Of a stretch of 64,000 nt of DNA, positions 1 to 64,000 are shown one piece after another. A program made the translations under genes and the position numbers. Each line of letters starts with the position of its first letter. Position 1 is the first letter of the stretch. The notes beneath the pieces were generated by a model. That model worked only from the letters and a program-made list of their open reading frames with translations. It searched no databases and was not told where the DNA came from. The stretch covers positions 1-64,000 of the forward strand of contig NZ_JABEQN010000020.1 in NCBI RefSeq assembly GCF_014174165.1, in the 5' to 3' direction. The DNA comes from Gluconacetobacter dulcium (GTDB lineage: Bacteria; Pseudomonadota; Alphaproteobacteria; Acetobacterales; Acetobacteraceae).

Positions 1-48
1 ATCACCAATTCCCGCGTCTCCATCGAACGCCGCTGCTATTCGCGCCAT
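1..48 (-). CDS. 5' end of a gene running off the left edge
   Basis: An ATG at 48 on the minus strand opens a frame that stays open for all 16 codons to the edge of the window. It is preceded at normal spacing by a purine-rich GGAGGGAAG that fits a ribosome binding site. The 16 visible residues (begins MARIAAAFDGDAG) are too few to recognise a family. It lies downstream of, and in the same direction as, the truncated transporter. The call rests on the start and ribosome binding site only. Confidence 0.4.
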   Translation of the reverse strand, partial: MARIAAAFDGDAGIGD

Positions 49-90
49 GCCGCTTCCCTCCCATCGGAGAGAACCTAGCAGATTATCACT

Positions 91-864
91 CTAAGTGAAC
101 AGTATTGGGGGGAGCCCCATCCCTTGCAGCCCCATCCCTTGTGACGCAGCGTGCGGACGCGCGGAGCGGACGATGGGGGTATCCCGGTGGGGCGTGGCGC
201 GAAGCCAGAGGCCCAGCAGGAGGAAGGGAAACGCCGCCAGAAAGGGGATGCGCCAGCCCCATGACAGGAAAGCGGCTTCGGGCAGTTGGCGGGCAGCCCA
301 GAGAGCCGCGCCCCCCAGGACCATGCCGGCGGCGACGCCGGACTGGGTCAGGGCGAACGCGATCCCGCGATGGCGGGCGGCGGGATTGTCGGCGCCGAGC
401 AGGAGCACGGCGCCCGCCCATTCGCCGCCGGCGGCGAAACCCTGGGCCAGTCGCAGCACCAGCAGCAGAAGCGGCGCCAGCACCCCGATCGTCGCCTGGC
501 CCGGTAGCAGGCCGATGGCTGCGGTGGCGATGCCGATGATCGTAAGGGTGTAGCGCAGGGCGCGCGCGTGGCTCAGCCTGTCGCCCAGCAGCCCGAACAG
601 GATGCCGCCGGCGGGGCGGACCAGAAAGCCCGCACCGAAGACCAGCATGGGCTCGATCTGTGCCAGCAACCCGTCATCGTGCCGGGCGAAGAACAGGCGC
701 TGGAAGACCAGCGGTGTGGCGGCCGTGTAGAGCGCGAAATCATACCATTCGACGATATTGCCGATCGTGGCCGCGGCGACGGTGCGGAGGCGGATCGTCG
801 TGACATGCCCGGTCGGGCGGGCATGGGAGGGGGTACATTCTTCCTGCGTGGATGGCTGGGTCAT
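91..864 (-). pseudogene. Truncated MHS-family MFS transporter
   Basis: N-terminal half of a metabolite:H+ symporter (the ShiA/ProP/KgtP-like branch of MFS). The family signature GNIVEWYDFALYTAATPL lies just before the first membrane helix, GEWAGAVLLL follows in the fourth, and the frame runs through about six helices to RIPFLAAFPFLLLGLWLR. It then ends after a short low-complexity tail at about 257 residues, where intact members have roughly 430. The C-terminal six helices are not seen downstream, so it is probably non-functional. The start at 864 is chosen because MHS proteins begin close to the signature; the frame is open upstream to 1008 but that stretch is not transporter-like. The tail contains a small tandem repeat (two copies of CCCATCCCTTG). 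It is divergent from the next MFS gene. Substrate unknown. Confidence 0.65.
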
Positions 865-1029
865 GAATGCCGGTTTCCGGGAGGGGCGGTCCCTGATTAA
901 AGATTCTTTATCGTTATAAAACCTATATCGAAATGGTGGCATTTTCAACTGATTTATACTATAGCCTGATCGATGCAGGGGCACCGTTCCTGATCGTTCG
1001 TCCGCCATGACAGCCTGGAAAAGTAGAGA

Positions 1030-2325
1030 ATGCTCCCATTCGCCATGCGCGGGCCGCGTCCGCTGCCGACGACCTTCCTGTTCGGTTGTGCCTATGTACT
1101 GTCATTCGTCGACCGGCAGATCCTGTCCCTGCTGATCGGGCCGGTAAAGGCCGATCTGCATCTGAACGATTTCCAGTTCGCCGTTTTGAACGGCTTTGCG
1201 TTCGCGGTCCTGTATTCGGTACTCGGACTGCCGATCTCGATGCTGGCCGACCGGTTTCCACGGCCGCCGATCATCGTCGGCGGCCTGGCCTTGTGGAGCC
1301 TGTCCACGATCGGCTGCGGATTGTCCGATGGGTTCTGGGGGCTGTTCTTCTGCCGGATGGGCGTGGGGATCGGCGAGGCCGCGCTGGTGCCGGCCGTCTA
1401 TTCCTTTCTGGCCGATATCGTGCCGCCGGCACGGCTGGGGCGGATCATCGCCCTGTTTTCCGCCGGTTCGTTCCTGGGGGCCGGACTGGCCTATCTGTCC
1501 GGCGGGCTGCTGATGGACGTGCTGCATGCCGGGGCCGTGCCCGGCGGCCTGGTGCCGTGGAAGTTCTGCTTCGTGATTGTCGGCCTGCCGGGCCTGCTGC
1601 TGGCGGCGGTCATCGCATTGTTCGTCCATGAACCCTCAACGCGCGGCGCGATCGAGGCGCGAGCGGGGTTGATGAAAACATACGAATTCATTGTTGGACA
1701 GAAATGGCTGTTTCCTCTGCATTTCCTCGGATACTCATGCAGTGCGATCATGCTGTTCTCGCTCATGGCCTGGTCGCCGGCCTATCTGATGCGCGTCATG
1801 GCCATGCCGCACGGCACCGTCGGGGGCGTCATGGGAGCGATCGCGATCGTCTGCGGGTGTGGTGGGATCTATACCAGCGGGCGACTGATCGATGCCCTGA
1901 CGACGCGCGGGATCGTCCAGGGGCCGATGATCGTCGGAGCGGGAGGCATGGCGGGCGCGGCGCTGATGTTTCTGGCGAGCGCCCTGTGCGGCAAGGGAAA
2001 TGCGGGCCTGGTATTCTTTGCGCTTGCGTTCTTCTTCGCCTCCTTTCCCATGGCGCCGTCGGCCTTCGTCATTCAGACGGTATCGCCGCGTGCGATGCGG
2101 GCGCAGATTTCGGCGATCATGTTGCTATGCAATGCCCTGATCGGATTGTCGGCAGGTTCGATGCTGATCGGCATGCTGGACGACCGGGTGTTCACCGCCG
2201 CGGACGGTATCCGATACGCCCTGCCGATCGTGGCGGTGACCGCCAGCATGGCCGGCGCACTCATGATCGCGGGGACGGCGCCGTTCTATCTGAAGCGCCA
2301 TCGCGCCCTGTCGCACGCGCCGTAG
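1030..2325 (+). CDS. Spinster-like MFS transporter
   Basis: A 431-residue major facilitator, full length with about twelve predicted membrane helices. The N-terminal region reads SFVDRQILSLLIGPVKADL and the fourth helix region GIGEAALVPAVYSFLADI, which together are typical of the Spinster-related MFS branch of Proteobacteria. Such proteins are usually found beside catabolic genes, and the substrate is often an organic acid or aromatic. Here it precedes the ALDH/PQQ-dehydrogenase/TonB module in the same direction, but a 420-base gap argues for separate transcription. A second ATG six codons in is an alternative start. The inner-membrane role is secure; the substrate is not identifiable. Confidence 0.85.
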   Translation: MLPFAMRGPRPLPTTFLFGCAYVLSFVDRQILSLLIGPVKADLHLNDFQFAVLNGFAFAVLYSVLGLPISMLADRFPRPPIIVGGLALWSLSTIGCGLSDGFWGLFFCRMGVGIGEAALVPAVYSFLADIVPPARLGRIIALFSAGSFLGAGLAYLSGGLLMDVLHAGAVPGGLVPWKFCFVIVGLPGLLLAAVIALFVHEPSTRGAIEARAGLMKTYEFIVGQKWLFPLHFLGYSCSAIMLFSLMAWSPAYLMRVMAMPHGTVGGVMGAIAIVCGCGGIYTSGRLIDALTTRGIVQGPMIVGAGGMAGAALMFLASALCGKGNAGLVFFALAFFFASFPMAPSAFVIQTVSPRAMRAQISAIMLLCNALIGLSAGSMLIGMLDDRVFTAADGIRYALPIVAVTASMAGALMIAGTAPFYLKRHRALSHAP

Positions 2326-2745
2326 AACGACGAGGGACCGATGACCTTCGTGAACCCGACTCTTGTCCCGTAATTCACCATTATGGCGGGCTGCGAATCC
2401 GATGCGAAACCGTCACAATTAACTTGAATTATCCACTATTGCCTCATAGCATCAACTGACAGGCTTCGTCCGTCGCAGCAGCTTTGCAATCCGCAGGTGG
2501 TGAGAATCGTGTGTTTCGATGCAATCGGCCGTCAGCTTTGTCGGCGTCAGTCGGGATGCCGTTTGAGAATCGGGATCACGAATCCTGTCCGGCCCCTGTG
2601 TCGGGAGAAACGGGGCGATGCCTGACGCGCCGCTGCTGACCGGGATTCGCTCCGCGCGCGTCTCCGGCGGGCATGCGTCCTTCCCGACACATCTTACGCA
2701 ACAGGGCATGGTTTCGGCCGCCCCATGCAACATGGAATACTCCAT
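2326..2745 (+). other. Intergenic region, probable promoter of the ALDH operon
   Basis: No gene was recognised in this 420-base stretch. Its first third is AT-richer than the surroundings, as expected for a promoter region upstream of the aldehyde dehydrogenase. The small open frames on either strand have no recognisable product and no convincing ribosome binding site. No clear inverted repeat was seen. Confidence 0.5.
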
Positions 2746-4239
2746 ATGACGACGGTGCAGTGTCTCCCGCAGGTTCGGGATTTCCTTTCCCGCGAACATG
2801 GACTCTTCTTGGATGGAGAATGGGTTTCGTCGTCGGGACAGGAGCGGATATCCGTTTTCGACCCCGCGACGGGCGAACCGATCGCCTCCATCGCCGATGC
2901 GACAGCAAAGGACGTAGACCGGGCTGTCGCGTCAGCGAAGCGCGCTTTCGATTCGGGCGTGTGGCGGCTGATGCGGCCGGGCGAGCGCGAGCGGATCCTG
3001 CTCCGTCTTGCCGATCTGGTGGAGCGGGACGCCGAAATCCTTGCCCAGCTTGAAACGCTGGAGCAGGGAAAATCGATTGTTCTCTCGCGGATCGTCGAGG
3101 CGGGGGGCGCGCAGAGCTGGATACGCTATGTGGCCGGGCTGAGTACGAAAATCACCGGACAGAGCCTCGATGTCTCCATCCCGCTGCCGCCGGACGCGCG
3201 CTATACCACCTATACGAGCAAGGAGCCGATCGGCGTGGTCGCCGGTATCGTGCCGTGGAACTTTCCCCTGGCGATCGGTGTGTGGAAGGTGCTGCCGGCC
3301 CTGGCGGCGGGTTGCTCGGTCGTCGCCAAGCCGTCCGAGGTCACGCCGCTGACCTTGCTGAAACTTGCCGAACTGGCCAGCGAAGCCGGCGTGCCCGATG
3401 GCGTGTTCAACGTCGTGACCGGCCTTGGTGCCGTCGCGGGCGATGCGCTTGTGCGGCATCCGGATGTGGCGAAAGTCAGCTTTACCGGGTCGACACCGGT
3501 CGGTAAGCGGATCGCCCGCGTCTGCGCGGACAGGCTCGTGCGTGCGTCGCTGGAACTTGGCGGAAAAAATCCGGCCATCGTGCTGGCGGACGCGGACCCG
3601 GCGCGTGTGGTCGCCGGCCTGACGCTCGCGGGGTTTCTGAACCAGGGACAGGTCTGTGCGGCCTGCTCGCGCGTCTATATCGAAGCGCCGCTGTTCGACC
3701 GTGTGGCCGAGGGGTTGCGGGACGTCATCGCCGGCATGCGCATCGGACCCGGCATGGACGAGGCCGCGCAGATCAATCCGCTGGTCTCCGCGATGCAGCA
3801 GAAGAAGGTGCGGGCTTTTGTCGATGGCGCGGTCGAGCGGGGGGCGGAGGTTGTTTTTGGACAGGAGGTTCCCGATACGTCCGGTTTCTATGTGCGCCCG
3901 GCGCTGGTGCTGAATCCCGACGACGCGATTCCGCTGGTCAGGGAAGAAGTCTTCGGGCCGGTCATGACGCTGACACGGGTCGCGGACGCGGCCGAGGCCC
4001 TGGCGCGCGCGAACGACACGCCGTTCGGGCTGGCCGCCAGCGTCTGGACGACCAGCCTGGCCGCCGCGATGGATATGCCGCCACTGATGCAGGCCGGAAC
4101 GGTCTGGGTCAACAGCCATGTCATGATCGATCCGAACATGCCCTTCGGCGGTGTGAAGGAATCCGGAATGGGCCGGGATTTCGGTACCGGCTGGCTGGAT
4201 GCCTTCACCGAGACCAAGACCATCTGCATCCGTCATTGA
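2746..4239 (+). CDS. NAD(P)-dependent aldehyde dehydrogenase, phenylacetaldehyde-type
   Basis: Oxidises an aldehyde to the carboxylic acid in the cytoplasm with NAD(P)+. The protein has 497 residues, normal for the ALDH superfamily. Visible landmarks are [12 protein letters not shown] (oxyanion-hole Asn), [12 protein letters not shown] in the cofactor site, the general base Glu at about 270 in LELGGKNP, and the nucleophile Cys at about 304 in [11 protein letters not shown]. The C-terminal [16 protein letters not shown] resembles phenylacetaldehyde dehydrogenases (FeaB/StyD type), but substrate cannot be fixed from this. The ATG at 2746 is preferred over that at 2725 because a GGA lies about nine bases ahead of it. 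The next gene, a PQQ alcohol dehydrogenase, starts 14 bases after the stop, so the pair is one transcript oxidising an alcohol to its acid. Confidence 0.9.
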
Positions 4240-4253
4240 GGGGATTGGGTACC

Positions 4254-6371
4254 ATGCGCAGCGCGGCTTTTTTTCGGACATTTGGCGCGGCATGTCTGGT
4301 CGCGGCGGCACCGCTGCGCCTGGCGGCCGCCGACCTCGCCCCCGCGCCCGCGGCGTCCACGCCCCTCGCGGACCCCGTGCCGCGTGGCGACTGGCCCCAG
4401 TATGGCCGTACGGCGTCCGAGCAGCGATACAGCCCGCTGGATGCGGTCAATACCGCAACCGTCGGCCGCCTGGGCCTGGCGTGGCATCAGGACCTGCCCT
4501 CGATGCGCGGCGAGGAGGCGACGCCGCTCGTCATTGACGGCATCATGTACGTCACCACCAACTGGAGCCGCGTCGAGGCGCTGGACGCCGCGACGGGCGC
4601 GGTCCTGTGGCACTACGATCCGGGTGTGCCGGGGACGGTCGCCAGCAGGGGGTGCTGCGATACCGTCAATCGCGGCGCGGCCTACTGGAAGGGCCGGATC
4701 TATTTCGGAACGTTCGACGGGCGGCTGATCGCTCTGGATGCCCGGACCGGACACTTGGTCTGGAGCGTCGATACCATCCCCGTCGATGCCGCCCTGGGGG
4801 ATATCCGCTCCTACACGGTCGATGGTGCGCCGCGTATTGCGAAGGGCGTGGTCATGATCGGCAATGGCGGGGCGGAATTCGGTGCCCGAGGCTTCGTCTC
4901 GGGCTTCGATGCCGAGACCGGCAAGCTGAAATGGCGGTTTTTCACGGTCCCCGCGCCCGGCAACAAGCCCGATCACGCCGTCTCGGACGCGATTCTGGCT
5001 AAGGCGGCGTACCCGACATGGAGCCCGGATGGCGGGTGGGTCCATTCCGGGGGCGGTGGAACGGTCTGGGATTCCATCGTCTACGATCCGGTGACCGACC
5101 TGGTCTATCTCGGCGTCGGCAACGGTGCGCCCTGGAGCTACAAATTCCGCTCCAACGGAACCGGCGACAATCTGTTTCTGGCCAGCATCGTGGCGATCCG
5201 GCCGGAAACGGGCGAATATGTCTGGCACTTCCAGGAAACGCCGAAGGATCAATGGGATTTCACGGCCAGCCAGCCGATGATGATCCTGGATCTGCCGCTG
5301 AAGGGGGAGATGAGGCACGTCATCGTGCAGGCCCCGAAGAACGGCTTTTTCTATACGCTTGATGCCCGCACCGGTGCCTTCATCTCCGCCATTCCCTATA
5401 CGTTCCAGAACTGGGCCAGAAGCATCGACCCGGTCACCGGCCGGCCGGATATCGTGCCCGATGCCATGTGGTCGCTGACCGGAAAGACATGGATGGGCAT
5501 TCCCGGTTCGCTGGGGGGGCATAATTGGGCACCCATGTCGTACAGCCCGAAAACGGGGTATGTCTATATTCCAGCCCAGCAATTGCCCGAACCGTTCAAG
5601 GCGCGCGAAAATTTCAGGCTGCACGGCATGGGCGTGAATCTTGGAATCGACATGACCGGCCTGCCGGACGATCCGCAGGTCGTGGCCGAGGTCTCGAAGA
5701 CGGTTCAGGGGTGGCTCCTGGCATGGGACCCGGTTGCGGGCAAGGCGGCATTCCGCGTTCCGCACGACGCGCCCTGGAATGGGGGCGTCCTGGCAACGGC
5801 GGGGGACATCGTGTTCCAGGGCACGGCGACCGGCCGCTTCGAGGCATATGACGCACGGAACGGGAAAACGCTCTACACGTTCGACGCGCATACCGGTATC
5901 GTTGCGCCGCCGATCAGTTATGAGGTCAAAGGACGGCAATATGTCGCGGTCATGGCCGGCTGGGGCGGGGTCTTTCCATTGATGGGCGGCGCGTTGGCGC
6001 GAATCCGCAATCACAGCGTCAATCACGCGCGGCTGCTGGTGTTTGCCCTGGATGGTAAGGACCATCTGCCGGTGGAAACCCGCCAGGGGCAGGTCCCGGT
6101 CCGCAATACGCTGCCCTTCGATGCTGCGCGGGCACAGCGCGGCTATGCGCATTATCAGGATTATTGCATGGCCTGCCATGGCGACAACGCGATTGCGGCC
6201 GGTGTGCTGCCCGACCTGCGCTGGTCCGGCGCGCTTGAAACGCGCGACGGATTCTACAGCGTCGTCGGACGGGGCGCGCTGGCCAATTACGGCATGGTGG
6301 GGTTCGACAAGGCTCTCAGCCCGAACGATATCGAGGATATCAGGAACTTCCTTTTGAAAAGGTCCAGGTGA
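4254..6371 (+). CDS. PQQ-dependent quinohemoprotein alcohol dehydrogenase
   Basis: Periplasmic quinohemoprotein (type II-like) that oxidises an alcohol with PQQ and passes electrons through its own heme c. About 705 residues: a signal peptide in the first ~25 residues, a PQQ beta-propeller with repeated W/DAxTG blades, an adjacent cysteine pair at ~134-135 (GCCDTVNRG) as in PQQ enzymes, an Asp-containing KDQWDFTASQ at ~331-340 matching the catalytic segment, and a C-terminal cytochrome c domain with CMACH at ~638-642. The start at 4254 is preferred because it gives a compact signal peptide; an in-frame start at 4236 would overlap the aldehyde dehydrogenase by 4 bases. Directly downstream is a TonB receptor. 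Substrate is unknown; similar enzymes include polyvinyl alcohol and lupanine dehydrogenases. Confidence 0.93.
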   Translation: MRSAAFFRTFGAACLVAAAPLRLAAADLAPAPAASTPLADPVPRGDWPQYGRTASEQRYSPLDAVNTATVGRLGLAWHQDLPSMRGEEATPLVIDGIMYVTTNWSRVEALDAATGAVLWHYDPGVPGTVASRGCCDTVNRGAAYWKGRIYFGTFDGRLIALDARTGHLVWSVDTIPVDAALGDIRSYTVDGAPRIAKGVVMIGNGGAEFGARGFVSGFDAETGKLKWRFFTVPAPGNKPDHAVSDAILAKAAYPTWSPDGGWVHSGGGGTVWDSIVYDPVTDLVYLGVGNGAPWSYKFRSNGTGDNLFLASIVAIRPETGEYVWHFQETPKDQWDFTASQPMMILDLPLKGEMRHVIVQAPKNGFFYTLDARTGAFISAIPYTFQNWARSIDPVTGRPDIVPDAMWSLTGKTWMGIPGSLGGHNWAPMSYSPKTGYVYIPAQQLPEPFKARENFRLHGMGVNLGIDMTGLPDDPQVVAEVSKTVQGWLLAWDPVAGKAAFRVPHDAPWNGGVLATAGDIVFQGTATGRFEAYDARNGKTLYTFDAHTGIVAPPISYEVKGRQYVAVMAGWGGVFPLMGGALARIRNHSVNHARLLVFALDGKDHLPVETRQGQVPVRNTLPFDAARAQRGYAHYQDYCMACHGDNAIAAGVLPDLRWSGALETRDGFYSVVGRGALANYGMVGFDKALSPNDIEDIRNFLLKRSR

Positions 6372-6497
6372 CCGGGGACGGTCGGGATTGGAAAATTCGC
6401 AAAATCAATCCTGACACGAAACAATAATGATAGACATATCGCTTGAACATTCACATAATAACCTCATCGGAGCCTGCTGAGGTCGTGTAACAGGGGA

Positions 6498-6526
6498 TGG
6501 GCGCACTCACTCAGGGAGTGCGCCCA
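6498..6526 (+). promoter_or_regulatory. 11-bp stem hairpin upstream of TonB receptor gene
   Basis: A perfect inverted repeat: TGGGCGCACTC at 6498-6508 pairs with GAGTGCGCCCA at 6516-6526 around a 7-base loop. It lies about 130 bases after the dehydrogenase stop and 73 bases before the receptor start. No T-run follows on the plus strand, so a classical intrinsic terminator is unlikely. An operator or an mRNA processing/attenuation hairpin is more plausible. Confidence 0.55.
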
Positions 6527-6599
6527 GGTGGCCTGCCTGTGTTCCGATATATTACGATATCGTTTTGATATACATGTGGATGAAGGGAGAAATGAGGAT

Positions 6600-8981
6600 A
6601 TGCGATCAGGCATATGCAATGCCCCTGCGGACTGGCAGATATTCCGTAAGAAGCGCGGCGTGGGAACCATGCTTCGCTTTACCGGTTGCTCCGCCCTGAC
6701 CATGGCGCTGATACTGAACGCGGCTGCTGCCGAGACCGCTCGGACGAAGAATGCCGGCGCGAGCACCGCGAAGAAAGCGGCGTCGGCGAGTCCTCCGGCC
6801 GGCAAGCCGGCCCCACACTATCAGGCGGCACATCTGGAAGATGTGATGGTCACGGCCCGGCGGCGCAACGAGCGTATCGAGCGGACCCCGATTTCCATGA
6901 CGACCGTTACAGGAACACAGTTTACCGAGCGGGGGATTACCTCGATCGCGAAGATACAGGATCTTTCGCCGAACATCACATTCGGCAATGTCGCCTCGAA
7001 TTCCGGTGTTGCGAACGCCGCCGCCGTCTTTATCCGCGGTATCGGCCAGACGGATTTCTCGTTCGGCGTCGATCCGGGCGTTGCCATGTATGTCGATGGC
7101 GTTTATGTCGGCAGCCCTGTCGGCTCGGTGCTGAATATGGTGGATATCGGCAGTGTTTCGGTGCTGCGCGGTCCGCAGGGGACGCTGTTCGGGCGAAATA
7201 CGATCGGCGGCGCCGTTTCCGTGACATCGCTGGCACCGGACAGCGTGCTGGCGGCCAGGGCGGACGTGAAATACGGAACGGCCAACCGGATCAATGCCCG
7301 CGCATTCTTCAATGTGCCGCTGGCGGAACATCTGTTTGCGAATTTTTCTGTCGGCAGTTTCATGCAGGACGGATACGTGCATGCGCCGTATCAGAAGAAC
7401 CAGCGTGAAATGGGCAGCCAGGACAGCCGCGTCTTCAAGGGCGCAGTGCGATGGAACCCCGTCGAAAAGCTGAACATCACCCTGCGCGGCGACTGGAACC
7501 GGGATCGCAGCAATGGCGCCCCCTTCGTGACCACCGGTGTCAATCCGGATTCGACCAATGGGATGATTTCCCTTGCCAACACTCTTGCCGGCGGCAGCCT
7601 GACGAACTGCACGGGACCGAACTGCTATAATTCCCGCTATTTCAGCAAGAACACCAATTACGGGTCCGACCCCGATTTCTCGAACCTCGTCGGCTGGTCG
7701 ACCTCCGCGACGATCGACTATGAACTCTCGCGTTATCTGGAGCTGAAATCGATCACTTCCTATCGGAAGAGCATGGGCAAGTTTGCCCAGGATCGCGATG
7801 GATCGCCGATCGGCATCAATTACGTCTATGACAATTATCAGGAAAAGCAGTTTTCCGAAGAAGTGCAGGCGAACGGGCGGGCGTTCAACAATCATCTGCA
7901 TTACTCGGCCGGTGTGTATTATTTCGATCAGTCCGGATACGATATCAATCCGACGCAGTTCTATATCATGAGCCTTCTCAGCGGCGGCTCGTTTACGGAC
8001 AGGAGCTACGCGGCCTACGCGCAGGCGACCTATTCCGTGACGAAGAAGTTCAATATTACCGCCGGCGTGCGCTACACCGAAGACAATAAAAGTTTTCTGC
8101 CCAACCAATATTACAAGAATACCATCGGGCCGCCGATTTTCTACGAACCGTATGGCACACGTCTGGTCCCGTATCAGCGTTATCACAACAACAACGCGCG
8201 CTGGACGCCGATGGTGAATCTGTCCTACCAGATCACACCGGAACTGATGGCGTATTCGACGTTCTCGCAGGGATTCAAGGGCGGGGGCTTTACCCAGCGC
8301 CTGGCCAATATCGCCCCGGCCGCGCCGTCGTTCCGCCCGGAAAGTGTGAATTCCTTCGAAGGCGGCCTGAAATTCTATGGGCTGGGACACAGATTGCGCG
8401 TCAGTGCGGCCGGATTCTTCACGTTCTACGACGACGTGCAGTTGCTGGTGGCCGATGCCACCAATATCGGACCATACTACACCAATGCCGGCAAGGCGCA
8501 GATCTCGGGCTTTGAACTGGAATCGCAATACGCGCTTGGCGATGGATGGTCGGTCATGGGTTCGGTCGGCATGACCGATGCCCATTATACGAAGCTGACA
8601 TCGAGCGTTCAGGGACTCAATCTGGATACCATGTTCGTTCTTGTATCGAAATGGACTGGAAACCTGGGTCTGTCCAAGCGGTTCGATTTCGGCACGTATG
8701 GCACGCTGACGCCGCGCGCGGATGCGACGTATCGTTCGCGCTATAATGCCAACCTGAATGCGATCATGTATGATACGCTGATCCAGAAGAAGTTCATCAC
8801 GGTCAATCTGAGCGCGCGATGGCAGAGCAAGAGCGAGCGTTATAATTTCATGGTGGGGCTGGATAACGCCACGAACGAGAAGTTCATGGCCTGGGGCAGC
8901 TACTCCGGCAGTTTCGGGAACTTCCAGAAATCCTTCGATCGCGGCCGGCAATGGTATATTCAGGGCGGCGTGTCGTTCTGA
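6600..8981 (+). CDS. TonB-dependent outer-membrane receptor
   Basis: Outer-membrane beta-barrel for energised import, about 793 residues. After the signal sequence (hydrophobic core TALTM..LNAAAA) comes a TonB-box-like LEDVMVTARRR, then the plug domain with RGIGQTDFSFGVDPGVAMYV and the conserved VLRGPQGTLFGRNTIGGAV. The barrel ends in Phe (VSF), as outer-membrane proteins do. The plug wording and size resemble the large receptor group of sphingomonads and acetic acid bacteria that import organic nutrients rather than only siderophores. ATG 6600 is preceded by GGGAG at good spacing; ATG 6669, with a tighter signal peptide, is an alternative. Position after the ALDH and PQQ enzyme suggests it admits their substrate or a precursor, which is inference. 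Confidence 0.9.
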   Translation: MRSGICNAPADWQIFRKKRGVGTMLRFTGCSALTMALILNAAAAETARTKNAGASTAKKAASASPPAGKPAPHYQAAHLEDVMVTARRRNERIERTPISMTTVTGTQFTERGITSIAKIQDLSPNITFGNVASNSGVANAAAVFIRGIGQTDFSFGVDPGVAMYVDGVYVGSPVGSVLNMVDIGSVSVLRGPQGTLFGRNTIGGAVSVTSLAPDSVLAARADVKYGTANRINARAFFNVPLAEHLFANFSVGSFMQDGYVHAPYQKNQREMGSQDSRVFKGAVRWNPVEKLNITLRGDWNRDRSNGAPFVTTGVNPDSTNGMISLANTLAGGSLTNCTGPNCYNSRYFSKNTNYGSDPDFSNLVGWSTSATIDYELSRYLELKSITSYRKSMGKFAQDRDGSPIGINYVYDNYQEKQFSEEVQANGRAFNNHLHYSAGVYYFDQSGYDINPTQFYIMSLLSGGSFTDRSYAAYAQATYSVTKKFNITAGVRYTEDNKSFLPNQYYKNTIGPPIFYEPYGTRLVPYQRYHNNNARWTPMVNLSYQITPELMAYSTFSQGFKGGGFTQRLANIAPAAPSFRPESVNSFEGGLKFYGLGHRLRVSAAGFFTFYDDVQLLVADATNIGPYYTNAGKAQISGFELESQYALGDGWSVMGSVGMTDAHYTKLTSSVQGLNLDTMFVLVSKWTGNLGLSKRFDFGTYGTLTPRADATYRSRYNANLNAIMYDTLIQKKFITVNLSARWQSKSERYNFMVGLDNATNEKFMAWGSYSGSFGNFQKSFDRGRQWYIQGGVSF

Positions 8982-9348
8982 CAGTTCGACTGATGGTCTG
9001 ACTGATGGTTCGTGGGTGGATGTCTTTCGTCGCGTTCCGGTCTTCGACCCGTTCGCTGTCGGCCGTCGCGGTATCCGCCGGGCAGGGAGGCGCATCCTGC
9101 GCTGCGCCATCCTGCCCCTTCAGAGAGCCGTGGGGGCGACCGGGCCGTTAAGGCCGCGCCGCTCCGAGGCTTCGGAACATGGAACGGGTGCGGCTTATGC
9201 GGGGCCGCCCCCGCTCGCCAGCGCGCATGTCCGGAGCCTTTCCACCCAATGCCGTCTCGACGGCAAGGCGCTGGCTTACCGGTTATGCGGACATTCTCAT
9301 CTGTTCGACCCTGCGTATTCAGGCAGGGGATCTGTTCTCGATGGACGT
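8982..9348. other. Convergent intergenic region
   Basis: The gap between the TonB receptor and the convergent AraC gene. It holds no recognisable gene. Its middle contains a degenerate copy of the intergenic stem-structured repeat described at 9141-9238; the remainder shows nothing. Confidence 0.5.
9141..9238 (+). repeat. Intergenic structured repeat, partial copy
   Basis: Shares the right half of the family: a GGCCGTTAAGGCC hairpin like the extra hairpin of the 46.3 kb copy, then GAGGCTTCGGAACA, a G/C hairpin segment, and the conserved CGCTCGCCAGCGCGCATG followed by TCCGGAGCC. The left arm that would close the outer stem is not evident, so this looks like a decayed copy. It lies behind the TonB receptor in sense orientation. 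Confidence 0.5.
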
Positions 9349-10359
9349 TCAGTCGTCCTGCCGGGACTTTTCCCATCGGCGGCGGGCGCGCCAGAACGCG
9401 GTGGCCTCCGAATAACCGAGAGAAAATCCGATCTTGGAAAGATGGCCCTCTCCGTTTTCCATGCGGGCGGCGGCATTTTCCCGCCTGAACTCATCAAGGC
9501 AATGCCGCAGCGTTACACCCTTCTCCTGAAGGCGTCTCTGCAATGTTCTTGACGAGAGACCGAGGGCACCCGCGATAAACGATACCGTTATCTTTTCCCG
9601 CCCTATATGATTTTCGATCACGGCGTGGACACTCGTCATGATCTCGTCCTGATGATCGTGTCCGGAAATATCGTCTATGTGCCGTTCGAGTATGTTGATC
9701 AGGCCGCGATCTTCCTCGCGCACGCTTTCGTCCAGCCGGTTGCTTTCGAAAATGATGGCATTGCCGGGGGCGCCGAAGACGACGGGACTGCGGAACAGTC
9801 GTTCCAGCTTTCGCGCCTGACCGGTATCGTCATGCTCGAACCGGATTTCGACCGGTCGCCAGTCGGCGTGGAAATACATGCGGATCATCTGGCAGAGGCT
9901 GGCCAGGGAATATTCGGCGTCCTGACGGCGCGGCCATATTCTTCGATCCCTGATGGAATAATGCACCGTCGATATTTCGGAATCGAAGTCGAAATAGAAT
10001 GAACTGTGACTCTGAAAGGTGTCGCCTTCGGCCGCGATTCTCTGAAGGGCGCGCCCGAGCGTGCCGGAAAGCGAGAACAGCACGCCTCTCGGCCCCAGGT
10101 CGGACGGTCTGAACCCGTTGCCGATATCCGCCCCCAGCATCGGATTGTTCAGACGCGATGCGGCGAATTCGAACAGGCGGACATAGGCGTTCAGCGAAAC
10201 GAAACTATATGGATTTCTGGCATCATCCATATTGATTCCGTATTTTTTAAAAGAATCCTTCGCATCGAATCCTCGGGACACCAGATGCTGGAGCACCGGC
10301 CGCAGCGCCGACGCACGCAGGAAGGGATAGCTCGGCAGGGTCGGTTTGTGTTCCCGCAT
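9349..10359 (-). CDS. AraC-family transcriptional regulator
   Basis: A 336-residue regulator with an N-terminal effector-binding region of the arabinose-binding-like type found in OruR/ArgR-like regulators, and a C-terminal AraC helix-turn-helix pair (VSFIAGALGLSSRTLQRRL and KIGFSLGYSEATAFWRARRR). Members with this architecture typically activate amino acid or amine catabolism. It is transcribed divergently from the permease/TonB/oxidoreductase operon, and the shared 130-base gap holds two direct repeats 21 bp apart that look like its operator. This makes it the probable local activator. The start at 10359 fits the usual N-terminus, but its ribosome binding site is weak. Confidence 0.9.
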   Translation of the reverse strand: MREHKPTLPSYPFLRASALRPVLQHLVSRGFDAKDSFKKYGINMDDARNPYSFVSLNAYVRLFEFAASRLNNPMLGADIGNGFRPSDLGPRGVLFSLSGTLGRALQRIAAEGDTFQSHSSFYFDFDSEISTVHYSIRDRRIWPRRQDAEYSLASLCQMIRMYFHADWRPVEIRFEHDDTGQARKLERLFRSPVVFGAPGNAIIFESNRLDESVREEDRGLINILERHIDDISGHDHQDEIMTSVHAVIENHIGREKITVSFIAGALGLSSRTLQRRLQEKGVTLRHCLDEFRRENAAARMENGEGHLSKIGFSLGYSEATAFWRARRRWEKSRQDD

Positions 10360-10384
10360 CGCTTTTGGCCATCATGATGAACGA

Positions 10385-10417
10385 TGGCGCATAATGTTAT
10401 CTTTTTGGCGCACTATG
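10385..10417 (+). promoter_or_regulatory. Candidate AraC operator: two direct repeats
   Basis: TGGCGCATAATG at 10385-10396 and TGGCGCACTATG at 10406-10417 match at 10 of 12 positions and are offset by exactly 21 bp, two helical turns. That is the usual arrangement for the two half-sites of an AraC-family activator. They lie between the divergent araC-like gene and the permease gene. A weak inverted repeat (ACACG and CGTGT around ATAA, 10455-10468) lies nearer the permease. Confidence 0.6.
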
Positions 10418-10489
10418 CAATACGGTTCGACCTCTCCGGCACCGTAACGTTGCGACACGATAACGTGTGCTTCGGAGGAGGAACATCAG

Positions 10490-11839
10490 ATGAGTGGCAA
10501 GCCTCTGAACGGCCCGCCCGGCGCGATGACGATCAGCCTCTTCGTGATCTCCGCGGCGGCTCCGCTCACAACCGTGTTCGGGGCTGTTCCGGCCGCCTTT
10601 GCTTCCGGCATGACATCGGTGGTGCCGGAGATGTTCCTGTTGACGGGCCTGCTGTATCTCGCCTTTTACAAGCTGCTTCTCTCGGCCGCACGCAGCATGC
10701 CGGCATCCGGCGCCTATCATACCTATATCGCACACGGGCTGGGCAGGCGCGTCTCGTTCGCCATGGGGGCCGTTTCGCTGGTGTCCTACCTGTTCATCCA
10801 GCTGGGCGTGGCGGCGCTGTTCGGCGTCTTCATTCGTGACGTGCTCGGTCCCGCCGGTGCCTCGCTCTCGCCCTGGGTGTGGAGCATAGCGGCACTGTTG
10901 CTCGCCAATCCGCTCTGTCGGCGGCCCGTCAGGACATCGGCGCTGATTCTGGGCCTCATCATCGGCGTCGAACTGTCGGTGCTTTTCATCGTCAATCTCT
11001 TCCTGGTCTTTCACGCGAATATTCCCGGCAGCCTGCACAGGAGCTTTTCCGGTGCCGCATTGATGCATGACAGGACCGGTGCCACGCTGGCCTTTATCGT
11101 GGGTTCCTTCGTCGGGCTTGAAGCCACGTCGATGTTCAAGGACAACACGCCACAGGCGGCACGTAACGAGCGACGGGCAACCTATCTCTCGGTCCTGGTC
11201 ATCACGCTCCTGTATGTCGTGTCCGCATACTGTATCGAGGCCTATTATTTTCCCTCGGATATCGCTGCCCAGGCGGTGCAGAAGCAGGAAGGGCTCTATT
11301 TCGACGCGATCCGCCTGCTCATGGGACAATGGTGCAATGCGGGCATTCGCATCCTGCTGATCGTCAGCCTGTTCGCCTGCATTCTCTCGCTCGGCCGCAA
11401 TATCGATGAATATCTGTCGTTGTTTCTTTTGTTGCGTGACAGGGCCTCATCGGCCAGGCGCGGTGCGACTTATCATGTCCAGACCGCGTCGTTGATCGCG
11501 GGGGTGATGCTCTGCCTTGTTTTCGGCCTTGACCCGTACCGTGTCGTTTTTCCTGTCTGTTCTGAAATCGCGATATTCGGCATCGTTGTTACCCAGATAG
11601 CCGTCTGTCTGTCTTTCGTCGCCGGCCTTGGTACGGGAGGCCGGACGATGCTTCCTCGTTCCATGATGCCGTGGGTCGCGCTCGTTCTCGCCGGGCTTCT
11701 GGTCGAGTTCGTCTTCATCGTCGTGAATCCCCAGATCCTTTGCCGGAACTCGCTGATTCTTTCGTGCTGGCCGCTGGCCGGCATCGGCCTGACCGGCATT
11801 CTGACCTTCCTGATCGCGCCCCGTCGCATGACCGTCTGA
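10490..11839 (+). CDS. APC-family amino acid/amine permease
   Basis: Inner-membrane permease of 449 residues with about twelve hydrophobic segments. The first helix region (GAMTISLFVISAAAPLTTVFG) and the following SGMTSVVPEMFLLTGLLYL are typical of the amino acid-polyamine-organocation superfamily. A very strong ribosome binding site (GGAGGAGGA) precedes ATG 10490. It is the first gene of an operon followed by a TonB receptor, an ornithine-cyclodeaminase-family protein, RidA and a FAD oxidoreductase, so an amine or amino acid substrate is likely. The exact substrate cannot be read from sequence. Confidence 0.88.
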   Translation: MSGKPLNGPPGAMTISLFVISAAAPLTTVFGAVPAAFASGMTSVVPEMFLLTGLLYLAFYKLLLSAARSMPASGAYHTYIAHGLGRRVSFAMGAVSLVSYLFIQLGVAALFGVFIRDVLGPAGASLSPWVWSIAALLLANPLCRRPVRTSALILGLIIGVELSVLFIVNLFLVFHANIPGSLHRSFSGAALMHDRTGATLAFIVGSFVGLEATSMFKDNTPQAARNERRATYLSVLVITLLYVVSAYCIEAYYFPSDIAAQAVQKQEGLYFDAIRLLMGQWCNAGIRILLIVSLFACILSLGRNIDEYLSLFLLLRDRASSARRGATYHVQTASLIAGVMLCLVFGLDPYRVVFPVCSEIAIFGIVVTQIAVCLSFVAGLGTGGRTMLPRSMMPWVALVLAGLLVEFVFIVVNPQILCRNSLILSCWPLAGIGLTGILTFLIAPRRMTV

Positions 11840-11907
11840 CCGCGCTTCGCCGCGCATATTCATCAATCGTTCTGACTACTGGAAAACGAAGAGAAAGGAC
11901 GCCCATC

Positions 11908-14418
11908 ATGTTGCCTTTGCAGCAGCCTTGCAACCGGGGGCCTGTCGCCTCGTCCGCGGCCGGCATCCGGCATGCCCGACCGTTCGTTCGTCGGGAGAGA
12001 GCCACGATGGCGCTGTTCCTGTTTGGCGTCAGCGTGCTGGCCTTGTCCGGCGCGCGCGCCGAGCCGGTGTCGCGGCATGCCGTCAAGGCATCGCATCCGG
12101 CCGGTGCCGGTGCCGGTGCCGGTGCTGGTGCCGGTGCCGGTGCTGGTGCCGGTGCTGGTGCTGGTGCTGGTGCCGGGCGGCGTGCGCCGTCACGGACACG
12201 GACCCCGCTCCGGACCCCTGCCAGGACGGCGGAAACCCTGACCGTCAGTACCCGCCGGCTTGCGCACAGTCCGGCGGAACAGGTTGTGACCCGCACGACG
12301 CTGGATCGCTTCGTGCCCGGCTCCAGCCCGCTTCAGGCGCTTGCCATGACCACGCCGGGCGTCTCTTTCGCATCGGACGACCCTTATGGTGTGGATAGCT
12401 TGGCCAATACCACCTACATGCGGGGGTTCAGCCAGAACCAGCTTGCCTTTGCGATGGATGGCGTACCGCTGGGCGACCAGTATTTCTTTTCCGGCAACGG
12501 TCTCGATATCAATCAGGCAGTGATCCAGGACAATATCGCGACGGTCAGCGCCTCGCAGGGCGCGGGCGCGCTCGACGTGCCGGGTGCGGAGAATCTGGGG
12601 GGCGCGATCCAGTTCACGACCGCCGATCCGGAGAACAGGATGGGGGGACGGATTTCCCAGACCTTTGGCAGCAACGCCAATTTCCGGACCTTCGGCCGCT
12701 TTGACAGCGGTGTGCTCAACCCGACGGGGACCAGATTCTACGTCGCCTACGCCCGGACCGACAACAAGCTGTGGAAGGGTTACGGGCATCAGACCGAGCA
12801 GCAGGCCAATATGAAGCTCGTCCAGCCGCTCGGTCCGCATGGGACGCTCACGGGGTTTTTCGGCTGGTCCAACTACAACCAGAACAACTACCTGAACATG
12901 AGCATGAACATGGTGAACCGGCTGGGGAAGGACTGGAGCTATCTGACCCCGAACTATCAGGAAGCCTATGATGCCGCGAACGGCATTTACACGCCCGCGG
13001 TGCAGGCACTGGGCAACGGCGCGGACGAGGCGTTCGCGACCTATTACGACGCGGCGACCATCCAGCGGAACTATCTGTCCTATCTGAAGCTGAACGAAGA
13101 CCTGACGTCGCGGCTGTCATCCACAACCCTGTTGTACGCGCATGTGGGTAGCGGGGATTCCGAGGCTTCGGCCACCATTCCCTCACCGAACGGGGCCAGC
13201 CTCTCCCAGTCCGTCATCATGATGAACACGCGACGTATCGGCGGTATCCAGAGCTTTCATTACACGCTGGGCCGTCACACCATCCGGACGGGATTCTGGT
13301 TCGAGAACGAGACGTCGGACATGCCGGAGCGGCTGTTTGCCCAGCCCTATCCGGGCGAAGGGCCGGTCCGCTCGGCAACCGGGCCGTTTGTCGGGCCTTA
13401 TGCGACCGCATGGGCCAGTTCCTTCAGCACCAATCTGTTTCAGTTCTATCTTCAGGACGAATGGCAGATCAGGGACGATCTGCGGCTTCTCGCCGGATTC
13501 CGTTCGCTGACGCAGACGACGCACGGCGGCGCGTCTTATAACAATACCGCCTATAGCGGCCAGGATGCGCTGCCTTCCGGGTCGCTCACCGCGTCCAATG
13601 CGTTCCTGCCGCACGTCTCGTTGAGCTGGCACCCGATCCTGAATCATGAATTCTATGTCGATATCGCCGAGAATATGAAAACCTATCCTTACAGCATCTG
13701 GGGCAGCAATCCCTCGGGCCTGTGGGGCGACTCCAACCAGCAGGCGTTCCAGCAGGGCAGGCAGGGCCTGCGTCCCGAGCGCACCTGGACCTATGTCGTG
13801 GGCTATCGTTATTCATCCGACCTGCTTTCGGCCAGCGTCGATTATTTTCATATTCATTATTACAATCGTGCCCTTACCGTCACGACGGGGCCGGTTTACC
13901 AGCTTGTCAATTCCTATTCCGATGTGGGGTCGGAGACGACCGATGGCGCGGATGCGGCTCTGACGATCCGTCCGATTCGTAACCTGTCGATCGACAACAT
14001 GTTCAGTTATGCCGATGCGCGATACCAGGGCGGCACCATGTATGGCGGCGAATATTACAATCTGAACGGAAAGAACCAGGTTGCCTATCCAAAATATATG
14101 TACAAAGCGGGTATCAGTTATCAGGTCCGGAATGTCATGTTGAATTTCAACGTGAACTATCTGTCCCGTCGTCCTCTGTCTTATATGAACGACGCGCATG
14201 TGCCGTCATACTGGCTGGCCAATCTTGGCGTTTCATACGATTTCGGTGCGATCGGCGTGCTCCGTAATCTGAAAGCCTCTTTTAATATCTATAACCTGTT
14301 TAATACAACCTATATCGGCGGCATGGGGGTTGCAGGCTTTCCGATGGCGGGCGATCTGCCGACGGTGTTCGTCGGTGCGCCCCGGCAGTTCTTCGGGACT
14401 CTGTCCGCCCGTTTCTGA
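11908..14418 (+). CDS. TonB-dependent receptor with Ala-Gly repeat linker
   Basis: Outer-membrane receptor of about 836 residues. An extended signal peptide (core MALFLFGVSVLALSG) is followed by a 13-unit Ala-Gly tract (65-90), a Pro/Arg/Thr-rich linker, then the plug (ETLTVSTRRL, YMRGFSQNQLAFAMDGVPLG) and the barrel ending in Phe (LSARF). The barrel has repeated aromatic beta-strand patterns and FNIYNLFNTTYIGG near the C-terminus. The ATG at 11908 has GAAAGGAC at proper distance; the open frame extends upstream into the permease gene but without transporter or receptor features. It is the second gene of the amine-type operon, so the receptor probably brings in the compound handled by the permease and oxidoreductases. 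Confidence 0.9.
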   Translation: MLPLQQPCNRGPVASSAAGIRHARPFVRRERATMALFLFGVSVLALSGARAEPVSRHAVKASHPAGAGAGAGAGAGAGAGAGAGAGAGAGRRAPSRTRTPLRTPARTAETLTVSTRRLAHSPAEQVVTRTTLDRFVPGSSPLQALAMTTPGVSFASDDPYGVDSLANTTYMRGFSQNQLAFAMDGVPLGDQYFFSGNGLDINQAVIQDNIATVSASQGAGALDVPGAENLGGAIQFTTADPENRMGGRISQTFGSNANFRTFGRFDSGVLNPTGTRFYVAYARTDNKLWKGYGHQTEQQANMKLVQPLGPHGTLTGFFGWSNYNQNNYLNMSMNMVNRLGKDWSYLTPNYQEAYDAANGIYTPAVQALGNGADEAFATYYDAATIQRNYLSYLKLNEDLTSRLSSTTLLYAHVGSGDSEASATIPSPNGASLSQSVIMMNTRRIGGIQSFHYTLGRHTIRTGFWFENETSDMPERLFAQPYPGEGPVRSATGPFVGPYATAWASSFSTNLFQFYLQDEWQIRDDLRLLAGFRSLTQTTHGGASYNNTAYSGQDALPSGSLTASNAFLPHVSLSWHPILNHEFYVDIAENMKTYPYSIWGSNPSGLWGDSNQQAFQQGRQGLRPERTWTYVVGYRYSSDLLSASVDYFHIHYYNRALTVTTGPVYQLVNSYSDVGSETTDGADAALTIRPIRNLSIDNMFSYADARYQGGTMYGGEYYNLNGKNQVAYPKYMYKAGISYQVRNVMLNFNVNYLSRRPLSYMNDAHVPSYWLANLGVSYDFGAIGVLRNLKASFNIYNLFNTTYIGGMGVAGFPMAGDLPTVFVGAPRQFFGTLSARF
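12100..12177 (+). repeat. 13-copy hexanucleotide microsatellite in receptor gene
   Basis: Thirteen uninterrupted units of GCY-GGT (the last is GCCGGG), each coding Ala-Gly, lie in frame between the signal peptide and the plug of the TonB receptor. The units differ only at the Ala wobble base. Since the unit is six bases, length change by slippage would add or remove Ala-Gly pairs without breaking the frame. Confidence 0.97.
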
Positions 14419-14498
14419 TGTCCGTCGCGGCCCCGCATGGACCGGAGCCGCCGGACATGTGCGACTCTGTGCCGCGTATAAAAGAAAGATATCCATTC

Positions 14499-15686
14499 AT
14501 GATGAAGACGAGCCAGGATTCTGTATCCCTGTCGGAGACGACGGTGGGGCAGGGGCTTCCACGCATCGATTTCCTCTATCTCTCCGAACAGGACATGCTG
14601 CGCGCGGGCGTGGCCGACATGGCTGGCTGCGTCGATACCATGGAGGAGATGTTCGCCCTTCTCCACGCTGGCGATTACCGTATGGCCGGCCCCAACAGCG
14701 ATTCCCACGGCGCCATGGTCAGCTTTCCCGCACATTCGCCTTTTCCGACGATGCCGAAGCCGACGCCGGATCGGCGCTTCATGGCAATGCCGGCTTATCT
14801 GGGTGGCCGGTTCGGAACAACGGGCATGAAATGGTACGGATCGAACATCGCCAATCGGGAGAAGGGTCTTCCCCGTTCCATCCTGATGTTCATGCTTAAT
14901 GATACCGATACCGGCGCGCCGCTGGCCCTGATGTCGGGTAACCTGCTGTCCGCTTATCGCACCGGCGCGATCCCCGGGGTGGGCGCGCGCCATCTGGCAC
15001 GGGCCGATGCGCGGAGCATCGGCATTCTCGGTCCGGGGGTGATGGCGCGCACCGTACTCAGTGCCTGCATCGTGGCCCGACCGGGGATCGACACACTCAG
15101 AATCAAGGGGCGGGGACAGGCGAGTCTCGCGGCGTTCTGTGCCTGGGCACGAGAAACCTATCCGCAGCTCCGCGAGATTACGGTTGTTGAGAGGGATGAG
15201 GATGTGGTGAGGGACAGCGATATCGTCAGTTATTGCACGTCCGGCAGTGCGGGCGACGCGCGGACCTATCCCATCGTCCGGCGTGACTGGGTCAAGCCGG
15301 GGGCGTTTATGGCCATGCCGTCGCTCTGCAATATCGATTCCGGTCTGGAAGATAAGACTGTCCGGAAAGTCGTCGATAATATCGGATTGTATGATGCCTG
15401 GTATGAGGAAATTCCGCACCCGCTCCATAACACGGTGCCGATGATCGGCTGCAAGTTCATGGACATGATTGCCGATGGACGCATGGCCAGGGAAGAGCTG
15501 GAGGATATCGGCGGCATCGTCGCGCGCGACGCGCCGGGACGGCGCAATGACGACGAGATCATCATCATGTCTGTCGGCGGCATGCCGGTCGAGGATGTGG
15601 CGTGGGGCACGGTCATCTACCGCAACGCGATCCGTGACGGAATCGGCGTCACGCTCAATCTCTGGGACCGGCCGGTCCTGGCCTGA
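14499..15686 (+). CDS. Ornithine cyclodeaminase/mu-crystallin family protein
   Basis: About 395 residues in the ornithine cyclodeaminase/mu-crystallin superfamily: a substrate domain with KWYGSNIANREKGLPRSI and LSAYRTGAIPGVGARHLA, and a Rossmann NAD(P) site with GILGPGVMARTVLSA. The opening PRIDFLYLSEQDMLRAGV and the length resemble the subgroup annotated in databases as tyramine oxidase subunit B, which is normally encoded beside RidA and FAD oxidoreductases, as here. The reaction of that subgroup is not securely known; reduction or hydrolysis of an imine intermediate is plausible. ATG 14499 is chosen because conserved sequence begins shortly after; ATG 14418 would overlap the receptor stop. 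Confidence 0.82.
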   Translation: MMKTSQDSVSLSETTVGQGLPRIDFLYLSEQDMLRAGVADMAGCVDTMEEMFALLHAGDYRMAGPNSDSHGAMVSFPAHSPFPTMPKPTPDRRFMAMPAYLGGRFGTTGMKWYGSNIANREKGLPRSILMFMLNDTDTGAPLALMSGNLLSAYRTGAIPGVGARHLARADARSIGILGPGVMARTVLSACIVARPGIDTLRIKGRGQASLAAFCAWARETYPQLREITVVERDEDVVRDSDIVSYCTSGSAGDARTYPIVRRDWVKPGAFMAMPSLCNIDSGLEDKTVRKVVDNIGLYDAWYEEIPHPLHNTVPMIGCKFMDMIADGRMAREELEDIGGIVARDAPGRRNDDEIIIMSVGGMPVEDVAWGTVIYRNAIRDGIGVTLNLWDRPVLA

Positions 15687-15709
15687 TGCCGGCAACGAAA
15701 GGAAACATC

Positions 15710-16126
15710 ATGTCCACGATACGCAAGGTCGCCACGGCGTCCATATACGAGGCAATGGGCAGCTATTCGCGCGCCGTTGCCGTCGGTGACTGGATCTTCG
15801 TGTCCAATACCGCTGGGCGGGACCCACAGACACAGGAAATGCCGGAGGATGTCCGCGACCAGACGATTCAGGTCTTCGCCAATATCTCGCGTGCTCTTCA
15901 GGCCGTGGATGCCGATCTGGCGGATATCGTGGCCGCCCGCATCTTCGTGCAGGACCCGAAGGATGTGCCGATCGTCATGGGCGTGGTGGGCGAAAGCTTC
16001 CGGGCCAGTCGTCCGGCCGCCACCGTGACCTGCCCGCCCCTGGGGAGCACGATCTACAAGGTCGAACTCGAAGTCACCGCCTTTCGCGGCGCATCGCGCA
16101 TGCCGGTCGAGAGCGTGGTGATCTGA
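15710..16126 (+). CDS. RidA-family enamine/imine deaminase
   Basis: A 138-residue RidA (YjgF/YER057c/UK114) protein. The family hydrolyses reactive enamine/imine intermediates to ketones and ammonia. The conserved RPAATVTCPPL with its substrate-carboxylate Arg, and the ending KVELEVTAFRG, are present. A good ribosome binding site (AAGGAAA) precedes ATG 15710, 23 bases after the cyclodeaminase-family gene. Placed between that gene and a FAD oxidoreductase that would generate imines, it most likely clears the imine product of the pathway. Its stop codon shares its last base with the first base of the structured repeat at 16126. Confidence 0.9.
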   Translation: MSTIRKVATASIYEAMGSYSRAVAVGDWIFVSNTAGRDPQTQEMPEDVRDQTIQVFANISRALQAVDADLADIVAARIFVQDPKDVPIVMGVVGESFRASRPAATVTCPPLGSTIYKVELEVTAFRGASRMPVESVVI

Positions 16127-16259
16127 GAGCCAGACCGAAAATGCGCGCTGGCGGCGATCCAACGCGTGTTCCCTGCGCTTCGGTGCTCGGAAACACATGT
16201 CGGGCGCGGCCCGACACGGGCCGCTCTCGCTCGCCAGCCCACATTTTCGGTCAGGCTCT
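16126..16259 (+). repeat. Intergenic structured repeat, full copy
   Basis: The arms AGAGCCAGACCGAAAATG at the left and CATTTTCGGTCAGGCTCT at the right pair over about 28 bases with few mismatches. Inside are two further hairpins: GTGTTCCCTGCGC, a TTCG tetraloop, then GTGCTCGGAAACAC (16166-16196); and GCGGCCCG, ACA, CGGGCCGC (16206-16224). The whole would fold as a three-armed, cloverleaf-like RNA. It sits between ridA and the FAD oxidoreductase, in sense orientation, and belongs to the same family as 46284-46447. Confidence 0.8.
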
Positions 16260-16316
16260 GAAGGCGTGCTGTCACCACGCCGTGTCTTTCCTTTCCTGTC
16301 GTCGAGGCTTGTTCCC

Positions 16317-17612
16317 ATGGCTCCAGTCGTGTCTCCCGTTCCGACCTCGGAGGATCTTCCGTCTTCGACCGTCGTCGGCATCATCGGGGGAGGGATCGTC
16401 GGTTTGACGGCGGCGCTTGTGCTCGCCGAGCGCGGTATTCCGGTCGTCGTGCTGGAAAAGGGCCGTTTGGCGGGCGAGCAATCCTCCCGCAATCTGGGCT
16501 GGATTCGCAAGATGGGTCGATCGGTCGCCGATGTTCCCCTGGCTTGCGTGGCCGACCGGCTGTGGGCCGGCCTCGCCGCGCGGGTGGGCGAGGATGTCGG
16601 CTACCGGCAGGCGGGTATTATGTATCTGGCTCGGACACAGGCCGAGATGGACATGCATCGGGGTTGGCTCGACTCCGTTCGCGACCTGTCGCTTGATTCG
16701 CGCCTGCTGACGGCACCCCAGGTCGATATGTTGGTGCCGCATGGCCAGGGGACCTGGGCTGGCGGCATCTACACCCCTTCTGACGGGCGTGCCGAGCCGA
16801 CACGCGCGGCCAGTGCGATCGCCCGTGCGGCGACCAGGCATGGCGCGATCATCGTCGAACAATGTGCCGTACGCACGCTCTCCATGGAGGGGGGACAGGT
16901 CAAGGGCCTCGTCACCGAGCGCGGCGAAATGCGGTGTGAGCAGGTTCTGCTTGCCGGGGGCCTGTGGTCCCGGCGTTTTTTGGGAAATCTGGGAATCGGC
17001 CTGCCGACCCTGCCGCTGGTCTGCTCGGCTTTGCGCACGAGCCCTCTGGACGGTATGGGCGAGATCGCTGTCGGAGCACCCGATTTCTCGTTCCGCAAAC
17101 GGCTGGATGGTGGCTACACCATTACCCAACGTGGTGCATTGGACGCGCCCCTGACACTGGACCATCTGCGGATCGGGATGCGCTATCTGCCGACATTACG
17201 TCAGCAGATCGGGAACCTGCGGATTGGGATCGGTCGCGAGTTCGTCGAAGACCTTATGCTGGCGCGCCGCTGGGACAAGGCCGCCGTTTCGCCGTTCGAG
17301 CGCGTGCGCGTCAAGGACCCTGCTGCGAATGCGGCGCTGGTTGCCGAGGCCATGGACAATCTCGTGCGGGCATGGCCGACCTTTGGCAACGCGGCCGTCG
17401 CGCAGAGCTGGGCGGGGACCATGGATATCACGCCTGATTCTCTTCCCGTGATCGGCGCGGTGACGAAAATGCCGGGGCTTACGCTTGCGTCGGGCTTTTC
17501 CGGCCACGGGTTCGGCACGTCTCTCGCCGCAGGCGCGTTGGCTGTCGATCTGCTGACTGGACAGGCCCCGATCGTCGAGGCTACCCCCTATCGCCTTGAC
17601 CGTTTTACCTAG
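16317..17612 (+). CDS. FAD-dependent amine/amino acid oxidoreductase (DAO fold)
   Basis: About 431 residues of the D-amino-acid dehydrogenase/glycine oxidase-like fold. The dinucleotide-binding motif GIIGGGIVGLTAALVLAE and the Glu of VVLEKG that binds the ribose are near the N-terminus; WAGTMDITPDSLPVIG and SGFSGHGFGTSLAAG at the C-terminus are typical of the family. It would oxidise an amine or amino acid to an imine, fitting the RidA and cyclodeaminase-family genes upstream. ATG 16317 has GAGG nine bases ahead; the longer open frame starts inside the structured repeat. The stop codon TAG is completed by the first base of the inserted IS element, so the native C-terminus may have been slightly longer. 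Confidence 0.85.
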   Translation: MAPVVSPVPTSEDLPSSTVVGIIGGGIVGLTAALVLAERGIPVVVLEKGRLAGEQSSRNLGWIRKMGRSVADVPLACVADRLWAGLAARVGEDVGYRQAGIMYLARTQAEMDMHRGWLDSVRDLSLDSRLLTAPQVDMLVPHGQGTWAGGIYTPSDGRAEPTRAASAIARAATRHGAIIVEQCAVRTLSMEGGQVKGLVTERGEMRCEQVLLAGGLWSRRFLGNLGIGLPTLPLVCSALRTSPLDGMGEIAVGAPDFSFRKRLDGGYTITQRGALDAPLTLDHLRIGMRYLPTLRQQIGNLRIGIGREFVEDLMLARRWDKAAVSPFERVRVKDPAANAALVAEAMDNLVRAWPTFGNAAVAQSWAGTMDITPDSLPVIGAVTKMPGLTLASGFSGHGFGTSLAAGALAVDLLTGQAPIVEATPYRLDRFT

Positions 17613-18208
17613 GGTCTGTTAAATTTTAAAATTCTTCCCATATTGTATGGGATGGAAGAAGGAGAAGGAACGGGCACTTTTACGGACGAGACATGGGCGA
17701 TCTGGGAACCTCTGATTGAGGCGGTTCGGTCACGAGGCAAGACGCCGCCCCATGATCTGCGGCGCACGATAGCAGCGATCGTGAGCACTTGGCCGCTCTC
17801 GCGGCGGTTATGGCACGAAAGTCTGCGTGATCGCTGATGGTCATGGAAAAGCCTTTGGTTTTGCGCTGACCCTTGGACAGCCTCATGAACTGTCCCTGGC
17901 ACCAGCCATGCTCGACAGCCTTCCCGCCATTCCCCTGTGGGTCGTGGCGGACAAGGGCTACGCGTCGAACGCCTTTCGTGAACGGATATGGGACATGGGA
18001 GCCCGGCCCGCCATTCCTGCGAAACGACGCGATGGGGCGGTCGCCTGCCCAAAATGGGTCTACCGGTACCGGCATCTCGTTGAGAACCTCTGGGCTCGCC
18101 TCAAGGAGTCGCGTGCTGTCACAACCGGATACGAAAAAACAGCAACATCGTTCGTCGCCGTCATCCACATCGCTGCCGCAGCAGACTGGATCAAGCCATA
18201 ACAGACCC
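17612..18208 (+). mobile_element. Internally deleted IS5-family element
   Basis: A 597-base element bounded by exact inverted repeats, GGGTCTGTTA at 17612-17621 and TAACAGACCC at 18199-18208; one further flanking base (A and T) also pairs. It holds the N- and C-terminal parts of an IS5/IS1031-like transposase with the middle missing, so it is well short of the ~850-930 bases usual for the group. No clear target duplication is visible (CTA on the left, TCG on the right). Confidence 0.8.
17652..18201 (+). pseudogene. IS5-family transposase, central part deleted
   Basis: The start is an intact N-terminal domain (MEEGEGTGTFTDETWAIWEP and following, about 44 codons) of the type seen in IS5/IS402-like transposases. 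Around 17785-17805 the sequence jumps to another frame that reads GGYGTKVCVIADGHGKAFGF, the start of the catalytic domain's second half, and runs to the normal C-terminus (RYRHLVENLWARLKESR, stop at 18201). Roughly 300 bases, including the first catalytic Asp region, are missing. It cannot make active transposase. Confidence 0.85.
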
Positions 18209-18437
18209 TCGCGTTGCCAGGCGGTCAAGGGCGCGGCAGGGTCGCAACTCCGACGCAGGGATGTGGTGTCGATCGAACGTTTGAAGCAGCCTCTGCGACC
18301 TCTGGCGAGGCGGCCAGGGTCGAGACGGCGCAAGTTAGCAAGTCGATGGTGGTAAGACTGTGGACAGGTCGCATGAAAGGCGGGCGAAACGGCAATCTTG
18401 ACCGGGGGTCTTGTCTGGCGAACGAAAACTTTCGGAG

Positions 18438-18947
18438 TCAAAGTTCCTGCCGCATGCGTTCGCGCAATTCATTGCATCTTTTGGCGTAACGCGAGGCTTT
18501 CGAGGCGGTGAAGAGATTGACGCACAATGCGCCCGCCAAGGAAATAAAAGAGAGGCTCGTCAGACTCTCGCCGAATGTGGAAAGCGTGTCGTCATAATGC
18601 GTGGCTGAATACCACAAGAGAGCAAGGCTCAATACGGCACCGAAGAAACCGAATACCCCCGTTGAACGCAGGAGAGAGTCTTCAGTGCTCTCAAACGCGG
18701 CTGTTTCCCGCCATAAATCGAATAACTGCCGATCTATGGCTCCGACGGCTTCGGTGTGCTTGCTCTCTTCTTCCGGTGTGCGCTTGTGGGGGTTCTTTCT
18801 GTGGATCTCTAGTTCTTCTCTCGCCTTGGCGAAGACGCGCCGTCGCTCCTTGATCGCGGGCAGGCTGATGTCCACGAAGCTGAATATAGCCACATTGAGG
18901 CCCGCGGATAATTGCGCGATCGCCTGAAAATCTCCCCAAGTCGTCAT
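18438..18947 (-). CDS. Unknown membrane protein, left twin of an inverted pair
   Basis: A 169-residue protein with no recognised family. Residues 1-30 are mildly hydrophobic (LSAGLNVAIFSFVDISLPAI), followed by a charged, probably helical/coiled segment (KERRRVFAKAREELEIHRKN and on to ~95), then two clear membrane segments (STGVFGFFGAVLSLALLWYS and LTSLSFISLAGALCVNLFTA) and a short basic tail. It is about 86% identical over its whole length to the protein at 19979-20488, which lies on the opposite strand. ATG 18947 is chosen because both copies share MTTWGDFQAI and a purine-rich site (GAAAGAGGA here) just upstream. The two-helix-plus-coil layout resembles small membrane effector or scaffold proteins, but no function is supported. 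Confidence 0.75.
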   Translation of the reverse strand: MTTWGDFQAIAQLSAGLNVAIFSFVDISLPAIKERRRVFAKAREELEIHRKNPHKRTPEEESKHTEAVGAIDRQLFDLWRETAAFESTEDSLLRSTGVFGFFGAVLSLALLWYSATHYDDTLSTFGESLTSLSFISLAGALCVNLFTASKASRYAKRCNELRERMRQEL

Positions 18948-19567
18948 CTGGGTTGAGTCCTCTTTCCCTGTATCGGTACTGGACAGAGTTAATGAACGAT
19001 GCCCACGACAGGTAGTAAGAGGAACGCGCATCTGCCCTTATAAGGATCAAATACCTACGCGCCGGTCCGAAAGAGAGCCGCTGCCAATGTGTATTTCCAG
19101 ATTGGCTCTGACCGTCGAGGCCAGCCGCCATTCATGATGGTTCGATGATACCGGAAAGATGAAGATCCGAGGTGGTGATTGGGAAATGGGATGAATTTTG
19201 GGACGATCTGGCGATCGCGCACGCAGGGGCTGCCTGATTGGACCGAACAGTGAGAATGGGATGGCAGGGATTGTGGGCCGGAACGGAGGCTATCCTGACC
19301 CTGTTGCATCGTCCGGCGCGACGCTGGCAGATCGACGCTGGCAAACCCTTGAGGCAACCGCACGATCGACCCAGGCGACAAGGCGGGCTCGTGGCAGGGA
19401 GTGTGACCCAGAGCAGACGCATCTGGCGCGTGCGAAGAGCGGCAACCGCATATGCCTGTCAGCACGGCAGCCTGCCGACGGGGGCACGGAGCCATTTTTC
19501 AATGGCCGCTATGCACGCCAGGATCTGCCCCGACCTGTGTGGCCGGGGCGGTTCCAGGGAGGTGGTT
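18948..19567. other. Spacer inside the inverted gene pair, no gene recognised
   Basis: About 620 bases upstream of the left membrane-protein gene. Several overlapping open frames exist on both strands, but none has a recognisable product, a good ribosome binding site or conserved motifs. It may be decayed mobile-element DNA. The small gene at 19568-19729 follows it. Confidence 0.5.
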
Positions 19568-19729
19568 TTATTGTGTCTTGATGTGTTCGATCACGTCGAG
19601 CCAGAAGCCCTGTTCCTTGAGGTCCAGCATTTCCAGCGCCACGCCATAGCGCTTCTCGGCTTCCGGCAGAGCCTGGGCCCCGAGTTCCTTTGCCATCTGT
19701 TCGGCTTTCTCTTTTGGATGCAACGCCAT
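19568..19729 (-). CDS. Small unknown protein, 53 residues
   Basis: ATG 19729 follows a GAAGGA at proper spacing on the minus strand and opens a 53-codon frame ending in TAA at 19568-19570. The product begins MALHPKEKAEQMAKELG and ends WLDVIEHIKTQ. It is strongly helical and charged, with GC-rich third positions matching real genes here, and no membrane segment. The regular composition and ribosome binding site argue that it is translated; no function is recognised. It lies between the inverted twin membrane-protein genes. Confidence 0.6.
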   Translation of the reverse strand: MALHPKEKAEQMAKELGAQALPEAEKRYGVALEMLDLKEQGFWLDVIEHIKTQ

Positions 19730-19978
19730 TGAGTTCGTCCTTCAGATTTGAGATCGGCCATCAGATCGCGCGATCCGCGGACCGGGAGCGAGTTAAGCCT
19801 TAAATTCGGGCGGAGCCAATATGGTCGGTATCCGGGTGCCTGGCAGCGGTGGAATGCGCCCATGAATCGCGACCGATCATTAAGGGCAGGTGTGCGTTCC
19901 CCTGACTACCTTTGGGGGGCATTTTTCATTATGAATTCCGCTTCGTAAGGTAAAGTGGGTAAAAAGGGCGCAACCTGG

Positions 19979-20488
19979 ATGACGACTTGGGGAGATTTTC
20001 AGGCGATCACGCAATTATCCGCGGGTCTCAACGTGGCTATATTGAGTTTTGTGGATATCAGCCTGCCCGCGATCAAGGAACGGCGGCGCGTCTTTGCCAA
20101 GGCGAGAGAAGAACTGGAGATCCACAGGAAGAATCCCCATAAGCGGACGGCGGTTGAAAAGAGCGATCACGCCGAAGCCGTTGGGGCCGTGGATCGACAG
20201 TTATTCGATCTGTGGCGGGAGACCGCCGCGTTCGAGAGTGTTGAAGATTCTCTCATGCGCTCGACTGGGGTGTTCGGCTTTTTTGGCGCTATATTGAGCC
20301 TTGGTCTGCTGTGGTATTCGGCTATTCACTATAACGATACGCTTTCCTTGTCTGGCGAAATGCTGACGAGCCTTTCCTTTATTTCTTTGGCGGGGGCGTT
20401 GGGTGTCAATCTCTTCACCGCCTCGAAAGCCTCGCATTACGCTAAAAAGTGCAACGAGTTACGTGAGCACATGAGGCAGAAGCTCTGA
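19979..20488 (+). CDS. Unknown membrane protein, right twin of an inverted pair
   Basis: A 169-residue protein of exactly the same length as its twin at 18438-18947 and about 86% identical; most differences are conservative or clustered at residues 60-72. The layout is the same: weakly hydrophobic N-terminus, charged helical middle, two membrane segments (STGVFGFFGAILSLGLLWYS and LTSLSFISLAGALGVNLFTA), basic tail. ATG 19979 follows AAAAGGGCG. It is transcribed away from its twin. Sequence similarity between the copies extends only about 20 bases upstream and not downstream of the genes. No family recognised. Confidence 0.75.
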   Translation: MTTWGDFQAITQLSAGLNVAILSFVDISLPAIKERRRVFAKAREELEIHRKNPHKRTAVEKSDHAEAVGAVDRQLFDLWRETAAFESVEDSLMRSTGVFGFFGAILSLGLLWYSAIHYNDTLSLSGEMLTSLSFISLAGALGVNLFTASKASHYAKKCNELREHMRQKL

Positions 20489-20561
20489 CATTGTGTCTCC
20501 GGGCTTGCTCCTCTTCAGGCTCTGAAGCGTCCCGGGTTTCCCGGAGGCTAATTGGTTTGAG

Positions 20562-21103
20562 TCACGCAGCCATATCGATGATCTGAAGGGCTGCATAGTA
20601 GTTGGCCTCGGCCTCGGCGGGAGGGATATAGCCGATAGGACCAAAGAGGCGGTGGTTGTTGAACCAATCGACCCAGCGTAATGTTGCCATTTCCACGGCC
20701 GATACGCTTGGCCAAGAGGCTTGCCGGCAGATGATTTCGGCCTTGTAGAGGCCGTTGATGGTCTCGGCCAGGGCGTTGTCACAGGAATCCCCGACGCTAC
20801 CGACCGAAGGCACCAGATTGGCCTCGGCCAGGCGTTGGGTATAGTTCATGGCTAGGTATTGGACGCCCCGGTCACTTTGGTGGATCAAAGCATCCTCGGG
20901 GCTGGGCCTGCGTGCATGGATCGCCTGCTCCAGGGCGTCGAGCACGAAGCCGGCAGTGGCCGACGTGCTGACCTTCCAGCCGACGACGCGCCGGGCATAC
21001 GCGCGGCATGTTCATGACAGGAGGATGGGGCGATCGCCAGTTCGCGGCAGATCGGCTCGATACCCAACTCCTCACGATGGCCGTCGATGAACGACATCAT
21101 CAT
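20562..21103 (-). pseudogene. IS3 orfB (DDE transposase), internally deleted
   Basis: The first ~30 codons (MMMSFIDGHREELGIEPICR) overlap the end of orfA by ATGA, then near 21000 the reading frame jumps into the distal part of the integrase core (ARRVVGWKVSTSATAGFVLD). The second catalytic Asp (IHQSDRGVQY) and Glu (NALAETINGLYKAEI) remain; the segment carrying the first catalytic Asp is gone, roughly 400 bases. It cannot encode an active transposase. Confidence 0.88.
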
Positions 21104-21423
21104 TTCCCGCGGCGGTCGAACTCCGCCATCGCAAAATACGCGGAGGTCTTGCGCAGGATCTCATTGGCGCGGCGCAATTCCTTGACCTCGCGTTCAAGCT
21201 CCTTGAGCCGAACCCGCTCGTCACCAGCTTGCCCAGCCGGCCCCTCTCGCCGCCTGGCCTCATCGCGGCACCAGCGGCACAAAGTCTCCGCCGGGCAACC
21301 AATCCTGGCAGCAATCGATGTCATCGCAGGCCATTCCGAGCCGTAGTCGGCCCGATGCTCACCAACCATACGGACCGCACGTTCCCGGACCTCAGGAGAA
21401 AATCTCTGGCTCATCGTGTTCAT
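21100..21423 (-). CDS. IS3-family OrfA (transposase DNA-binding subunit)
   Basis: A 107-residue IS3 OrfA, intact: a helix-turn-helix region (RFSPEVRERAVRMVGEH, then SIAARIGCPAETLCRWCRD) and a leucine-zipper helix (RLKELEREVKELRRANEIL) followed by the usual KTSAYFAMAEFD. ATG 21423 has AAGGAG ahead. Without a full OrfB it can at most bind the ends or act as a regulator. The last codons overlap the start of orfB by four bases. Confidence 0.9.
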   Translation of the reverse strand: MNTMSQRFSPEVRERAVRMVGEHRADYGSEWPAMTSIAARIGCPAETLCRWCRDEARRREGPAGQAGDERVRLKELEREVKELRRANEILRKTSAYFAMAEFDRRGK

Positions 21424-21764
21424 GATAGCTCCTTCTCGCAGATAGGAGCCTCCGGGAAACCCGGGACGCTTCAGACAACGCACCGGGCCATAAGCGGCGT
21501 GCATGGACGGATGTTGTCGTCAACCATGATCTGCAAGTGGACGTGCTGGCGGGCCCCTGAATGTTGCGACGTTGATTCTGCGTAGGCGGAATCTTTTGCA
21601 GAAGAAAGCTTGGTTTATGACAGTTCAATGAAGAAGAGCCCGCTTCGTTGAGGGTTCCCTGTATGGGCGGTGTCTCTCTGGCGACCGATCCGGATCGATA
21701 GATCGACGCTGGTCGTTCCGCGGATGTCGGAGCGGTGGCGGCAGCATGGTACCAGGGGACTCAA

Positions 21765-24176
21765 GTGAAGAAATATCTTCTTTTTTCGGCATGTGTCATA
21801 TGTTGTTACGGCACGGCCGCCGACGCGGCGGGCAAGAATCAGAAGACTGATTCCAATGACGGCACGGCGCATTGGACGCCGGGCGGGAACGGTACATCCG
21901 CTGCTGCCGCGAAGGATGGGAAATCTTCCAGATCGGTCGAGAAATCGAAAGCTGAGAAACTGGATGTTCTGGGATACCGGACCATGGCGGGGGGCGGTAT
22001 GATGGTGAAGCATACGACGCCGAAGACCGTCAGTACGCTGACCCATGACTATATCGATATGCAGTCGCCGACCTCGACGATCGAGTCCCTTATCCAGATG
22101 GTGCCTGGTGTCGTCTCCGCCAGTGAAGGTCCGCTGACGACCTCGTTCTCGACGCTTCATATCCGGGGCATGGCCCAGGCGGAAATCGGCGTGACGCTGG
22201 AGGGAATGCCGGCCGCGAATCCCTTTACCTACAGCACATATACCCCGTCACTGGTGGATAGCGAGAATATCAGCCAGATCAATGTGATGCAGGGATCGGT
22301 GGATATCAATTCGCCTACCTACAATGCGACTGGCGCCGAGATTTCCGCTTCGATCCGCAGGCCGTCCGACAAGCAGAATTTCTATGTTGCCGCGTCCGGT
22401 GGCTCTTATGGTACCAATAAGGATTTCATTCGCTACGATACCGGTGAGATCGGGCATACGGGCGTTCGTGGCTTCATTTCCGGGTCTTACGCGCGTTCTG
22501 ACATGTGGCGCGGGACGGGTGATATCAGGAAATGGCATGTGGACGCGGCACTGACGAAGAGCTGGACGGCCAACAGCAATTCCGAAATTATTTTCGGTTT
22601 TACGCAGGCCGCGCAGAATGAATGGCTGTATCCATCGCTGGCGAACTGGAAAACCTATGGGATGAATTACGGGCTGGATGACCATTATTCGCCCGGAGAT
22701 ACGCATTACCAGGACCTGAACGGCAAGAATACCGGATCGTATTACGGCGCGCTGAAAAACCATTTCAGTTTCGGTCATGGGCTGAGCCTCGACGCGGAAG
22801 CCTATTCGGTCGAGTTTCATGGACCTTACTATTATGGGGAGACGATCCCGGTCAAGAATGGCTATGTCGGTGCGGTTCCCTATAAATATCTCGATAATTA
22901 CAATAATCTTCCTGGATATGATCCGACCAGCAGCAAGCTGACGGGAGCGGAGATTTCGGACTGGTACACCTTGTCGTCAGGTGTGAATCTGGTCGGGCAC
23001 TGGCAGCATAAATTCAATACGCTGAGCGTGTCGTACTGGTATTCCTACGCCCAGGAAGCGGCGAGCGAGCGGTTCTATCCTGTCAGCAGCACCGGGCAAT
23101 GGAGTTCCAAGGTGCCGCTGACGGCGAACGGCGGGGTTCCTCTGAACGAAGATAATGAAAATGCCTTGCAGCAATTGAACAGCTTTGCCGTTGACGACAA
23201 GATATCGTTCTTCAACCATCGCCTGACGATCGATGGCGGTATCAGGATGGCGATGGCCAATCGGCAATATACCCAGGATCTGCCAGGTGTTGTCGGAAAC
23301 AATTACAAGTCGATCAAGAATGTCTTCGTTCCGTCACCTCAGGTTCTGATCAATTATCAGTTCAATCCGCATCATCAGATCTATATCAACGGCACGACTG
23401 GCTATCATCTCCCGGCGGGACTGAGCTCCCAGCTTGCGACGTACAGCCGTTCTACCGGCAAGCCTGCGTCCATACCGATGTCGGATTACAAGCCGGAATA
23501 TATGATCACCGAGGAAATCGGGTATCGCTATAGTGGCGCCGTGATGGCCAATGTGGCCGGGTTCCATTACAACGTTACCAACCATCAGATTTCCGCCCTG
23601 AGCTACCAGCCCGGATCGACCTCCACGATTTCGCAGTTGATCAATGCCGGTGGGCTGGAGGCCTATGGCATTCAGGCGGAAGTGGCTACGCATCCCTGGC
23701 ACCATGTGAGCGTCTATGCCTCCGGCCAGTATATGCATACCCGTAATGGCAACAATATTGCCTATGCCGGCGACTATCTGGCGACCAAGGGAAAGCAGGA
23801 GGTCGGGGCGCCGAAATTCTCAGGCTCGCTCGGCCTGACCTATAACGATGGGACCTGGTTCGGGAACTTTAATTTGCAATATACGGATTCCCAGTACTCG
23901 ACCCTGATGAACGACCAGAGCATTCCCCATTACATCACCGCCAATCTCGGCTTCGGGCGGCGTCTGCCGAAGATCGGGAATATCTCGCCCAAGCTGAAGA
24001 TCAATCTGGTCAATATCGGGGACGCGCATTACCTGTCCTCGATGTATGGCTATACGACCAATGCGGCGGCGCAGACGGGCATCGTCACCGGGAAGAAGCT
24101 CAGCGGTTCTCAGCCGACCTATGTTATCGGCTCTCCGTTTGTCGTCATGGCGACGCTTTCGGCCACCTTCCCGTAA
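21765..24176 (+). CDS. TonB-dependent outer-membrane receptor
   Basis: About 803 residues. The start is taken as GTG 21765: it follows AGGGGACT at proper spacing and gives a classic signal peptide (VKKYLLFSACVICCYGTAAD...). A Gly/Ser/Lys-rich linker precedes the plug (TIESLIQMVPGVVSAS, LHIRGMAQAEIGVTLEGMPA), and the barrel closes with Pro after a Phe (SATFP). The barrel is Tyr-rich with many NN/QY strand signals typical of receptors importing larger nutrients. It stands alone behind the deleted IS3 element, so its native upstream partner may have been separated by the insertion. Ligand unknown. Confidence 0.88.
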   Translation: MKKYLLFSACVICCYGTAADAAGKNQKTDSNDGTAHWTPGGNGTSAAAAKDGKSSRSVEKSKAEKLDVLGYRTMAGGGMMVKHTTPKTVSTLTHDYIDMQSPTSTIESLIQMVPGVVSASEGPLTTSFSTLHIRGMAQAEIGVTLEGMPAANPFTYSTYTPSLVDSENISQINVMQGSVDINSPTYNATGAEISASIRRPSDKQNFYVAASGGSYGTNKDFIRYDTGEIGHTGVRGFISGSYARSDMWRGTGDIRKWHVDAALTKSWTANSNSEIIFGFTQAAQNEWLYPSLANWKTYGMNYGLDDHYSPGDTHYQDLNGKNTGSYYGALKNHFSFGHGLSLDAEAYSVEFHGPYYYGETIPVKNGYVGAVPYKYLDNYNNLPGYDPTSSKLTGAEISDWYTLSSGVNLVGHWQHKFNTLSVSYWYSYAQEAASERFYPVSSTGQWSSKVPLTANGGVPLNEDNENALQQLNSFAVDDKISFFNHRLTIDGGIRMAMANRQYTQDLPGVVGNNYKSIKNVFVPSPQVLINYQFNPHHQIYINGTTGYHLPAGLSSQLATYSRSTGKPASIPMSDYKPEYMITEEIGYRYSGAVMANVAGFHYNVTNHQISALSYQPGSTSTISQLINAGGLEAYGIQAEVATHPWHHVSVYASGQYMHTRNGNNIAYAGDYLATKGKQEVGAPKFSGSLGLTYNDGTWFGNFNLQYTDSQYSTLMNDQSIPHYITANLGFGRRLPKIGNISPKLKINLVNIGDAHYLSSMYGYTTNAAAQTGIVTGKKLSGSQPTYVIGSPFVVMATLSATFP

Positions 24177-24287
24177 GGGCGGGCGGAGACAGCGAAGGGT
24201 TTTCCTGGCTTGCCGCCTGCCGGGCGGTGTGTCTGTCCGGCAACGGTTTGATGGGACAGAATGGGGCAGGTTCGGTTGAGCATGCCT

Positions 24288-24324
24288 GGAAATGCGCGTT
24301 GGCTCGCTGCCGGCGCGCATTTTC
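24288..24324 (+). repeat. Intergenic structured repeat, short form
   Basis: GGAAATGCGCG at 24288-24298 pairs with CGCGCATTTTC at 24314-24324 (one mismatch) around TTGGCTCGCTGCCGG, which keeps the GCTCGCTGCC core of the longer copies. It is the outer stem of the family without the inner hairpins, about 110 bases behind the TonB receptor stop and in sense. Confidence 0.6.
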
Positions 24325-24475
24325 TTTTTGGCGCGCATGGAGCGCACGGCTGCCATGCTGTCGCCTCTTCGTGTCTGGATGATTGCTGCCTGATCATCCC
24401 GGGTGGGCGCATGTCTGCCGGAAACCGCGCGCCCCGTGAGGATGCGTCATCGTCGGAATTTTTGCGCACGAAGAC

Positions 24476-24507
24476 TTTTACTCATGCAGGCTTTTACCCA
24501 TGCAGGC
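24476..24507 (+). repeat. Tandem 16-bp direct repeat
   Basis: TTTTACTCATGCAGGC is followed immediately by TTTTACCCATGCAGGC, 15 of 16 matching. It lies about 130 bases upstream of the VOC gene start. It could be a protein-binding site or a slippage duplication. Confidence 0.8.
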
Positions 24508-24638
24508 AGTGAAACGCGCATAAGGGGTTCGGTGTTATTGCCATCACACGCAGACTGCTTCGTCGCCCGGTGCGGGAACTCGTGCCGCTTCATACGGGGC
24601 CGCTGCCTGGCGCCGGTCGGAAGAGAGGAACTCCAGAC

Positions 24639-25610
24639 GTGTCATTACTGAACCCGCGCGTGTTTCGCTGGCATATATCCGGGCGCCGCGTGGCGGTGCT
24701 CGGGGTTACATTGGGGATGGCCCTGGCGAGCCTTGCCCGGCCGGCCGTTGCCGACGATGCCCCGTTCGTTGAGGCGGTGTCCTCTGTAGCGCACATGCCG
24801 GGAAAGCTGCTTTACGCCGAACTCGCGACGCCGGACCTGGACGCGGCAAAAGCCTTCTATGGCGCGTTGCTTGGGTGGACGTACCGCGATGCGACCAGCC
24901 CACGGGGGCGGGCGGTCGTGGCCCTGGTTCATGATCGGCCGGTCGCCAGTCTGATCGAACGGCCTCATCCCCCACGGCATGGGAGTCCGGCGTGGTTGCC
25001 TGTGCTCTCGGTAATCGATCCGGCCGATGCGGTGGCCAAGACGACATATTGGGGTGGCAGGGTGATCATGCCGCCTGCCGCCGTCGCCGAGAGCGGTCTT
25101 GCGCAAGGGGAGGAAACGATCCTGGCTGATCCGCAGGGCGCGCCTTTTGCCGCCTTCCATGCCCGGACGGGGGACGCGCCGGACGACGACGTGCCGCCCG
25201 CGCAGGGCGAATGGATCTGGAGCGCTCTGCTGACGCGCGACCCGTTCACGGCTGCCGGATTCTATCAGAAGGTCTTCGGCTATCAGGTGCAGGCCGCGCC
25301 GGATGCGACCAAGGACACCGCGTATCTGCTGCTGTCTCAATCCGTCACGCGGGGGACCGTCAACCCGCTGCCGGCGCGCGTGCTGCCCAACGCTCGGGGG
25401 CGCTGGGTGACCTTCGTTCAGGTGGATGGTGTTGGCGCCTCGGCCGAAGCGGTCGAGCGGCTGGGTGGAAAGGTGCTGGTCCAGCCGCATCCGGACCGCC
25501 GGAACGTGATGATCGCAATCGTGTCGGACCCCGCCGGAACGGTGTTCGGGCTTATGGAATGGCATGGGGCCGACCCGACGCCAGCAGAGCAGACGGAGAA
25601 CGCGAAATGA
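24639..25610 (+). CDS. Exported protein with two VOC (glyoxalase-like) domains
   Basis: About 323 residues. The start is GTG 24639, eight bases after GAGGAA, giving an n-region plus hydrophobic core (VAVLGVTLGMALASLA) and a likely cleavage site near AVADD, so the protein is exported. Two VOC modules follow: KLLYAELATPDLDAAKAFYGALLGW (first strand HxAELA-like, here Glu/Asp) and SALLTRDPFTAAGFYQKVFGY, ending DPAGTVFGLMEW. The family includes metal-dependent lyases and dioxygenases as well as binding proteins; the usual paired His/Glu metal ligands are only partly evident, so catalysis is uncertain. The next gene, a Gly-rich lipoprotein, overlaps by four bases and is surely co-translated. Confidence 0.82.
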   Translation: MSLLNPRVFRWHISGRRVAVLGVTLGMALASLARPAVADDAPFVEAVSSVAHMPGKLLYAELATPDLDAAKAFYGALLGWTYRDATSPRGRAVVALVHDRPVASLIERPHPPRHGSPAWLPVLSVIDPADAVAKTTYWGGRVIMPPAAVAESGLAQGEETILADPQGAPFAAFHARTGDAPDDDVPPAQGEWIWSALLTRDPFTAAGFYQKVFGYQVQAAPDATKDTAYLLLSQSVTRGTVNPLPARVLPNARGRWVTFVQVDGVGASAEAVERLGGKVLVQPHPDRRNVMIAIVSDPAGTVFGLMEWHGADPTPAEQTENAK

Positions 25611-26029
25611 AGCGCGGTTTCTTTCGCGTCCGCATCATGATCGGCGCGCTTTCCCTCATCGGGCTTCTTGGCGGTTGTGCCGATTATGGTGGGTATGGCG
25701 GTGGAAATGGCGGCTATTACGACTACGGCCCCGGCTGGGGTGGTGGCTGGGGCGGCGGCTGGGGCCCCGGATATCGGGTCGGCCCCTATGTCGGCGGTCG
25801 CTGGCGTGGTGGACCACATGGTGGTGGCGGTTTCGGCGGACGCGGGGGCGGAGGGCGCGGGGATGGTCGCCCCGGTGGCGGTGGATATGGTGGCGGTGGT
25901 CGCGGCGGACATGGTGGCGGTGGACCCGGCGGTCCTGGCGGTGGCGGACATGGTGGTGGTCCCGGGGGCGGCCATGGGGGCGGTGGCGGTGGTCGTGGCG
26001 GCCCCGGCGGTGGTGGGAGGCATCACTGA
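25607..26029 (+). CDS. Glycine-rich lipoprotein
   Basis: About 140 residues: a signal peptide with a lipobox-like LLGGC around residue 20 (Cys modified and cleaved by the lipoprotein pathway), then a stretch of about 120 residues dominated by Gly with Arg, His, Pro and Tyr, ending GGGRHH. No folded domain is apparent. His/Gly-rich tails of this type can bind metals, but that is inference. It starts inside the stop codon of the VOC gene (ATGA) with GGAG upstream, so the two are translationally coupled. Confidence 0.75.
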   Translation: MKRGFFRVRIMIGALSLIGLLGGCADYGGYGGGNGGYYDYGPGWGGGWGGGWGPGYRVGPYVGGRWRGGPHGGGGFGGRGGGGRGDGRPGGGGYGGGGRGGHGGGGPGGPGGGGHGGGPGGGHGGGGGGRGGPGGGGRHH

Positions 26030-26070
26030 CGCGGCGTGATCGGACGACCGTTTATATCAGTGACCTCCCG

Positions 26071-26090
26071 GCGGCCCGTTTTCGGGCCGC
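26071..26090 (+). terminator. Hairpin behind the lipoprotein gene
   Basis: GCGGCCCG, loop TTTT, CGGGCCGC: a perfect 8-bp stem 41 bases behind the stop. No T-run follows. The same GCGGCCCG/CGGGCCGC stem appears as the inner hairpin of the structured repeat at 16206-16224. It probably ends or protects the transcript. Confidence 0.6.
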
Positions 26091-26202
26091 TATGGCGCGC
26101 TGATGTGCGGTGCGCGCGGTCCCCGGCCATGATCGTCGCGACGCGGCCACCTTACCCGGTGCCGGTAACCCGGCCTCGATTCCTGTGGCGGGGCTGTGGT
26201 TG

Positions 26203-27024
26203 TCAGATCGGGATGCTGCCGTCTATCTTTACCGAAAGTCTGCGGGCAGATCGCGTCAGATATTCGCGCACCGGCTGACTTGCCGGCAGAACCATGTAGC
26301 CCGAACATCGATCGCCAAGGAGCAAGGACGCTTCACGATGGCGTAGCCGCCAATGGAGCGCGATCAGCACACAGAGTGCCGCGTCCAGCTTGTCCTGATC
26401 CGGCTTGCGGGGGCTGGCCGTTTCACCCGCGACGCGGCACCATTCCGCCAGTTCCGTGCAGCCCAGAAGCCGGGCCTGTTGCGCGGCGCATGTCGCGACG
26501 TGGATCCAGTCGGCCATGCGAAAGGTCTTTGCGCGCGCCGGATTATATCGGGGCGCGTTTAGCCGCCCGTAGAAGTCGTCGCGTAGTGATGCCAGTGCGA
26601 GAGCCGGGAAGACCTCCATCAGATAGAGTCCGCTGGTCGCCTGCCGCGCTTCCTCGGGATGCTCCTTGGCGTTCAATGCCGTCAGGAAACGCCAGATTGG
26701 CGAGGCGTTGCAGAACATGCCCGATCGCCCCCGATTGGCCGGCTGCACGCCGCCGCCAAGCCAACTGACGAGGGTGGCGGCTACCCGCTCTACCGGCCGC
26801 ATGCCGGTGGCATTGGGCACGATCGTCGGTTGATCCAGCGCGACAAGTGTGGTGCCGTGTCGGGAGCGGACGGTCTGGATGAAGGCGAGAGCCTGGTCGA
26901 AGGAAACCCGTCGCGGTGGGTGGAAGCATGCTGGATGGCTGTTCTCGATACCGACGGCGCAGATGGCACCGGGTGCCTTCGGGCTGTCGGTCCATGCGGA
27001 ATCGAAGCCGATATACATGTCCAT
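26203..27024 (-). CDS. DUF429-family protein (RNase H-like fold)
   Basis: About 273 residues. The N-terminal MYIGFDSAWTDSPKAPGAIC and later ALDQPTIVP match the DUF429 family, which has a predicted RNase H-like fold with conserved acidic residues (Asp in GFDSAW and in ALDQP); no reaction is established. The C-terminal DKLDAALCVLIALH is also typical. ATG 27024 is selected over the longer frame because GGGAGG lies six bases upstream and the family motif begins at residue 3. It is convergent with the lipoprotein gene and sits 172 bases downstream of the YkgJ-type gene, on the same strand. Confidence 0.78.
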   Translation of the reverse strand: MDMYIGFDSAWTDSPKAPGAICAVGIENSHPACFHPPRRVSFDQALAFIQTVRSRHGTTLVALDQPTIVPNATGMRPVERVAATLVSWLGGGVQPANRGRSGMFCNASPIWRFLTALNAKEHPEEARQATSGLYLMEVFPALALASLRDDFYGRLNAPRYNPARAKTFRMADWIHVATCAAQQARLLGCTELAEWCRVAGETASPRKPDQDKLDAALCVLIALHWRLRHREASLLLGDRCSGYMVLPASQPVREYLTRSARRLSVKIDGSIPI

Positions 27025-27196
27025 GCCTGCCTCCCTGGGGCGAGTTTCTCGCGCGAGAGCATAGGGGCGGGGTGTAAATATATCGCTCATCGTCAGTCGT
27101 GGCGTCCGATTGATCGGACGCGCAACGACGTGCGCGGTGGGCCTGGTCGGCAGGGTATTCTGCATTCAGGCGCACCGGACGAATGGGCTTTTTCCG

Positions 27197-27892
27197 CTAT
27201 GATTCGGGTTGCAATGGCGGCGGGTCGAAGGGCTGGGCGCCGGTGCGCCAGCGCTCGGGTGCATCGGGCGTGGCGAGAAGCGTCCGGGCTGCGGTGTTGA
27301 GAAAGACGGGCTCGTTCCGGAGGCCGATTTCGGCTTCGATGCTTTCCAGGCGTTTTTCCAGGGCGAACAGAAAGATCATGAACTGGTGCGCGGCGTGCGC
27401 CTGATCGCCCTGGTAGCCGAGATGCTTTTCGCAGAAATCTCCCTGCCTGCATAAATCGACATTCAGGCTATAGTAACCCCTGCATACCATGGGGCGGGCA
27501 GCGTAGATCGAGCAGCTTCCCTCGAAGAGAAACGGGCAGAACGGGACGCCGGCCTCCGTGCGGTCTTTCAGGGCCTGAAGGCGATCCGGCGGGAAGGTCT
27601 GCCGTGCCTCATGGACGGCAAGAAGCGCGAACAGCGGATTGACCTGCACCAGGCTGCGGCAGCACGTATCGCAGCCTTTTGTGCAGGCCAGTGGCGCGGT
27701 GGGGCTGATCTGCCGGAGTGTCTCCGCGACATCCTCGCAGAGGTCGAGCGTGCGCCGCGCGAGACGAAGGAGATCGGCTTCGTCTCGCGCGGCTGGCAGG
27801 TCGCGTCGGAACGCGGCGTCGGCCTGATTCATCTTCTGGCGCATGGCGGCGAGGGGCGAGGCATCGCGGGGGGCGGGCTCGTCAGTGTTCAT
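27197..27892 (-). CDS. YkgJ-family cysteine-cluster protein
   Basis: About 231 residues. The cysteine cluster CTKGCDTCC followed by CPFLFEGSCSIYAARPMVCRGY is the signature of the YkgJ/zinc- or iron-chelating domain, thought to bind an Fe-S cluster or metal. The C-terminal ~100 residues are helical and without motif. The start at 27892 is an estimate: the frame is open upstream to 28072 with a Ser/Pro-rich stretch that is not conserved-looking, and no start has a clear ribosome binding site. It is 172 bases upstream of the DUF429 gene. Function unknown beyond metal binding. Confidence 0.8.
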   Translation of the reverse strand: MNTDEPAPRDASPLAAMRQKMNQADAAFRRDLPAARDEADLLRLARRTLDLCEDVAETLRQISPTAPLACTKGCDTCCRSLVQVNPLFALLAVHEARQTFPPDRLQALKDRTEAGVPFCPFLFEGSCSIYAARPMVCRGYYSLNVDLCRQGDFCEKHLGYQGDQAHAAHQFMIFLFALEKRLESIEAEIGLRNEPVFLNTAARTLLATPDAPERWRTGAQPFDPPPLQPES

Positions 27893-28376
27893 AAAACGGT
27901 TTGGTCCGAATTGACTGGAGGCTCTGCTGGGAGCGCCTTTTGAGGTTTGTGGTCGGGCCTGATCGAAAGACGGATTTCTATTGTGTTCAGAGGGGCTTGG
28001 AGAGGAAACGGGGGATATGTCGATCAGTTGCCGTGGGTTGGTTTGTGTCTGGATTTCTTTTCGTGGTGTCATGAATGGCGGGGATGGTCAAAGGAAAATG
28101 CCTGTCAATAGAGAAGATTTCTGAATGTTGGCTTCTGTCTGTTTTGCCTGATGGAAAGACGGGCGGGTGTCGATTCCATTTGGGGTGTGTGTGGATTTAT
28201 TGGGATCGAATGATAAAATATTTACGGAATGCCACGGATTTTTTTGTTTTGAGGTGTGGTTTCGTATGCGCTGTCGGCAGGTTCGTACGGTCGGTGAACC
28301 GGACGGGGCGGCCGGCTTACGCCATGACCGGGCGCCGTTGGGGGATGGATGCGGGCGCCCGGCGGGGGGAGAGTGT

Positions 28377-30014
28377 TCAGGTGACGGGGATGCGCTTGCT
28401 CAGTTCGTCGATCAGTACGCGGATATTGTCGGAATAGTCGATCGGGATGGCGATGATCTGCACGCCGCCCTCGACGAAGGCGCGTTCGAGTGTTGCTTCG
28501 AAATCTTCGATCTTTTCGACGAAATGGCCCCTGGCGCCGTAGGATTCGGCGTATTTGACGAAATCGGGGTTGCCGAAGGTCATGCCGTAATCGGGGAAAT
28601 GATCGACCGCCTGTTTCCAGCGGATCATGCCGAAGGCGCCGTCGTCGATGATCAGGGACACGAGGTTGAGCTTGAGGCGGACGGCGGTTTCGATCTCCTG
28701 GCTGTTCATCATGAAGCCGCCATCGCCCGAGACGGCCAGCACGCGCCGCTCGGGGTAGAGGAGGGCCGCCGCGATGGCCGATGGCAGGCCCGCGCCCATG
28801 GTCGCCAGCGCGTTGTCCAGCAGGAGCGTGTTCGCGACGCTGGTGCGGTAGTTGCGCGCGAACCAGATCTTGTACATCCCGTTATCCAGCGTCACGATGC
28901 CGTCCTGCGGCATGACCTTGCGGATATCGGCGACGACCCGCTGTGGCGTCCAGCGATTGTCGGTCGAGCCCTCCAGGATGTGCGCCAGGATGCCGTCGCG
29001 CAGGCCGAGAAGGGCATCGGCGTTGGTGAGGCGGCCCTCGACCTGATCGGCCAGGCGCGACAGCGAGACGCCGATATCGCCGATGACTTCGGCCTGCGGG
29101 AAATAGACCTGTTCGACCTGCGCGGGCTCGTAGCCGAAATGCACGACGTCCGGCCCGTTGGCGCCCATGATGAAAGGGGGTTTTTCGACTGTGTCGTGGC
29201 CGATCGACAGGATCAGGTCCGCGCGTTCGATGGCCTCGTGGACGTAATCGCGTTCGCTCAGCGCGGCGGTGCCCATGTAGAGGTCGCTGCATCCGCCGAC
29301 CGCGCCCTTGCCCATCTGGGTCGTGAAATAGGGCAGGCGCGTGCGCGAGAAGAATTCATACAATTTGCCGGCCAGGCGGGGGCGGGAGGCCGCGGCCCCC
29401 AGCATGACCAGCGGGCGCTTGGCGGACAGCAGCAGGTTGGCCGCGATGCGCAGCGCCTCGTCACCGGCGACGGGGGCGTCGATGGGGTGCGGATGGATCG
29501 GCGCCAGATTGCCGCATTCCTCGCGCGCGATGTCTTCGGGCAGTTCGAGGTGGACCGGGCCGGGACGTTCTTCCGCCGCCACGCGGAAGGCGTCGCGGAT
29601 CAGGGTCGGGATCATGTGGGCGGAGACGATCTGCCGCGCCATCTTGGTGAGCGGGCGCATCGTCGCCACCACGTCGACGATCTGGAAGCGGGCCTGGCGT
29701 TCCGACAGGATCGGCTTCTGGCCGGTCAGCATCACCATCGGCATCGCGCCCAGATGGGCGTATGCGGCGCCGGTGGCGAGATTGAGCGCGCCCGGACCGA
29801 GTGTTGCGAGGCATACGCCCGGCTTGCCCGTGAGGCGGCCATGGGTCGCGGCCATGAAGGCCGCCGCCTGTTCGTGGCGCGTGACCGTGAGCTTGATCGA
29901 GGACGTGCGCAGAGACTCCACGATATCGAGATTCTCTTCGCCGGGAATGCCGAAAATTCGATCGACGCCCTCGTTTTCCAGGGCTGCGATGAGGAGGTCT
30001 GATGCTTTTGTCAT
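28377..30014 (-). CDS. alsS: Catabolic acetolactate synthase (ThDP-dependent)
   Basis: Condenses two pyruvates to acetolactate plus CO2, on the way to acetoin. About 545 residues, with the full ThDP-enzyme layout: catalytic Glu in LTVTRHEQAAAFMA (~48), FAD-like/central domain, and the ThDP-binding GDGGFMMNSQEIETAVRLK at ~440 with LIIDDGAFGMIRWKQ. The wording GFMMNSQE and GMIRWKQ is specific for the AlsS/BudB type rather than biosynthetic IlvB, and no small subunit lies next to it. ATG 30014 has GGAG eight bases upstream. No alsD was found beside it; an acetoin reductase (budC-like) lies 10 kb away. Strongly acid-producing bacteria use this route to remove pyruvate. Confidence 0.92.
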   Translation of the reverse strand: MTKASDLLIAALENEGVDRIFGIPGEENLDIVESLRTSSIKLTVTRHEQAAAFMAATHGRLTGKPGVCLATLGPGALNLATGAAYAHLGAMPMVMLTGQKPILSERQARFQIVDVVATMRPLTKMARQIVSAHMIPTLIRDAFRVAAEERPGPVHLELPEDIAREECGNLAPIHPHPIDAPVAGDEALRIAANLLLSAKRPLVMLGAAASRPRLAGKLYEFFSRTRLPYFTTQMGKGAVGGCSDLYMGTAALSERDYVHEAIERADLILSIGHDTVEKPPFIMGANGPDVVHFGYEPAQVEQVYFPQAEVIGDIGVSLSRLADQVEGRLTNADALLGLRDGILAHILEGSTDNRWTPQRVVADIRKVMPQDGIVTLDNGMYKIWFARNYRTSVANTLLLDNALATMGAGLPSAIAAALLYPERRVLAVSGDGGFMMNSQEIETAVRLKLNLVSLIIDDGAFGMIRWKQAVDHFPDYGMTFGNPDFVKYAESYGARGHFVEKIEDFEATLERAFVEGGVQIIAIPIDYSDNIRVLIDELSKRIPVT

Positions 30015-30253
30015 ATGATCATCTCCGGACGGATCCTTGAACCCGTCATGCATCGTTTTACGGAAAGAACAGGGAAGAAAGCGTTCGGGCTCTTCACATC
30101 CCAATCAGGTCCGTCATGGTGCAGGGATGTTTCCCCGTGGCGAAAGCCATCCGGGTGGGGGTATCCGAACAGATCCGGTGACAAGGCTCAATCGGCAATT
30201 CGTGGCCGTCTGGTCCCCGGAATGCGCATGCGCTGCCGTTGTGTCGCAGGGGG

Positions 30254-30283
30254 GGAATGCGCACGTCACCGGTGCGCATTTCC
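30254..30283 (-). repeat. Intergenic structured repeat, short hairpin form
   Basis: GGAATGCGCAC at 30254-30264 pairs with GTGCGCATTTCC at 30272-30283 around GTCACCG. It matches the outer stem seen at 24288 (GGAAATGCGC). It lies 10 bases behind the stop of the lipocalin-like gene, on its sense side, and could stabilise its 3' end. Confidence 0.6.
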
Positions 30284-30293
30284 GGTCTGGCGG

Positions 30294-30743
30294 TCAGGCG
30301 CGTTCGAAGCGGATCAGGCTGCGGGAGGCGCCGCGATCGGCCCAGTTGGGCATTTCGCGCCAGGGCGTGACCACGGTGGCGTAGGAACCCTCGACGCTGA
30401 CGGTCCGCCGTTGTTCCGTGCCGACCCATTCGGGCGCCCAGGCGGTTTCGACGTCGGTGATCCACTGGTCCTGCTCGATCCGGTAGCGGCCGATATAGGC
30501 AACCAGCGTTTTCATGAGCTGCGCGCGGTCCCAGTCCGTCTCGGCCGGCTGGCGGTCGCTGCCTTCCAGGTTGAAGGCGACCCAGCCGTCGGCGGTGAAA
30601 ACGACCCGGCCGCGCGGGGTTTCGCCCATGGCCTCGATCATCTCGCCGGTCTTCTTGTCTTCGACCTGATAGGAAACGAGCTTCCAGGTGCCGATCAATT
30701 GCTGTGCCAGATCGTTGGAGTGGGCGTGTTTTAACTGCGTCAC
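30294..30743 (-). CDS. Lipocalin-like domain protein
   Basis: A 149-residue cytoplasmic protein of the lipocalin-like (DUF1348/lipocalin_5-type) fold: LIGTWKLVSYQVEDKKTGE near the start, then GRVVFTADGWVAFNL and TAWAPEWVGTEQRRTVSVEG as the beta-barrel strands. No signal peptide. The start is GTG 30743; GAGGAG lies about ten bases upstream. It is divergent from a LysR regulator across a 217-base AT-rich gap with a perfect palindrome, so LysR control is likely. Related proteins are annotated as binding small ligands but have no established reaction. Confidence 0.8.
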   Translation of the reverse strand: MTQLKHAHSNDLAQQLIGTWKLVSYQVEDKKTGEMIEAMGETPRGRVVFTADGWVAFNLEGSDRQPAETDWDRAQLMKTLVAYIGRYRIEQDQWITDVETAWAPEWVGTEQRRTVSVEGSYATVVTPWREMPNWADRGASRSLIRFERA

Positions 30744-30848
30744 TTTTGGAATGACTCCTCTTGAAACAAAAGGCCAAGTAAGTGAAGCCTTGTGGCTTCA
30801 GGCAGTATTCTTATTGTTCTTGTTTTGACTGTTTCATTGGATGTTTCG

Positions 30849-30862
30849 TGAATAATTATTCA
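30849..30862 (+). promoter_or_regulatory. Perfect palindrome between divergent lipocalin and lysR genes
   Basis: TGAATAATTATTCA is a 14-bp perfect palindrome in the AT-rich 217-base gap. It is 106 bases from the lipocalin-like start and 99 from the LysR start. The form is close to the LysR-type T-N11-A box, though one base longer. The likely binder is the adjacent LysR protein. Confidence 0.5.
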
Positions 30863-30960
30863 TTTATACGAGAGGACTGTAGGCCATTCGAGCGGTTTTT
30901 TCTATTCAAAATGGGACAAAAGATTTATGCTCAGGCGACAAAAATGGGAGCCGTCCAAAA

Positions 30961-31884
30961 ATGATCTACGATGAAGTAGGCGATCTGAGGTTCTTCGTGA
31001 TGCTGGCCGAGGCGCAGAGCATGACCAAGGCGGCGCGCGGCATGGGGACCTCGCCGGCCGTGGTGTCGCGGCGGCTGGCCCGGCTGGAGGGCCGGCTGGG
31101 CAGTTGCCTGGTGAACCGGAGCACGCGGCGCTTCAAACTGAGCGACACGGGGCAGATCCTGTATGATCGCGCGCTGCGGATCGTGACCGATATCACCGAT
31201 CTGGAAGCCGAGATTTCCTCGGCCGAGCGGATGCCGCAGGGCAGCCTGAATATCGGCGCGCCGCTGGAACTGGGGCGGCGCCTGATCGCGCCCTTCGTGG
31301 AGGCGTTCAACGAACGGTATCCGGAACTGAAAATCGGGCTGGCGCTGGTCAGCGAGGGGCGGCACGAATTCGGCGACTGCCTGGACCTGATCGTGCGGCT
31401 GGGCATGCCCGACATGCCGACCGCCATCGTGACGCATCTGGCTTCGACGACGCGCATTCTGTGTGCCTCGCCGACCTATCTGGCCCGCGCGGCGGCGCCT
31501 GCGACGCTTCAGGATCTGGCGGTGCATGACTGTCTTTGCCTGCGGCGCAGCAAATCCATGACGCTGGTCAACCGTTGGGCGTTCGGCGAGGAGGAGAACA
31601 GGGAGGTGGTGACGGTGCAGCCGCGCCTGTCCTCGACGAGTTGCGAGGTGATCCATGACTGGGCCTTGTCGGGGCAGGGAATCGCCTACAAGCTGATGTG
31701 CGACGTTCATGACGACCTGAAATCGGGCAAGCTGGTGCATGTTCTGCCGGAGCTTTCCGGGGAGAGCATCGATTTCTATGCGCTGCGGCCGCACCGGCAG
31801 GGCGGGCGGGCGAATGTGGATGTGTTCCTGCGGGAATTGCGGGCTTATCTGCGGCGGTGCGGCGGGTTTTCCTACCGCGCATGA
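30961..31884 (+). CDS. LysR-family transcriptional regulator
   Basis: 307 residues: N-terminal winged helix (MTKAARGMGTSPAVVSRRLA) and a LysR substrate-binding domain with the INIGAPLELGRRLIAP strand. GGGAG lies ten bases before ATG 30961. The effector is unknown. It is divergent from the lipocalin-like gene and followed 43 bases later by an Old Yellow Enzyme, with half of a structured repeat in between, so both neighbours may be its targets. Confidence 0.92.
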   Translation: MIYDEVGDLRFFVMLAEAQSMTKAARGMGTSPAVVSRRLARLEGRLGSCLVNRSTRRFKLSDTGQILYDRALRIVTDITDLEAEISSAERMPQGSLNIGAPLELGRRLIAPFVEAFNERYPELKIGLALVSEGRHEFGDCLDLIVRLGMPDMPTAIVTHLASTTRILCASPTYLARAAAPATLQDLAVHDCLCLRRSKSMTLVNRWAFGEEENREVVTVQPRLSSTSCEVIHDWALSGQGIAYKLMCDVHDDLKSGKLVHVLPELSGESIDFYALRPHRQGGRANVDVFLRELRAYLRRCGGFSYRA

Positions 31885-31886
31885 GT

Positions 31887-31908
31887 GCCTGACCGAAAAA
31901 CGCGCCGC
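31887..31908 (+). repeat. Half copy of the structured repeat
   Basis: GCCTGACCGAAAAACGCGC begins three bases behind the LysR stop. It matches the left arm of the family (GCCAGACCGAAAATGCGCG at 16130) but no right arm is found. Counted as a remnant. Confidence 0.4.
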
Positions 31909-31927
31909 ATGAAGACGGAGGATTTCC

Positions 31928-33028
31928 ATGACGCGATCGAGGTTGTTTCAGCCGGTGGAGGTCGGTGGGCTTGCGCTGGCCAATCGGATCGTCATTGCGC
32001 CGATGTGCCAGTATTCGGCGGCCGAGGGCCGGATGACGGACTGGCATCTGATCCATCTGGGGACTCTGGCGCTGTCGGGGGCCGGGCTGCTGACGATCGA
32101 GGCGACCGCCGTGCTGCCGGAAGGCCGCATTACCTATGGCGATGTCGGGCTGTGGGATGACGGCACGGAAGCGGCGCTGCGCCGCGTTCTGGACGGTGTG
32201 CGGGCGTGGTCGGACATTCCGGTGGGCATCCAGCTTTCGCATGCCGGGCGCAAGGCGTCGTGCGAGGTGCCGTGGAAAGGCGGGCGGCAGATCGCGCCCG
32301 ACGCCGTGGACGGATGGCGGACGGTCGCCCCTTCGGCCGTGGCGTTTACGCCGGAGACGCATGCGCCGCTGGCCTTGGACCGCGCGGGCATGCGGCAGGT
32401 GCGCGAGGCTTTCGCGGCCTCCGCGAAGCGGGCGGCGCGGCTGGGGCTGGACCTGGTGCAGGTGCATGCCGCGCATGGTTATCTGCTGCATCAGTTCCTC
32501 TCGCCGCTGTCCAACCTTCGGGATGACGATTATGGCGGCTCGCTGGAAAACCGTATGCGCTTTCCGCTGGAGGTCTTCGATGCCGTGCGTCAGTCCTTTC
32601 CGGACAAGCCTGTTTCGGTCCGCGTTTCGGGTACCGACTGGGTGGACGGGGGATGGACGATCGACCAGACTGTGGCCTTCGCGCAGCGCCTGAAGGAACG
32701 GGGGTGCGATGCCGTTCATGTCTCCAGTGCGGGATTGAGCCCGTTGCAGGAGATTCCCGTGTCGCCCAGCTATCAGGTTCCGCTGGCGCGGGCCGTGCGG
32801 CAGCAGGTGGATCTGCCCGTGGTGGCGGTGGGCCTGATTACCGATTTCGACCAGGCGGAAGGGATCGTCGCCACCGGCGATGCGGACATGGTGGCGCTGG
32901 CGCGGACGATCCTGTACGACCCCCGCTGGCCGTGGCACGCGGCGGCCCATCTGGGGGCGCGGGTGAAAGCGCCGGACCAGTATCTGCGGTGCCAGCCTTC
33001 GCGCTATCGGGATCTGTTCGCGGTCTGA
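31928..33028 (+). CDS. Old Yellow Enzyme, YqjM-type NADH:flavin oxidoreductase
   Basis: 366-residue FMN enzyme that reduces activated C=C bonds (enals, enones, nitro compounds) with NAD(P)H. YqjM-class marks are visible: RIVIAPMCQYSA with the FMN-contact Cys, GIQLSHAGRKAS with its His, the His pair in HAAHGYLLHQFLSPLSN, and SLENRMRF. ATG 31928 follows GGAGG. It is directly behind the LysR gene, so probably LysR-controlled. Physiological substrate unknown. Confidence 0.93.
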   Translation: MTRSRLFQPVEVGGLALANRIVIAPMCQYSAAEGRMTDWHLIHLGTLALSGAGLLTIEATAVLPEGRITYGDVGLWDDGTEAALRRVLDGVRAWSDIPVGIQLSHAGRKASCEVPWKGGRQIAPDAVDGWRTVAPSAVAFTPETHAPLALDRAGMRQVREAFAASAKRAARLGLDLVQVHAAHGYLLHQFLSPLSNLRDDDYGGSLENRMRFPLEVFDAVRQSFPDKPVSVRVSGTDWVDGGWTIDQTVAFAQRLKERGCDAVHVSSAGLSPLQEIPVSPSYQVPLARAVRQQVDLPVVAVGLITDFDQAEGIVATGDADMVALARTILYDPRWPWHAAAHLGARVKAPDQYLRCQPSRYRDLFAV

Positions 33029-33394
33029 CGACCGGTTGCGGGAGGGGATGAAAAAACGGCACCGCCATCGGAGGATGGCGATGCCGCTTGAGGTTTCACG
33101 GCGCGAGGGTTGGGAAATCGACGGTTGGGAACTGCCGGAACGCCGTGAGTTCCTGACTAATAATGAGAATGAATATTAATTGCAACATAAATTATGGTCG
33201 GGTGTCCGTTTCCGGGGGAGCGGTGCTTTCTGGAGGGGCGGGTCGGGAGGGTATTGATTTATCTCAGGTCCATGGAAGCCGGGATGCAGGCGCATGCCCG
33301 ATATGATTGTTCCATGACGGCGGGGCGGCGGGGTTGCCGATGCCGGGACCGCTCCCCACATGGCCTGTCGAACGTCATGTTCATGGAGAAGACA
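33029..33394 (+). other. Intergenic region upstream of dps
   Basis: 366 bases between the Old Yellow Enzyme and Dps. A hairpin at 33057-33086 (CGGCA..GCCATC, loop GGAG, GATGGC..TGCCG) is the only structure seen; a run of six A precedes it on the plus strand, so a U-run would follow only for minus-strand transcripts. An AT-rich stretch at 33157-33180 probably marks the dps promoter. The open frame upstream of the Dps start has no relatives and is taken as non-coding. Confidence 0.5.
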
Positions 33395-33940
33395 ATGTCG
33401 AACAAGTCCAAGGGTCTGACCGCTGGCGAGGCCCATGTTCACACCTATCTCGGGACACCGACCGATCTGAAGAAAGAGGCGGTCGAAGGCATTTCCGCCG
33501 GTCTGCGCTCCGTTCTGGCCGATGTGTTCGCGCTCTATATCAAGACCAAGAATTTCCACTGGCACATGAGCGGTCGCCATTTCCGTGATTTCCATCTGCT
33601 GCTGGACGAGCAGAGCGACCAGATTTTCGCCATGACCGACCCGCTGGCCGAGCGCGCGCGCAAGCTGGGGGGGACGACGCTGCATTCGATCGGCGAGATC
33701 AGCCGCCTGACCAAGGTTGCCGATAACGACGCGCTTTATGTGACGCCGGAAGACATGCTGGCCGAACTGCGCGAGGATAATCTGGCGCTGACGGGCCGGC
33801 TGCGCGCGGTGCATGCGATCTGCGACGAGGGCGGCGACGTGGCGACGGCGAGCCTGCTGGAAAACTGGATCGACGAAACCGAGCGCCGGACCTGGTTCCT
33901 GTTCGAATCCACCCGCCCGTCTTTCGGCGGTAACGACTGA
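33395..33940 (+). CDS. dps: Dps ferritin-like DNA-protecting protein
   Basis: 181 residues. Forms 12-mers that oxidise and store iron with H2O2 and shield DNA. The ferroxidase ligands are visible as KTKNFHWHMSG and HFRDFHLLLDEQSDQI (His-Glu-Asp cluster shared between subunits), with WHMSG and the later AELREDN typical of the family. The N-terminal tail MSNKSKGLTAGEAHVHT is longer than minimal Dps and basic. ATG 33395 is chosen with GGAG seven bases ahead; the in-frame ATG 33383 is an alternative. It is followed by a strong terminator. Confidence 0.95.
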   Translation: MSNKSKGLTAGEAHVHTYLGTPTDLKKEAVEGISAGLRSVLADVFALYIKTKNFHWHMSGRHFRDFHLLLDEQSDQIFAMTDPLAERARKLGGTTLHSIGEISRLTKVADNDALYVTPEDMLAELREDNLALTGRLRAVHAICDEGGDVATASLLENWIDETERRTWFLFESTRPSFGGND

Positions 33941-33982
33941 CAGAGGCTGGCGTGCCTCACGCGGGCTGACTGGCGTTTTGTG

Positions 33983-34014
33983 CCCCGTCACGGCCGATGG
34001 CCGTGGCGGGGTTT
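33983..34014 (+). terminator. Intrinsic terminator behind dps
   Basis: CCCCG-T-CACGGCC, loop GAT, GGCCGTG-G-CGGGG, then TTTATT: a G/C stem with one mismatch and a T-rich tail, 43 bases after the dps stop. It may also serve the convergent MFS operon ending at 34062. Confidence 0.85.
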
Positions 34015-34061
34015 ATTGTCTGATCGGGGGTATGGAACCCGCTTTGGCGGCTGTGCCTGGA

Positions 34062-35147
34062 TCAGACTGTCAGGAATGTCGCCAGATTGGCGAGCGAGAG
34101 CGCGAGCCGGAACAGCAAGGTGGCGGCGCCGGCGGTTTCGGCCTGTCTGTGTGCGGGGGACCACGCCGCCACCGCCGCCCAGAAGCCGACGACATTCATG
34201 CCGTGGCCAAGGCCGATGACGAAGGCGAAGGAGAGCGGGATGTCCATGCCCGCAACAGAGCTGGCGGAGGCATGTATCGCCGTGGCGGACAGCAGGATGG
34301 CCGCTGGAATGCCGAGCATGCCGACCACGCGGCCCTGGGTCCATCTGTCAACCAGAACGGTGGCCGTGATTCCGCATAATTCTCCGGCCATGCGAAGGAT
34401 GTAGGCGTTGGTGGCGCCGGCATCGACGGCGTGGCGAATGATGGCCTGGGTGGCCGCATTGTCCATGATGGCCAGAAGAAACAGGACGAACAGCCCCTTC
34501 CAGGGCACCGGCAGAACGGTCGCGGACGCGGGCGGCGTGGCGGGGGCGGTCATGAGCGCGGGTCCGTGTGGCAGCCAGAGGAACCCGGCCATGCCCGCAA
34601 GGGAGGTCGCGGCCAGTCCGACCGCTGTCACCATGAGCGGCCAGCGGAGCGTATCGTCGTGGCTGGCCATGAACTGCATGAGCACGAACGTCACAGCGAT
34701 ATTGGCCAGCACTCCGCTGGCCGACCGCCAGCGGGACAGGCTGTGCCGGTCGGCTTCGCTGGCCGACAGGCGGGAGATCAGGCTGTTGGCCTGGGCATCG
34801 AGCCATGCATAGACCAGATGCAGCAGCAGGCCCGTCGCCAGCAGAAGAGGGATCGGCGCATGCGACAGGGCTTCGAGGAGCAGGGCGCAGAACAGGATCG
34901 TGAGGCAGAACGCGCGGGCGAACAGGGGGACCGGGGCCTGCCTGCGGTCGTCGAAGCGCCCGAAGCCGTAGCCGGCGAACGCGCCCACCGCGAACCATAT
35001 GGCGAAAACGATGGCGGCCGCGTGTGCGGACAGGCCCGCTATGGCCGTCAGGAGGGGAAAGGTCAGCACTTCGTCAGCGTGCCAGATCAGGCTTTTGCCG
35101 CCATGGGCGGCGGCATAGGCGATCCGGGTGCGGCGGCTGACCGCCAT
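34062..35147 (-). CDS. MFS-type transporter
   Basis: 361 residues with about ten to twelve hydrophobic segments and charged loops; the start WHADEVLTFPLLTAIAGLS and YAWLDAQANSLISRLSA are unlike the common drug exporters. It is the last gene of the TonB-DUF1868-ROK-MFS operon and begins one base after the ROK stop. It probably moves the imported compound across the inner membrane. No closer subfamily can be stated; the family assignment itself rests on hydropathy. Confidence 0.7.
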   Translation of the reverse strand: MAVSRRTRIAYAAAHGGKSLIWHADEVLTFPLLTAIAGLSAHAAAIVFAIWFAVGAFAGYGFGRFDDRRQAPVPLFARAFCLTILFCALLLEALSHAPIPLLLATGLLLHLVYAWLDAQANSLISRLSASEADRHSLSRWRSASGVLANIAVTFVLMQFMASHDDTLRWPLMVTAVGLAATSLAGMAGFLWLPHGPALMTAPATPPASATVLPVPWKGLFVLFLLAIMDNAATQAIIRHAVDAGATNAYILRMAGELCGITATVLVDRWTQGRVVGMLGIPAAILLSATAIHASASSVAGMDIPLSFAFVIGLGHGMNVVGFWAAVAAWSPAHRQAETAGAATLLFRLALSLANLATFLTV

Positions 35148-35148
35148 G

Positions 35149-36249
35149 TCAGGGCAGAAACTGACTCAGGGGCAGGGAAGCGGCGCCGAGTGCCACGGGG
35201 CCGTTCAGGGACGAGGCATGAATGGCGGGTCTGCTCAGTCCGTTTTCCAGGGATTCGAGCGGCGCATCCTGAAGGAAGGTCGCCAGTTTTCGGCGTACAT
35301 CCAGCGGAAGCGTGCCCCCGATGACGAATTGTGCCGGATCCAGCACCCAGATCAGGGTATCGAGCAGGCGCGCGAGTTGTCGGCCGGCCCGTTCGACCCA
35401 TTGATCGACCAAGGCTTCGGGAGGTGTCAGACTGTCGAGAGCGGCGGTCGATCCGTCTCCGTGCCCATGTTCCGCCAGGAAAATCGCGAAATCCTCGGCG
35501 GAGGGGCGTGCGTGGCTGCGCGGGAAGCACATGCCGAATTCGCCGGCGTTGCCGTTATGCCCCTGTCGGACCCGCCCGCCTTCGACCAGGGCGCCGCCGA
35601 CACCGTTGGTGAGGTATGCATAGGCGAAGCCGTCCGCCGAGAGGTCTCGGTTGAACAGGGCTTCGGCCAATGCCGCGGCATTGGCGTCATTGTCATGATA
35701 GATTGGCAGGTTACTGATGGCCGCGAATTGTCCAGTGATGTCGAGCGTGCCCCACTGCTCGATGCCCGGTACGGGCAGGCGCCGCCTGCCGCCCTCGGTG
35801 AAGGCGCCTGGCAGTGCGATCCCCAGCCCCAGGACGCGGGCGTATCGTGCCGCCGCCGGCCGGTGGGCCGCCAGCATCGAACGGGCATGTGTGACGACGA
35901 TCTGCGGATCGTCGGAGCGGGTGGGTTCCACACGGTCGAGAATGATCCGGCCGGTGAAGTCGAGAGCCATGAGATGCAGGTGGTTGTAGCCGATCGACAG
36001 TCCGTAGGTCATCGCGCCTTGCGGATCGAGTTCCAGCAATTGCTCGGGCACGCCCTTGCGCCCGTCATTGTGGCGGGCGCCCTCGCGTACCAGACCCAGA
36101 TTGAGCAAAGATCCCGCAACGCGGGTCAGCGTGGAGGGCGTGACGTGGGCCAGGGGAGACAGGCGGGCACGCGAAATGGCACCATGGCGTCTGACCAGTT
36201 CGAGAACGCGGCGTTCCGATGGAATCAGGTCTGGAATCGGAGCTGTCAT
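35149..36249 (-). CDS. ROK-family protein with N-terminal winged helix
   Basis: 366 residues: a helix-turn-helix (RLSPLAHVTPSTLTRVAG) like NagC/XylR-type repressors, then a ROK sugar-kinase-like domain with LGLGIALPGAF, NDANAAALAEALF, and NGVGGALVEGGRVRQGHNGNAGEFG. The ROK zinc motif (CxCGxxGCxE) that normally follows GEFG is not present; the region reads MCFPRSHARPSAED. It is therefore likely a sugar- or phosphosugar-responsive repressor rather than a kinase. The start overlaps the DUF1868 gene by four bases. It should control this operon. Confidence 0.85.
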   Translation of the reverse strand: MTAPIPDLIPSERRVLELVRRHGAISRARLSPLAHVTPSTLTRVAGSLLNLGLVREGARHNDGRKGVPEQLLELDPQGAMTYGLSIGYNHLHLMALDFTGRIILDRVEPTRSDDPQIVVTHARSMLAAHRPAAARYARVLGLGIALPGAFTEGGRRRLPVPGIEQWGTLDITGQFAAISNLPIYHDNDANAAALAEALFNRDLSADGFAYAYLTNGVGGALVEGGRVRQGHNGNAGEFGMCFPRSHARPSAEDFAIFLAEHGHGDGSTAALDSLTPPEALVDQWVERAGRQLARLLDTLIWVLDPAQFVIGGTLPLDVRRKLATFLQDAPLESLENGLSRPAIHASSLNGPVALGAASLPLSQFLP

Positions 36250-37013
36250 GACTGGCGCGGTAGCGGAAAAAGCGGCGTGAAGGCAAGCATGTCGTCATAG
36301 GTGCAGAAGCGCGGGGCGCCGAGGGAAAGGGCGCGCCGTTCCGCCGGTGTTTCCGCGAGCAGGGCATCGATGCGTGCCTGTGTCCGGGCTCTCGCGTCCG
36401 GGTCCAGCGGGGCGATCGTGTAGGCCAGCGACATGTGGAATCCGTACCGGGCGTGACTGGGCCGGTGGATTGCCAGCCGGGCGGCGATTTCGTCGCGCAG
36501 GTGACGGATGGCGCCTTCCTGCGTGTCGTCGAAGCCCGTGACATTGAGCCGGACACCGCGATCGGTGATGCTCAGGCCCCTGGCGCGCATGACGATGGGT
36601 TGCGGATAGTCGAACGGGGCGGCGGTCAGCGCACGGGTCGCGTACTGCGTCGCGGTAGCGATCGGCGCGTCGATCGGCAGGGCGGCGGGCCAGTTCCGAG
36701 GGGTGCGGTCGTGGTCGTTCACGCCCTCGAAGACCGTCATGTGGAATGACGAGAGGGGGAGAAGGGCGATCTGGCGTGCAATCGGACTGTCCGCCAGGGC
36801 GTCATGCAGTGTTGCCATCAGGGTGGCTGCTGCCGAGCCGCGATCGAGCGGGATGATGATCGTATTGCCGTGGAATGGCAGCGCCGCGCCGCTGGCGTCG
36901 AACTTGCGTCCGACCTCGGGGATCTGGGCGGCGCGGCCGGTGCATGCGGGCAGGAGGCTGCCGGCGATGGCCGAGAGGACACGGCGGCGGGTCGTCGGAG
37001 CGGTGAGGGCCAT
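36246..37013 (-). CDS. Exported DUF1868 2H-phosphoesterase-like protein
   Basis: 255 residues. The 2H motifs of the LigT/cyclic phosphodiesterase fold are clear: His91-Met-Thr93 in SSFHMTVFEGV and His193-Met-Ser195 in YGFHMSLAYTI; a match to the DUF1868 group. The family cleaves or forms 2',3'-cyclic phosphate or related phosphodiesters. The N-terminus has a twin-arginine stretch (TTRRRVLSAIAGSLLPAC) with a lipobox-like LPAC, so the protein is probably exported through Tat and anchored as a lipoprotein. It follows the TonB receptor by three bases and overlaps the ROK gene by four. A periplasmic phosphodiesterase acting on an imported ligand is the natural reading. Confidence 0.82.
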   Translation of the reverse strand: MALTAPTTRRRVLSAIAGSLLPACTGRAAQIPEVGRKFDASGAALPFHGNTIIIPLDRGSAAATLMATLHDALADSPIARQIALLPLSSFHMTVFEGVNDHDRTPRNWPAALPIDAPIATATQYATRALTAAPFDYPQPIVMRARGLSITDRGVRLNVTGFDDTQEGAIRHLRDEIAARLAIHRPSHARYGFHMSLAYTIAPLDPDARARTQARIDALLAETPAERRALSLGAPRFCTYDDMLAFTPLFPLPRQS

Positions 37014-37016
37014 GGC

Positions 37017-39497
37017 TCAGAATTCTGCCGAGAAGGTTGCGGAAACGGCGCGGGGCGAGCCCAGCGTGTAAGTGGGGGTGGAGGCGCCCGGCCCGGACGC
37101 GGCCAGATTGTAGGAATTGGGGTTCACGCCGCCGGTCGGGGTCAGATAGCCTTTGTTGAAGATGTTGGTAACGTTGATCAGGAGTTTCGGCGCGCTCATG
37201 GCGATGCCTTCGGCCAGCGTGACGGTGGGGAAGCGATAGCCTACGGACAGATCGACCGTCGCGTAAGGGGCGGCGGACTGGTCGTTCGTCAGGGTCGTGT
37301 CGCTTCGGCCGACATAGCGCACGCGGAGCGAACCGCTGACCGGCCCGTTGCGGTATGTCATCTGCGCGACGCCGATCCATGGCGGTGTGTTATAGAACTG
37401 CTTGCCTTTCGTAGGCAGATAGACCGTGGTGCCCCCGGAGGGATAGGGAATGTCGGCGGCCATTTTCGCGCTGGTATAGGTGGCCGAACCGTAGAAGCTG
37501 AAACCGCGCCAAGGTGTCGTGCCGATTTCCAGTTCCGCTCCCCGGTTGTGTGTGCCGCCGAGATTGGCGTAGGTCGCGGCGGCCAGGGGATCGAACGGGT
37601 TGGCGAACAGGCCGATGCGGTTGTAAAATTCGATATCGAAGCCGGTCACCTGCATGTTGAACCATTTGTGCTGGAAGCGATATCCCCAGTCCACGCTGAC
37701 GCTGGTCTCGGCGTTGATATCGGGTGCGGCCCCGATCGCGCCGGTCTTCTTGTCCACCAGTTGCTGATCCACGAAATTGGGCGGCAGCCGTTGACCCGTG
37801 CTGATGCTGGCGAAGACCTGGTGGTTGGGCGTTATGAAATAGCGGGCGCCGGCACTGGGCATCATGCGCGTGAAGTCGCGCTCCACAGCATACCATTTAT
37901 AGGATTGAGCCTGGTCGCTGGGCAGGTTCTCGAAGCGACGCGCGTTCTGCTGCCAGCGTGTTCCAAGTGTGACCAGCAGGCGGTCGTGGAAAAAACGCCC
38001 GGTCGCACCAACGGAAAGCTGGTGCGTCGTCATGTCGGTTTTCCAGAGCCGGTTTTGCAGGACCCTGCCGGTGGCGTCCTGAAGCAGGTTGGCGGCGCTG
38101 GAGAACAGGATGTCATCCACCGTACCGTCTTCATTGATGGACTGGAACGGGTTGGATTGATGCTGGAACAGGCGCTCGAACCAGTATCCCCCCTCGATCG
38201 TCACCCGGCCGATATCCTGCTCAAGGCGCAGGAGGTTGCCGATCCGGTCGAAGGCGCTTTGGCTGAAGCTGTTGACGACCACGGCGTCTTTCGTGTCGCC
38301 GTCGCCATTGAGGTCGACGGCGCGGTGCAGGCTGCTCGCCTCCTTCAGCAATGTTTCCGCGGTGCTTCCGCCATATTGGTGATGATAATAGGGCTGAACC
38401 GTCAGGCGGGTGTGCGGCGTGGGCGCGAAATGGCCGGCAAGGGTGATCAGCCAGCGGTCGCCGACGGTATTCATCATGCCGTAATAAGGCAGGTTATGGG
38501 CTGTATAGGGGACAGCGGCCCCGGTGTTGGCATAGACCGCCGTCTGTGCGGTGCCGGCCACCGGCGTGGGATTGAGGCCGAGGAAAGAGTCCAGATCGGT
38601 GCCGTATCCGTTATCGTAGCCATAGGCCCTGTATTGGGCCAGCGTCACATTCCGGTTCTTGCCGCCGTATTTGTAGTCGCGGAATGCCATCAGGTCGATC
38701 GTGTTTCCCGCGCCGAGATCGAGATGCGAGCGCAGATCGCCGTGATATTTCAGGATGCCGCCCTTGTCCTGATTATAGACGCTGGCGGTGGAACGGGAAA
38801 AACTGATGTAGTTCGTCAGGCGCCCGTCCAGCATCGCGCCGGTATTGTAGCGGGCGAAGGTTCTGACCAGGTCGTAGCTGCCGCCGGTCTGCTCGATGAA
38901 CGCCTTGCGTGCCTTCGTCGGTGCACAGGTATGGTAAGCCATCGAGCCGCCGATTTCGCCACGCTGGGGCGAGAGCGGATCGGAGCCCGCCTGGGTGACG
39001 ACAACGTTGCAGTAATTTTCTGAATCGTTGTTGGCCGTCAGCACGAAATCGTAGGTGCTGGCATCGTTCATCGGTACGCCATCGACGGTGAAGCCGATCA
39101 GGTTCCGGTCGAAGCCGCGAATGGAGATCGACCCGCCGTCGAACAGCCCCGTCGGATCGCCTGTCGTTGCGATCACGCCTGGTACCGTCTCGACCAGGGT
39201 CGCGGCGTTGGCCGAGGGGCGCAGCAGATCGAAGGCTTCTTTCGTCACCGTGCTTTGCGCGGTCGTGCCGGTATGGCCGGTCATCAGGCCGCCGCCGACA
39301 GGTTTGCGCGTGGCGCGCACTTCCAGTCTTTCCTCGGCAGACGATGGTCGGAACGCCGCTTTTTCCCGATGTGGCGAAGCACGGAGTGCGGCCTGATCGT
39401 CCGGGGCGGCGATCGCGGATGCGAAGGGGATCGGGGACAGGGCGGTCATGAGCATCAGGCCGCCGCGAATGAGACCGTGCGGATACGATCTGGACAT
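37017..39497 (-). CDS. TonB-dependent receptor heading the phosphoesterase operon
   Basis: About 826 residues. Signal peptide core LMLMTALSPIPFASAIAA, then RLEVRATRKP as a TonB-box-like stretch, plug with GSISIRGFDRNLIGFTVDGVPM, a cysteine pair in NYCNVVVTQ...MAYHTCAP within the plug, and a barrel ending in Phe (SATFSAEF). The ATG at 39497 is preferred; GGGAAA precedes it and the in-frame 39512 codon is TTG. It is the first gene of the operon TonB - DUF1868 phosphoesterase - ROK - MFS. Ligand unknown; company suggests a phosphodiester- or sugar-containing molecule. Confidence 0.9.
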   Translation of the reverse strand: MSRSYPHGLIRGGLMLMTALSPIPFASAIAAPDDQAALRASPHREKAAFRPSSAEERLEVRATRKPVGGGLMTGHTGTTAQSTVTKEAFDLLRPSANAATLVETVPGVIATTGDPTGLFDGGSISIRGFDRNLIGFTVDGVPMNDASTYDFVLTANNDSENYCNVVVTQAGSDPLSPQRGEIGGSMAYHTCAPTKARKAFIEQTGGSYDLVRTFARYNTGAMLDGRLTNYISFSRSTASVYNQDKGGILKYHGDLRSHLDLGAGNTIDLMAFRDYKYGGKNRNVTLAQYRAYGYDNGYGTDLDSFLGLNPTPVAGTAQTAVYANTGAAVPYTAHNLPYYGMMNTVGDRWLITLAGHFAPTPHTRLTVQPYYHHQYGGSTAETLLKEASSLHRAVDLNGDGDTKDAVVVNSFSQSAFDRIGNLLRLEQDIGRVTIEGGYWFERLFQHQSNPFQSINEDGTVDDILFSSAANLLQDATGRVLQNRLWKTDMTTHQLSVGATGRFFHDRLLVTLGTRWQQNARRFENLPSDQAQSYKWYAVERDFTRMMPSAGARYFITPNHQVFASISTGQRLPPNFVDQQLVDKKTGAIGAAPDINAETSVSVDWGYRFQHKWFNMQVTGFDIEFYNRIGLFANPFDPLAAATYANLGGTHNRGAELEIGTTPWRGFSFYGSATYTSAKMAADIPYPSGGTTVYLPTKGKQFYNTPPWIGVAQMTYRNGPVSGSLRVRYVGRSDTTLTNDQSAAPYATVDLSVGYRFPTVTLAEGIAMSAPKLLINVTNIFNKGYLTPTGGVNPNSYNLAASGPGASTPTYTLGSPRAVSATFSAEF

Positions 39498-39782
39498 ATG
39501 AGGATTTCCCAAGGGCGAGAGCGAATGGCTGCTCTATATCGCTCGCCTGTCGGGACTGTCATGTTATAGTTTTGTTGCGGTAGTAAATAAAATTGAGGCG
39601 GAACCGTGGTGCGTTCTGGCCGGTGTCCGGCGTGCCGCTGTCGCAAGACCGCGACAGGTGTTGTGCGGGCCTGTCACGAGGACGTGAGAGCGGGGCGGCA
39701 CGCTCTTTCGTGCGGTATCGGCCTATGGCGATCTGAGGGCAGACAGCCGGCGTCCCGCGCGGCTCAACAGGAGAAGAGTACG

Positions 39783-40562
39783 ATGGCAATCACGGGAAAG
39801 GTCGCGCTGGTTACGGGGGCGGCTCAGGGTATCGGCCGCGGCATTGCCCTGCGTCTGGCACAGGATGGCGCGGACGTGGCGCTGGTCGATCTGAAAGCCG
39901 AGGGTCTGAGCGAAGTGGCGGCGGAAATCGCGGCCCTGGGGCGCAAAGCCACCATTTTCATGGCTGACGTGGGTGACCGGGCGCAGGTGCGGGCGGCGGT
40001 CGATCATGCCGCGCGGGAACTGGGCGGTTTTGACATCATGGTCAATAACGCCGGCATCGCGCAGGTCAAGGCGCTGGCCTCGGTGATGCCGGAGGATGTG
40101 GAGCGCATCTTCCGGATCAATGTCCAGGGTGTGCTGTGGGGGATTCAGGCGGCGGCCGACCGGTTTATCGCCAGCGGGCAGAAGGGCAAGATCATCAACG
40201 CCTGTTCGATCGCGGGGCATGACGGGTTTGCGCTGCTGGGCGTCTATTCGGCGACGAAATTCGCCGTGCGCGGGCTGACCCAGGCGGCGGCGAAGGAATA
40301 TGCCAGCAAGGGCATTACCGTGAACGCCTATTGCCCCGGCGTGGTGGGGACCAGCATGTGGGTCGAGATTGACCAGCTTTTCTCGGAAATCACGGGGGCG
40401 GAGAAAGGGGCGACCTTCCGCAAATATGTCGATGGCATCGCCCTGGGCCGGGCGCAGACGCCCGAAGACGTGGCGGGGCTGGTGTCGTACCTCTCCGGCC
40501 CCGATTCCGATTACATGACGGGGCAGGCGGTCCTGATCGACGGTGGGCTGGTTTATCGCTGA
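39783..40562 (+). CDS. budC: Acetoin/diacetyl reductase (2,3-butanediol dehydrogenase), SDR
   Basis: 259-residue short-chain dehydrogenase of the BudC type: nucleotide motif [15 protein letters not shown], catalytic Ser-Tyr-Lys (CSIAGHDG, then YSATK), and the meso-butanediol dehydrogenase-specific [14 protein letters not shown]...[10 protein letters not shown] and [17 protein letters not shown]. Reduces acetoin (and diacetyl) to 2,3-butanediol with NADH. AGGAGA precedes ATG 39783. It complements alsS at 28.4 kb, though alsD was not seen. It is divergent from the TonB operon across about 285 bases. Confidence 0.92.
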
Positions 40563-40578
40563 TCGCGTCGGGACCGGT

Positions 40579-41247
40579 TCAGGGCTGGCGGGAGAGGATG
40601 GCCTGCCAGGTTTCCTCGGTGGGGCGGCCCATATCGAACATCGCGTCGCGCCGGATCGCGGCGTAATCGCCGGGGCCGCCGGCGCGCAGGATGGGTTGCG
40701 CTCCGGCGGTGTCGTAACGGCCTTCGGCCAGCAGGCTGCGCCGGATATGCACCGCCACCACCTCGCCGAAGACCATCCAGCTTTCGACATCCTCGCCCCC
40801 GGCGGTGCGCAGTTGCAGCATCTGGGTCAGGCGGCATTCGAAATGCACCGGACTGTCCGCCACCCGTGGCGGGCGGACCTGCGTGGAGGGCAGGCGGGCC
40901 AGGCTGGCGAGGTCGAATTCGCTGACATCGGGCGGGACCGCGGCGGAACTCAGATTCATCGAACCGGCCAGGGGCAGGGTAGCGAGGTTCCACACGAATT
41001 CGCCCGTGGCGTGGATATTGGCCACCGTGTCTTTCCAGCCGATGCTGGAAAAGCCGATGATCGGCGGCTGGTAGTTGAAGGCGTTGAAGAAACTGTAGGG
41101 CGCGAGATTGGCCCGGCCCGCCGCGTCGACCGAGGAAATCCAGCCGATCGGGCGTGGCCCCACGATGGCGTTGAACGGGTCGTGCTTCAGGCCGTGGCCG
41201 GTGGCGGGGCGGTAGGAATGGAAGGCGTCGGGCGGATTGGATGACAT
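40579..41247 (-). CDS. Flavin reductase-like (FMN-binding) protein
   Basis: 222 residues of the flavin reductase/DIM6-NTAB fold: FNAIVGPRPIGWISSVDAAG and ANLAPYSFFNAF as the FMN-binding strands, with GFSSIGWKDTVANI typical of the group. ATG 41247 follows GAGG eight bases ahead and conserved sequence begins at once; the longer in-frame extension reaches into the P450 gene and is rejected. It lies 53 bases downstream of the cytochrome P450. A role as flavin-dependent partner is possible but not standard for P450s. Confidence 0.85.
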   Translation of the reverse strand: MSSNPPDAFHSYRPATGHGLKHDPFNAIVGPRPIGWISSVDAAGRANLAPYSFFNAFNYQPPIIGFSSIGWKDTVANIHATGEFVWNLATLPLAGSMNLSSAAVPPDVSEFDLASLARLPSTQVRPPRVADSPVHFECRLTQMLQLRTAGGEDVESWMVFGEVVAVHIRRSLLAEGRYDTAGAQPILRAGGPGDYAAIRRDAMFDMGRPTEETWQAILSRQP

Positions 41248-41300
41248 GGCGGCGTCCTCGATGGAAGCTGTGGGAAGCATCCTGTGGCCGGCGGGTGAGG

Positions 41301-42650
41301 TCAGCGGCGGCGCAGGTGGAAGGCGGGGGCGTGGCTGGGCCGCGTCGAGAGCACCCCGACCGGCAGCACCGGCCGGTGGTCGGCGAGGGTGAGCGCGAAA
41401 TCCTGGAGCAGGCGGGCCAGCACCAGCACGGCCTCGGTCATGGCCAGTTGCGCGCCGATGCAGACATGCGGCCCGGCGCCGAACGGCAGGAAGCTGAAGC
41501 GCGGGGGATCGGGGCGGTCCAGAAAACGCCGGGGGTCGAATTGCGCCGGGGCGTGCCACAGGGCGGGGTTGCGGTGCAGCATCCAGAAGGGCAGCAGCAC
41601 CATCGCGTTGTCGGGCAGGGCGTGGCCGCACAGGTCGGTTTCGCCCACGGTTTCCCGGCCGCTCATGAAGGCGGGCGGATAGAGGCGCAGGGTTTCGCGC
41701 ACCACGGCCGTCGTGACGTGCAGGGAGGGCAGCGAGAAGGCCGCGCCATCCGGCGTCAGGTCCTTGTCCCGCACTTCCTGCGCGATCTCGTTCTGCCATC
41801 GGGGGGACTGGGCCAGCAGCAGGCAGGACCAGAACAGGACCGATGCCGTCGTTTCATGCCCGGCCACGATCATGGTGGCGACTTCGTCGATCAGTTCGGA
41901 CGTGGTGCCGCCGCCCTGGTCGCCGAAGGCCGTCTGCATAAGGTCGAACAGGTCGCGCGGGGCATCGGTGGGGGCCTGCGCGTGGCGCGCGGCGATGATC
42001 TGGCCGATCAATGCCACCCATTGGCGGCGGAAACGCGCGCGGCGCCAGCCCAGCAGGGTCGGCGTGCCGGGTGGCAGCAGGAAATCGGAAGGGCGAGGCG
42101 TGCCGATACCGGTCATGAAGCGGGTGACGGCGTTACGCAAAGGCTGGTCGAACGCGCCGATCTCCAGCGAGAACATGGAAACCGCCGCGACATCCAGCGC
42201 CAGGCGCCGCATGGTCGAGAACAGGTCGATCGGTCCGCTGGTCTCCAGGTTTCGGCAGCCCCGCTCGGCGCAGGCGGCGATATGTCCGGCCAGCACGGGC
42301 ACCGTGCGCGGGGTGAAGGCCGGGGCCATGGCGCGGCGCTGCCGCCGCCACGTATCGCCCTCGCTGACCAGCAGGCCGCGCCCGACGATGGGGCTGAGCA
42401 CGCGCTGGCCGACGCGCATGCGGCGATAATGCCCGGCATCCGATGTCAGGATCGCCTGCATGGATTCGGGGCCGGCGGCCAGCACCAGCGGGCGGCCCAG
42501 CGCGCGCAGGCTGACCACCGGCTGGGTGAAGCAACGCTGTGGAAAGGCCGAATAGCCGTTGCGCCGCAGGGACGTGAGAACGCGCAGGCCCCCGGCATGT
42601 TCCGACAGAAGAGGCGGCATCGGCGGAATGAGAGGGGATGAGTCGAGCAC
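41301..42650 (-). CDS. Cytochrome P450 monooxygenase
   Basis: 449 residues. The heme ligand is Cys397 in FLPFGAGPHVCIGAQLA; the oxygen-binding I-helix reads VAGHETTA, and ETLRLYPP is the ExxR motif. The start is GTG 42650: AAAGG lies about eight bases upstream and the N-terminus is proline-rich without a membrane anchor, as for soluble bacterial P450s. The much longer upstream frame is rejected. No ferredoxin or ferredoxin reductase is adjacent; a flavin reductase follows. Substrate unknown. It is divergent from the PotD-like gene. Confidence 0.92.
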   Translation of the reverse strand: MLDSSPLIPPMPPLLSEHAGGLRVLTSLRRNGYSAFPQRCFTQPVVSLRALGRPLVLAAGPESMQAILTSDAGHYRRMRVGQRVLSPIVGRGLLVSEGDTWRRQRRAMAPAFTPRTVPVLAGHIAACAERGCRNLETSGPIDLFSTMRRLALDVAAVSMFSLEIGAFDQPLRNAVTRFMTGIGTPRPSDFLLPPGTPTLLGWRRARFRRQWVALIGQIIAARHAQAPTDAPRDLFDLMQTAFGDQGGGTTSELIDEVATMIVAGHETTASVLFWSCLLLAQSPRWQNEIAQEVRDKDLTPDGAAFSLPSLHVTTAVVRETLRLYPPAFMSGRETVGETDLCGHALPDNAMVLLPFWMLHRNPALWHAPAQFDPRRFLDRPDPPRFSFLPFGAGPHVCIGAQLAMTEAVLVLARLLQDFALTLADHRPVLPVGVLSTRPSHAPAFHLRRR

Positions 42651-43046
42651 GCGCGGACCTTTGCTGGACGGGACGGCAGCGTAGCCAAACCGGTCGGGGC
42701 GGGAAAGCGGGGGTGGTGTGTGGGAGGGGCGATCGAGGGGGTATAGAGGGGCCATGCGCCGGCGGAGAGAGGAGTCGTTAATCCTCTGTCGCAACAAATT
42801 TCTGTTATGTGCGCCGGGGGGCGTGATAGAAAAACGAAGAGAACCGGCATTGTTTTGCCGGCGCCTGGATCGTCGCCCGTGGAGAGTTGATTGCGAAACC
42901 GAAATGCGCAATAGCACGTCGCCGATCCTTGGCGATGGCGGCGCGTGGTGCCTGTTGCGGGTGTTTTTTCGGTGCTTCGCATGATGGGGCGACGGACATT
43001 CAGGCGACGCGGCTATGGGGACAGGCGCGCCGGACGAGGCGATTTT
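42651..43046. other. Divergent promoter region, P450 and PotD-like genes
   Basis: 396 bases with no recognised gene. An inverted repeat at 42844-42861 (CCGGCA, TTGTTT, TGCCGG) is the only structure seen; it may be an operator. In-frame ATG codons at 42981 and 42984 are alternative starts for the PotD-like gene but lack a ribosome binding site. Confidence 0.5.
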
Positions 43047-44171
43047 GTGACGGATCGGGGTAGCGTGCGAGCCGGTGTGACAGGCCGTTTGAACAGGCGA
43101 TCTGCCGGGCAGGGGGGCGGCCCGCGTTTTCTGGCCGCGATGCTGGGGGTCGGTCTGGCCCTTCTGGCCCTGCGGCCCGTCGTCGCGCAGGCGAATGCCC
43201 TGAATTTCCTTATCTGGGAATGGGGGATCAGCCCCGACGTGGTGCGGGCCTGGACGGCCATGACCGGGGTCGCGGTCAATCAGATCGTCTTCGACAATGG
43301 CGACCGGCGGGACCTGCTGATCGCGAACGTCGATGCGCCGATCGATCTGGCCGTGGTCGATAGTGCCCATGTCCAGGCGTTCGGCGAGCGGGGACTGCTG
43401 CTGGATCAGTCCGGCCTGCCCTTGCCCGAGACGTCGCGCAGCGAGGAGCAGTGGCGTGGCATGTGCGGGCGATACGGCGTGCCGTATAGCTGGGGGAATA
43501 CCGGGATCGTCTATCGCGCCGACCGCCTGAAGGTGGCGCCGCAATCGTGGGGCGACCTGCTGAAGCCGGACCCCGCGCTGGCCGGGCATATCGCCATGAC
43601 CGACGACCAGGAGGAATTGCTGGCCGCCGCCCTGAATTTCATGGGGCGCCCGATGAACAGCGGCGATCCGGGGGATCTGCGGCGGGCCTTCGAACTGCTG
43701 CGCGCGCAGTCGCCCGCCGTGCTGACCTATGGCCTGCCCTCGACGGCGCAGAGGCGGCGCGATATCCGGGGGCGGATCTTTATCGGCCTGGGAGCGACGG
43801 GAGACCAGAAGACCCTGAACATGGCCGGCGCGGGGACGGAGACGTGGCGCTTCGTGACGCCGCGCGAGGGCGCCATGGTGTGGACCGACTGCCTGGTCGT
43901 GCCCAAGCGTACGCGCAATCCGGGCATGGCGGAACGGTTCGTCGCGTTTCTGGCGCAGGCCGACAATGCGGCGGCGAATGCCATGTTCCTGCGCCAGCCG
44001 ACGACCAACCCGCATGCCGCCGCCCTGTTGCCGGCCAGGATGCGCGAGGACCCGCAGATCTACCCGCCCGCGGAGTACCCCATTCTCTATCGCGGGCCTT
44101 TTCCGACCGCCAGCCTGCCGTTGCGCCGGCATATCCTCAGTGCCCTGCTGGCGATTCATGACGCTCAGTAG
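43047..44171 (+). CDS. PotD-like periplasmic polyamine-binding-type protein
   Basis: About 374 residues: signal peptide core FLAAMLGVGLALLALRPVVA, then the ABC solute-binding fold of the PotD/PotF class (LNFLIWEWGISPDVVRAW at the start of the mature protein, YGVPYSWGNTGIVYRADRL as the typical binding-site strand, ending with MVWTDCLVVPKRTRNPGMAERF). No permease or ATPase lies next to it. Instead, its last 14 bases overlap the start of a membrane GGDEF protein, an arrangement like the NspS-MbaA polyamine sensor. GTG 43047 is preferred (GAGG seven bases ahead). The ligand is probably a polyamine or related cation, which is inference. Confidence 0.82.
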   Translation: MTDRGSVRAGVTGRLNRRSAGQGGGPRFLAAMLGVGLALLALRPVVAQANALNFLIWEWGISPDVVRAWTAMTGVAVNQIVFDNGDRRDLLIANVDAPIDLAVVDSAHVQAFGERGLLLDQSGLPLPETSRSEEQWRGMCGRYGVPYSWGNTGIVYRADRLKVAPQSWGDLLKPDPALAGHIAMTDDQEELLAAALNFMGRPMNSGDPGDLRRAFELLRAQSPAVLTYGLPSTAQRRRDIRGRIFIGLGATGDQKTLNMAGAGTETWRFVTPREGAMVWTDCLVVPKRTRNPGMAERFVAFLAQADNAAANAMFLRQPTTNPHAAALLPARMREDPQIYPPAEYPILYRGPFPTASLPLRRHILSALLAIHDAQ

Positions 44172-45795
44172 GCGCGCGCTCGCGGTTCTGTTCCCTATCG
44201 TCCTGCTGGGGCATATCCTGGCGGGCGGGGCGGCGTATCTGGGGTATCGCCATGCGCTGCTCACGCAGAACAGGGCCAGGCTTCAGCAGAATCTGTCGCA
44301 GCTTCAGAATGCCTATTCCGACTATGCGTCGCTGGATTCGCAATTGCTGTATGTGGTGCGCAACAGTCCGGCCTTTCTGACTTTCGTCGATGAAAGCGAT
44401 GCCGAATACCGGACCAGGGTTCTGGCGATCGGTGTGCAGGACAGCCTGCAATCGCTCGTTCCCAATGACGGGGCGAACGTGTCGTGCAGCGTTTTCCAGA
44501 CGGATGGGAAGCAGATCTTCTATTTCGACAATGGCACGGACCCGTTCCAGAAGCTGGGGGCCGGCCAGTCGGCCTTCGCGCAGGCGGTGCTGAACGATGA
44601 TGTGGCTTCGCGTTCGGGACTGGTGACCGAAGGAGACGGCACGACCTATCTGGCGATGGCCGCGAAGGTGCAGGCGCGCACGGGGGGCGTGGGCGTTGCG
44701 GGGCCGCAGCCGGATCAGTCGGTCGTCATGCAGGTGGCGGTGCGGCCCCGCCGGTTCGAGACGATCCGCGACACCATGGCCAGGGAATATGGCGCGCCGG
44801 TCGCGCTGACGGATTTGCCGCCGGTATCGCACGGGGAATTATCCGCCAGTATTCGGCTGGCGCCTGGTCTTTATGCGCAGGAGACGCCGTCCGTCGCCTA
44901 TCTGCGTGGCCCGCTGACGCGCTTTGCCGCCGTGACCGGCCTGTTCGTCATCGTGCTCAGCGTGGTGTCGGTCTCGGTGCTGATGGCGCTGGTGCGCCGC
45001 TATATCATCGCGCCGGTCGAGGAACTTGACCGGCAGGTGACGGCGATTACGGAAAATCGCCGGCAGGATATCGATGTACCCGATATGGGGGAGGTCGGTC
45101 GGCTGGCGGCGAACGTGCGGCTGCTGCATGGCCAGTTGACGCGATCGCTGCGGCAGATCCGGCAGCTTTACGAGACGGATCTGGTGACGGGGATCGGCAA
45201 CCGGATCTATTTCAACGACAAGCTCGACCAGTTCTATCAACTCAGCGCCACGACCGGCCGGCCGCTGACCATGCTGTTCATCGATCTGGACAATTTCAAG
45301 CAGGTCAATGACGTGCATGGGCACCGGACCGGGGATGCGTTGCTGGAGGCGGTAGCGCATGCGCTGAGTGCCGCCGTTCGCGACGCGACCGAGGACGGGG
45401 CCGAGGCGATGGGGATCGTGGCGCGGCTGTCGGGAGACGAATTCACCGCGCTGATCATGGCCGACCCACGGAGTGCTGTGGTCGGGACGCTGATCGACGC
45501 CTTCCTGCTGAAATTTCGCGGTGGTTTTCAGGTCGATGCGGCGTCTTATCCCGTCACCGCCAGCATCGGGGTGGCGGCGGCGCCCGGCGATGCGGATACA
45601 CCGGCGCATCTGCTCTGGTGCGCGGACCATGCGATGTATCACGCCAAGGCGGCCGGCCGGAACACGGTGGCCTTTTATGCCGACCTGCCGCGCGATGAAG
45701 CGGCCGGGGCGGCGCCGGAGCGGGACGTTATGCCGGAAGAGCGCGGACGAGCAATGCGGCCACCGCTTCCACAAGCTGCCGGTCCTGCGGTGTGA
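44158..45795 (+). CDS. Membrane-anchored diguanylate cyclase with periplasmic sensor region
   Basis: About 545 residues: first membrane helix at ~7-27, a periplasmic region of about 230 residues, second helix at ~260-285, a HAMP-like linker (RRYIIAPVEELDRQV), then a GGDEF domain with FIDLDNFKQVNDVHGH and the catalytic motif LSGDEF at ~424-429 (Ser for the first Gly, tolerated in active enzymes). The RxxD inhibitory site expected five residues ahead is not present. It would make c-di-GMP from GTP on the cytoplasmic side in response to the PotD-like protein with which it overlaps. No EAL domain follows, unlike MbaA. The last 23 codons overlap the end of msrC on the other strand. Confidence 0.88.
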   Translation: MTLSRRALAVLFPIVLLGHILAGGAAYLGYRHALLTQNRARLQQNLSQLQNAYSDYASLDSQLLYVVRNSPAFLTFVDESDAEYRTRVLAIGVQDSLQSLVPNDGANVSCSVFQTDGKQIFYFDNGTDPFQKLGAGQSAFAQAVLNDDVASRSGLVTEGDGTTYLAMAAKVQARTGGVGVAGPQPDQSVVMQVAVRPRRFETIRDTMAREYGAPVALTDLPPVSHGELSASIRLAPGLYAQETPSVAYLRGPLTRFAAVTGLFVIVLSVVSVSVLMALVRRYIIAPVEELDRQVTAITENRRQDIDVPDMGEVGRLAANVRLLHGQLTRSLRQIRQLYETDLVTGIGNRIYFNDKLDQFYQLSATTGRPLTMLFIDLDNFKQVNDVHGHRTGDALLEAVAHALSAAVRDATEDGAEAMGIVARLSGDEFTALIMADPRSAVVGTLIDAFLLKFRGGFQVDAASYPVTASIGVAAAPGDADTPAHLLWCADHAMYHAKAAGRNTVAFYADLPRDEAAGAAPERDVMPEERGRAMRPPLPQAAGPAV

Positions 45796-46204
45796 AGCGG
45801 TCGGGGATCGGGCTGTCGATATCCAGGACGCCGATCAGCCGGTCGCCGGCGAGCAGCGGCACCACGATTTCCGAGGCCGAGGCGGCGTCGCAGGCGATAT
45901 GGCCGGGAAAGGCGTGGACGTCCGCCACCACGATGGTCTCGCGGCGGGTTGCGGCGGTGCCGCATACGCCCTTGCCCAGCGGGATGCGGGTGCAGGCGAC
46001 CCGGCCCTGGAACGGCCCGAGGACAAGCTGGTCGTCGCGCAGGAAATAGAAGCCGGCCCAGTTGATGCGGGGCAGGGCCTCGAACAGCAGGGCGGCGACA
46101 TTCGCGGCATTGGCGATCAGGTCGGGTTCGTCGGCCAGGATGGCCGCGACACTGTCCAGCAGGTCGTCCGGCGTGACACGTTGATCGGCAGGCTGGTGGC
46201 TCAT
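45728..46204 (-). CDS. msrC: Free methionine-(R)-sulfoxide reductase, GAF type
   Basis: 158-residue single-GAF-domain enzyme that reduces free Met-R-sulfoxide. The three conserved cysteines are in GRVACTRIP, GVCGTAA and HIACDAASASEIVVPL, a textbook fRMsr pattern, with GFYFLRDDQLVLGPFQG at the pocket. The ATG at 46204 is favoured since GGAG lies seven bases before it; 46210 is two codons earlier. It is convergent with and overlaps the diguanylate cyclase gene by 68 bases. The structured repeat at 46284 lies between it and the SelW-like gene on the same strand. Confidence 0.95.
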   Translation of the reverse strand: MSHQPADQRVTPDDLLDSVAAILADEPDLIANAANVAALLFEALPRINWAGFYFLRDDQLVLGPFQGRVACTRIPLGKGVCGTAATRRETIVVADVHAFPGHIACDAASASEIVVPLLAGDRLIGVLDIDSPIPDRFTPQDRQLVEAVAALLVRALPA

Positions 46205-46283
46205 GGACATGCTCCGGTCGTCGAACGTCCTCTCATACCGCGAAGCGGAACGCAGTGGAATGTGGCGTCATTCTGGTGGAGGG

Positions 46284-46447
46284 AAAGCGTGGCTGGACAT
46301 GTGGGCTGGTGAGCGAGAGTGCCGCGAAGCGGCACGGCCGTCGTGTGTTTCCGAGCACCGAAGCGGAGCGGCCTTGATGGCCGTGAGCATCGGAGCGCAG
46401 GAAACGCGCGTCGGATCGTCGCCAGCGCGCATGTCCAGCCACGCTTT
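46284..46447 (-). repeat. Intergenic structured repeat, full copy with extra hairpin
   Basis: The outer arms AAAGCGTGGCTGGACATG (46284-46301) and CATGTCCAGCCACGCTTT pair almost perfectly. Inside, TGTGTTTCCGAGCACCGAAG and GCGCAGGAAAC, GGATCGTCGCCAGCGCGCAT are shared with the 16.1 kb copy (as reverse complement), and a GTGCCGC/GCGGCAC hairpin replaces its GC stem. About 28 bases with a GGCC hairpin are inserted at the TTCG loop. The minus-strand transcript of selW-msrC carries it in the same sense as the 16.1 kb copy. Confidence 0.8.
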
Positions 46448-46731
46448 TAGCGGTCGGTGTGGCCTAGGGATCTCTCGGGATCAATTCTGTCGCGCACTCT
46501 CTGCTTCAGGTCCTTGGGGCCGGGGAAGCCGCCGTCGCGGGTGCGTTCCCACAGCAGGGTGTCATCCAGCATGATCTCGAAGCGGCCGCCGCTGTCGTCG
46601 GGGATCAGCGCGACCTCGCCCAGTACGGCGCCGAAGGTCGAGAGAAGTTCCTGCGCCATCCAGGCCGCGCGCAGCAGCCAGTTGCAGCGGACGCAATAGC
46701 GGATCGTCAGGCGCGGGGACTGGGTGGGCAT
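46447..46731 (-). CDS. SelT/SelW/SelH-family (Rdx) protein
   Basis: 94 residues with the thioredoxin-like opening IRYCVRCNWLLRAAWMAQELL: the CxxC of the SelW-type redox fold, here with ordinary Cys rather than selenocysteine. FEIMLDDTLLWERTRDGGFP continues the family pattern. Likely a small thiol redox protein of the cytoplasm; partner unknown. It sits directly upstream of the structured repeat, and then msrC, so it may belong with oxidative stress repair. Its stop codon overlaps the repeat's edge. Confidence 0.88.
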   Translation of the reverse strand: MPTQSPRLTIRYCVRCNWLLRAAWMAQELLSTFGAVLGEVALIPDDSGGRFEIMLDDTLLWERTRDGGFPGPKDLKQRVRDRIDPERSLGHTDR

Positions 46732-46825
46732 GGAGCGGTCTTTCCCGAGGCGGTGGTCCGGGGGGAGGGGCGCCCGGCCGGTTCCCGGAAGGAACGCGGC
46801 CTGCCTCGCAAAGGATGCATGGGGG

Positions 46826-46845
46826 CGGGCGGGGCGGCCCGCCCG
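46826..46845 (-). terminator. Strong G/C hairpin behind the HU gene
   Basis: CGGGCGGG, loop GCGG, CCCGCCCG: a perfect 8-bp stem six bases behind the HU stop on the minus strand. No T-run follows in that direction, so it may stabilise the 3' end rather than terminate. Confidence 0.5.
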
Positions 46846-46851
46846 GGCCGA

Positions 46852-47121
46852 TCAGACCGCCTTTTTCAGGTTCGGGCTGGCCTTGAAGCGGACGGTCTTG
46901 CCGGCCTTGACCTTGACCGGCTCGCCGGTGCGGGGGTTGAGAGCCTTGCGGGCCTTTGTCTTGTGCACGCTGAAGGTGCCGAAGGAGGGCAGGGTGAAGC
47001 CGCCTTCCTTGTGCAGCTCGGCCACGATCGCATCGATCAGGTCGTTGGCGGCCTTGCCGGCGGCGACACCCGTGCAGCTAAGAGAATCCTGAAGAACGGC
47101 GGCGATGAAAGCCTTGCTCAT
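46852..47121 (-). CDS. HU-family DNA-binding protein
   Basis: 89-residue HU/IHF-type protein that bends and compacts DNA as a dimer. The DNA-binding arm region is visible as GTFSVHKTKARKALNPRTGEPV and the terminal FKASPNLKKAV is the usual ending. Cys16 (SLSCTG) is unusual in HU but not disruptive. A strong hairpin follows the stop. It is transcribed toward the SelW gene after a gap of 120 bases. Confidence 0.93.
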   Translation of the reverse strand: MSKAFIAAVLQDSLSCTGVAAGKAANDLIDAIVAELHKEGGFTLPSFGTFSVHKTKARKALNPRTGEPVKVKAGKTVRFKASPNLKKAV

Positions 47122-47283
47122 GGAGGAGCGTGTCCCAATAGTTAAAGATGTCGGGACGGTAGCAGCGGGATCGGAAAAATGTCTAATCCGATCGTAACGA
47201 AATATGCCTGAAACGCCGTCTTTTTTTGGCAGGTGTGGACGAAAAGCTGCTTTTGGCAGATTTTCGTCCGGTAAAATGCGCTC

Positions 47284-48051
47284 TTACTGGGCGGTATAGC
47301 CGCCATCGATGACCAGTTCGCTGCCGGTCATGAATTTCGATTCGTCGGAGGCCAGGTAAAGGATGCCGTAGGCGATGTCGTCGGCTTCGCCCAGATGGCC
47401 GACCGGGTGCAGGGCCTCCAGCCGCTTGCGCGCGGCGGCCTGGTCCGGGCTTTCGCCCGTCAGGCCCTGGACCATCGGGGTCCAGATATAGCCGGGATGG
47501 ACCGAATTGACGCGGACCCGGTAGCCGGAGCGGGCGCAATGCAGGGCGGCCGACTTGGTGAACAGACGCACGCCGCCCTTGCTGGCGTTGTAGGCGGCCA
47601 GGGTGGGGTCGCCGATCAGGCCCTCGATCGAGGACAGGTTGATGATCGAACCGCCATGGTCCTTCATGGCGGCGACGGCGGCCTTCGTGCCCAGGAACAC
47701 GCCGTCGAGATTGATCGACTGCACGCGGCGCCAGTCGTCCAGGCTGGTGCTTTCCACCGTGCCGGCATAGGCGATGCCGGCATTGTTGACCGCGATGTCC
47801 AGCCGGCCGAAGCGGGCCAGGACGGCGGCGATGGCCCGCGTCCAGTCCTCTTCGCGGCTGACATCGAGGGGTACGAAGAGGGCTTCGCCGCCCGCTGCCT
47901 CGATTTCGGCGACGACGGCGTGGCCTTCATCGGCCTTCAGGTCGGCGACCGCGACCTTCGCGCCTTCCCTGGCCAGCAGCAGGGCGGTTGCCTTGCCGAT
48001 GCCGAGGGCGGCGCCTGTGACGATCGCGACTTTTCCGGAAACGCGTGCCAT
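47284..48051 (-). CDS. Short-chain dehydrogenase/reductase
   Basis: 255-residue classical SDR: GAALGIGKATALLLAREG nucleotide motif, DLKAD specifying NAD rather than NADP, NNAGIAY, catalytic Ser-Tyr-Lys in LSSIEGL and YNASKGG, and the ending SELVIDGGYTAQ. Wording resembles the glucose 1-dehydrogenase/hydroxysteroid-like and ketoreductase (R-specific alcohol dehydrogenase) branch; substrate cannot be told. It stands alone. Confidence 0.9.
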   Translation of the reverse strand: MARVSGKVAIVTGAALGIGKATALLLAREGAKVAVADLKADEGHAVVAEIEAAGGEALFVPLDVSREEDWTRAIAAVLARFGRLDIAVNNAGIAYAGTVESTSLDDWRRVQSINLDGVFLGTKAAVAAMKDHGGSIINLSSIEGLIGDPTLAAYNASKGGVRLFTKSAALHCARSGYRVRVNSVHPGYIWTPMVQGLTGESPDQAAARKRLEALHPVGHLGEADDIAYGILYLASDESKFMTGSELVIDGGYTAQ

Positions 48052-48335
48052 GACGGTGCTCCATGATCAGAAATGGCGTGCACTATGGTGAGGGCGCTGA
48101 ACGGGATTCCATGATCTGGGTCAAGGCGCGGATGCGGCTCTTTGGCCTTGGCAGGGCCGCGCATGGGGCGGGATGATAGGGCGGCGTATCGGGGTTTGCC
48201 AGGAAATTAGGTGGCGTGCCGCCGACGGTGCGGCGGAAAAGTACATATAAACTTAATAATTCGGGTGGGGGTTCGATTGTAGGGTCGCGCGCCCATCGCC
48301 TGCTGTGGTGGCGCGAGAGAGCGAAAGGATGGCTT

Positions 48336-50168
48336 GTGCGATCGCCCGGCATCAAAGGATCGTTGAGTATTGTTCTGTTTTTTATCGTTCTTTCCTGTAT
48401 CGTTTCGGGACTGTTTTCGATACGGGGGCTGACTTACGTCAACGGGCGGGTCGAGGACATTACCAACCGGTCGCTGGCCAGCATCAAGGCGCTTTCGACC
48501 CTTCGCACCGAGATCCAGAATTTCCGGGGTATCGAGATCCGCCAGCTTACCGTGGCGTCGCAGGGTGATTTCAAGACGCTTGCCGGCGAAAGCGACGCGG
48601 CGTCCGACAGGATCGCCCATGCTATCGACCGGTATGTGCCGTTTATTACGACCGATCGGGAGCAGGCGCTGTTCCATAATATTCAGGAGCAGTGGTATCA
48701 GTACAAAGACCTGCACGACGATACGTTCAAGGACTGGTCGGTTTCCCAGGACCATGCCCATGCGGTGGTGACGGCCAGCCAGGGGCTGGTCGATGCCGAG
48801 GAAACGGTCTCGGAGACCCTGACCTCGTTCCTTGATGGCAGCATCGGGGATGCTGCGTCCTATGGTGTTGAGTCGGAGGCCGCCTACAGGACGACGGTTC
48901 GTTGGGTTTATGCGGCCTATGCCGTGCTGTTCGTCGTGATGCTGGCGGCTATTCTCGTGGTTCTGTACAAGATCCTGCGGCCGCTTCAGCGGATCAATGC
49001 TTCCATTACCCGGCTGGCGGCGGGAGAGACTGATCTGGTCTTTCCCATGGCCGGCCGGCGGGACGAGATCGGCGCGATTTCCCGTTCGCTTGAGGTCTTT
49101 CGTGTTGCGGCCATCGCGAAGCAGGCGCTGGAGCGGGATGCGGAGGGCCAGCGCCGCCGTGCGGAGGCTGAGCGCGTGGCCATTCAGGAGCGGGCGGAAG
49201 CCGAGGCGCGGGAACGGTTGCTTCAGGCGACCAGCGCGTTGGCCGACGGGTTGAGGCGGATGGCGGGCGGCGACCTTTCCTTTCAGATCGCTACGCCGTT
49301 TTCGGCGGAATTCGAATCCCTGCGTCGCGATTTCAACCGGTCGCTGGCGCAGCTTGGCGCGGCGTTCGGCCATATGTCGGGCGCCGTTCGCGTGATCAGC
49401 GACGGCACGCATGGGCTGGCGGGCGGCGCGGAGACGCTGGCACGGCGCACCGAGCACCAGGCTGCCACGCTGGAGGAGACGAATACGGCCGTGGCGGAGA
49501 TTGCCCGGAGCGTGGCGGATACGGCGGAACGCTCGGAGATGGCCCGCGAGATCGGGACGCGGGCCCGCCGGTCGGCCGCGACGTCGAGCACCGTTACGCT
49601 GGAGACGGAAGAGGCGATGCGGCGGATCGAGCAGGGATCGGAGAAGATTGCCGCGATCGTCGACATGATCGACGGGATTGCCTTCCAGACCAATATCCTG
49701 GCGCTGAATGCCAGCGTCGAGGCGGCCAGGGCGGGGGAGGCCGGCAGGGGCTTTACCGTGGTGGCCAGCGAAGTGCGCATGCTGGCGCAGAAAAGCGCCG
49801 ACGCCGCGCGGGATGTGCGCGGCGTGATCCGCGCGACCGCCGCCGACGTGAAGGAAGGGGCCAGCCGGGTCAAGGATTGCAGCGGGACGCTGCGGACGAT
49901 TTCCGATTTCATCGACCAGATGGGGCAGCATCTGGATGCCATCGCCGTAGCGGCGAAGGAGCAGTCATCGAGCCTGTCGGAAATCAACGCCGCCATGGGG
50001 GCGCTGGACCAGACAACCCAGCAGAATACGGCCGTTGCCGAGACATTCAACGGAACCTCCCGGCAGTTGGCCGCCGAAGGGCGCAGGCTCAGCGGGCTGG
50101 TGGAAAAATTCCGGCTGCCGGGGGGAAGGGAGAATGCGTCTCGGGTGATCGCGATAAGCGGGGGCTAG
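48336..50168 (+). CDS. Methyl-accepting chemotaxis protein
   Basis: About 610 residues: first membrane helix at ~10-30, a four-helix-bundle type periplasmic sensor, a second helix at ~190-212 (AAYAVLFVVMLAAILVVLY), HAMP domain (LYKILRPLQRINASITRLAAG), a long coiled segment rich in Glu/Arg/Ala, and the signalling domain with the conserved hairpin tip VVASEVRMLAQKSADAAR. No C-terminal CheR-tethering pentapeptide. GTG 48336 is chosen because AAAGGA precedes it and the earlier starts add an unlikely stretch. No che genes are nearby, so it serves a distant chemotaxis cluster. Ligand unknown. Confidence 0.92.
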   Translation: MRSPGIKGSLSIVLFFIVLSCIVSGLFSIRGLTYVNGRVEDITNRSLASIKALSTLRTEIQNFRGIEIRQLTVASQGDFKTLAGESDAASDRIAHAIDRYVPFITTDREQALFHNIQEQWYQYKDLHDDTFKDWSVSQDHAHAVVTASQGLVDAEETVSETLTSFLDGSIGDAASYGVESEAAYRTTVRWVYAAYAVLFVVMLAAILVVLYKILRPLQRINASITRLAAGETDLVFPMAGRRDEIGAISRSLEVFRVAAIAKQALERDAEGQRRRAEAERVAIQERAEAEARERLLQATSALADGLRRMAGGDLSFQIATPFSAEFESLRRDFNRSLAQLGAAFGHMSGAVRVISDGTHGLAGGAETLARRTEHQAATLEETNTAVAEIARSVADTAERSEMAREIGTRARRSAATSSTVTLETEEAMRRIEQGSEKIAAIVDMIDGIAFQTNILALNASVEAARAGEAGRGFTVVASEVRMLAQKSADAARDVRGVIRATAADVKEGASRVKDCSGTLRTISDFIDQMGQHLDAIAVAAKEQSSSLSEINAAMGALDQTTQQNTAVAETFNGTSRQLAAEGRRLSGLVEKFRLPGGRENASRVIAISGG

Positions 50169-50201
50169 GAGGGGGCGCGTTCGCTCGCGCTCTCTCTCGG
50201 A

Positions 50202-50257
50202 GGCTGATCGAAACGTGGGCTGGGGAGCGAGTGGGCTGCCCACGCGCGTTTTCGGCC
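50202..50257 (-). repeat. Intergenic structured repeat, short form
   Basis: GATCGAAACG..TGGGC pairs with GCCCAC..CGTTTTCGGCC, the outer stem of the family read on the minus strand, with the CTCGCTCCCCAGCCCAC core. It lies between the chemoreceptor and the convergent HNH gene, in sense for the HNH gene. A separate GACATGCGCGCTGG at about 50301-50314 matches the left arm of other copies. Confidence 0.55.
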
Positions 50258-50347
50258 GGTCTTCGAGACCGTTTGCAAAATCGGCCTGCCGGGCGAGAGG
50301 ACATGCGCGCTGGATCGGCGGCACGGTGACTTTGCTGGCAGCCTTTC

Positions 50348-50944
50348 TCAGGTATCCAGTTCGCTGTCCCAGTAGAGATAGTCCCGCCAGCTTTCATGCA
50401 GGTAGTTGGGCGGGAAGGAACGGCCGTTTTCCTGGAGTTCCCAGGTTGAGGGCTGGGCGGGAGTGCGGCGCGGATACATATGGAGTTCGTGCGGCATCCG
50501 CGAGCCCTTCATCAGGTTGCAGGGGCTACAGGCGGTGACGACGTTTTCCCAGGTGGTGCGGCCGCCCTTGCAGCGGGGAACGACGTGATCGAACGTCAGG
50601 TCGTGGGTCGGCAGGCGGTCGAGACAATATTGGCAGGCGAAATTGTCGCGCAGGAAGACATTGAAACGGGTAAAGGCCGGTCGGCGCGCGGTCGGGATGT
50701 AATCCTTCAGGGCGATGACGCTGGGTAGTCGAAGCGACCGGCTGGGGGAGCGGACTTCCTCATCATATTCGCTGAGGACCGAGACCCGGTCGAGGAATAC
50801 GGCCTTGATGGCATCCTGCCATGACCAGAGCGAGAGCGGGAAATAGGAAAGTGGCCTGAAATCAGCATTCAGGACCAGGGCCGGATAATGTGGACTGCCA
50901 GCAAGCAAGGGGCGCATCCTTTCGCGATGCCGCCACACCATCAT
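50348..50944 (-). CDS. HNH endonuclease
   Basis: 198 residues with an HNH/McrA-type nuclease core: CQYCLDRLPTHDLTFDHVVPRCKGG and NVVTACSPCNLMKG, where two CxxC pairs bind zinc and the DH..N..N residues make the active site. The N-terminal LNADFRPLSYFPLSLWSWQDA is the conserved part found in a wide alphaproteobacterial HNH group of unknown role, often housekeeping. The start is uncertain: ATG 50944 and ATG 50917 are both possible and neither has a well-spaced ribosome binding site. Confidence 0.88.
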   Translation of the reverse strand: MMVWRHRERMRPLLAGSPHYPALVLNADFRPLSYFPLSLWSWQDAIKAVFLDRVSVLSEYDEEVRSPSRSLRLPSVIALKDYIPTARRPAFTRFNVFLRDNFACQYCLDRLPTHDLTFDHVVPRCKGGRTTWENVVTACSPCNLMKGSRMPHELHMYPRRTPAQPSTWELQENGRSFPPNYLHESWRDYLYWDSELDT

Positions 50945-51094
50945 CAGGCGTTGTTACTCAAAATCGGAACGCCGAATGATATGCGCCGTTGAGAACCTTC
51001 AATCCATATCGCAAATATTCGGTGTTTCCGCAAGGGAGAGCGGGGGATTCGTGCCGGTTATGCGGCATGGTGGCGCGCGAGAGGATGTGAAGGC

Positions 51095-53340
<2,246 letters not shown>

Positions 53341-53351
53341 GGGGGCGTGCG

Positions 53352-54566
53352 ATGATCGTGGATGAACCCGGCTTTGCCGCCCGCACCGGGCGGCTGGAAT
53401 CGCCTGCCACCATCGCCATGGCGGTGCGGGCGCGGGCGTTGCGGGCCGAGGGGCATCAGGTGCTGTCGCTGGCGCTGGGCGAGCCGGATTTCGCGACCCC
53501 GCGCGCGGTGATCGAGGCCGCGCATCGGGCGGCGCTCGACGGGCAGACGAAATATCCGCCCGTCGATGGCACGCCGGCGCTGAAGGCGGCGATCGCGCGC
53601 AAATTCGCGCGTGAGAACGGGCTGGATTACAAGCTGTCGGAGATCATGGTCTCCAACGGCGGCAAGCAGGTGATCTTCAACGCCTTCATGGCGACGATCG
53701 ATGCAGGCGACGAGGTGGTGATCCCGGCGCCGTACTGGGTCAGCTATCCGCTTGCGGCGCGGCTGTTCGGCGGGGTGCCGGTGGTGGCCGAATGCCGCGA
53801 GGAAGACGGGTTTCGGCTGACCGCGCCGGCGCTGGAGGCGGCGATGTCGTCGCGCACGCGCTGGGTGGTGCTGAACTTTCCCAGCAATCCGACCGGCGCG
53901 GTGATGGGGCTGGCGGATCTGGAAGCCGTCGCCGAGGTGCTGCGCCGGTACCCGCAGGCGTGGATTCTTTCCGACGAGATCTATGAACATCTGGTTTTCG
54001 ACGGGGCGCGGCATCATGCGCTGGCGGCTGTGGCGCCGGATCTGGCGTCGCGTATCCTGACGGTGAACGGGGTTTCCAAATCCTATGCCATGACCGGCTG
54101 GCGCGTGGGTTATGCGGGTGGTCCGGAGCGGCTGATCCGCATGATGACGCGGATTCAGGGCAATGCGACCTCGGGCATCTGTTCGATCGCGCAGGCTGCT
54201 GCTGCGGCGGCGCTGGACGGGCCGGCATCGCTGATCGGGGAGATGCGCGATACCTATGCGCGGCGCCGTACGATGGTGGTGGAAGCCTTGCGGGCCATTC
54301 CCGGTGTGACCTGCGCCATGCCGCAGGGGGCGTTCTATGCCTATCCCGGCATTGCCGGTTGCCTGGGGCGGACCAGCCGGGGCGGGCAGGAGGTGCGGAC
54401 GGACGAGGATTTTGCCCGTGCGCTGCTGGAAGAACAGCATGTGGCCTGTGTGCATGGCAGTGCGTTCGGGCTCGGCCCTTACCTGCGGCTTTCCTGCGCC
54501 ACGAGTGACGACGTGCTGCGCGAAGCCTGCGCCAGGATCGCTGATTTCGTAGATGGCCTGCGCTAG
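53352..54566 (+). CDS. Second class I aminotransferase, tandem paralogue
   Basis: 404 residues, same family and landmarks as the preceding gene: NFPSNPTGAVMGLADLE, SDEIYEHLVFDG, Lys in NGVSKSYAMTGWRVG, Arg in LRLSCATSDD. GAGGGGG precedes the ATG by a normal distance. The two paralogues are about half identical and have clearly diverged; one may prefer aspartate and the other an aromatic or prephenate substrate. The bidirectional terminator follows 64 bases later. Confidence 0.9.
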   Translation: MIVDEPGFAARTGRLESPATIAMAVRARALRAEGHQVLSLALGEPDFATPRAVIEAAHRAALDGQTKYPPVDGTPALKAAIARKFARENGLDYKLSEIMVSNGGKQVIFNAFMATIDAGDEVVIPAPYWVSYPLAARLFGGVPVVAECREEDGFRLTAPALEAAMSSRTRWVVLNFPSNPTGAVMGLADLEAVAEVLRRYPQAWILSDEIYEHLVFDGARHHALAAVAPDLASRILTVNGVSKSYAMTGWRVGYAGGPERLIRMMTRIQGNATSGICSIAQAAAAAALDGPASLIGEMRDTYARRRTMVVEALRAIPGVTCAMPQGAFYAYPGIAGCLGRTSRGGQEVRTDEDFARALLEEQHVACVHGSAFGLGPYLRLSCATSDDVLREACARIADFVDGLR

Positions 54567-54630
54567 GCTAAGCGTTCAGGGATATTCGCTGCCCCCAGCA
54601 AAAAGTCCCAGAACGAATAAAAGTTTTTTG

Positions 54631-54652
54631 GTTCTTTTTTTCAAAAAAGAAC
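54631..54652. terminator. A/T hairpin acting as bidirectional terminator
   Basis: GTTCTTTTTT, TC, AAAAAAGAAC: a perfect 10-bp inverted repeat with A-rich DNA on one side and T-rich on the other, between the convergent aminotransferase and cyclophilin genes. It would give a U-run in both directions. Similar AAAGTTTTTTGGTTC..AAAAAAGAAC strings recur in acetic acid bacterial intergenic regions. Confidence 0.75.
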
Positions 54653-54662
54653 GAATACGGCC

Positions 54663-55550
54663 TTACGGCTTTGGCCGCACGGGCACCGGCACGTTGCACA
54701 ACGCGACACCGTTGGCGGGACGGACGAAGAACGGGTCCGTGCGGTTGGCGCGGGCGTTCAGGTATTCCGTGAATGTGGGGCTGTCGGTGCGCATGACCTG
54801 AAGATGCGGCTGACTGGCGCGGGGCAGGTCGGCGGCGAGCGAGATGCTCCGGATTGCGACGTTCTGATCCTTTCTGGCGTAAAAGCCCAGGGCGGCCGTG
54901 CCGCGCGGCAAGGCGCCGAAATGCTCCATGCCGGTGAGAACGCGCCCTACGACGGCGAGATTGCGGTCGAGCTGGCGGGGGGCTTCGCTGTTGACGGCGT
55001 ACAGTTCCTGCCCGTCGCCGGTATCGGGGGGCATGTCGCGGCCAGCGCCGACCATGCCGTAGCAATGGGGAAGCCAGACGCGGTCGCCCTCGGCGGCGAC
55101 GGGCCACCCTGACCAGAAGCCGGACGACGGCGCGTAGGGATCGGGAAAGCCGAGCGGACGAATGGCGATATCCTGACGCGCGCGATCATATTCCGCAGGC
55201 GGATGGGCGACGAAGCCTGCGGGTGGCTTGGCCTTTCCGTCGCGGGTGGTCCATTGCACGACGTAATTGTCCTGCACGCGGACGATCGCGCCGCCGTCCC
55301 ATCCGTGGGCGCGGGCCTGGCGCACGATATTGCCGGTGTGGACCGGTGCGAACTGGGGGGCGAGTTCGATCGTCACCTGCGCGCCGTCGGCCAGTGTCAT
55401 GACCAGCAGCCGGTCCGGCGGGACATCCGCCCAGGCGGCATCCGGGGCGTGGGCCACGATCTCGGCGGGGGTGGGGTTTGGCGCTGCGGCGGCGATATTC
55501 GGCAGGAGCAGGGCAGGGATTGGCAGGAAACGGCGCATGAAGACGATCAT
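54663..55550 (-). CDS. Exported cyclophilin-type peptidyl-prolyl isomerase
   Basis: About 295 residues. A signal peptide (RRFLPIPALLLPNIAAAA) precedes a cyclophilin fold: VTIELAPQFAPVHTGNIVRQARAHGWDGG at the start of the domain and GMVGAGRDMPPDTGDGQELY matching the substrate groove, where MA/GTG motifs of cyclophilins are replaced by G-AG variants, so activity should be checked. ATG 55550 is selected because longer versions run into a Cys-rich, unlikely stretch. It is divergent from a siderophore-type TonB receptor across about 270 bases with a triple operator-like site. Confidence 0.82.
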   Translation of the reverse strand: MIVFMRRFLPIPALLLPNIAAAAPNPTPAEIVAHAPDAAWADVPPDRLLVMTLADGAQVTIELAPQFAPVHTGNIVRQARAHGWDGGAIVRVQDNYVVQWTTRDGKAKPPAGFVAHPPAEYDRARQDIAIRPLGFPDPYAPSSGFWSGWPVAAEGDRVWLPHCYGMVGAGRDMPPDTGDGQELYAVNSEAPRQLDRNLAVVGRVLTGMEHFGALPRGTAALGFYARKDQNVAIRSISLAADLPRASQPHLQVMRTDSPTFTEYLNARANRTDPFFVRPANGVALCNVPVPVRPKP

Positions 55551-55715
55551 GCCTGCTGCGAAAGGATGACGGCAAGCAGGAAAACGGAGGATTGCCGCGT
55601 CTGTTGCGGATCGTCTTCGATCGGTCGAATGGTTGCCGGAGTGGGTGCATTCGACGGGCGGCCTTGCCGCGTCGCACCTGTATGATTCCGGCAACAGTCT
55701 GTGATTATATTTCAT

Positions 55716-55746
55716 CGTATATGGACCTATATACGGTCGTATATAG
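55716..55746 (+). promoter_or_regulatory. Three alternating ATATACG half-sites upstream of TonB receptor
   Basis: CGTATAT at 55716-55722, ATATACG at 55729-55735 and CGTATATAG at 55738-55746. The last two form a perfect CTATATACG-GT-CGTATATAG inverted repeat (55727-55746), and the first pairs with the second in the opposite sense. They lie 74 bases upstream of the receptor start, between divergent genes. A dimeric regulator is likely; identity unknown. Confidence 0.65.
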
Positions 55747-55819
55747 ACAGGGCCGGATTGGGGGTGGCAACAAAGACACAACTTACGGTCTCTGTTCATC
55801 ATCCGGGCGCGCCAGATCC

Positions 55820-58189
55820 ATGCATCATCGCTTTTCTCCCTTTTTCATCGCCGGAACATTTGGCGCCTTTCTATTGACCACTTCGGCGCTGGCCGCGCCG
55901 ACTGTTTCCACGCAGGGCAAGACCGGTAGCCATGCCCCCGGCAAGACGGAGCCGGCCAAGGCGCGCGCCGCCGGAACGCGGGCTGCGAAAGTCCCGGCCG
56001 GAGCGGCCCCCATTGCCGGGATACTGGATGGTTCCAACGGTGAGACGGTCACCGTCCTTGGCCATCATGCGGCGGATGGCACGGCCGCCAAATATATGAA
56101 CAAGACCGTCTATCTCGGGCCGCTGGGTAATCGGGACACGCTGGATACGCCTTATTCCATCATGGGCGTTCCGCATGACGTCGTGGTCAACCAGCAGATC
56201 CGCAACATCAATGACATGGCGCAGTACCTGCCTTCGGTGCAGTTGGAGATCCGGGGGGACCCCAATACGTCTCGCCCGCAGTCGCGCGGGTTCGAGGCCG
56301 ATGTGGTGGCGAACTCGCGCCTCGACGGGCTGAACGTGGTTTCCACCACGCCTTATCCGGCGGAATGGGTCGATAACCTGCAAGTCCTCAACGGGCTGGC
56401 GGGGGCGATGTATGGGCCGGAGAATCCGGCTGGCGTCTTTGAATATACGCTCAAGCGCCCGACCGACCGGCGGACGGAGCGGCTTTCGGTCGGTGCGGAT
56501 TCCATCGGCACGCCGATCGTCAATGGCGATATCTCCGGGCGCGTCGGCCGGAATGGCTGGTTCGGCTACCGCCTGAACATGCTGCATGCCGATGGCACGG
56601 GCTATGCGTCGGGAAGCGCGATCCGGCGTGAGATGGTCAGCGCGGATTTCGATATCCATCTGGATGACAGGACGGTGATCGAACTCGATGCCAGCCATTA
56701 TACCTACGTCGCGCGTGGCCTCGCCCCCGGCTTTGGTATTCCGGCCGGTACTGCCGCCAATCCGACCGGTATCGGCGGGCAATTGCCCGAAGCGCCGGAT
56801 CTGGGCAGGCGTCTGGCGCCGGGATGGAGCGGCTATAACATGGAGACCAATACGTTCCTGGCCAAGGTCCGGCACCAGATCAACGATGACTGGAGCTTTA
56901 CGCTGGGCGGGCTTTACCAGGACGCCATGCGGCAGTCCTTCGGGGTCAGCGATACGCTGACCGCGACCGGGGGGACGGATGGGTTCTATTCCTCGCGCGC
57001 CACGGCGACCACGACGGCCAACGACTTCCGTGTTGGCAGCAACATGGCGTATTTCAACGGCCGTGTTTACACCGGCCCGGTCAGGCATGATCTGGTGATC
57101 GGCACCAATGGCTACATGATGGGGAACTACAATCCTGTCAGGGGGGTGACGCCCGCGCAGAGCCTTGGCACATACAATATGTATGGGGACGCGCCCACCA
57201 ACGGCAGGCAGCCTTATTATGAGGGGCGCTACAAATCCAGCAGCATCGTCAGCCAGTCCTTTATCGTTGGAGACACGCTGACGATTGATAAACACTGGTC
57301 GATCATGGGGACGCTCGCCTGGAGCTGGCTTGACCAGAAGGGTGCGCTGAATGCCAGCAGTGCGCTGCGGAAAACCTTTTCGGCCAACGCGGCCTTTAGC
57401 CCGACGACCAGCCTGATGTACAAACCGACCGACAACCAGACCTTCTATTTCACCTATGGGCGGTCGGTCGAGGCGGGGCCGGTGACGCCGAACAGCCAGT
57501 ATTATACCAATACGAACATCGCATTGCCGATTGCGCATGCTGAGGAATATGAGGTCGGCTATAAGCTGCGTTATCAGAAAATGCAGCTTAACGTTGCTGG
57601 TTTCCGCATGACGTCGCCTTATGCGATGTATGTTGCGGCGGCGAATGGTACGTGCGCGGGCGGCAGGACCTGCCAGACTTATACTTATGGCGGCACGCAG
57701 CGCAATTATGGTGTGGAAGCCCAGGTTTCGGGCGAGGTTCTGCCGAACCTTTCCGTTCTTGCCGGTATGACCTGGCTGGATGCGGAACTGGTGGGGAGTA
57801 AAACCGCCGCCTATAACGACAAGGAGATCGTCGGCGCGGCGCCGTTGCAGGCCAGCCTGCTGCTGGATTATCGCCTGCCGGCGCGGTGGGGCGCCTTCGC
57901 GTCGGGCTGGGCGTTCAATGCCGGTGTCCATTACATGGGCAACCGCGCGGCCAACGTGACCAATACGCTCCATACCGGGTCGTACACGACGCTGGAACTG
58001 GGTACGCGCTATGCCTTCCATGTTGCCCGCTTTCCGTGGGTTGCGCGGTTCGGCGTCAGCAACGTGACCAACGAACGGTATTGGGCGTCGGTTTATACCG
58101 GTGCGCCGAGTGGGACGTCGGGTGCCGCATCGAGCCTGTATGCGGGGCTGCCGCGTGTGTATCACTTCACCCTGTCGGCGGAGTTCTGA
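55820..58189 (+). CDS. TonB-dependent siderophore-type receptor
   Basis: About 789 residues: signal peptide core FFIAGTFGAFLLTTSALAA, a Lys/Ala-rich linker, then a plug of the FhuA/FecA-like siderophore class (DTLDTPYSIMGVPHDVVVNQ, SVQLEIRGDPNTSRPQSRGF, GLAGAMYGPENPAGVFEYTLKRP), and a barrel with the C-terminal AEF. The plug sequence TPYSI...V..Q..N.....L differs from the nutrient-type receptors elsewhere in the window. Start at ATG 55820 has only a weak ribosome binding site, but the signal peptide begins there. Regulation probably involves the triple ATATACG site. Confidence 0.9.
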   Translation: MHHRFSPFFIAGTFGAFLLTTSALAAPTVSTQGKTGSHAPGKTEPAKARAAGTRAAKVPAGAAPIAGILDGSNGETVTVLGHHAADGTAAKYMNKTVYLGPLGNRDTLDTPYSIMGVPHDVVVNQQIRNINDMAQYLPSVQLEIRGDPNTSRPQSRGFEADVVANSRLDGLNVVSTTPYPAEWVDNLQVLNGLAGAMYGPENPAGVFEYTLKRPTDRRTERLSVGADSIGTPIVNGDISGRVGRNGWFGYRLNMLHADGTGYASGSAIRREMVSADFDIHLDDRTVIELDASHYTYVARGLAPGFGIPAGTAANPTGIGGQLPEAPDLGRRLAPGWSGYNMETNTFLAKVRHQINDDWSFTLGGLYQDAMRQSFGVSDTLTATGGTDGFYSSRATATTTANDFRVGSNMAYFNGRVYTGPVRHDLVIGTNGYMMGNYNPVRGVTPAQSLGTYNMYGDAPTNGRQPYYEGRYKSSSIVSQSFIVGDTLTIDKHWSIMGTLAWSWLDQKGALNASSALRKTFSANAAFSPTTSLMYKPTDNQTFYFTYGRSVEAGPVTPNSQYYTNTNIALPIAHAEEYEVGYKLRYQKMQLNVAGFRMTSPYAMYVAAANGTCAGGRTCQTYTYGGTQRNYGVEAQVSGEVLPNLSVLAGMTWLDAELVGSKTAAYNDKEIVGAAPLQASLLLDYRLPARWGAFASGWAFNAGVHYMGNRAANVTNTLHTGSYTTLELGTRYAFHVARFPWVARFGVSNVTNERYWASVYTGAPSGTSGAASSLYAGLPRVYHFTLSAEF

Positions 58190-58312
58190 TCGCCGGTTCG
58201 GCTTCCCGGTGTGCCATAGGCGGATGGCGGACCGGGAGGCGGATGGGGCGCTGAAACATGCTTCCCGGCATGGGCCAGCCGCGGTCCTGGCCGGGGAAAA
58301 GCAGCCGTATTC

Positions 58313-58729
58313 CTAGCGGTTGTCCCTCTCGATATCCTTGACCACGAAACGAACGATCGTGGTTCCGGCTGTGGGGGTGTATGTCAGCGACCCGATGGCC
58401 TTTACCGGTTTGTCCACCAGCCCTGACAATGCTGTCCGGGCTTGCGCGCCGGTATCGCCGGCCACAATGGAATCCCGTTCAAGCACGATGTCGAAATGCC
58501 GTTGATTGGTGACCGGCGTATCGATTTCGACGCCGTGGCCGATATCGACCGGGCGGCTGATCGTCAATCGCAGGGTCTGGCATTGGATGGAGACATGCTG
58601 GCTGTCGGGCTCGACACAGGGAACGCGCTGTATTGAACCATGTAGGCTGACTACGGAAGGTTCGTATCTTAAAGATTGTTGGGCTTCCACGTTCGATATC
58701 GACATGAGCGCGAGGATGAAGAGCAGCAT
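58313..58729 (-). CDS. Small secreted protein, family uncertain
   Basis: 138 residues with a signal peptide (MLLFILALMSISNVEAQ), so periplasmic. The mature part begins LRYEPSVVSLHGSIQRVPC, has a Cys pair (VPCVEPD and SIQCQTL) that could form a disulfide, and continues as predicted beta-strands. It loosely resembles DUF4431-type secreted proteins near the start, but the match is weak. It lies 21 bases downstream of the ABC-F gene on the same strand. Confidence 0.65.
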   Translation of the reverse strand: MLLFILALMSISNVEAQQSLRYEPSVVSLHGSIQRVPCVEPDSQHVSIQCQTLRLTISRPVDIGHGVEIDTPVTNQRHFDIVLERDSIVAGDTGAQARTALSGLVDKPVKAIGSLTYTPTAGTTIVRFVVKDIERDNR

Positions 58730-58750
58730 CCCGTTACGGCACGCGGCCGC

Positions 58751-60373
58751 TCAGGCATGCAGGCCGGGTGCCTCGCGGCCGGTGCGGGCGACATATTCGG
58801 TATAGCCGCCATCATAACGGTGGAGCCCTTCCGGTGTCAGTTCCAGGACGCGGTTGGACAGGGCGGCGAGGAAATGCCGGTCGTGGGAGACGAACAGCAT
58901 CGTGCCGTCGTAATCGGCCAGGGCGGTGATCAGCATTTCCTTGGTCGCGATGTCGAGATGGTTGGTCGGCTCGTCGAGCACCAGGAAGTTCGGCGGGTCG
59001 TACAGCATCAGGGCCAGGACCAGCCGGGCCTTTTCGCCACCGGAGAGCACGCGGCAGACCTTGTCGATATCGTCGCCCGAAAAGCCGAAGCCGCCGGCCA
59101 GTGCCCGGAGCGAGCCCTGGGGGGCGAGGGGGAAGGCGTCGTTCAGGGTTTCGAAGATGGTCCGGCCGCCGTCGAGCAGATCCATGGCGTGCTGGGCGAA
59201 ATAGCCCATCTTGACGCTGCCGCCGAGCGTGACCGTGCCGGCATCGGGCTCGGTGGTGCCGGTTACCAGTTTCAGCAGGGTGGATTTGCCGGCGCCGTTG
59301 ACGCCGAGCACGCAGCAGCGCTCCTGCCGGCGGATCAGCAGGTCGAGATCCTTGTAGATCACCCGGCTGCCGTATGATTTGTCCACGCCGCGCAGATTGA
59401 CGACCGCGTCGCCCGAGCGCGGGGCCTGCGGAAAGGTGAAGGAGAGGGTCTGGCGGCGCTTGGGGGGCTCGACCCGGTCGATCTTGTCGAGTTTCTTCAC
59501 CCGGCTCTGCACCTGCGCGGCGTGGGAGGCGCGGGCCTTGAAGCGTTCGATGAAGGCGACTTCCTTTGCCAGCATGGCCTGCTGGCGGTCGAACTGCGCC
59601 TGCTGCTGCTTTTCGTTCATGGCGCGCTGCTGCTCGTAGAACTCGTAATCGCCCGAGAAGCTGGTCAGCGTGCCGCCGTCGATCTCGATCACCTTGTTGA
59701 TGATCCGGTTCATGAAGGCGCGGTCGTGCGAGGTCATCAGCAGGGCGCCGTCATAGCCGGCGAGGAACTGCTCCAGCCAGATCAGGCTTTCCAGGTCGAG
59801 ATGGTTGCTCGGTTCGTCGAGCAGCATCACGTCCGGCTTCATCAGCAGGATGCGGGCCAGGGCCACGCGCATCTTCCACCCGCCCGACAGGCGGCCCACG
59901 TCGCCGTCCATCATCTCCTGGCTGAAACCCAGCCCGTGCAGGACTTCGCGCGCGCGGCCTTCCAGCGCGTAGCCGCCCAGTTCCTCGAAACGGGCCTGGA
60001 CCTCGCCGAACCGTTCGAGAATGGCATCCAGTTCGTCGAACCGCTCCGGGTCGGCCATCGCGGTTTCCAGTTCGGCCAGTTCCGCCCCGATCTCGGCCAC
60101 CGGGCCGGCGCCGTTCATGACCTCGGCGGCCGCGCTGCGGCCCGACATCTCGCCGACATCCTGGTTGAAGAAGCCGACCGAAACGCCGCGGTCGGTCAGG
60201 ACCTGGCCTTCGTCGGGTTCTTCCTGGCCGGTGATCAGGCGGAACAGCGTCGTCTTGCCCGCGCCGTTCGGCCCGACCAGCCCGATCTTCTCCCCTTTTT
60301 GCAGCGACGCCGACGCCTCGATGAAGATGACGCGATGGCCGTTATGCTTGCTGATAGTGTCGAGACGGATCAT
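58751..60373 (-). CDS. ABC-F family ATPase
   Basis: 540 residues with two ABC cassettes and no membrane domain: Walker A GPNGAGKTT and GVNGAGKST, signatures LSGGWKMR and LSGGEKARL, Walker B LLDEPSNHLD and VLDEPTNHLD, and the interdomain linker with EYxxQRAMNEKQQQAQF. ABC-F proteins bind the ribosomal E site; this wording is of the YbiT/EttA-like translation-factor type rather than an antibiotic resistance protein, though that cannot be excluded. The small secreted protein gene follows. Confidence 0.93.
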   Translation of the reverse strand: MIRLDTISKHNGHRVIFIEASASLQKGEKIGLVGPNGAGKTTLFRLITGQEEPDEGQVLTDRGVSVGFFNQDVGEMSGRSAAAEVMNGAGPVAEIGAELAELETAMADPERFDELDAILERFGEVQARFEELGGYALEGRAREVLHGLGFSQEMMDGDVGRLSGGWKMRVALARILLMKPDVMLLDEPSNHLDLESLIWLEQFLAGYDGALLMTSHDRAFMNRIINKVIEIDGGTLTSFSGDYEFYEQQRAMNEKQQQAQFDRQQAMLAKEVAFIERFKARASHAAQVQSRVKKLDKIDRVEPPKRRQTLSFTFPQAPRSGDAVVNLRGVDKSYGSRVIYKDLDLLIRRQERCCVLGVNGAGKSTLLKLVTGTTEPDAGTVTLGGSVKMGYFAQHAMDLLDGGRTIFETLNDAFPLAPQGSLRALAGGFGFSGDDIDKVCRVLSGGEKARLVLALMLYDPPNFLVLDEPTNHLDIATKEMLITALADYDGTMLFVSHDRHFLAALSNRVLELTPEGLHRYDGGYTEYVARTGREAPGLHA

Positions 60374-60471
60374 GGGGCCTCAGATGCCGAAGGGAGGGGC
60401 GGAGCGGGAGCGCCCTTATTGCGCAGCCCATGCGAGCCGTAAACCGCAGGCGGGCATGTGCAAGGGACGCT

Positions 60472-60711
60472 TTACAGGAAAGAGAGGACTTCCAGCAGTC
60501 CGTTGCTGAGCCCGTGACAGAGGGCGGTGGTGAGATAGGGACGGTAATGCTGACGGACGGATTTGTAGTAGGTGAGGCTGAAGAGACTGCCGGATATCAA
60601 TCCGATGACGACGGCATCGGAGACGGAGTGCTGGGTGAAAATGCCGTGGCTCTTCCTGGGGAGATGCAGAACGAAGAAAATGAGACCCGACAGGATGATG
60701 TAGACGATCAA
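60472..60711 (-). CDS. Small membrane protein, unknown
   Basis: 79 residues with one or two hydrophobic segments (IVYIILSGLIFFVL and VVIGLISGSLFSLTYY) and a basic short loop (PRKSHG). Translation would start at TTG 60711, with no clear ribosome binding site; the same frame is open upstream with a strongly basic stretch but no start codon. The call depends on hydrophobicity alone. No family recognised. Confidence 0.4.
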   Translation of the reverse strand: MIVYIILSGLIFFVLHLPRKSHGIFTQHSVSDAVVIGLISGSLFSLTYYKSVRQHYRPYLTTALCHGLSNGLLEVLSFL

Positions 60712-60942
60712 TCTTGTTCTGTTCGTCTGTTTCCAGCGGCGAAGTCGACGAGCGCCATCCTGACGGCGAGTGAATAGCCTATTCGTGGACCTCGCGGCCG
60801 GGTTTCGGCTGTCGATGTGTCCGGGAGCAGCGTCGTCTGATCGGGATCGGGTGTCGTGAGGTTCCGCGCGGCGCGGCGGAGCGTTGCGGAGAGGGTGGTT
60901 GCCATTCAGTCGCCGTCAGGGAACGCATTTCGGGAGGCTTCT

Positions 60943-62187
60943 TCAGGCTGCACGATCGGCGGCACGCGCGCTGAGTGCCGCGACGGTGGATGTGTGTTCT
61001 GGGTGGGCCAGCAGGTCCTGGGCCAGGCGCAGGGCGGCCTCCTGTCTTGCCGCGCGGGCCGTGCGGTCGGCGATCACGTCGAAATCGGCGACGTGGGCGT
61101 AGCCGGTGAGGCGGCGGATGATTTCCAGCGCGGCGAAGGCGATCGTGTCGGCTTCGATGGCGTCGAGGAACTGGGTCTGTACCTGTTGCAGGGATGTGGG
61201 GTCGTCGCGGAACAGGGGGGCGGCGTAGGCGTCGCCGGAGTGGGAATGGGCGACCGCGTTGGTCCAGAGGGTGGTGAAATCCTGCCGGAAATGGGTCCAG
61301 AATTGTGTGATGTCGCGCAGGGCGCGGGTGCGGCCTTCCGGCGTGGGGGTGGCGAACAGGTGCATCAGCAGGTTGCCGACGAACAGGCCGCAATCGAAGC
61401 CGATCGGGCCGGGGAGGGCGAATTCGCCGTCGATGACGCGGCTATCTTGGTCCGCGACCATCACCGAGCCCGTGTGCAGGTCGCCGTGCAGCAGGGCCTG
61501 CTGGCAGGTGAGGAAGCGGGCCTGCATCTGGCCGACGCGGCGGCGCACGGCCGGGTCGGCGCGCAGGTTCGCCACGATCGGGTCCAGTTCCGGGCTGAGC
61601 CAGTGGTTGCGCGGGTGGGCGTGGTAGGGGTCGGTCAGCACCAGATCGACGGTGATGCGGGTGAGGGTGTGGTTGCGGGCGAAGGGGGCGAGCAGGGCCG
61701 ATGACGCCTCGAATTTGAGGGCCAGCGGCGAGGTGTGGAACGTGGCGCGGGCCACGAAGCGGCCGATGGCGGCGGCGGCTTTCGGCCAGTCGCCGCCCTG
61801 CATCAGGCCGTGACGCAGCACGACGTGGCCGTTCAGGCTTTCGACCACCAGCACGAACAGGTCGGGGTCGAAATGCAGCAGTTCGGTCGTGAGATTGCCG
61901 ACATGGGGGCGGACGGCGCGCAGATAGGCGGCCTCGAACGCCGTGCGGTCCAGCGGCATCTTCCAGTCTGGGTCTACCCGGACGTGGGGCAGGGACTGCT
62001 TGAAGCAGACGCCGCCGGCCGGGCCGTCGATCAGGAACACATTGTTGAGGTTGCCGTCACTGACCTCGCGCACCCGCCAGGCGTCCGGCTGGCCGCCCAG
62101 GCGTGTCGCGAGGGCGGGTTGGGCGGCGAGAAACGCGCGGATGCCGGCCGGGTCCAGTGTGCGGTAGGGCGTGGGGGATCGGGTCAT
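60943..62187 (-). CDS. mtnK: S-methyl-5-thioribose kinase
   Basis: About 414 residues, the aminoglycoside-phosphotransferase-fold kinase of methionine salvage, converting 5-methylthioribose to its 1-phosphate. The N-lobe reads REVSDGNLNNVFLIDG (matching the MtnK nucleotide loop), KQSLPHVRVDPDW, and the catalytic HGDLHTGSVMV with the later DGEFALPGPIGFDCGLFVGN. ATG 62187. It is divergent from a MocR regulator across 161 bases containing a long inverted repeat. No other mtn genes were seen in the window. Confidence 0.93.
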   Translation of the reverse strand: MTRSPTPYRTLDPAGIRAFLAAQPALATRLGGQPDAWRVREVSDGNLNNVFLIDGPAGGVCFKQSLPHVRVDPDWKMPLDRTAFEAAYLRAVRPHVGNLTTELLHFDPDLFVLVVESLNGHVVLRHGLMQGGDWPKAAAAIGRFVARATFHTSPLALKFEASSALLAPFARNHTLTRITVDLVLTDPYHAHPRNHWLSPELDPIVANLRADPAVRRRVGQMQARFLTCQQALLHGDLHTGSVMVADQDSRVIDGEFALPGPIGFDCGLFVGNLLMHLFATPTPEGRTRALRDITQFWTHFRQDFTTLWTNAVAHSHSGDAYAAPLFRDDPTSLQQVQTQFLDAIEADTIAFAALEIIRRLTGYAHVADFDVIADRTARAARQEAALRLAQDLLAHPEHTSTVAALSARAADRAA

Positions 62188-62268
62188 GTTCGGTGTCTCG
62201 TCGGCGGGGCGTCGGTGTGGCGGGGAGCATAGCATGTCGGGCGGGGAAGGGTGTGAGGGGGTGGGGTG

Positions 62269-62304
62269 CATACAATATCGCGCCGGGATGGCCGGTATTG
62301 TATG
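62269..62304 (+). promoter_or_regulatory. Inverted repeat operator between mtnK and MocR genes
   Basis: CATACAATA at 62269-62277 and TATTGTATG at 62296-62304 are exact reverse complements, separated by 18 bases (27 bp centre to centre). They lie in the 161-base divergent gap, 45 bases before the MocR start. The same TATTGTATG appears at 63902. The MocR protein is the obvious binder. Confidence 0.75.
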
Positions 62305-62348
62305 GAGGTGTACGCTTCAACCGGCTCTCTTGTGAAAGTCCCTGCCCG

Positions 62349-63752
62349 ATGTCGAACCGGCCCTATCTCGCGCACTGGAAAGAGCGGATCGATCATAATG
62401 CGGGGGCGATCTATCTCACGCTGGTGGACGCGCTGGCGCTGTCGATCCGCAAGGGGGACCTGCGGGAGGGGGACCGGCTGCCGCCACAGCGGACGATCGC
62501 GGCGTATCTGGGCACCAACCTGACCACCGTGACCCGCGCCTTTACCGAGGCGCGGCGGCGGGGGCTGATCGACGCCACGGTGGGGCGGGGGACGTTTATC
62601 CGCGTCGGCGCGGGAGAGAGCCACTGGCGGCATACCGGGCCGGCGGTGATCGACCTGACCATGAACCTGCCGCCGGTGCCGCAGGACCCGCCGCTCCAGA
62701 AAATGATCCACGCCGATATCGCGGCGCTGCTGAAACAGCAGGATCTGAACAGCCTGATGTCCTACCGCGTGACCGGCGGGACGATGGAGGAGCGCCAGCT
62801 TGGGGCGAAATGGATCGCGCCCGTGGTCGGGCCGCGCCGGGTGGACGAAGTGCTGGTGGCGCCGGGGGCACAGAGCGCGCTGGCGGCCATCGTCACCACG
62901 CTGACCCAGCCCGGCGATGTCATCGTGACCGACCGGATTGCCTATCCGGGCATCCGCACCATCGCCGCGCAGTTCGGGCTGATCCTCGTCGGGGTGGACA
63001 GCGATGCCGAGGGGATGATGCCGGAGCAACTCGACCGGGTGTGCGCGCAGCATCATCCACGGCTGCTGTACTGCATTCCCACCATTCATAATCCGACCAC
63101 GGCGACCATGTCGCTGCAACGGCGACGGGACATTCTGGCGGTGGCGCAGCTTCATCATCTGCATGTGGTGGAGGACGATCCGTACAGCCTGCTGATGGAC
63201 GATCGGCCGCCGGCGCTGGCGGCGTTGGATCATGGGCGCGTTTTCTATGTGGCGACGCTGGCCAAGACGCTCAGCCCCGGTCTGCGCACGGCCTATGTGG
63301 CGTTGCCGGGTACGGATATGGCGCGCCGCGTGACCGCCGCGATCAGGGCGATCGCGCTGACCAATGCGGGGCTGCTGAGCGCATTGACCGCGCGCTGGAT
63401 GCAGACGGGGGAAGCGGAGCGGATTCTGCATGCGATCCGCACCGAACTGCGTTTGCGGCAGTCCATCGCCCGCCGGATTCTGGGCGAGGGGCACTGCATG
63501 AATCCCGATGGCCCGCATGTGTGGCTGAAATTGCCGGATTGGTGGGGCAGCACGGATTTCGTGGCCTATGCGCGCCGCCGGGGGCTGGCGCTGGTGCCCA
63601 GCACGGTGTTCACGATCAGCGGCGAGCCGCCGCAGCGGGCGCGGGTTGCGCTGGGGAGTGCGCCGGATGCGGCGAGCCTTGAAGAGTCGCTGCGTGGGGT
63701 GGTGTCGGTGCTTCAGCATAAACGCTCGCCGGGCTTTGCCGATATCGTGTGA
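62349..63752 (+). CDS. MocR-type GntR regulator with aminotransferase domain
   Basis: About 467 residues: an N-terminal GntR winged helix (EGDRLPPQRTIAAYLGTNLTTVTRAFTEARRRGLI) and a C-terminal class I aminotransferase-like domain (APGAQSALAAIVTTLTQPGD, IPTIHNPTTATMSLQRR, LAKTLSPGLRTAYV with the PLP Lys). Such proteins bind PLP but act as regulators. The start at ATG 62349 fits the common N-terminus. It probably autoregulates and controls mtnK through the CATACAATA/TATTGTATG repeat. Confidence 0.9.
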   Translation: MSNRPYLAHWKERIDHNAGAIYLTLVDALALSIRKGDLREGDRLPPQRTIAAYLGTNLTTVTRAFTEARRRGLIDATVGRGTFIRVGAGESHWRHTGPAVIDLTMNLPPVPQDPPLQKMIHADIAALLKQQDLNSLMSYRVTGGTMEERQLGAKWIAPVVGPRRVDEVLVAPGAQSALAAIVTTLTQPGDVIVTDRIAYPGIRTIAAQFGLILVGVDSDAEGMMPEQLDRVCAQHHPRLLYCIPTIHNPTTATMSLQRRRDILAVAQLHHLHVVEDDPYSLLMDDRPPALAALDHGRVFYVATLAKTLSPGLRTAYVALPGTDMARRVTAAIRAIALTNAGLLSALTARWMQTGEAERILHAIRTELRLRQSIARRILGEGHCMNPDGPHVWLKLPDWWGSTDFVAYARRRGLALVPSTVFTISGEPPQRARVALGSAPDAASLEESLRGVVSVLQHKRSPGFADIV

Positions 63753-63879
63753 GACATTGGCCGGGTTGGCGTGCTGGTGGTGGTCGGGTGCCTGGGGGGC
63801 ATCAGATAAAGAGGTGGTTTGTTCACGAGTACGTGATTTTTGGAGGGAGGAATAACAATAGGTTGTGGGGGAGGGAGGC

Positions 63880-63981
63880 TATTGTACCCTGCATGATTCG
63901 ATATTGTATGGAATTGAAATCGGCATTCCGGGGTGGGTGGATGAGATTGTCTTCATTGTAGTGGAGGCGTGATCCATACAA
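63880..63981 (+). promoter_or_regulatory. Cluster of TATTGTA half-sites at the right edge
   Basis: TATTGTA at 63880-63886, TATTGTATG at 63902-63910, ATTGTA at about 63955-63960, and CATACAA at 63975-63981. These match the half-sites of the mtnK-MocR operator. No gene lies in 63753-64000, so they probably belong to the promoter of the next gene beyond the window, which may be another MocR target. Confidence 0.5.
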
Positions 63982-64000
63982 GATTTTACCTCCCGCCTGA

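What the first reader, a model, noticed from the sequence alone, without database searches (positions are those of the whole stretch)
43047..45795. PotD-like sensor overlapping a GGDEF protein: possible polyamine-responsive c-di-GMP module
A solute-binding protein of the PotD class with no transporter partners overlaps by 14 bases the gene for a two-helix membrane diguanylate cyclase with a large periplasmic region. NspS-MbaA in Vibrio uses the same logic but with a GGDEF-EAL partner. A GGDEF-only version in an acetic acid bacterium would raise rather than lower c-di-GMP on ligand loss or binding, and could tie polyamines to cellulose production, which c-di-GMP controls in this group.
Basis: partly seen in the sequence, partly recalled or inferred. 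Interest (0 to 1): 0.72.

Follow-up and report, generated by a model that had tools for sequence, protein, structure and literature searches.

The report
Polyamine-type sensor with one-way cyclase
An acetic acid bacterium carries a known kind of two-protein outside-chemical sensor (NspS-MbaA, which reads polyamines in cholera bacteria and rhizobia), but its enzyme half has lost the part that destroys the signal molecule, so it should only be able to make it.

Summary
In detail: a PotD-fold binding protein (43047-44171) overlaps by 14 nt a two-helix membrane GGDEF protein (44158-45795). The pair is homologous to NspS-MbaA: 38% and 35% identity to the Sinorhizobium meliloti pair, adjacency and overlap conserved, and Arg88, Cys140 and Cys282 in 29 of 29 paired binding proteins but 0 of 27 unpaired PotD relatives. 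It is in 12 of 14 Gluconacetobacter genomes; in 347 sampled Acetobacteraceae the only full-length matches are of this genus. A 2023 paper already lists G. diazotrophicus as a carrier. What I did not find in print: the partner lacks the EAL phosphodiesterase domain in 12 of 12 Gluconacetobacter genomes, while 22 of 22 relatives outside the genus have it; no remnant or split-off EAL gene was found. The acidic pocket positions are kept, but the aromatic Tyr233 of NspS is lost in 12 of 12. This genome has no second PotD-family match, no PotA over cut-off and no cellulose synthase over cut-off, so the cellulose link is unsupported. Best reading: a ligand-gated cyclase that can only raise c-di-GMP. 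Ligand and activity are inferred.

The parts
43047..44171 (+). NspS-type periplasmic binding protein (PotD fold), 374 aa with N-terminal leader; start codon uncertain (in-frame starts up to 42945)
43464..43466 (+). Cys140 codon, one of two cysteines invariant in the paired (sensor) binding proteins, absent in the unpaired PotD relatives compared
   Evidence: 29 of 29 paired, 0 of 27 unpaired
43890..43892 (+). Cys282 codon, second invariant cysteine; a disulfide with Cys140 is inferred, not measured
43794..43796 (+). Ala250 codon at the place of NspS Tyr233 (pocket aromatic); Ala/Gly/Asn in 12 of 12 genus rows, Tyr or Phe in the other 17 paired rows
   Evidence: NspS numbering from PMC9993111, mapped through Vibrio-like loci L129 and L130
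44158..44171 (+). 14-nt overlap of the two genes (stop codon counted), conserved in the genus and in Stutzerimonas; translational coupling inferred
44158..45795 (+). MbaA-type membrane diguanylate cyclase without EAL domain, 545 aa
44179..44241 (+). first transmembrane segment (about residues 8-28)
   Evidence: read from the sequence and helix 3-68 of the model; boundaries approximate, no membrane predictor was run
44242..44919 (+). periplasmic alpha/beta sensor region (about residues 29-254), homologous to that of S. meliloti MbaA, no Pfam family over cut-off
   Evidence: 29% identity over residues 1-297, E 2.8e-38
44920..44994 (+). second transmembrane segment (about residues 255-279)
   Evidence: read from the sequence and helix 246-298 of the model; approximate
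44995..45174 (+). HAMP-like linker (Pfam HAMP below cut-off)
45175..45663 (+). GGDEF domain
45430..45444 (+). active-site motif SGDEF, as in MbaA; no RxxD inhibition site read in front of it
45664..45792 (+). short C-terminal tail, low model confidence, where relatives continue into an EAL domain
   Evidence: pLDDT under 50 for residues 514-545

Best explanation
This is an NspS-MbaA-type sensor pair whose enzyme has lost its phosphodiesterase half. The binding protein samples a small cationic ligand in the periplasm, most likely a polyamine or polyamine derivative. In its closed, liganded form it docks on the periplasmic domain of the membrane partner; the signal passes through the second transmembrane helix and HAMP-like linker to the GGDEF domain, which then makes c-di-GMP. 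With no EAL domain the system can only raise c-di-GMP or fall silent; removal is left to other enzymes. The genome's lack of a recognised Pot importer would leave the sensor exposed to unbuffered periplasmic ligand. Shown here: homology, conserved adjacency and overlap, EAL loss across the genus members tested, kept GGDEF motif and acidic pocket residues, purifying selection. Inferred: ligand, docking, cyclase activity and sign of the response (by analogy with the V. cholerae system). The 0.6 is for the mechanism; homology to the family alone I would put near 0.97.
For: P0001 is 38% identical over 338 aligned columns to S. meliloti NspS and P0002 35% over 512 to S. meliloti MbaA, periplasmic region included. 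Of 72,556 plasmid records six match P0001 at E <= 1e-30: five Sinorhizobium, one Shinella. On the unrooted tree of 56 binding proteins (54 different) the 27 unpaired PotD relatives are one side of a 100/100 branch, the 29 paired ones the other. Arg88, Cys140 and Cys282: 29 of 29 paired, 0 of 27 unpaired. Pocket: W57, D105, D253, W279, D281 in 12 of 12 genus rows, D86 as Asp in 9 and Glu in 3. EAL-less closed frames in 12 of 12 genus members; EAL motif in 22 of 22 relatives outside the genus. No EAL remnant beside the gene, and the 10 EAL matches in the genome all lie in frames that also match GGDEF. No second PotD-family match, no PotA over cut-off (the cut-off is reached in 5 of 14 control genomes). 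dN/dS (NG86) 0.14-0.25 for both genes against four relatives. V. cholerae MbaA with a dead EVL site still raised c-di-GMP on norspermidine, though less than wild type (PMC8079147, passages).
Against: The residue matching NspS Tyr233 is Ala/Gly/Asn in 12 of 12 genus rows and the one matching Phe131 is Ser or Ile; positions 60 and 317, Tyr in 27 of 27 PotD relatives, are Gly or Asp and Gln: polyamine binding may be weakened or changed. In PMC8079147 (passages) both catalytic motifs of MbaA were needed for the normal response, and the purified cytoplasmic part showed only phosphodiesterase activity. For S. meliloti the authors explain their phenotypes by phosphodiesterase activity of MbaA (PMC9993111, section 23). 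Cyclase activity of SGDEF here is untested. The PotD relatives also have two cysteines (26 of 27 rows), at other places. Two genus genomes have a second, weak PotD-model match (G152, G158). Pot permeases and non-ABC uptake were not searched.
Confidence: 0.6

Rival explanations
1. Same two-protein device, but re-tuned to a ligand that is not a simple polyamine (for instance agmatine, a basic amino acid or a polyamine conjugate), because the aromatic cage was lost while the acidic residues stayed.
For: Tyr233-equivalent lost in 12 of 12 genus rows while D105, D253, D281 are kept in 12 of 12; Tyr at positions 60 and 317 of the PotD relatives also lost; the genus forms one side of a branch supported 100/100, of length 1.42.
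Against: Both tryptophans and all acidic positions of the polyamine site remain; the first 30 solved folds listed are polyamine-receptor family proteins; S. meliloti NspS, at 38% identity, is linked to polyamines by genetics (PMC9993111).
Confidence: 0.25
2. The GGDEF domain works in the opposite sense: the empty binding protein (or none) leaves the cyclase on, and ligand binding turns it off.
For: No phosphodiesterase is left to set a low ground state, so the sign cannot be read from the domains; [quoted passage not shown]
Against: In V. cholerae the NspS-free state is mostly phosphodiesterase (about 75% by that model's fit) and norspermidine raises c-di-GMP (PMC8079147, PMC8967002, passages).
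Confidence: 0.1
3. A decaying remnant: loss of EAL is part of pseudogenisation and the pair has no present function.
For: EAL domain lost; two genus genomes (G159, 87% complete; G160, one contig) lack the binding protein.
Against: 12 of 12 pairs keep open frames and the [S/A]GDEF motif, dN/dS 0.14-0.25 by NG86 against four relatives, synteny in five named species.
Confidence: 0.03
4. An ordinary polyamine ABC-transporter binding protein that merely lies next to a cyclase gene.
For: PotD fold and family match.
Against: No PotA over cut-off, pair conserved with overlap from Gluconacetobacter to Stutzerimonas, tree and signature residues place it with sensors.
Confidence: 0.02

Closest known systems
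NspS-MbaA of Sinorhizobium meliloti (smc00991-smc00992; PMC9993111)
   Same: Both proteins homologous over their shared length (38% and 35%, with the copies on L169); adjacent overlapping genes; SGDEF motif; two membrane helices around a periplasmic domain (paper).
   Different: S. meliloti MbaA has a C-terminal EAL domain (790 aa in L169); overlap is 4 nt in L169 (3 bp in the paper); the Tyr233-type aromatic is present there (read from the sequence) and lost here.
NspS-MbaA of Vibrio cholerae (PMC8079147, PMC8967002, passages read)
   Same: Same logic: PotD-like periplasmic protein gating a membrane GGDEF enzyme with SGDEF; six of eight predicted ligand-contact positions kept in the window protein.
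   Different: V. cholerae MbaA is bifunctional (SGDEF and EVL) and works beside a PotABCD1 importer; here no EAL and no PotA over cut-off. V. cholerae sequences themselves were not fetched by name.
NspS-MbaA pairs of Stutzerimonas/Pseudomonas (L046-L052)
   Same: Identical 14-nt overlap in 7 of 7; 39-44% (binding protein) and 36-37% (enzyme) identity; PMC9993111 says that G. diazotrophicus groups with the Pseudomonas clades.
   Different: GGDEF-EAL, frames of 785-801 codons stop to stop.
ArtI-STM1987 of Salmonella (arginine; seen as passages in review PMC8846402)
   Same: A periplasmic binding protein needed for the ligand response of a membrane diguanylate cyclase.
   Different: Arginine as ligand, dCACHE_1 periplasmic domain; that ArtI also serves a transporter is recalled. 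No sequence comparison made here.
PotD/PotF polyamine receptors of ABC importers
   Same: Fold and core pocket residues.
   Different: The 27 unpaired relatives compared lack Arg88, Cys140, Cys282 and an acidic residue at position 105.

Membership tests
NspS-MbaA polyamine sensor family | PotD-like periplasmic binding protein gene directly upstream of, and usually overlapping, the membrane enzyme gene | tested here: met
   14-nt overlap; 12 of 12 genus loci
NspS-MbaA polyamine sensor family | Binding protein groups with paired sensors rather than with unpaired PotD relatives | tested here: met
   56-row tree, branch 100/100 (the tool warns of long branches among some rows); 38% to S. meliloti NspS
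NspS-MbaA polyamine sensor family | Periplasmic domain of the enzyme homologous to MbaA's | tested here: met
   29% identity over residues 1-297 to S. meliloti MbaA, E 2.8e-38 with the database size set to 1e7
NspS-MbaA polyamine sensor family | SGDEF-type GGDEF domain without RxxD inhibition site | tested here: met
   VARLSGDEF; RxxD absence read from the sequence. A sister group in the genus has AGDEF (L003, L038, L039)
NspS-MbaA polyamine sensor family | C-terminal EAL phosphodiesterase domain in MbaA | tested here: not met
   no EAL in frame, in the flanks or split off. A homologous pair, but not an MbaA in the bifunctional sense
NspS-MbaA polyamine sensor family | Ligand-contact residues W41, D70, D90, F131, Y233, D236, W261, D263 | tested here: inconclusive
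   6 of 8 kept in the window protein (F131 and Y233 changed), mapped by alignment and spacing through L129 and L130
NspS-MbaA polyamine sensor family | Binds polyamines and changes c-di-GMP | not testable with these tools
   needs binding and c-di-GMP assays
PotD of a PotABCD importer | Partner ABC ATPase PotA in the genome | tested here: not met
   PotA TIGR01187 best 258.4 bits against cut-off 355.6 (over cut-off in 5 of 14 control genomes)
PotD of a PotABCD importer | Partner permeases PotB and PotC | not tested
   no permease search was run; none among the five neighbours searched

The most novel reading that the evidence does not exclude
In Gluconacetobacter the family was turned from a two-way polyamine rheostat into a one-way, high-sensitivity alarm: EAL lost, importer absent, and the pocket opened by removing aromatic walls so that it reads a bulkier plant-derived polyamine conjugate (such as a phenolamide) instead of free norspermidine or spermidine, tying endophytic life to c-di-GMP.
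Probability: 0.1. Interest if true: 0.72.

Novelty: new variant of a known kind. Interest (0 to 1): 0.45.

Why it matters
In the best-studied member of this family one protein is thought both to make and to destroy c-di-GMP, and the authors of PMC8079147 ask what that arrangement is good for. A natural version without the destroying half, shared by a genus that includes a plant-associated nitrogen fixer, lets that be tested outside engineered mutants: does the cyclase half alone give a ligand-graded response, and what sets the ground state? It also shows that the ligand pocket changed in the same lineage. The polyamine to c-di-GMP link in endophytes would be directly testable.

Tried and rejected
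Cellulose output: rejected for this genome (best 23.8 bits against a 699-bit cut-off, which 1 of 14 control genomes reaches; other exopolysaccharides not searched). Split-off EAL gene: none found; the 10 EAL matches (identity 26-36%) all lie in frames that also match GGDEF. EAL remnant downstream: none above noise (best E 0.14 over 11 sequences, 0.25 in the window and not beside the pair). Rfam elements at 38000-50000: none. A wider range inside Acetobacteraceae: 13 of 347 genomes matched the N-terminal model, 10 of them genus members over full length and 3 only weak linker matches. Class samples at E <= 1e-10: 1 of 385 and 1 of 369, each only the centre genome itself. Phylum sample: 36 of 398 matched, 12 of them (this genome included) over most of the 334 positions; the other 24 are short linker matches that I dropped. 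In some searches at most five or six candidates a genome were scored, so a miss is not proof of absence. Structure searches of the enzyme gave GGDEF matches; the fold of the periplasmic domain is untested. The Cys140-Cys282 distance could not be measured, as model coordinates were not at hand. Rows left out of the EAL count: L055 and L057 (no binding protein found beside them), L056 (binding-protein frame broken, 447 nt away), L053, L054, L058 (distant pairs, all with an EAL-type motif). L170 and L171, which are in the count, were checked only for a frame with SGDEF and an EAL motif. Rows left out of the binding-protein table: L045 (upstream frame in pieces), L056, L132-L135 (no binding protein found), L040-L044 (same contigs as loci already in), L169-L171 (fetched later). 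The 27 unpaired rows are the loci L004-L030 that one search returned, the best-scoring part of its matches; the others were not fetched, and absence of a cyclase beside the 27 was checked only within about 1.5 kb. Print search for an EAL-less MbaA: plus sections 17 and 23 of PMC9993111 read in full and passages of PMC8079147, PMC8967002, PMC8846402, PMC10385936, PMC10552763; supplements, figures and papers outside the held library were not seen.
Full report
Observation. The binding-protein gene ends at 44171 and the GGDEF gene starts at 44158, a 14-nt overlap with the stop codon counted. The first product is a PotD-family binding protein (SBP_bac_8; best solved relatives PotD, PotF, VcPotD1 by sequence and by fold; model pLDDT 89). 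The second has two membrane helices around an alpha/beta periplasmic region, a HAMP-like linker and a GGDEF domain with the motif SGDEF. None of the five neighbouring genes searched is a transporter.

Host. Relatives of the enzyme at 80-86% identity over its whole length are in five named Gluconacetobacter species. Within the genus 12 of 14 genomes hold the binding protein, and in all 12 the cyclase gene lies next to it with the same overlap. Contig lengths identify five of these genomes as G. asukensis, aggeris, takamatsuzukensis, sacchari and tumulicola. The 3,944,163-base contig of G154 fits my recollection of the G. diazotrophicus PAl 5 chromosome. In 347 sampled Acetobacteraceae the cyclase's N-terminal region is matched over full length only in 10 genus members.

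What it is. P0001 is 38% identical to S. meliloti NspS over 338 columns and P0002 is 35% identical to S. meliloti MbaA over 512, the periplasmic region included. The S. meliloti genes are those of L169, from strain Ak57 and not the strain of the paper; I identified them by order, size and annotation. Against 72,556 plasmid records P0001 finds only Sinorhizobium (five) and Shinella (one) at E <= 1e-30. In an unrooted tree of 29 paired and 27 unpaired relatives, the unpaired ones, from Acetobacteraceae, are one side of a 100/100 branch (the tool warns of long branches among some rows). Arg88, Cys140 and Cys282 are in 29 of 29 paired proteins and 0 of 27 unpaired. In 25 of the 29 these are the only two cysteines after the first 40 residues; 26 of the 27 unpaired rows also have two, elsewhere. 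A disulfide is likely but was not measured.

What is different. The Gluconacetobacter enzyme stops shortly after GGDEF. Closed frames in 12 of 12 genus genomes lack an EAL motif (L125, L154-L162, L043, L044; frames of 525-645 codons stop to stop). The 22 relatives outside the genus (L045-L052, L124, L126-L135; L169-L171) have an E-x-L-type motif of the EAL domain in frames of 776-903 codons (L171's 903 is stop to stop). No remnant follows the gene, and the genome shows no standalone EAL gene among the matches. The loss is therefore old in the genus. Both genes are under purifying selection (NG86 dN/dS 0.14-0.25 against four relatives; the YN00 method failed in two of twelve comparisons and gave 0.07-0.12 in the rest).

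Pocket. NspS contact residues W41, D70, D90, F131, Y233, D236, W261, D263 are given in PMC9993111 (section 17). Two Vibrio-like proteins, L129 and L130, carry all eight at exactly the NspS spacing, which anchors the mapping; L128 and L131, also tried, do not keep that spacing. In the window protein these are W57, D86, D105, S148, A250, D253, W279, D281. The four acidic positions and two tryptophans are kept in the genus (D86 is Glu in 3 of 12). Tyr233 is Ala, Gly or Asn in 12 of 12, against Tyr or Phe in 17 of 17 other paired proteins and Trp, Tyr or Phe in 27 of 27 unpaired. A cationic ligand remains likely; its identity does not follow.

Importer and cellulose. P0001 is the only PotD-family match in the genome (two other genus members, G152 and G158, have a second weak one). 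No PotA reaches the cut-off (best 258.4 of 355.6 bits), and no cellulose synthase reaches its cut-off (23.8 of 699 bits). In a V. cholerae strain without the importer and without its own norspermidine synthesis, sub-nanomolar norspermidine was detected (PMC8967002, passages), so a genome without a Pot importer may run the sensor in that regime (inference). G. diazotrophicus encodes SpeD and SpeE for spermidine (PMC10385936, passages), so self-made spermidine is a candidate input.

Mechanism. By the V. cholerae model, closed liganded NspS binds MbaA and favours cyclase activity; free MbaA is mostly a phosphodiesterase (PMC8079147, PMC8967002, passages). A V. cholerae MbaA with a dead EVL site still raised c-di-GMP on norspermidine, though less than wild type, and hardly responded to spermidine (PMC8079147, passages). 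The Gluconacetobacter enzyme resembles that mutant by nature. I therefore expect a one-way ligand-gated cyclase. Translational coupling through the overlap is inferred.

Literature. PMC9993111 already lists G. diazotrophicus PA1 5 among NspS-MbaA carriers, grouped with Pseudomonas, with a 13-bp overlap (my count is 14). I found no mention of the missing EAL in its sections 17 and 23, nor a paper on it in the listings. A binding-protein-dependent membrane cyclase is also not unprecedented (ArtI-STM1987, PMC8846402, passages).

Verdict. A real, conserved system; a new variant of a known kind; moderate interest. That the genus carries such a pair is already in print; the EAL loss, the pocket change and the missing importer are the additions.

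Noticed in passing
L132, L133, L134, L135 (upstream 1.5 kb): Vibrio-like MbaA-type GGDEF-EAL genes lie about 0.3 kb behind what looks like pheA (name recalled, not searched) with no binding-protein frame between: an MbaA without its adjacent sensor. Whether nspS lies elsewhere was not tested.
   Followed up: partly
L128:2742-3818: A paired binding protein ends about 240 nt before its MbaA-type gene, unlike the usual overlap.
   Followed up: no
G159 and G160 (genus members): Two genus genomes lack the binding protein; G160 is a single contig of about 4.8 Mb, so this looks like real absence there, while G159 is 87% complete.
   Followed up: no
window 41301-42551: Cytochrome P450 gene diverges from the pair and is found beside it in four of five named species, but not in G. 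sacchari (L043), so the pair does not depend on it.
   Followed up: partly
whole genome G000: 21 separate frames match GGDEF (22 matches) and 10 of them also EAL; every EAL match found sits in a frame that also matches GGDEF.
   Followed up: yes
window 48216-50168: Methyl-accepting chemotaxis protein with 4HB sensor and HAMP, 2.4 kb downstream, syntenic in five of five named species.
   Followed up: no
window 45728-46210: A GAF-domain gene on the opposite strand overlaps the 3' end of the cyclase gene by 68 nt.
   Followed up: no
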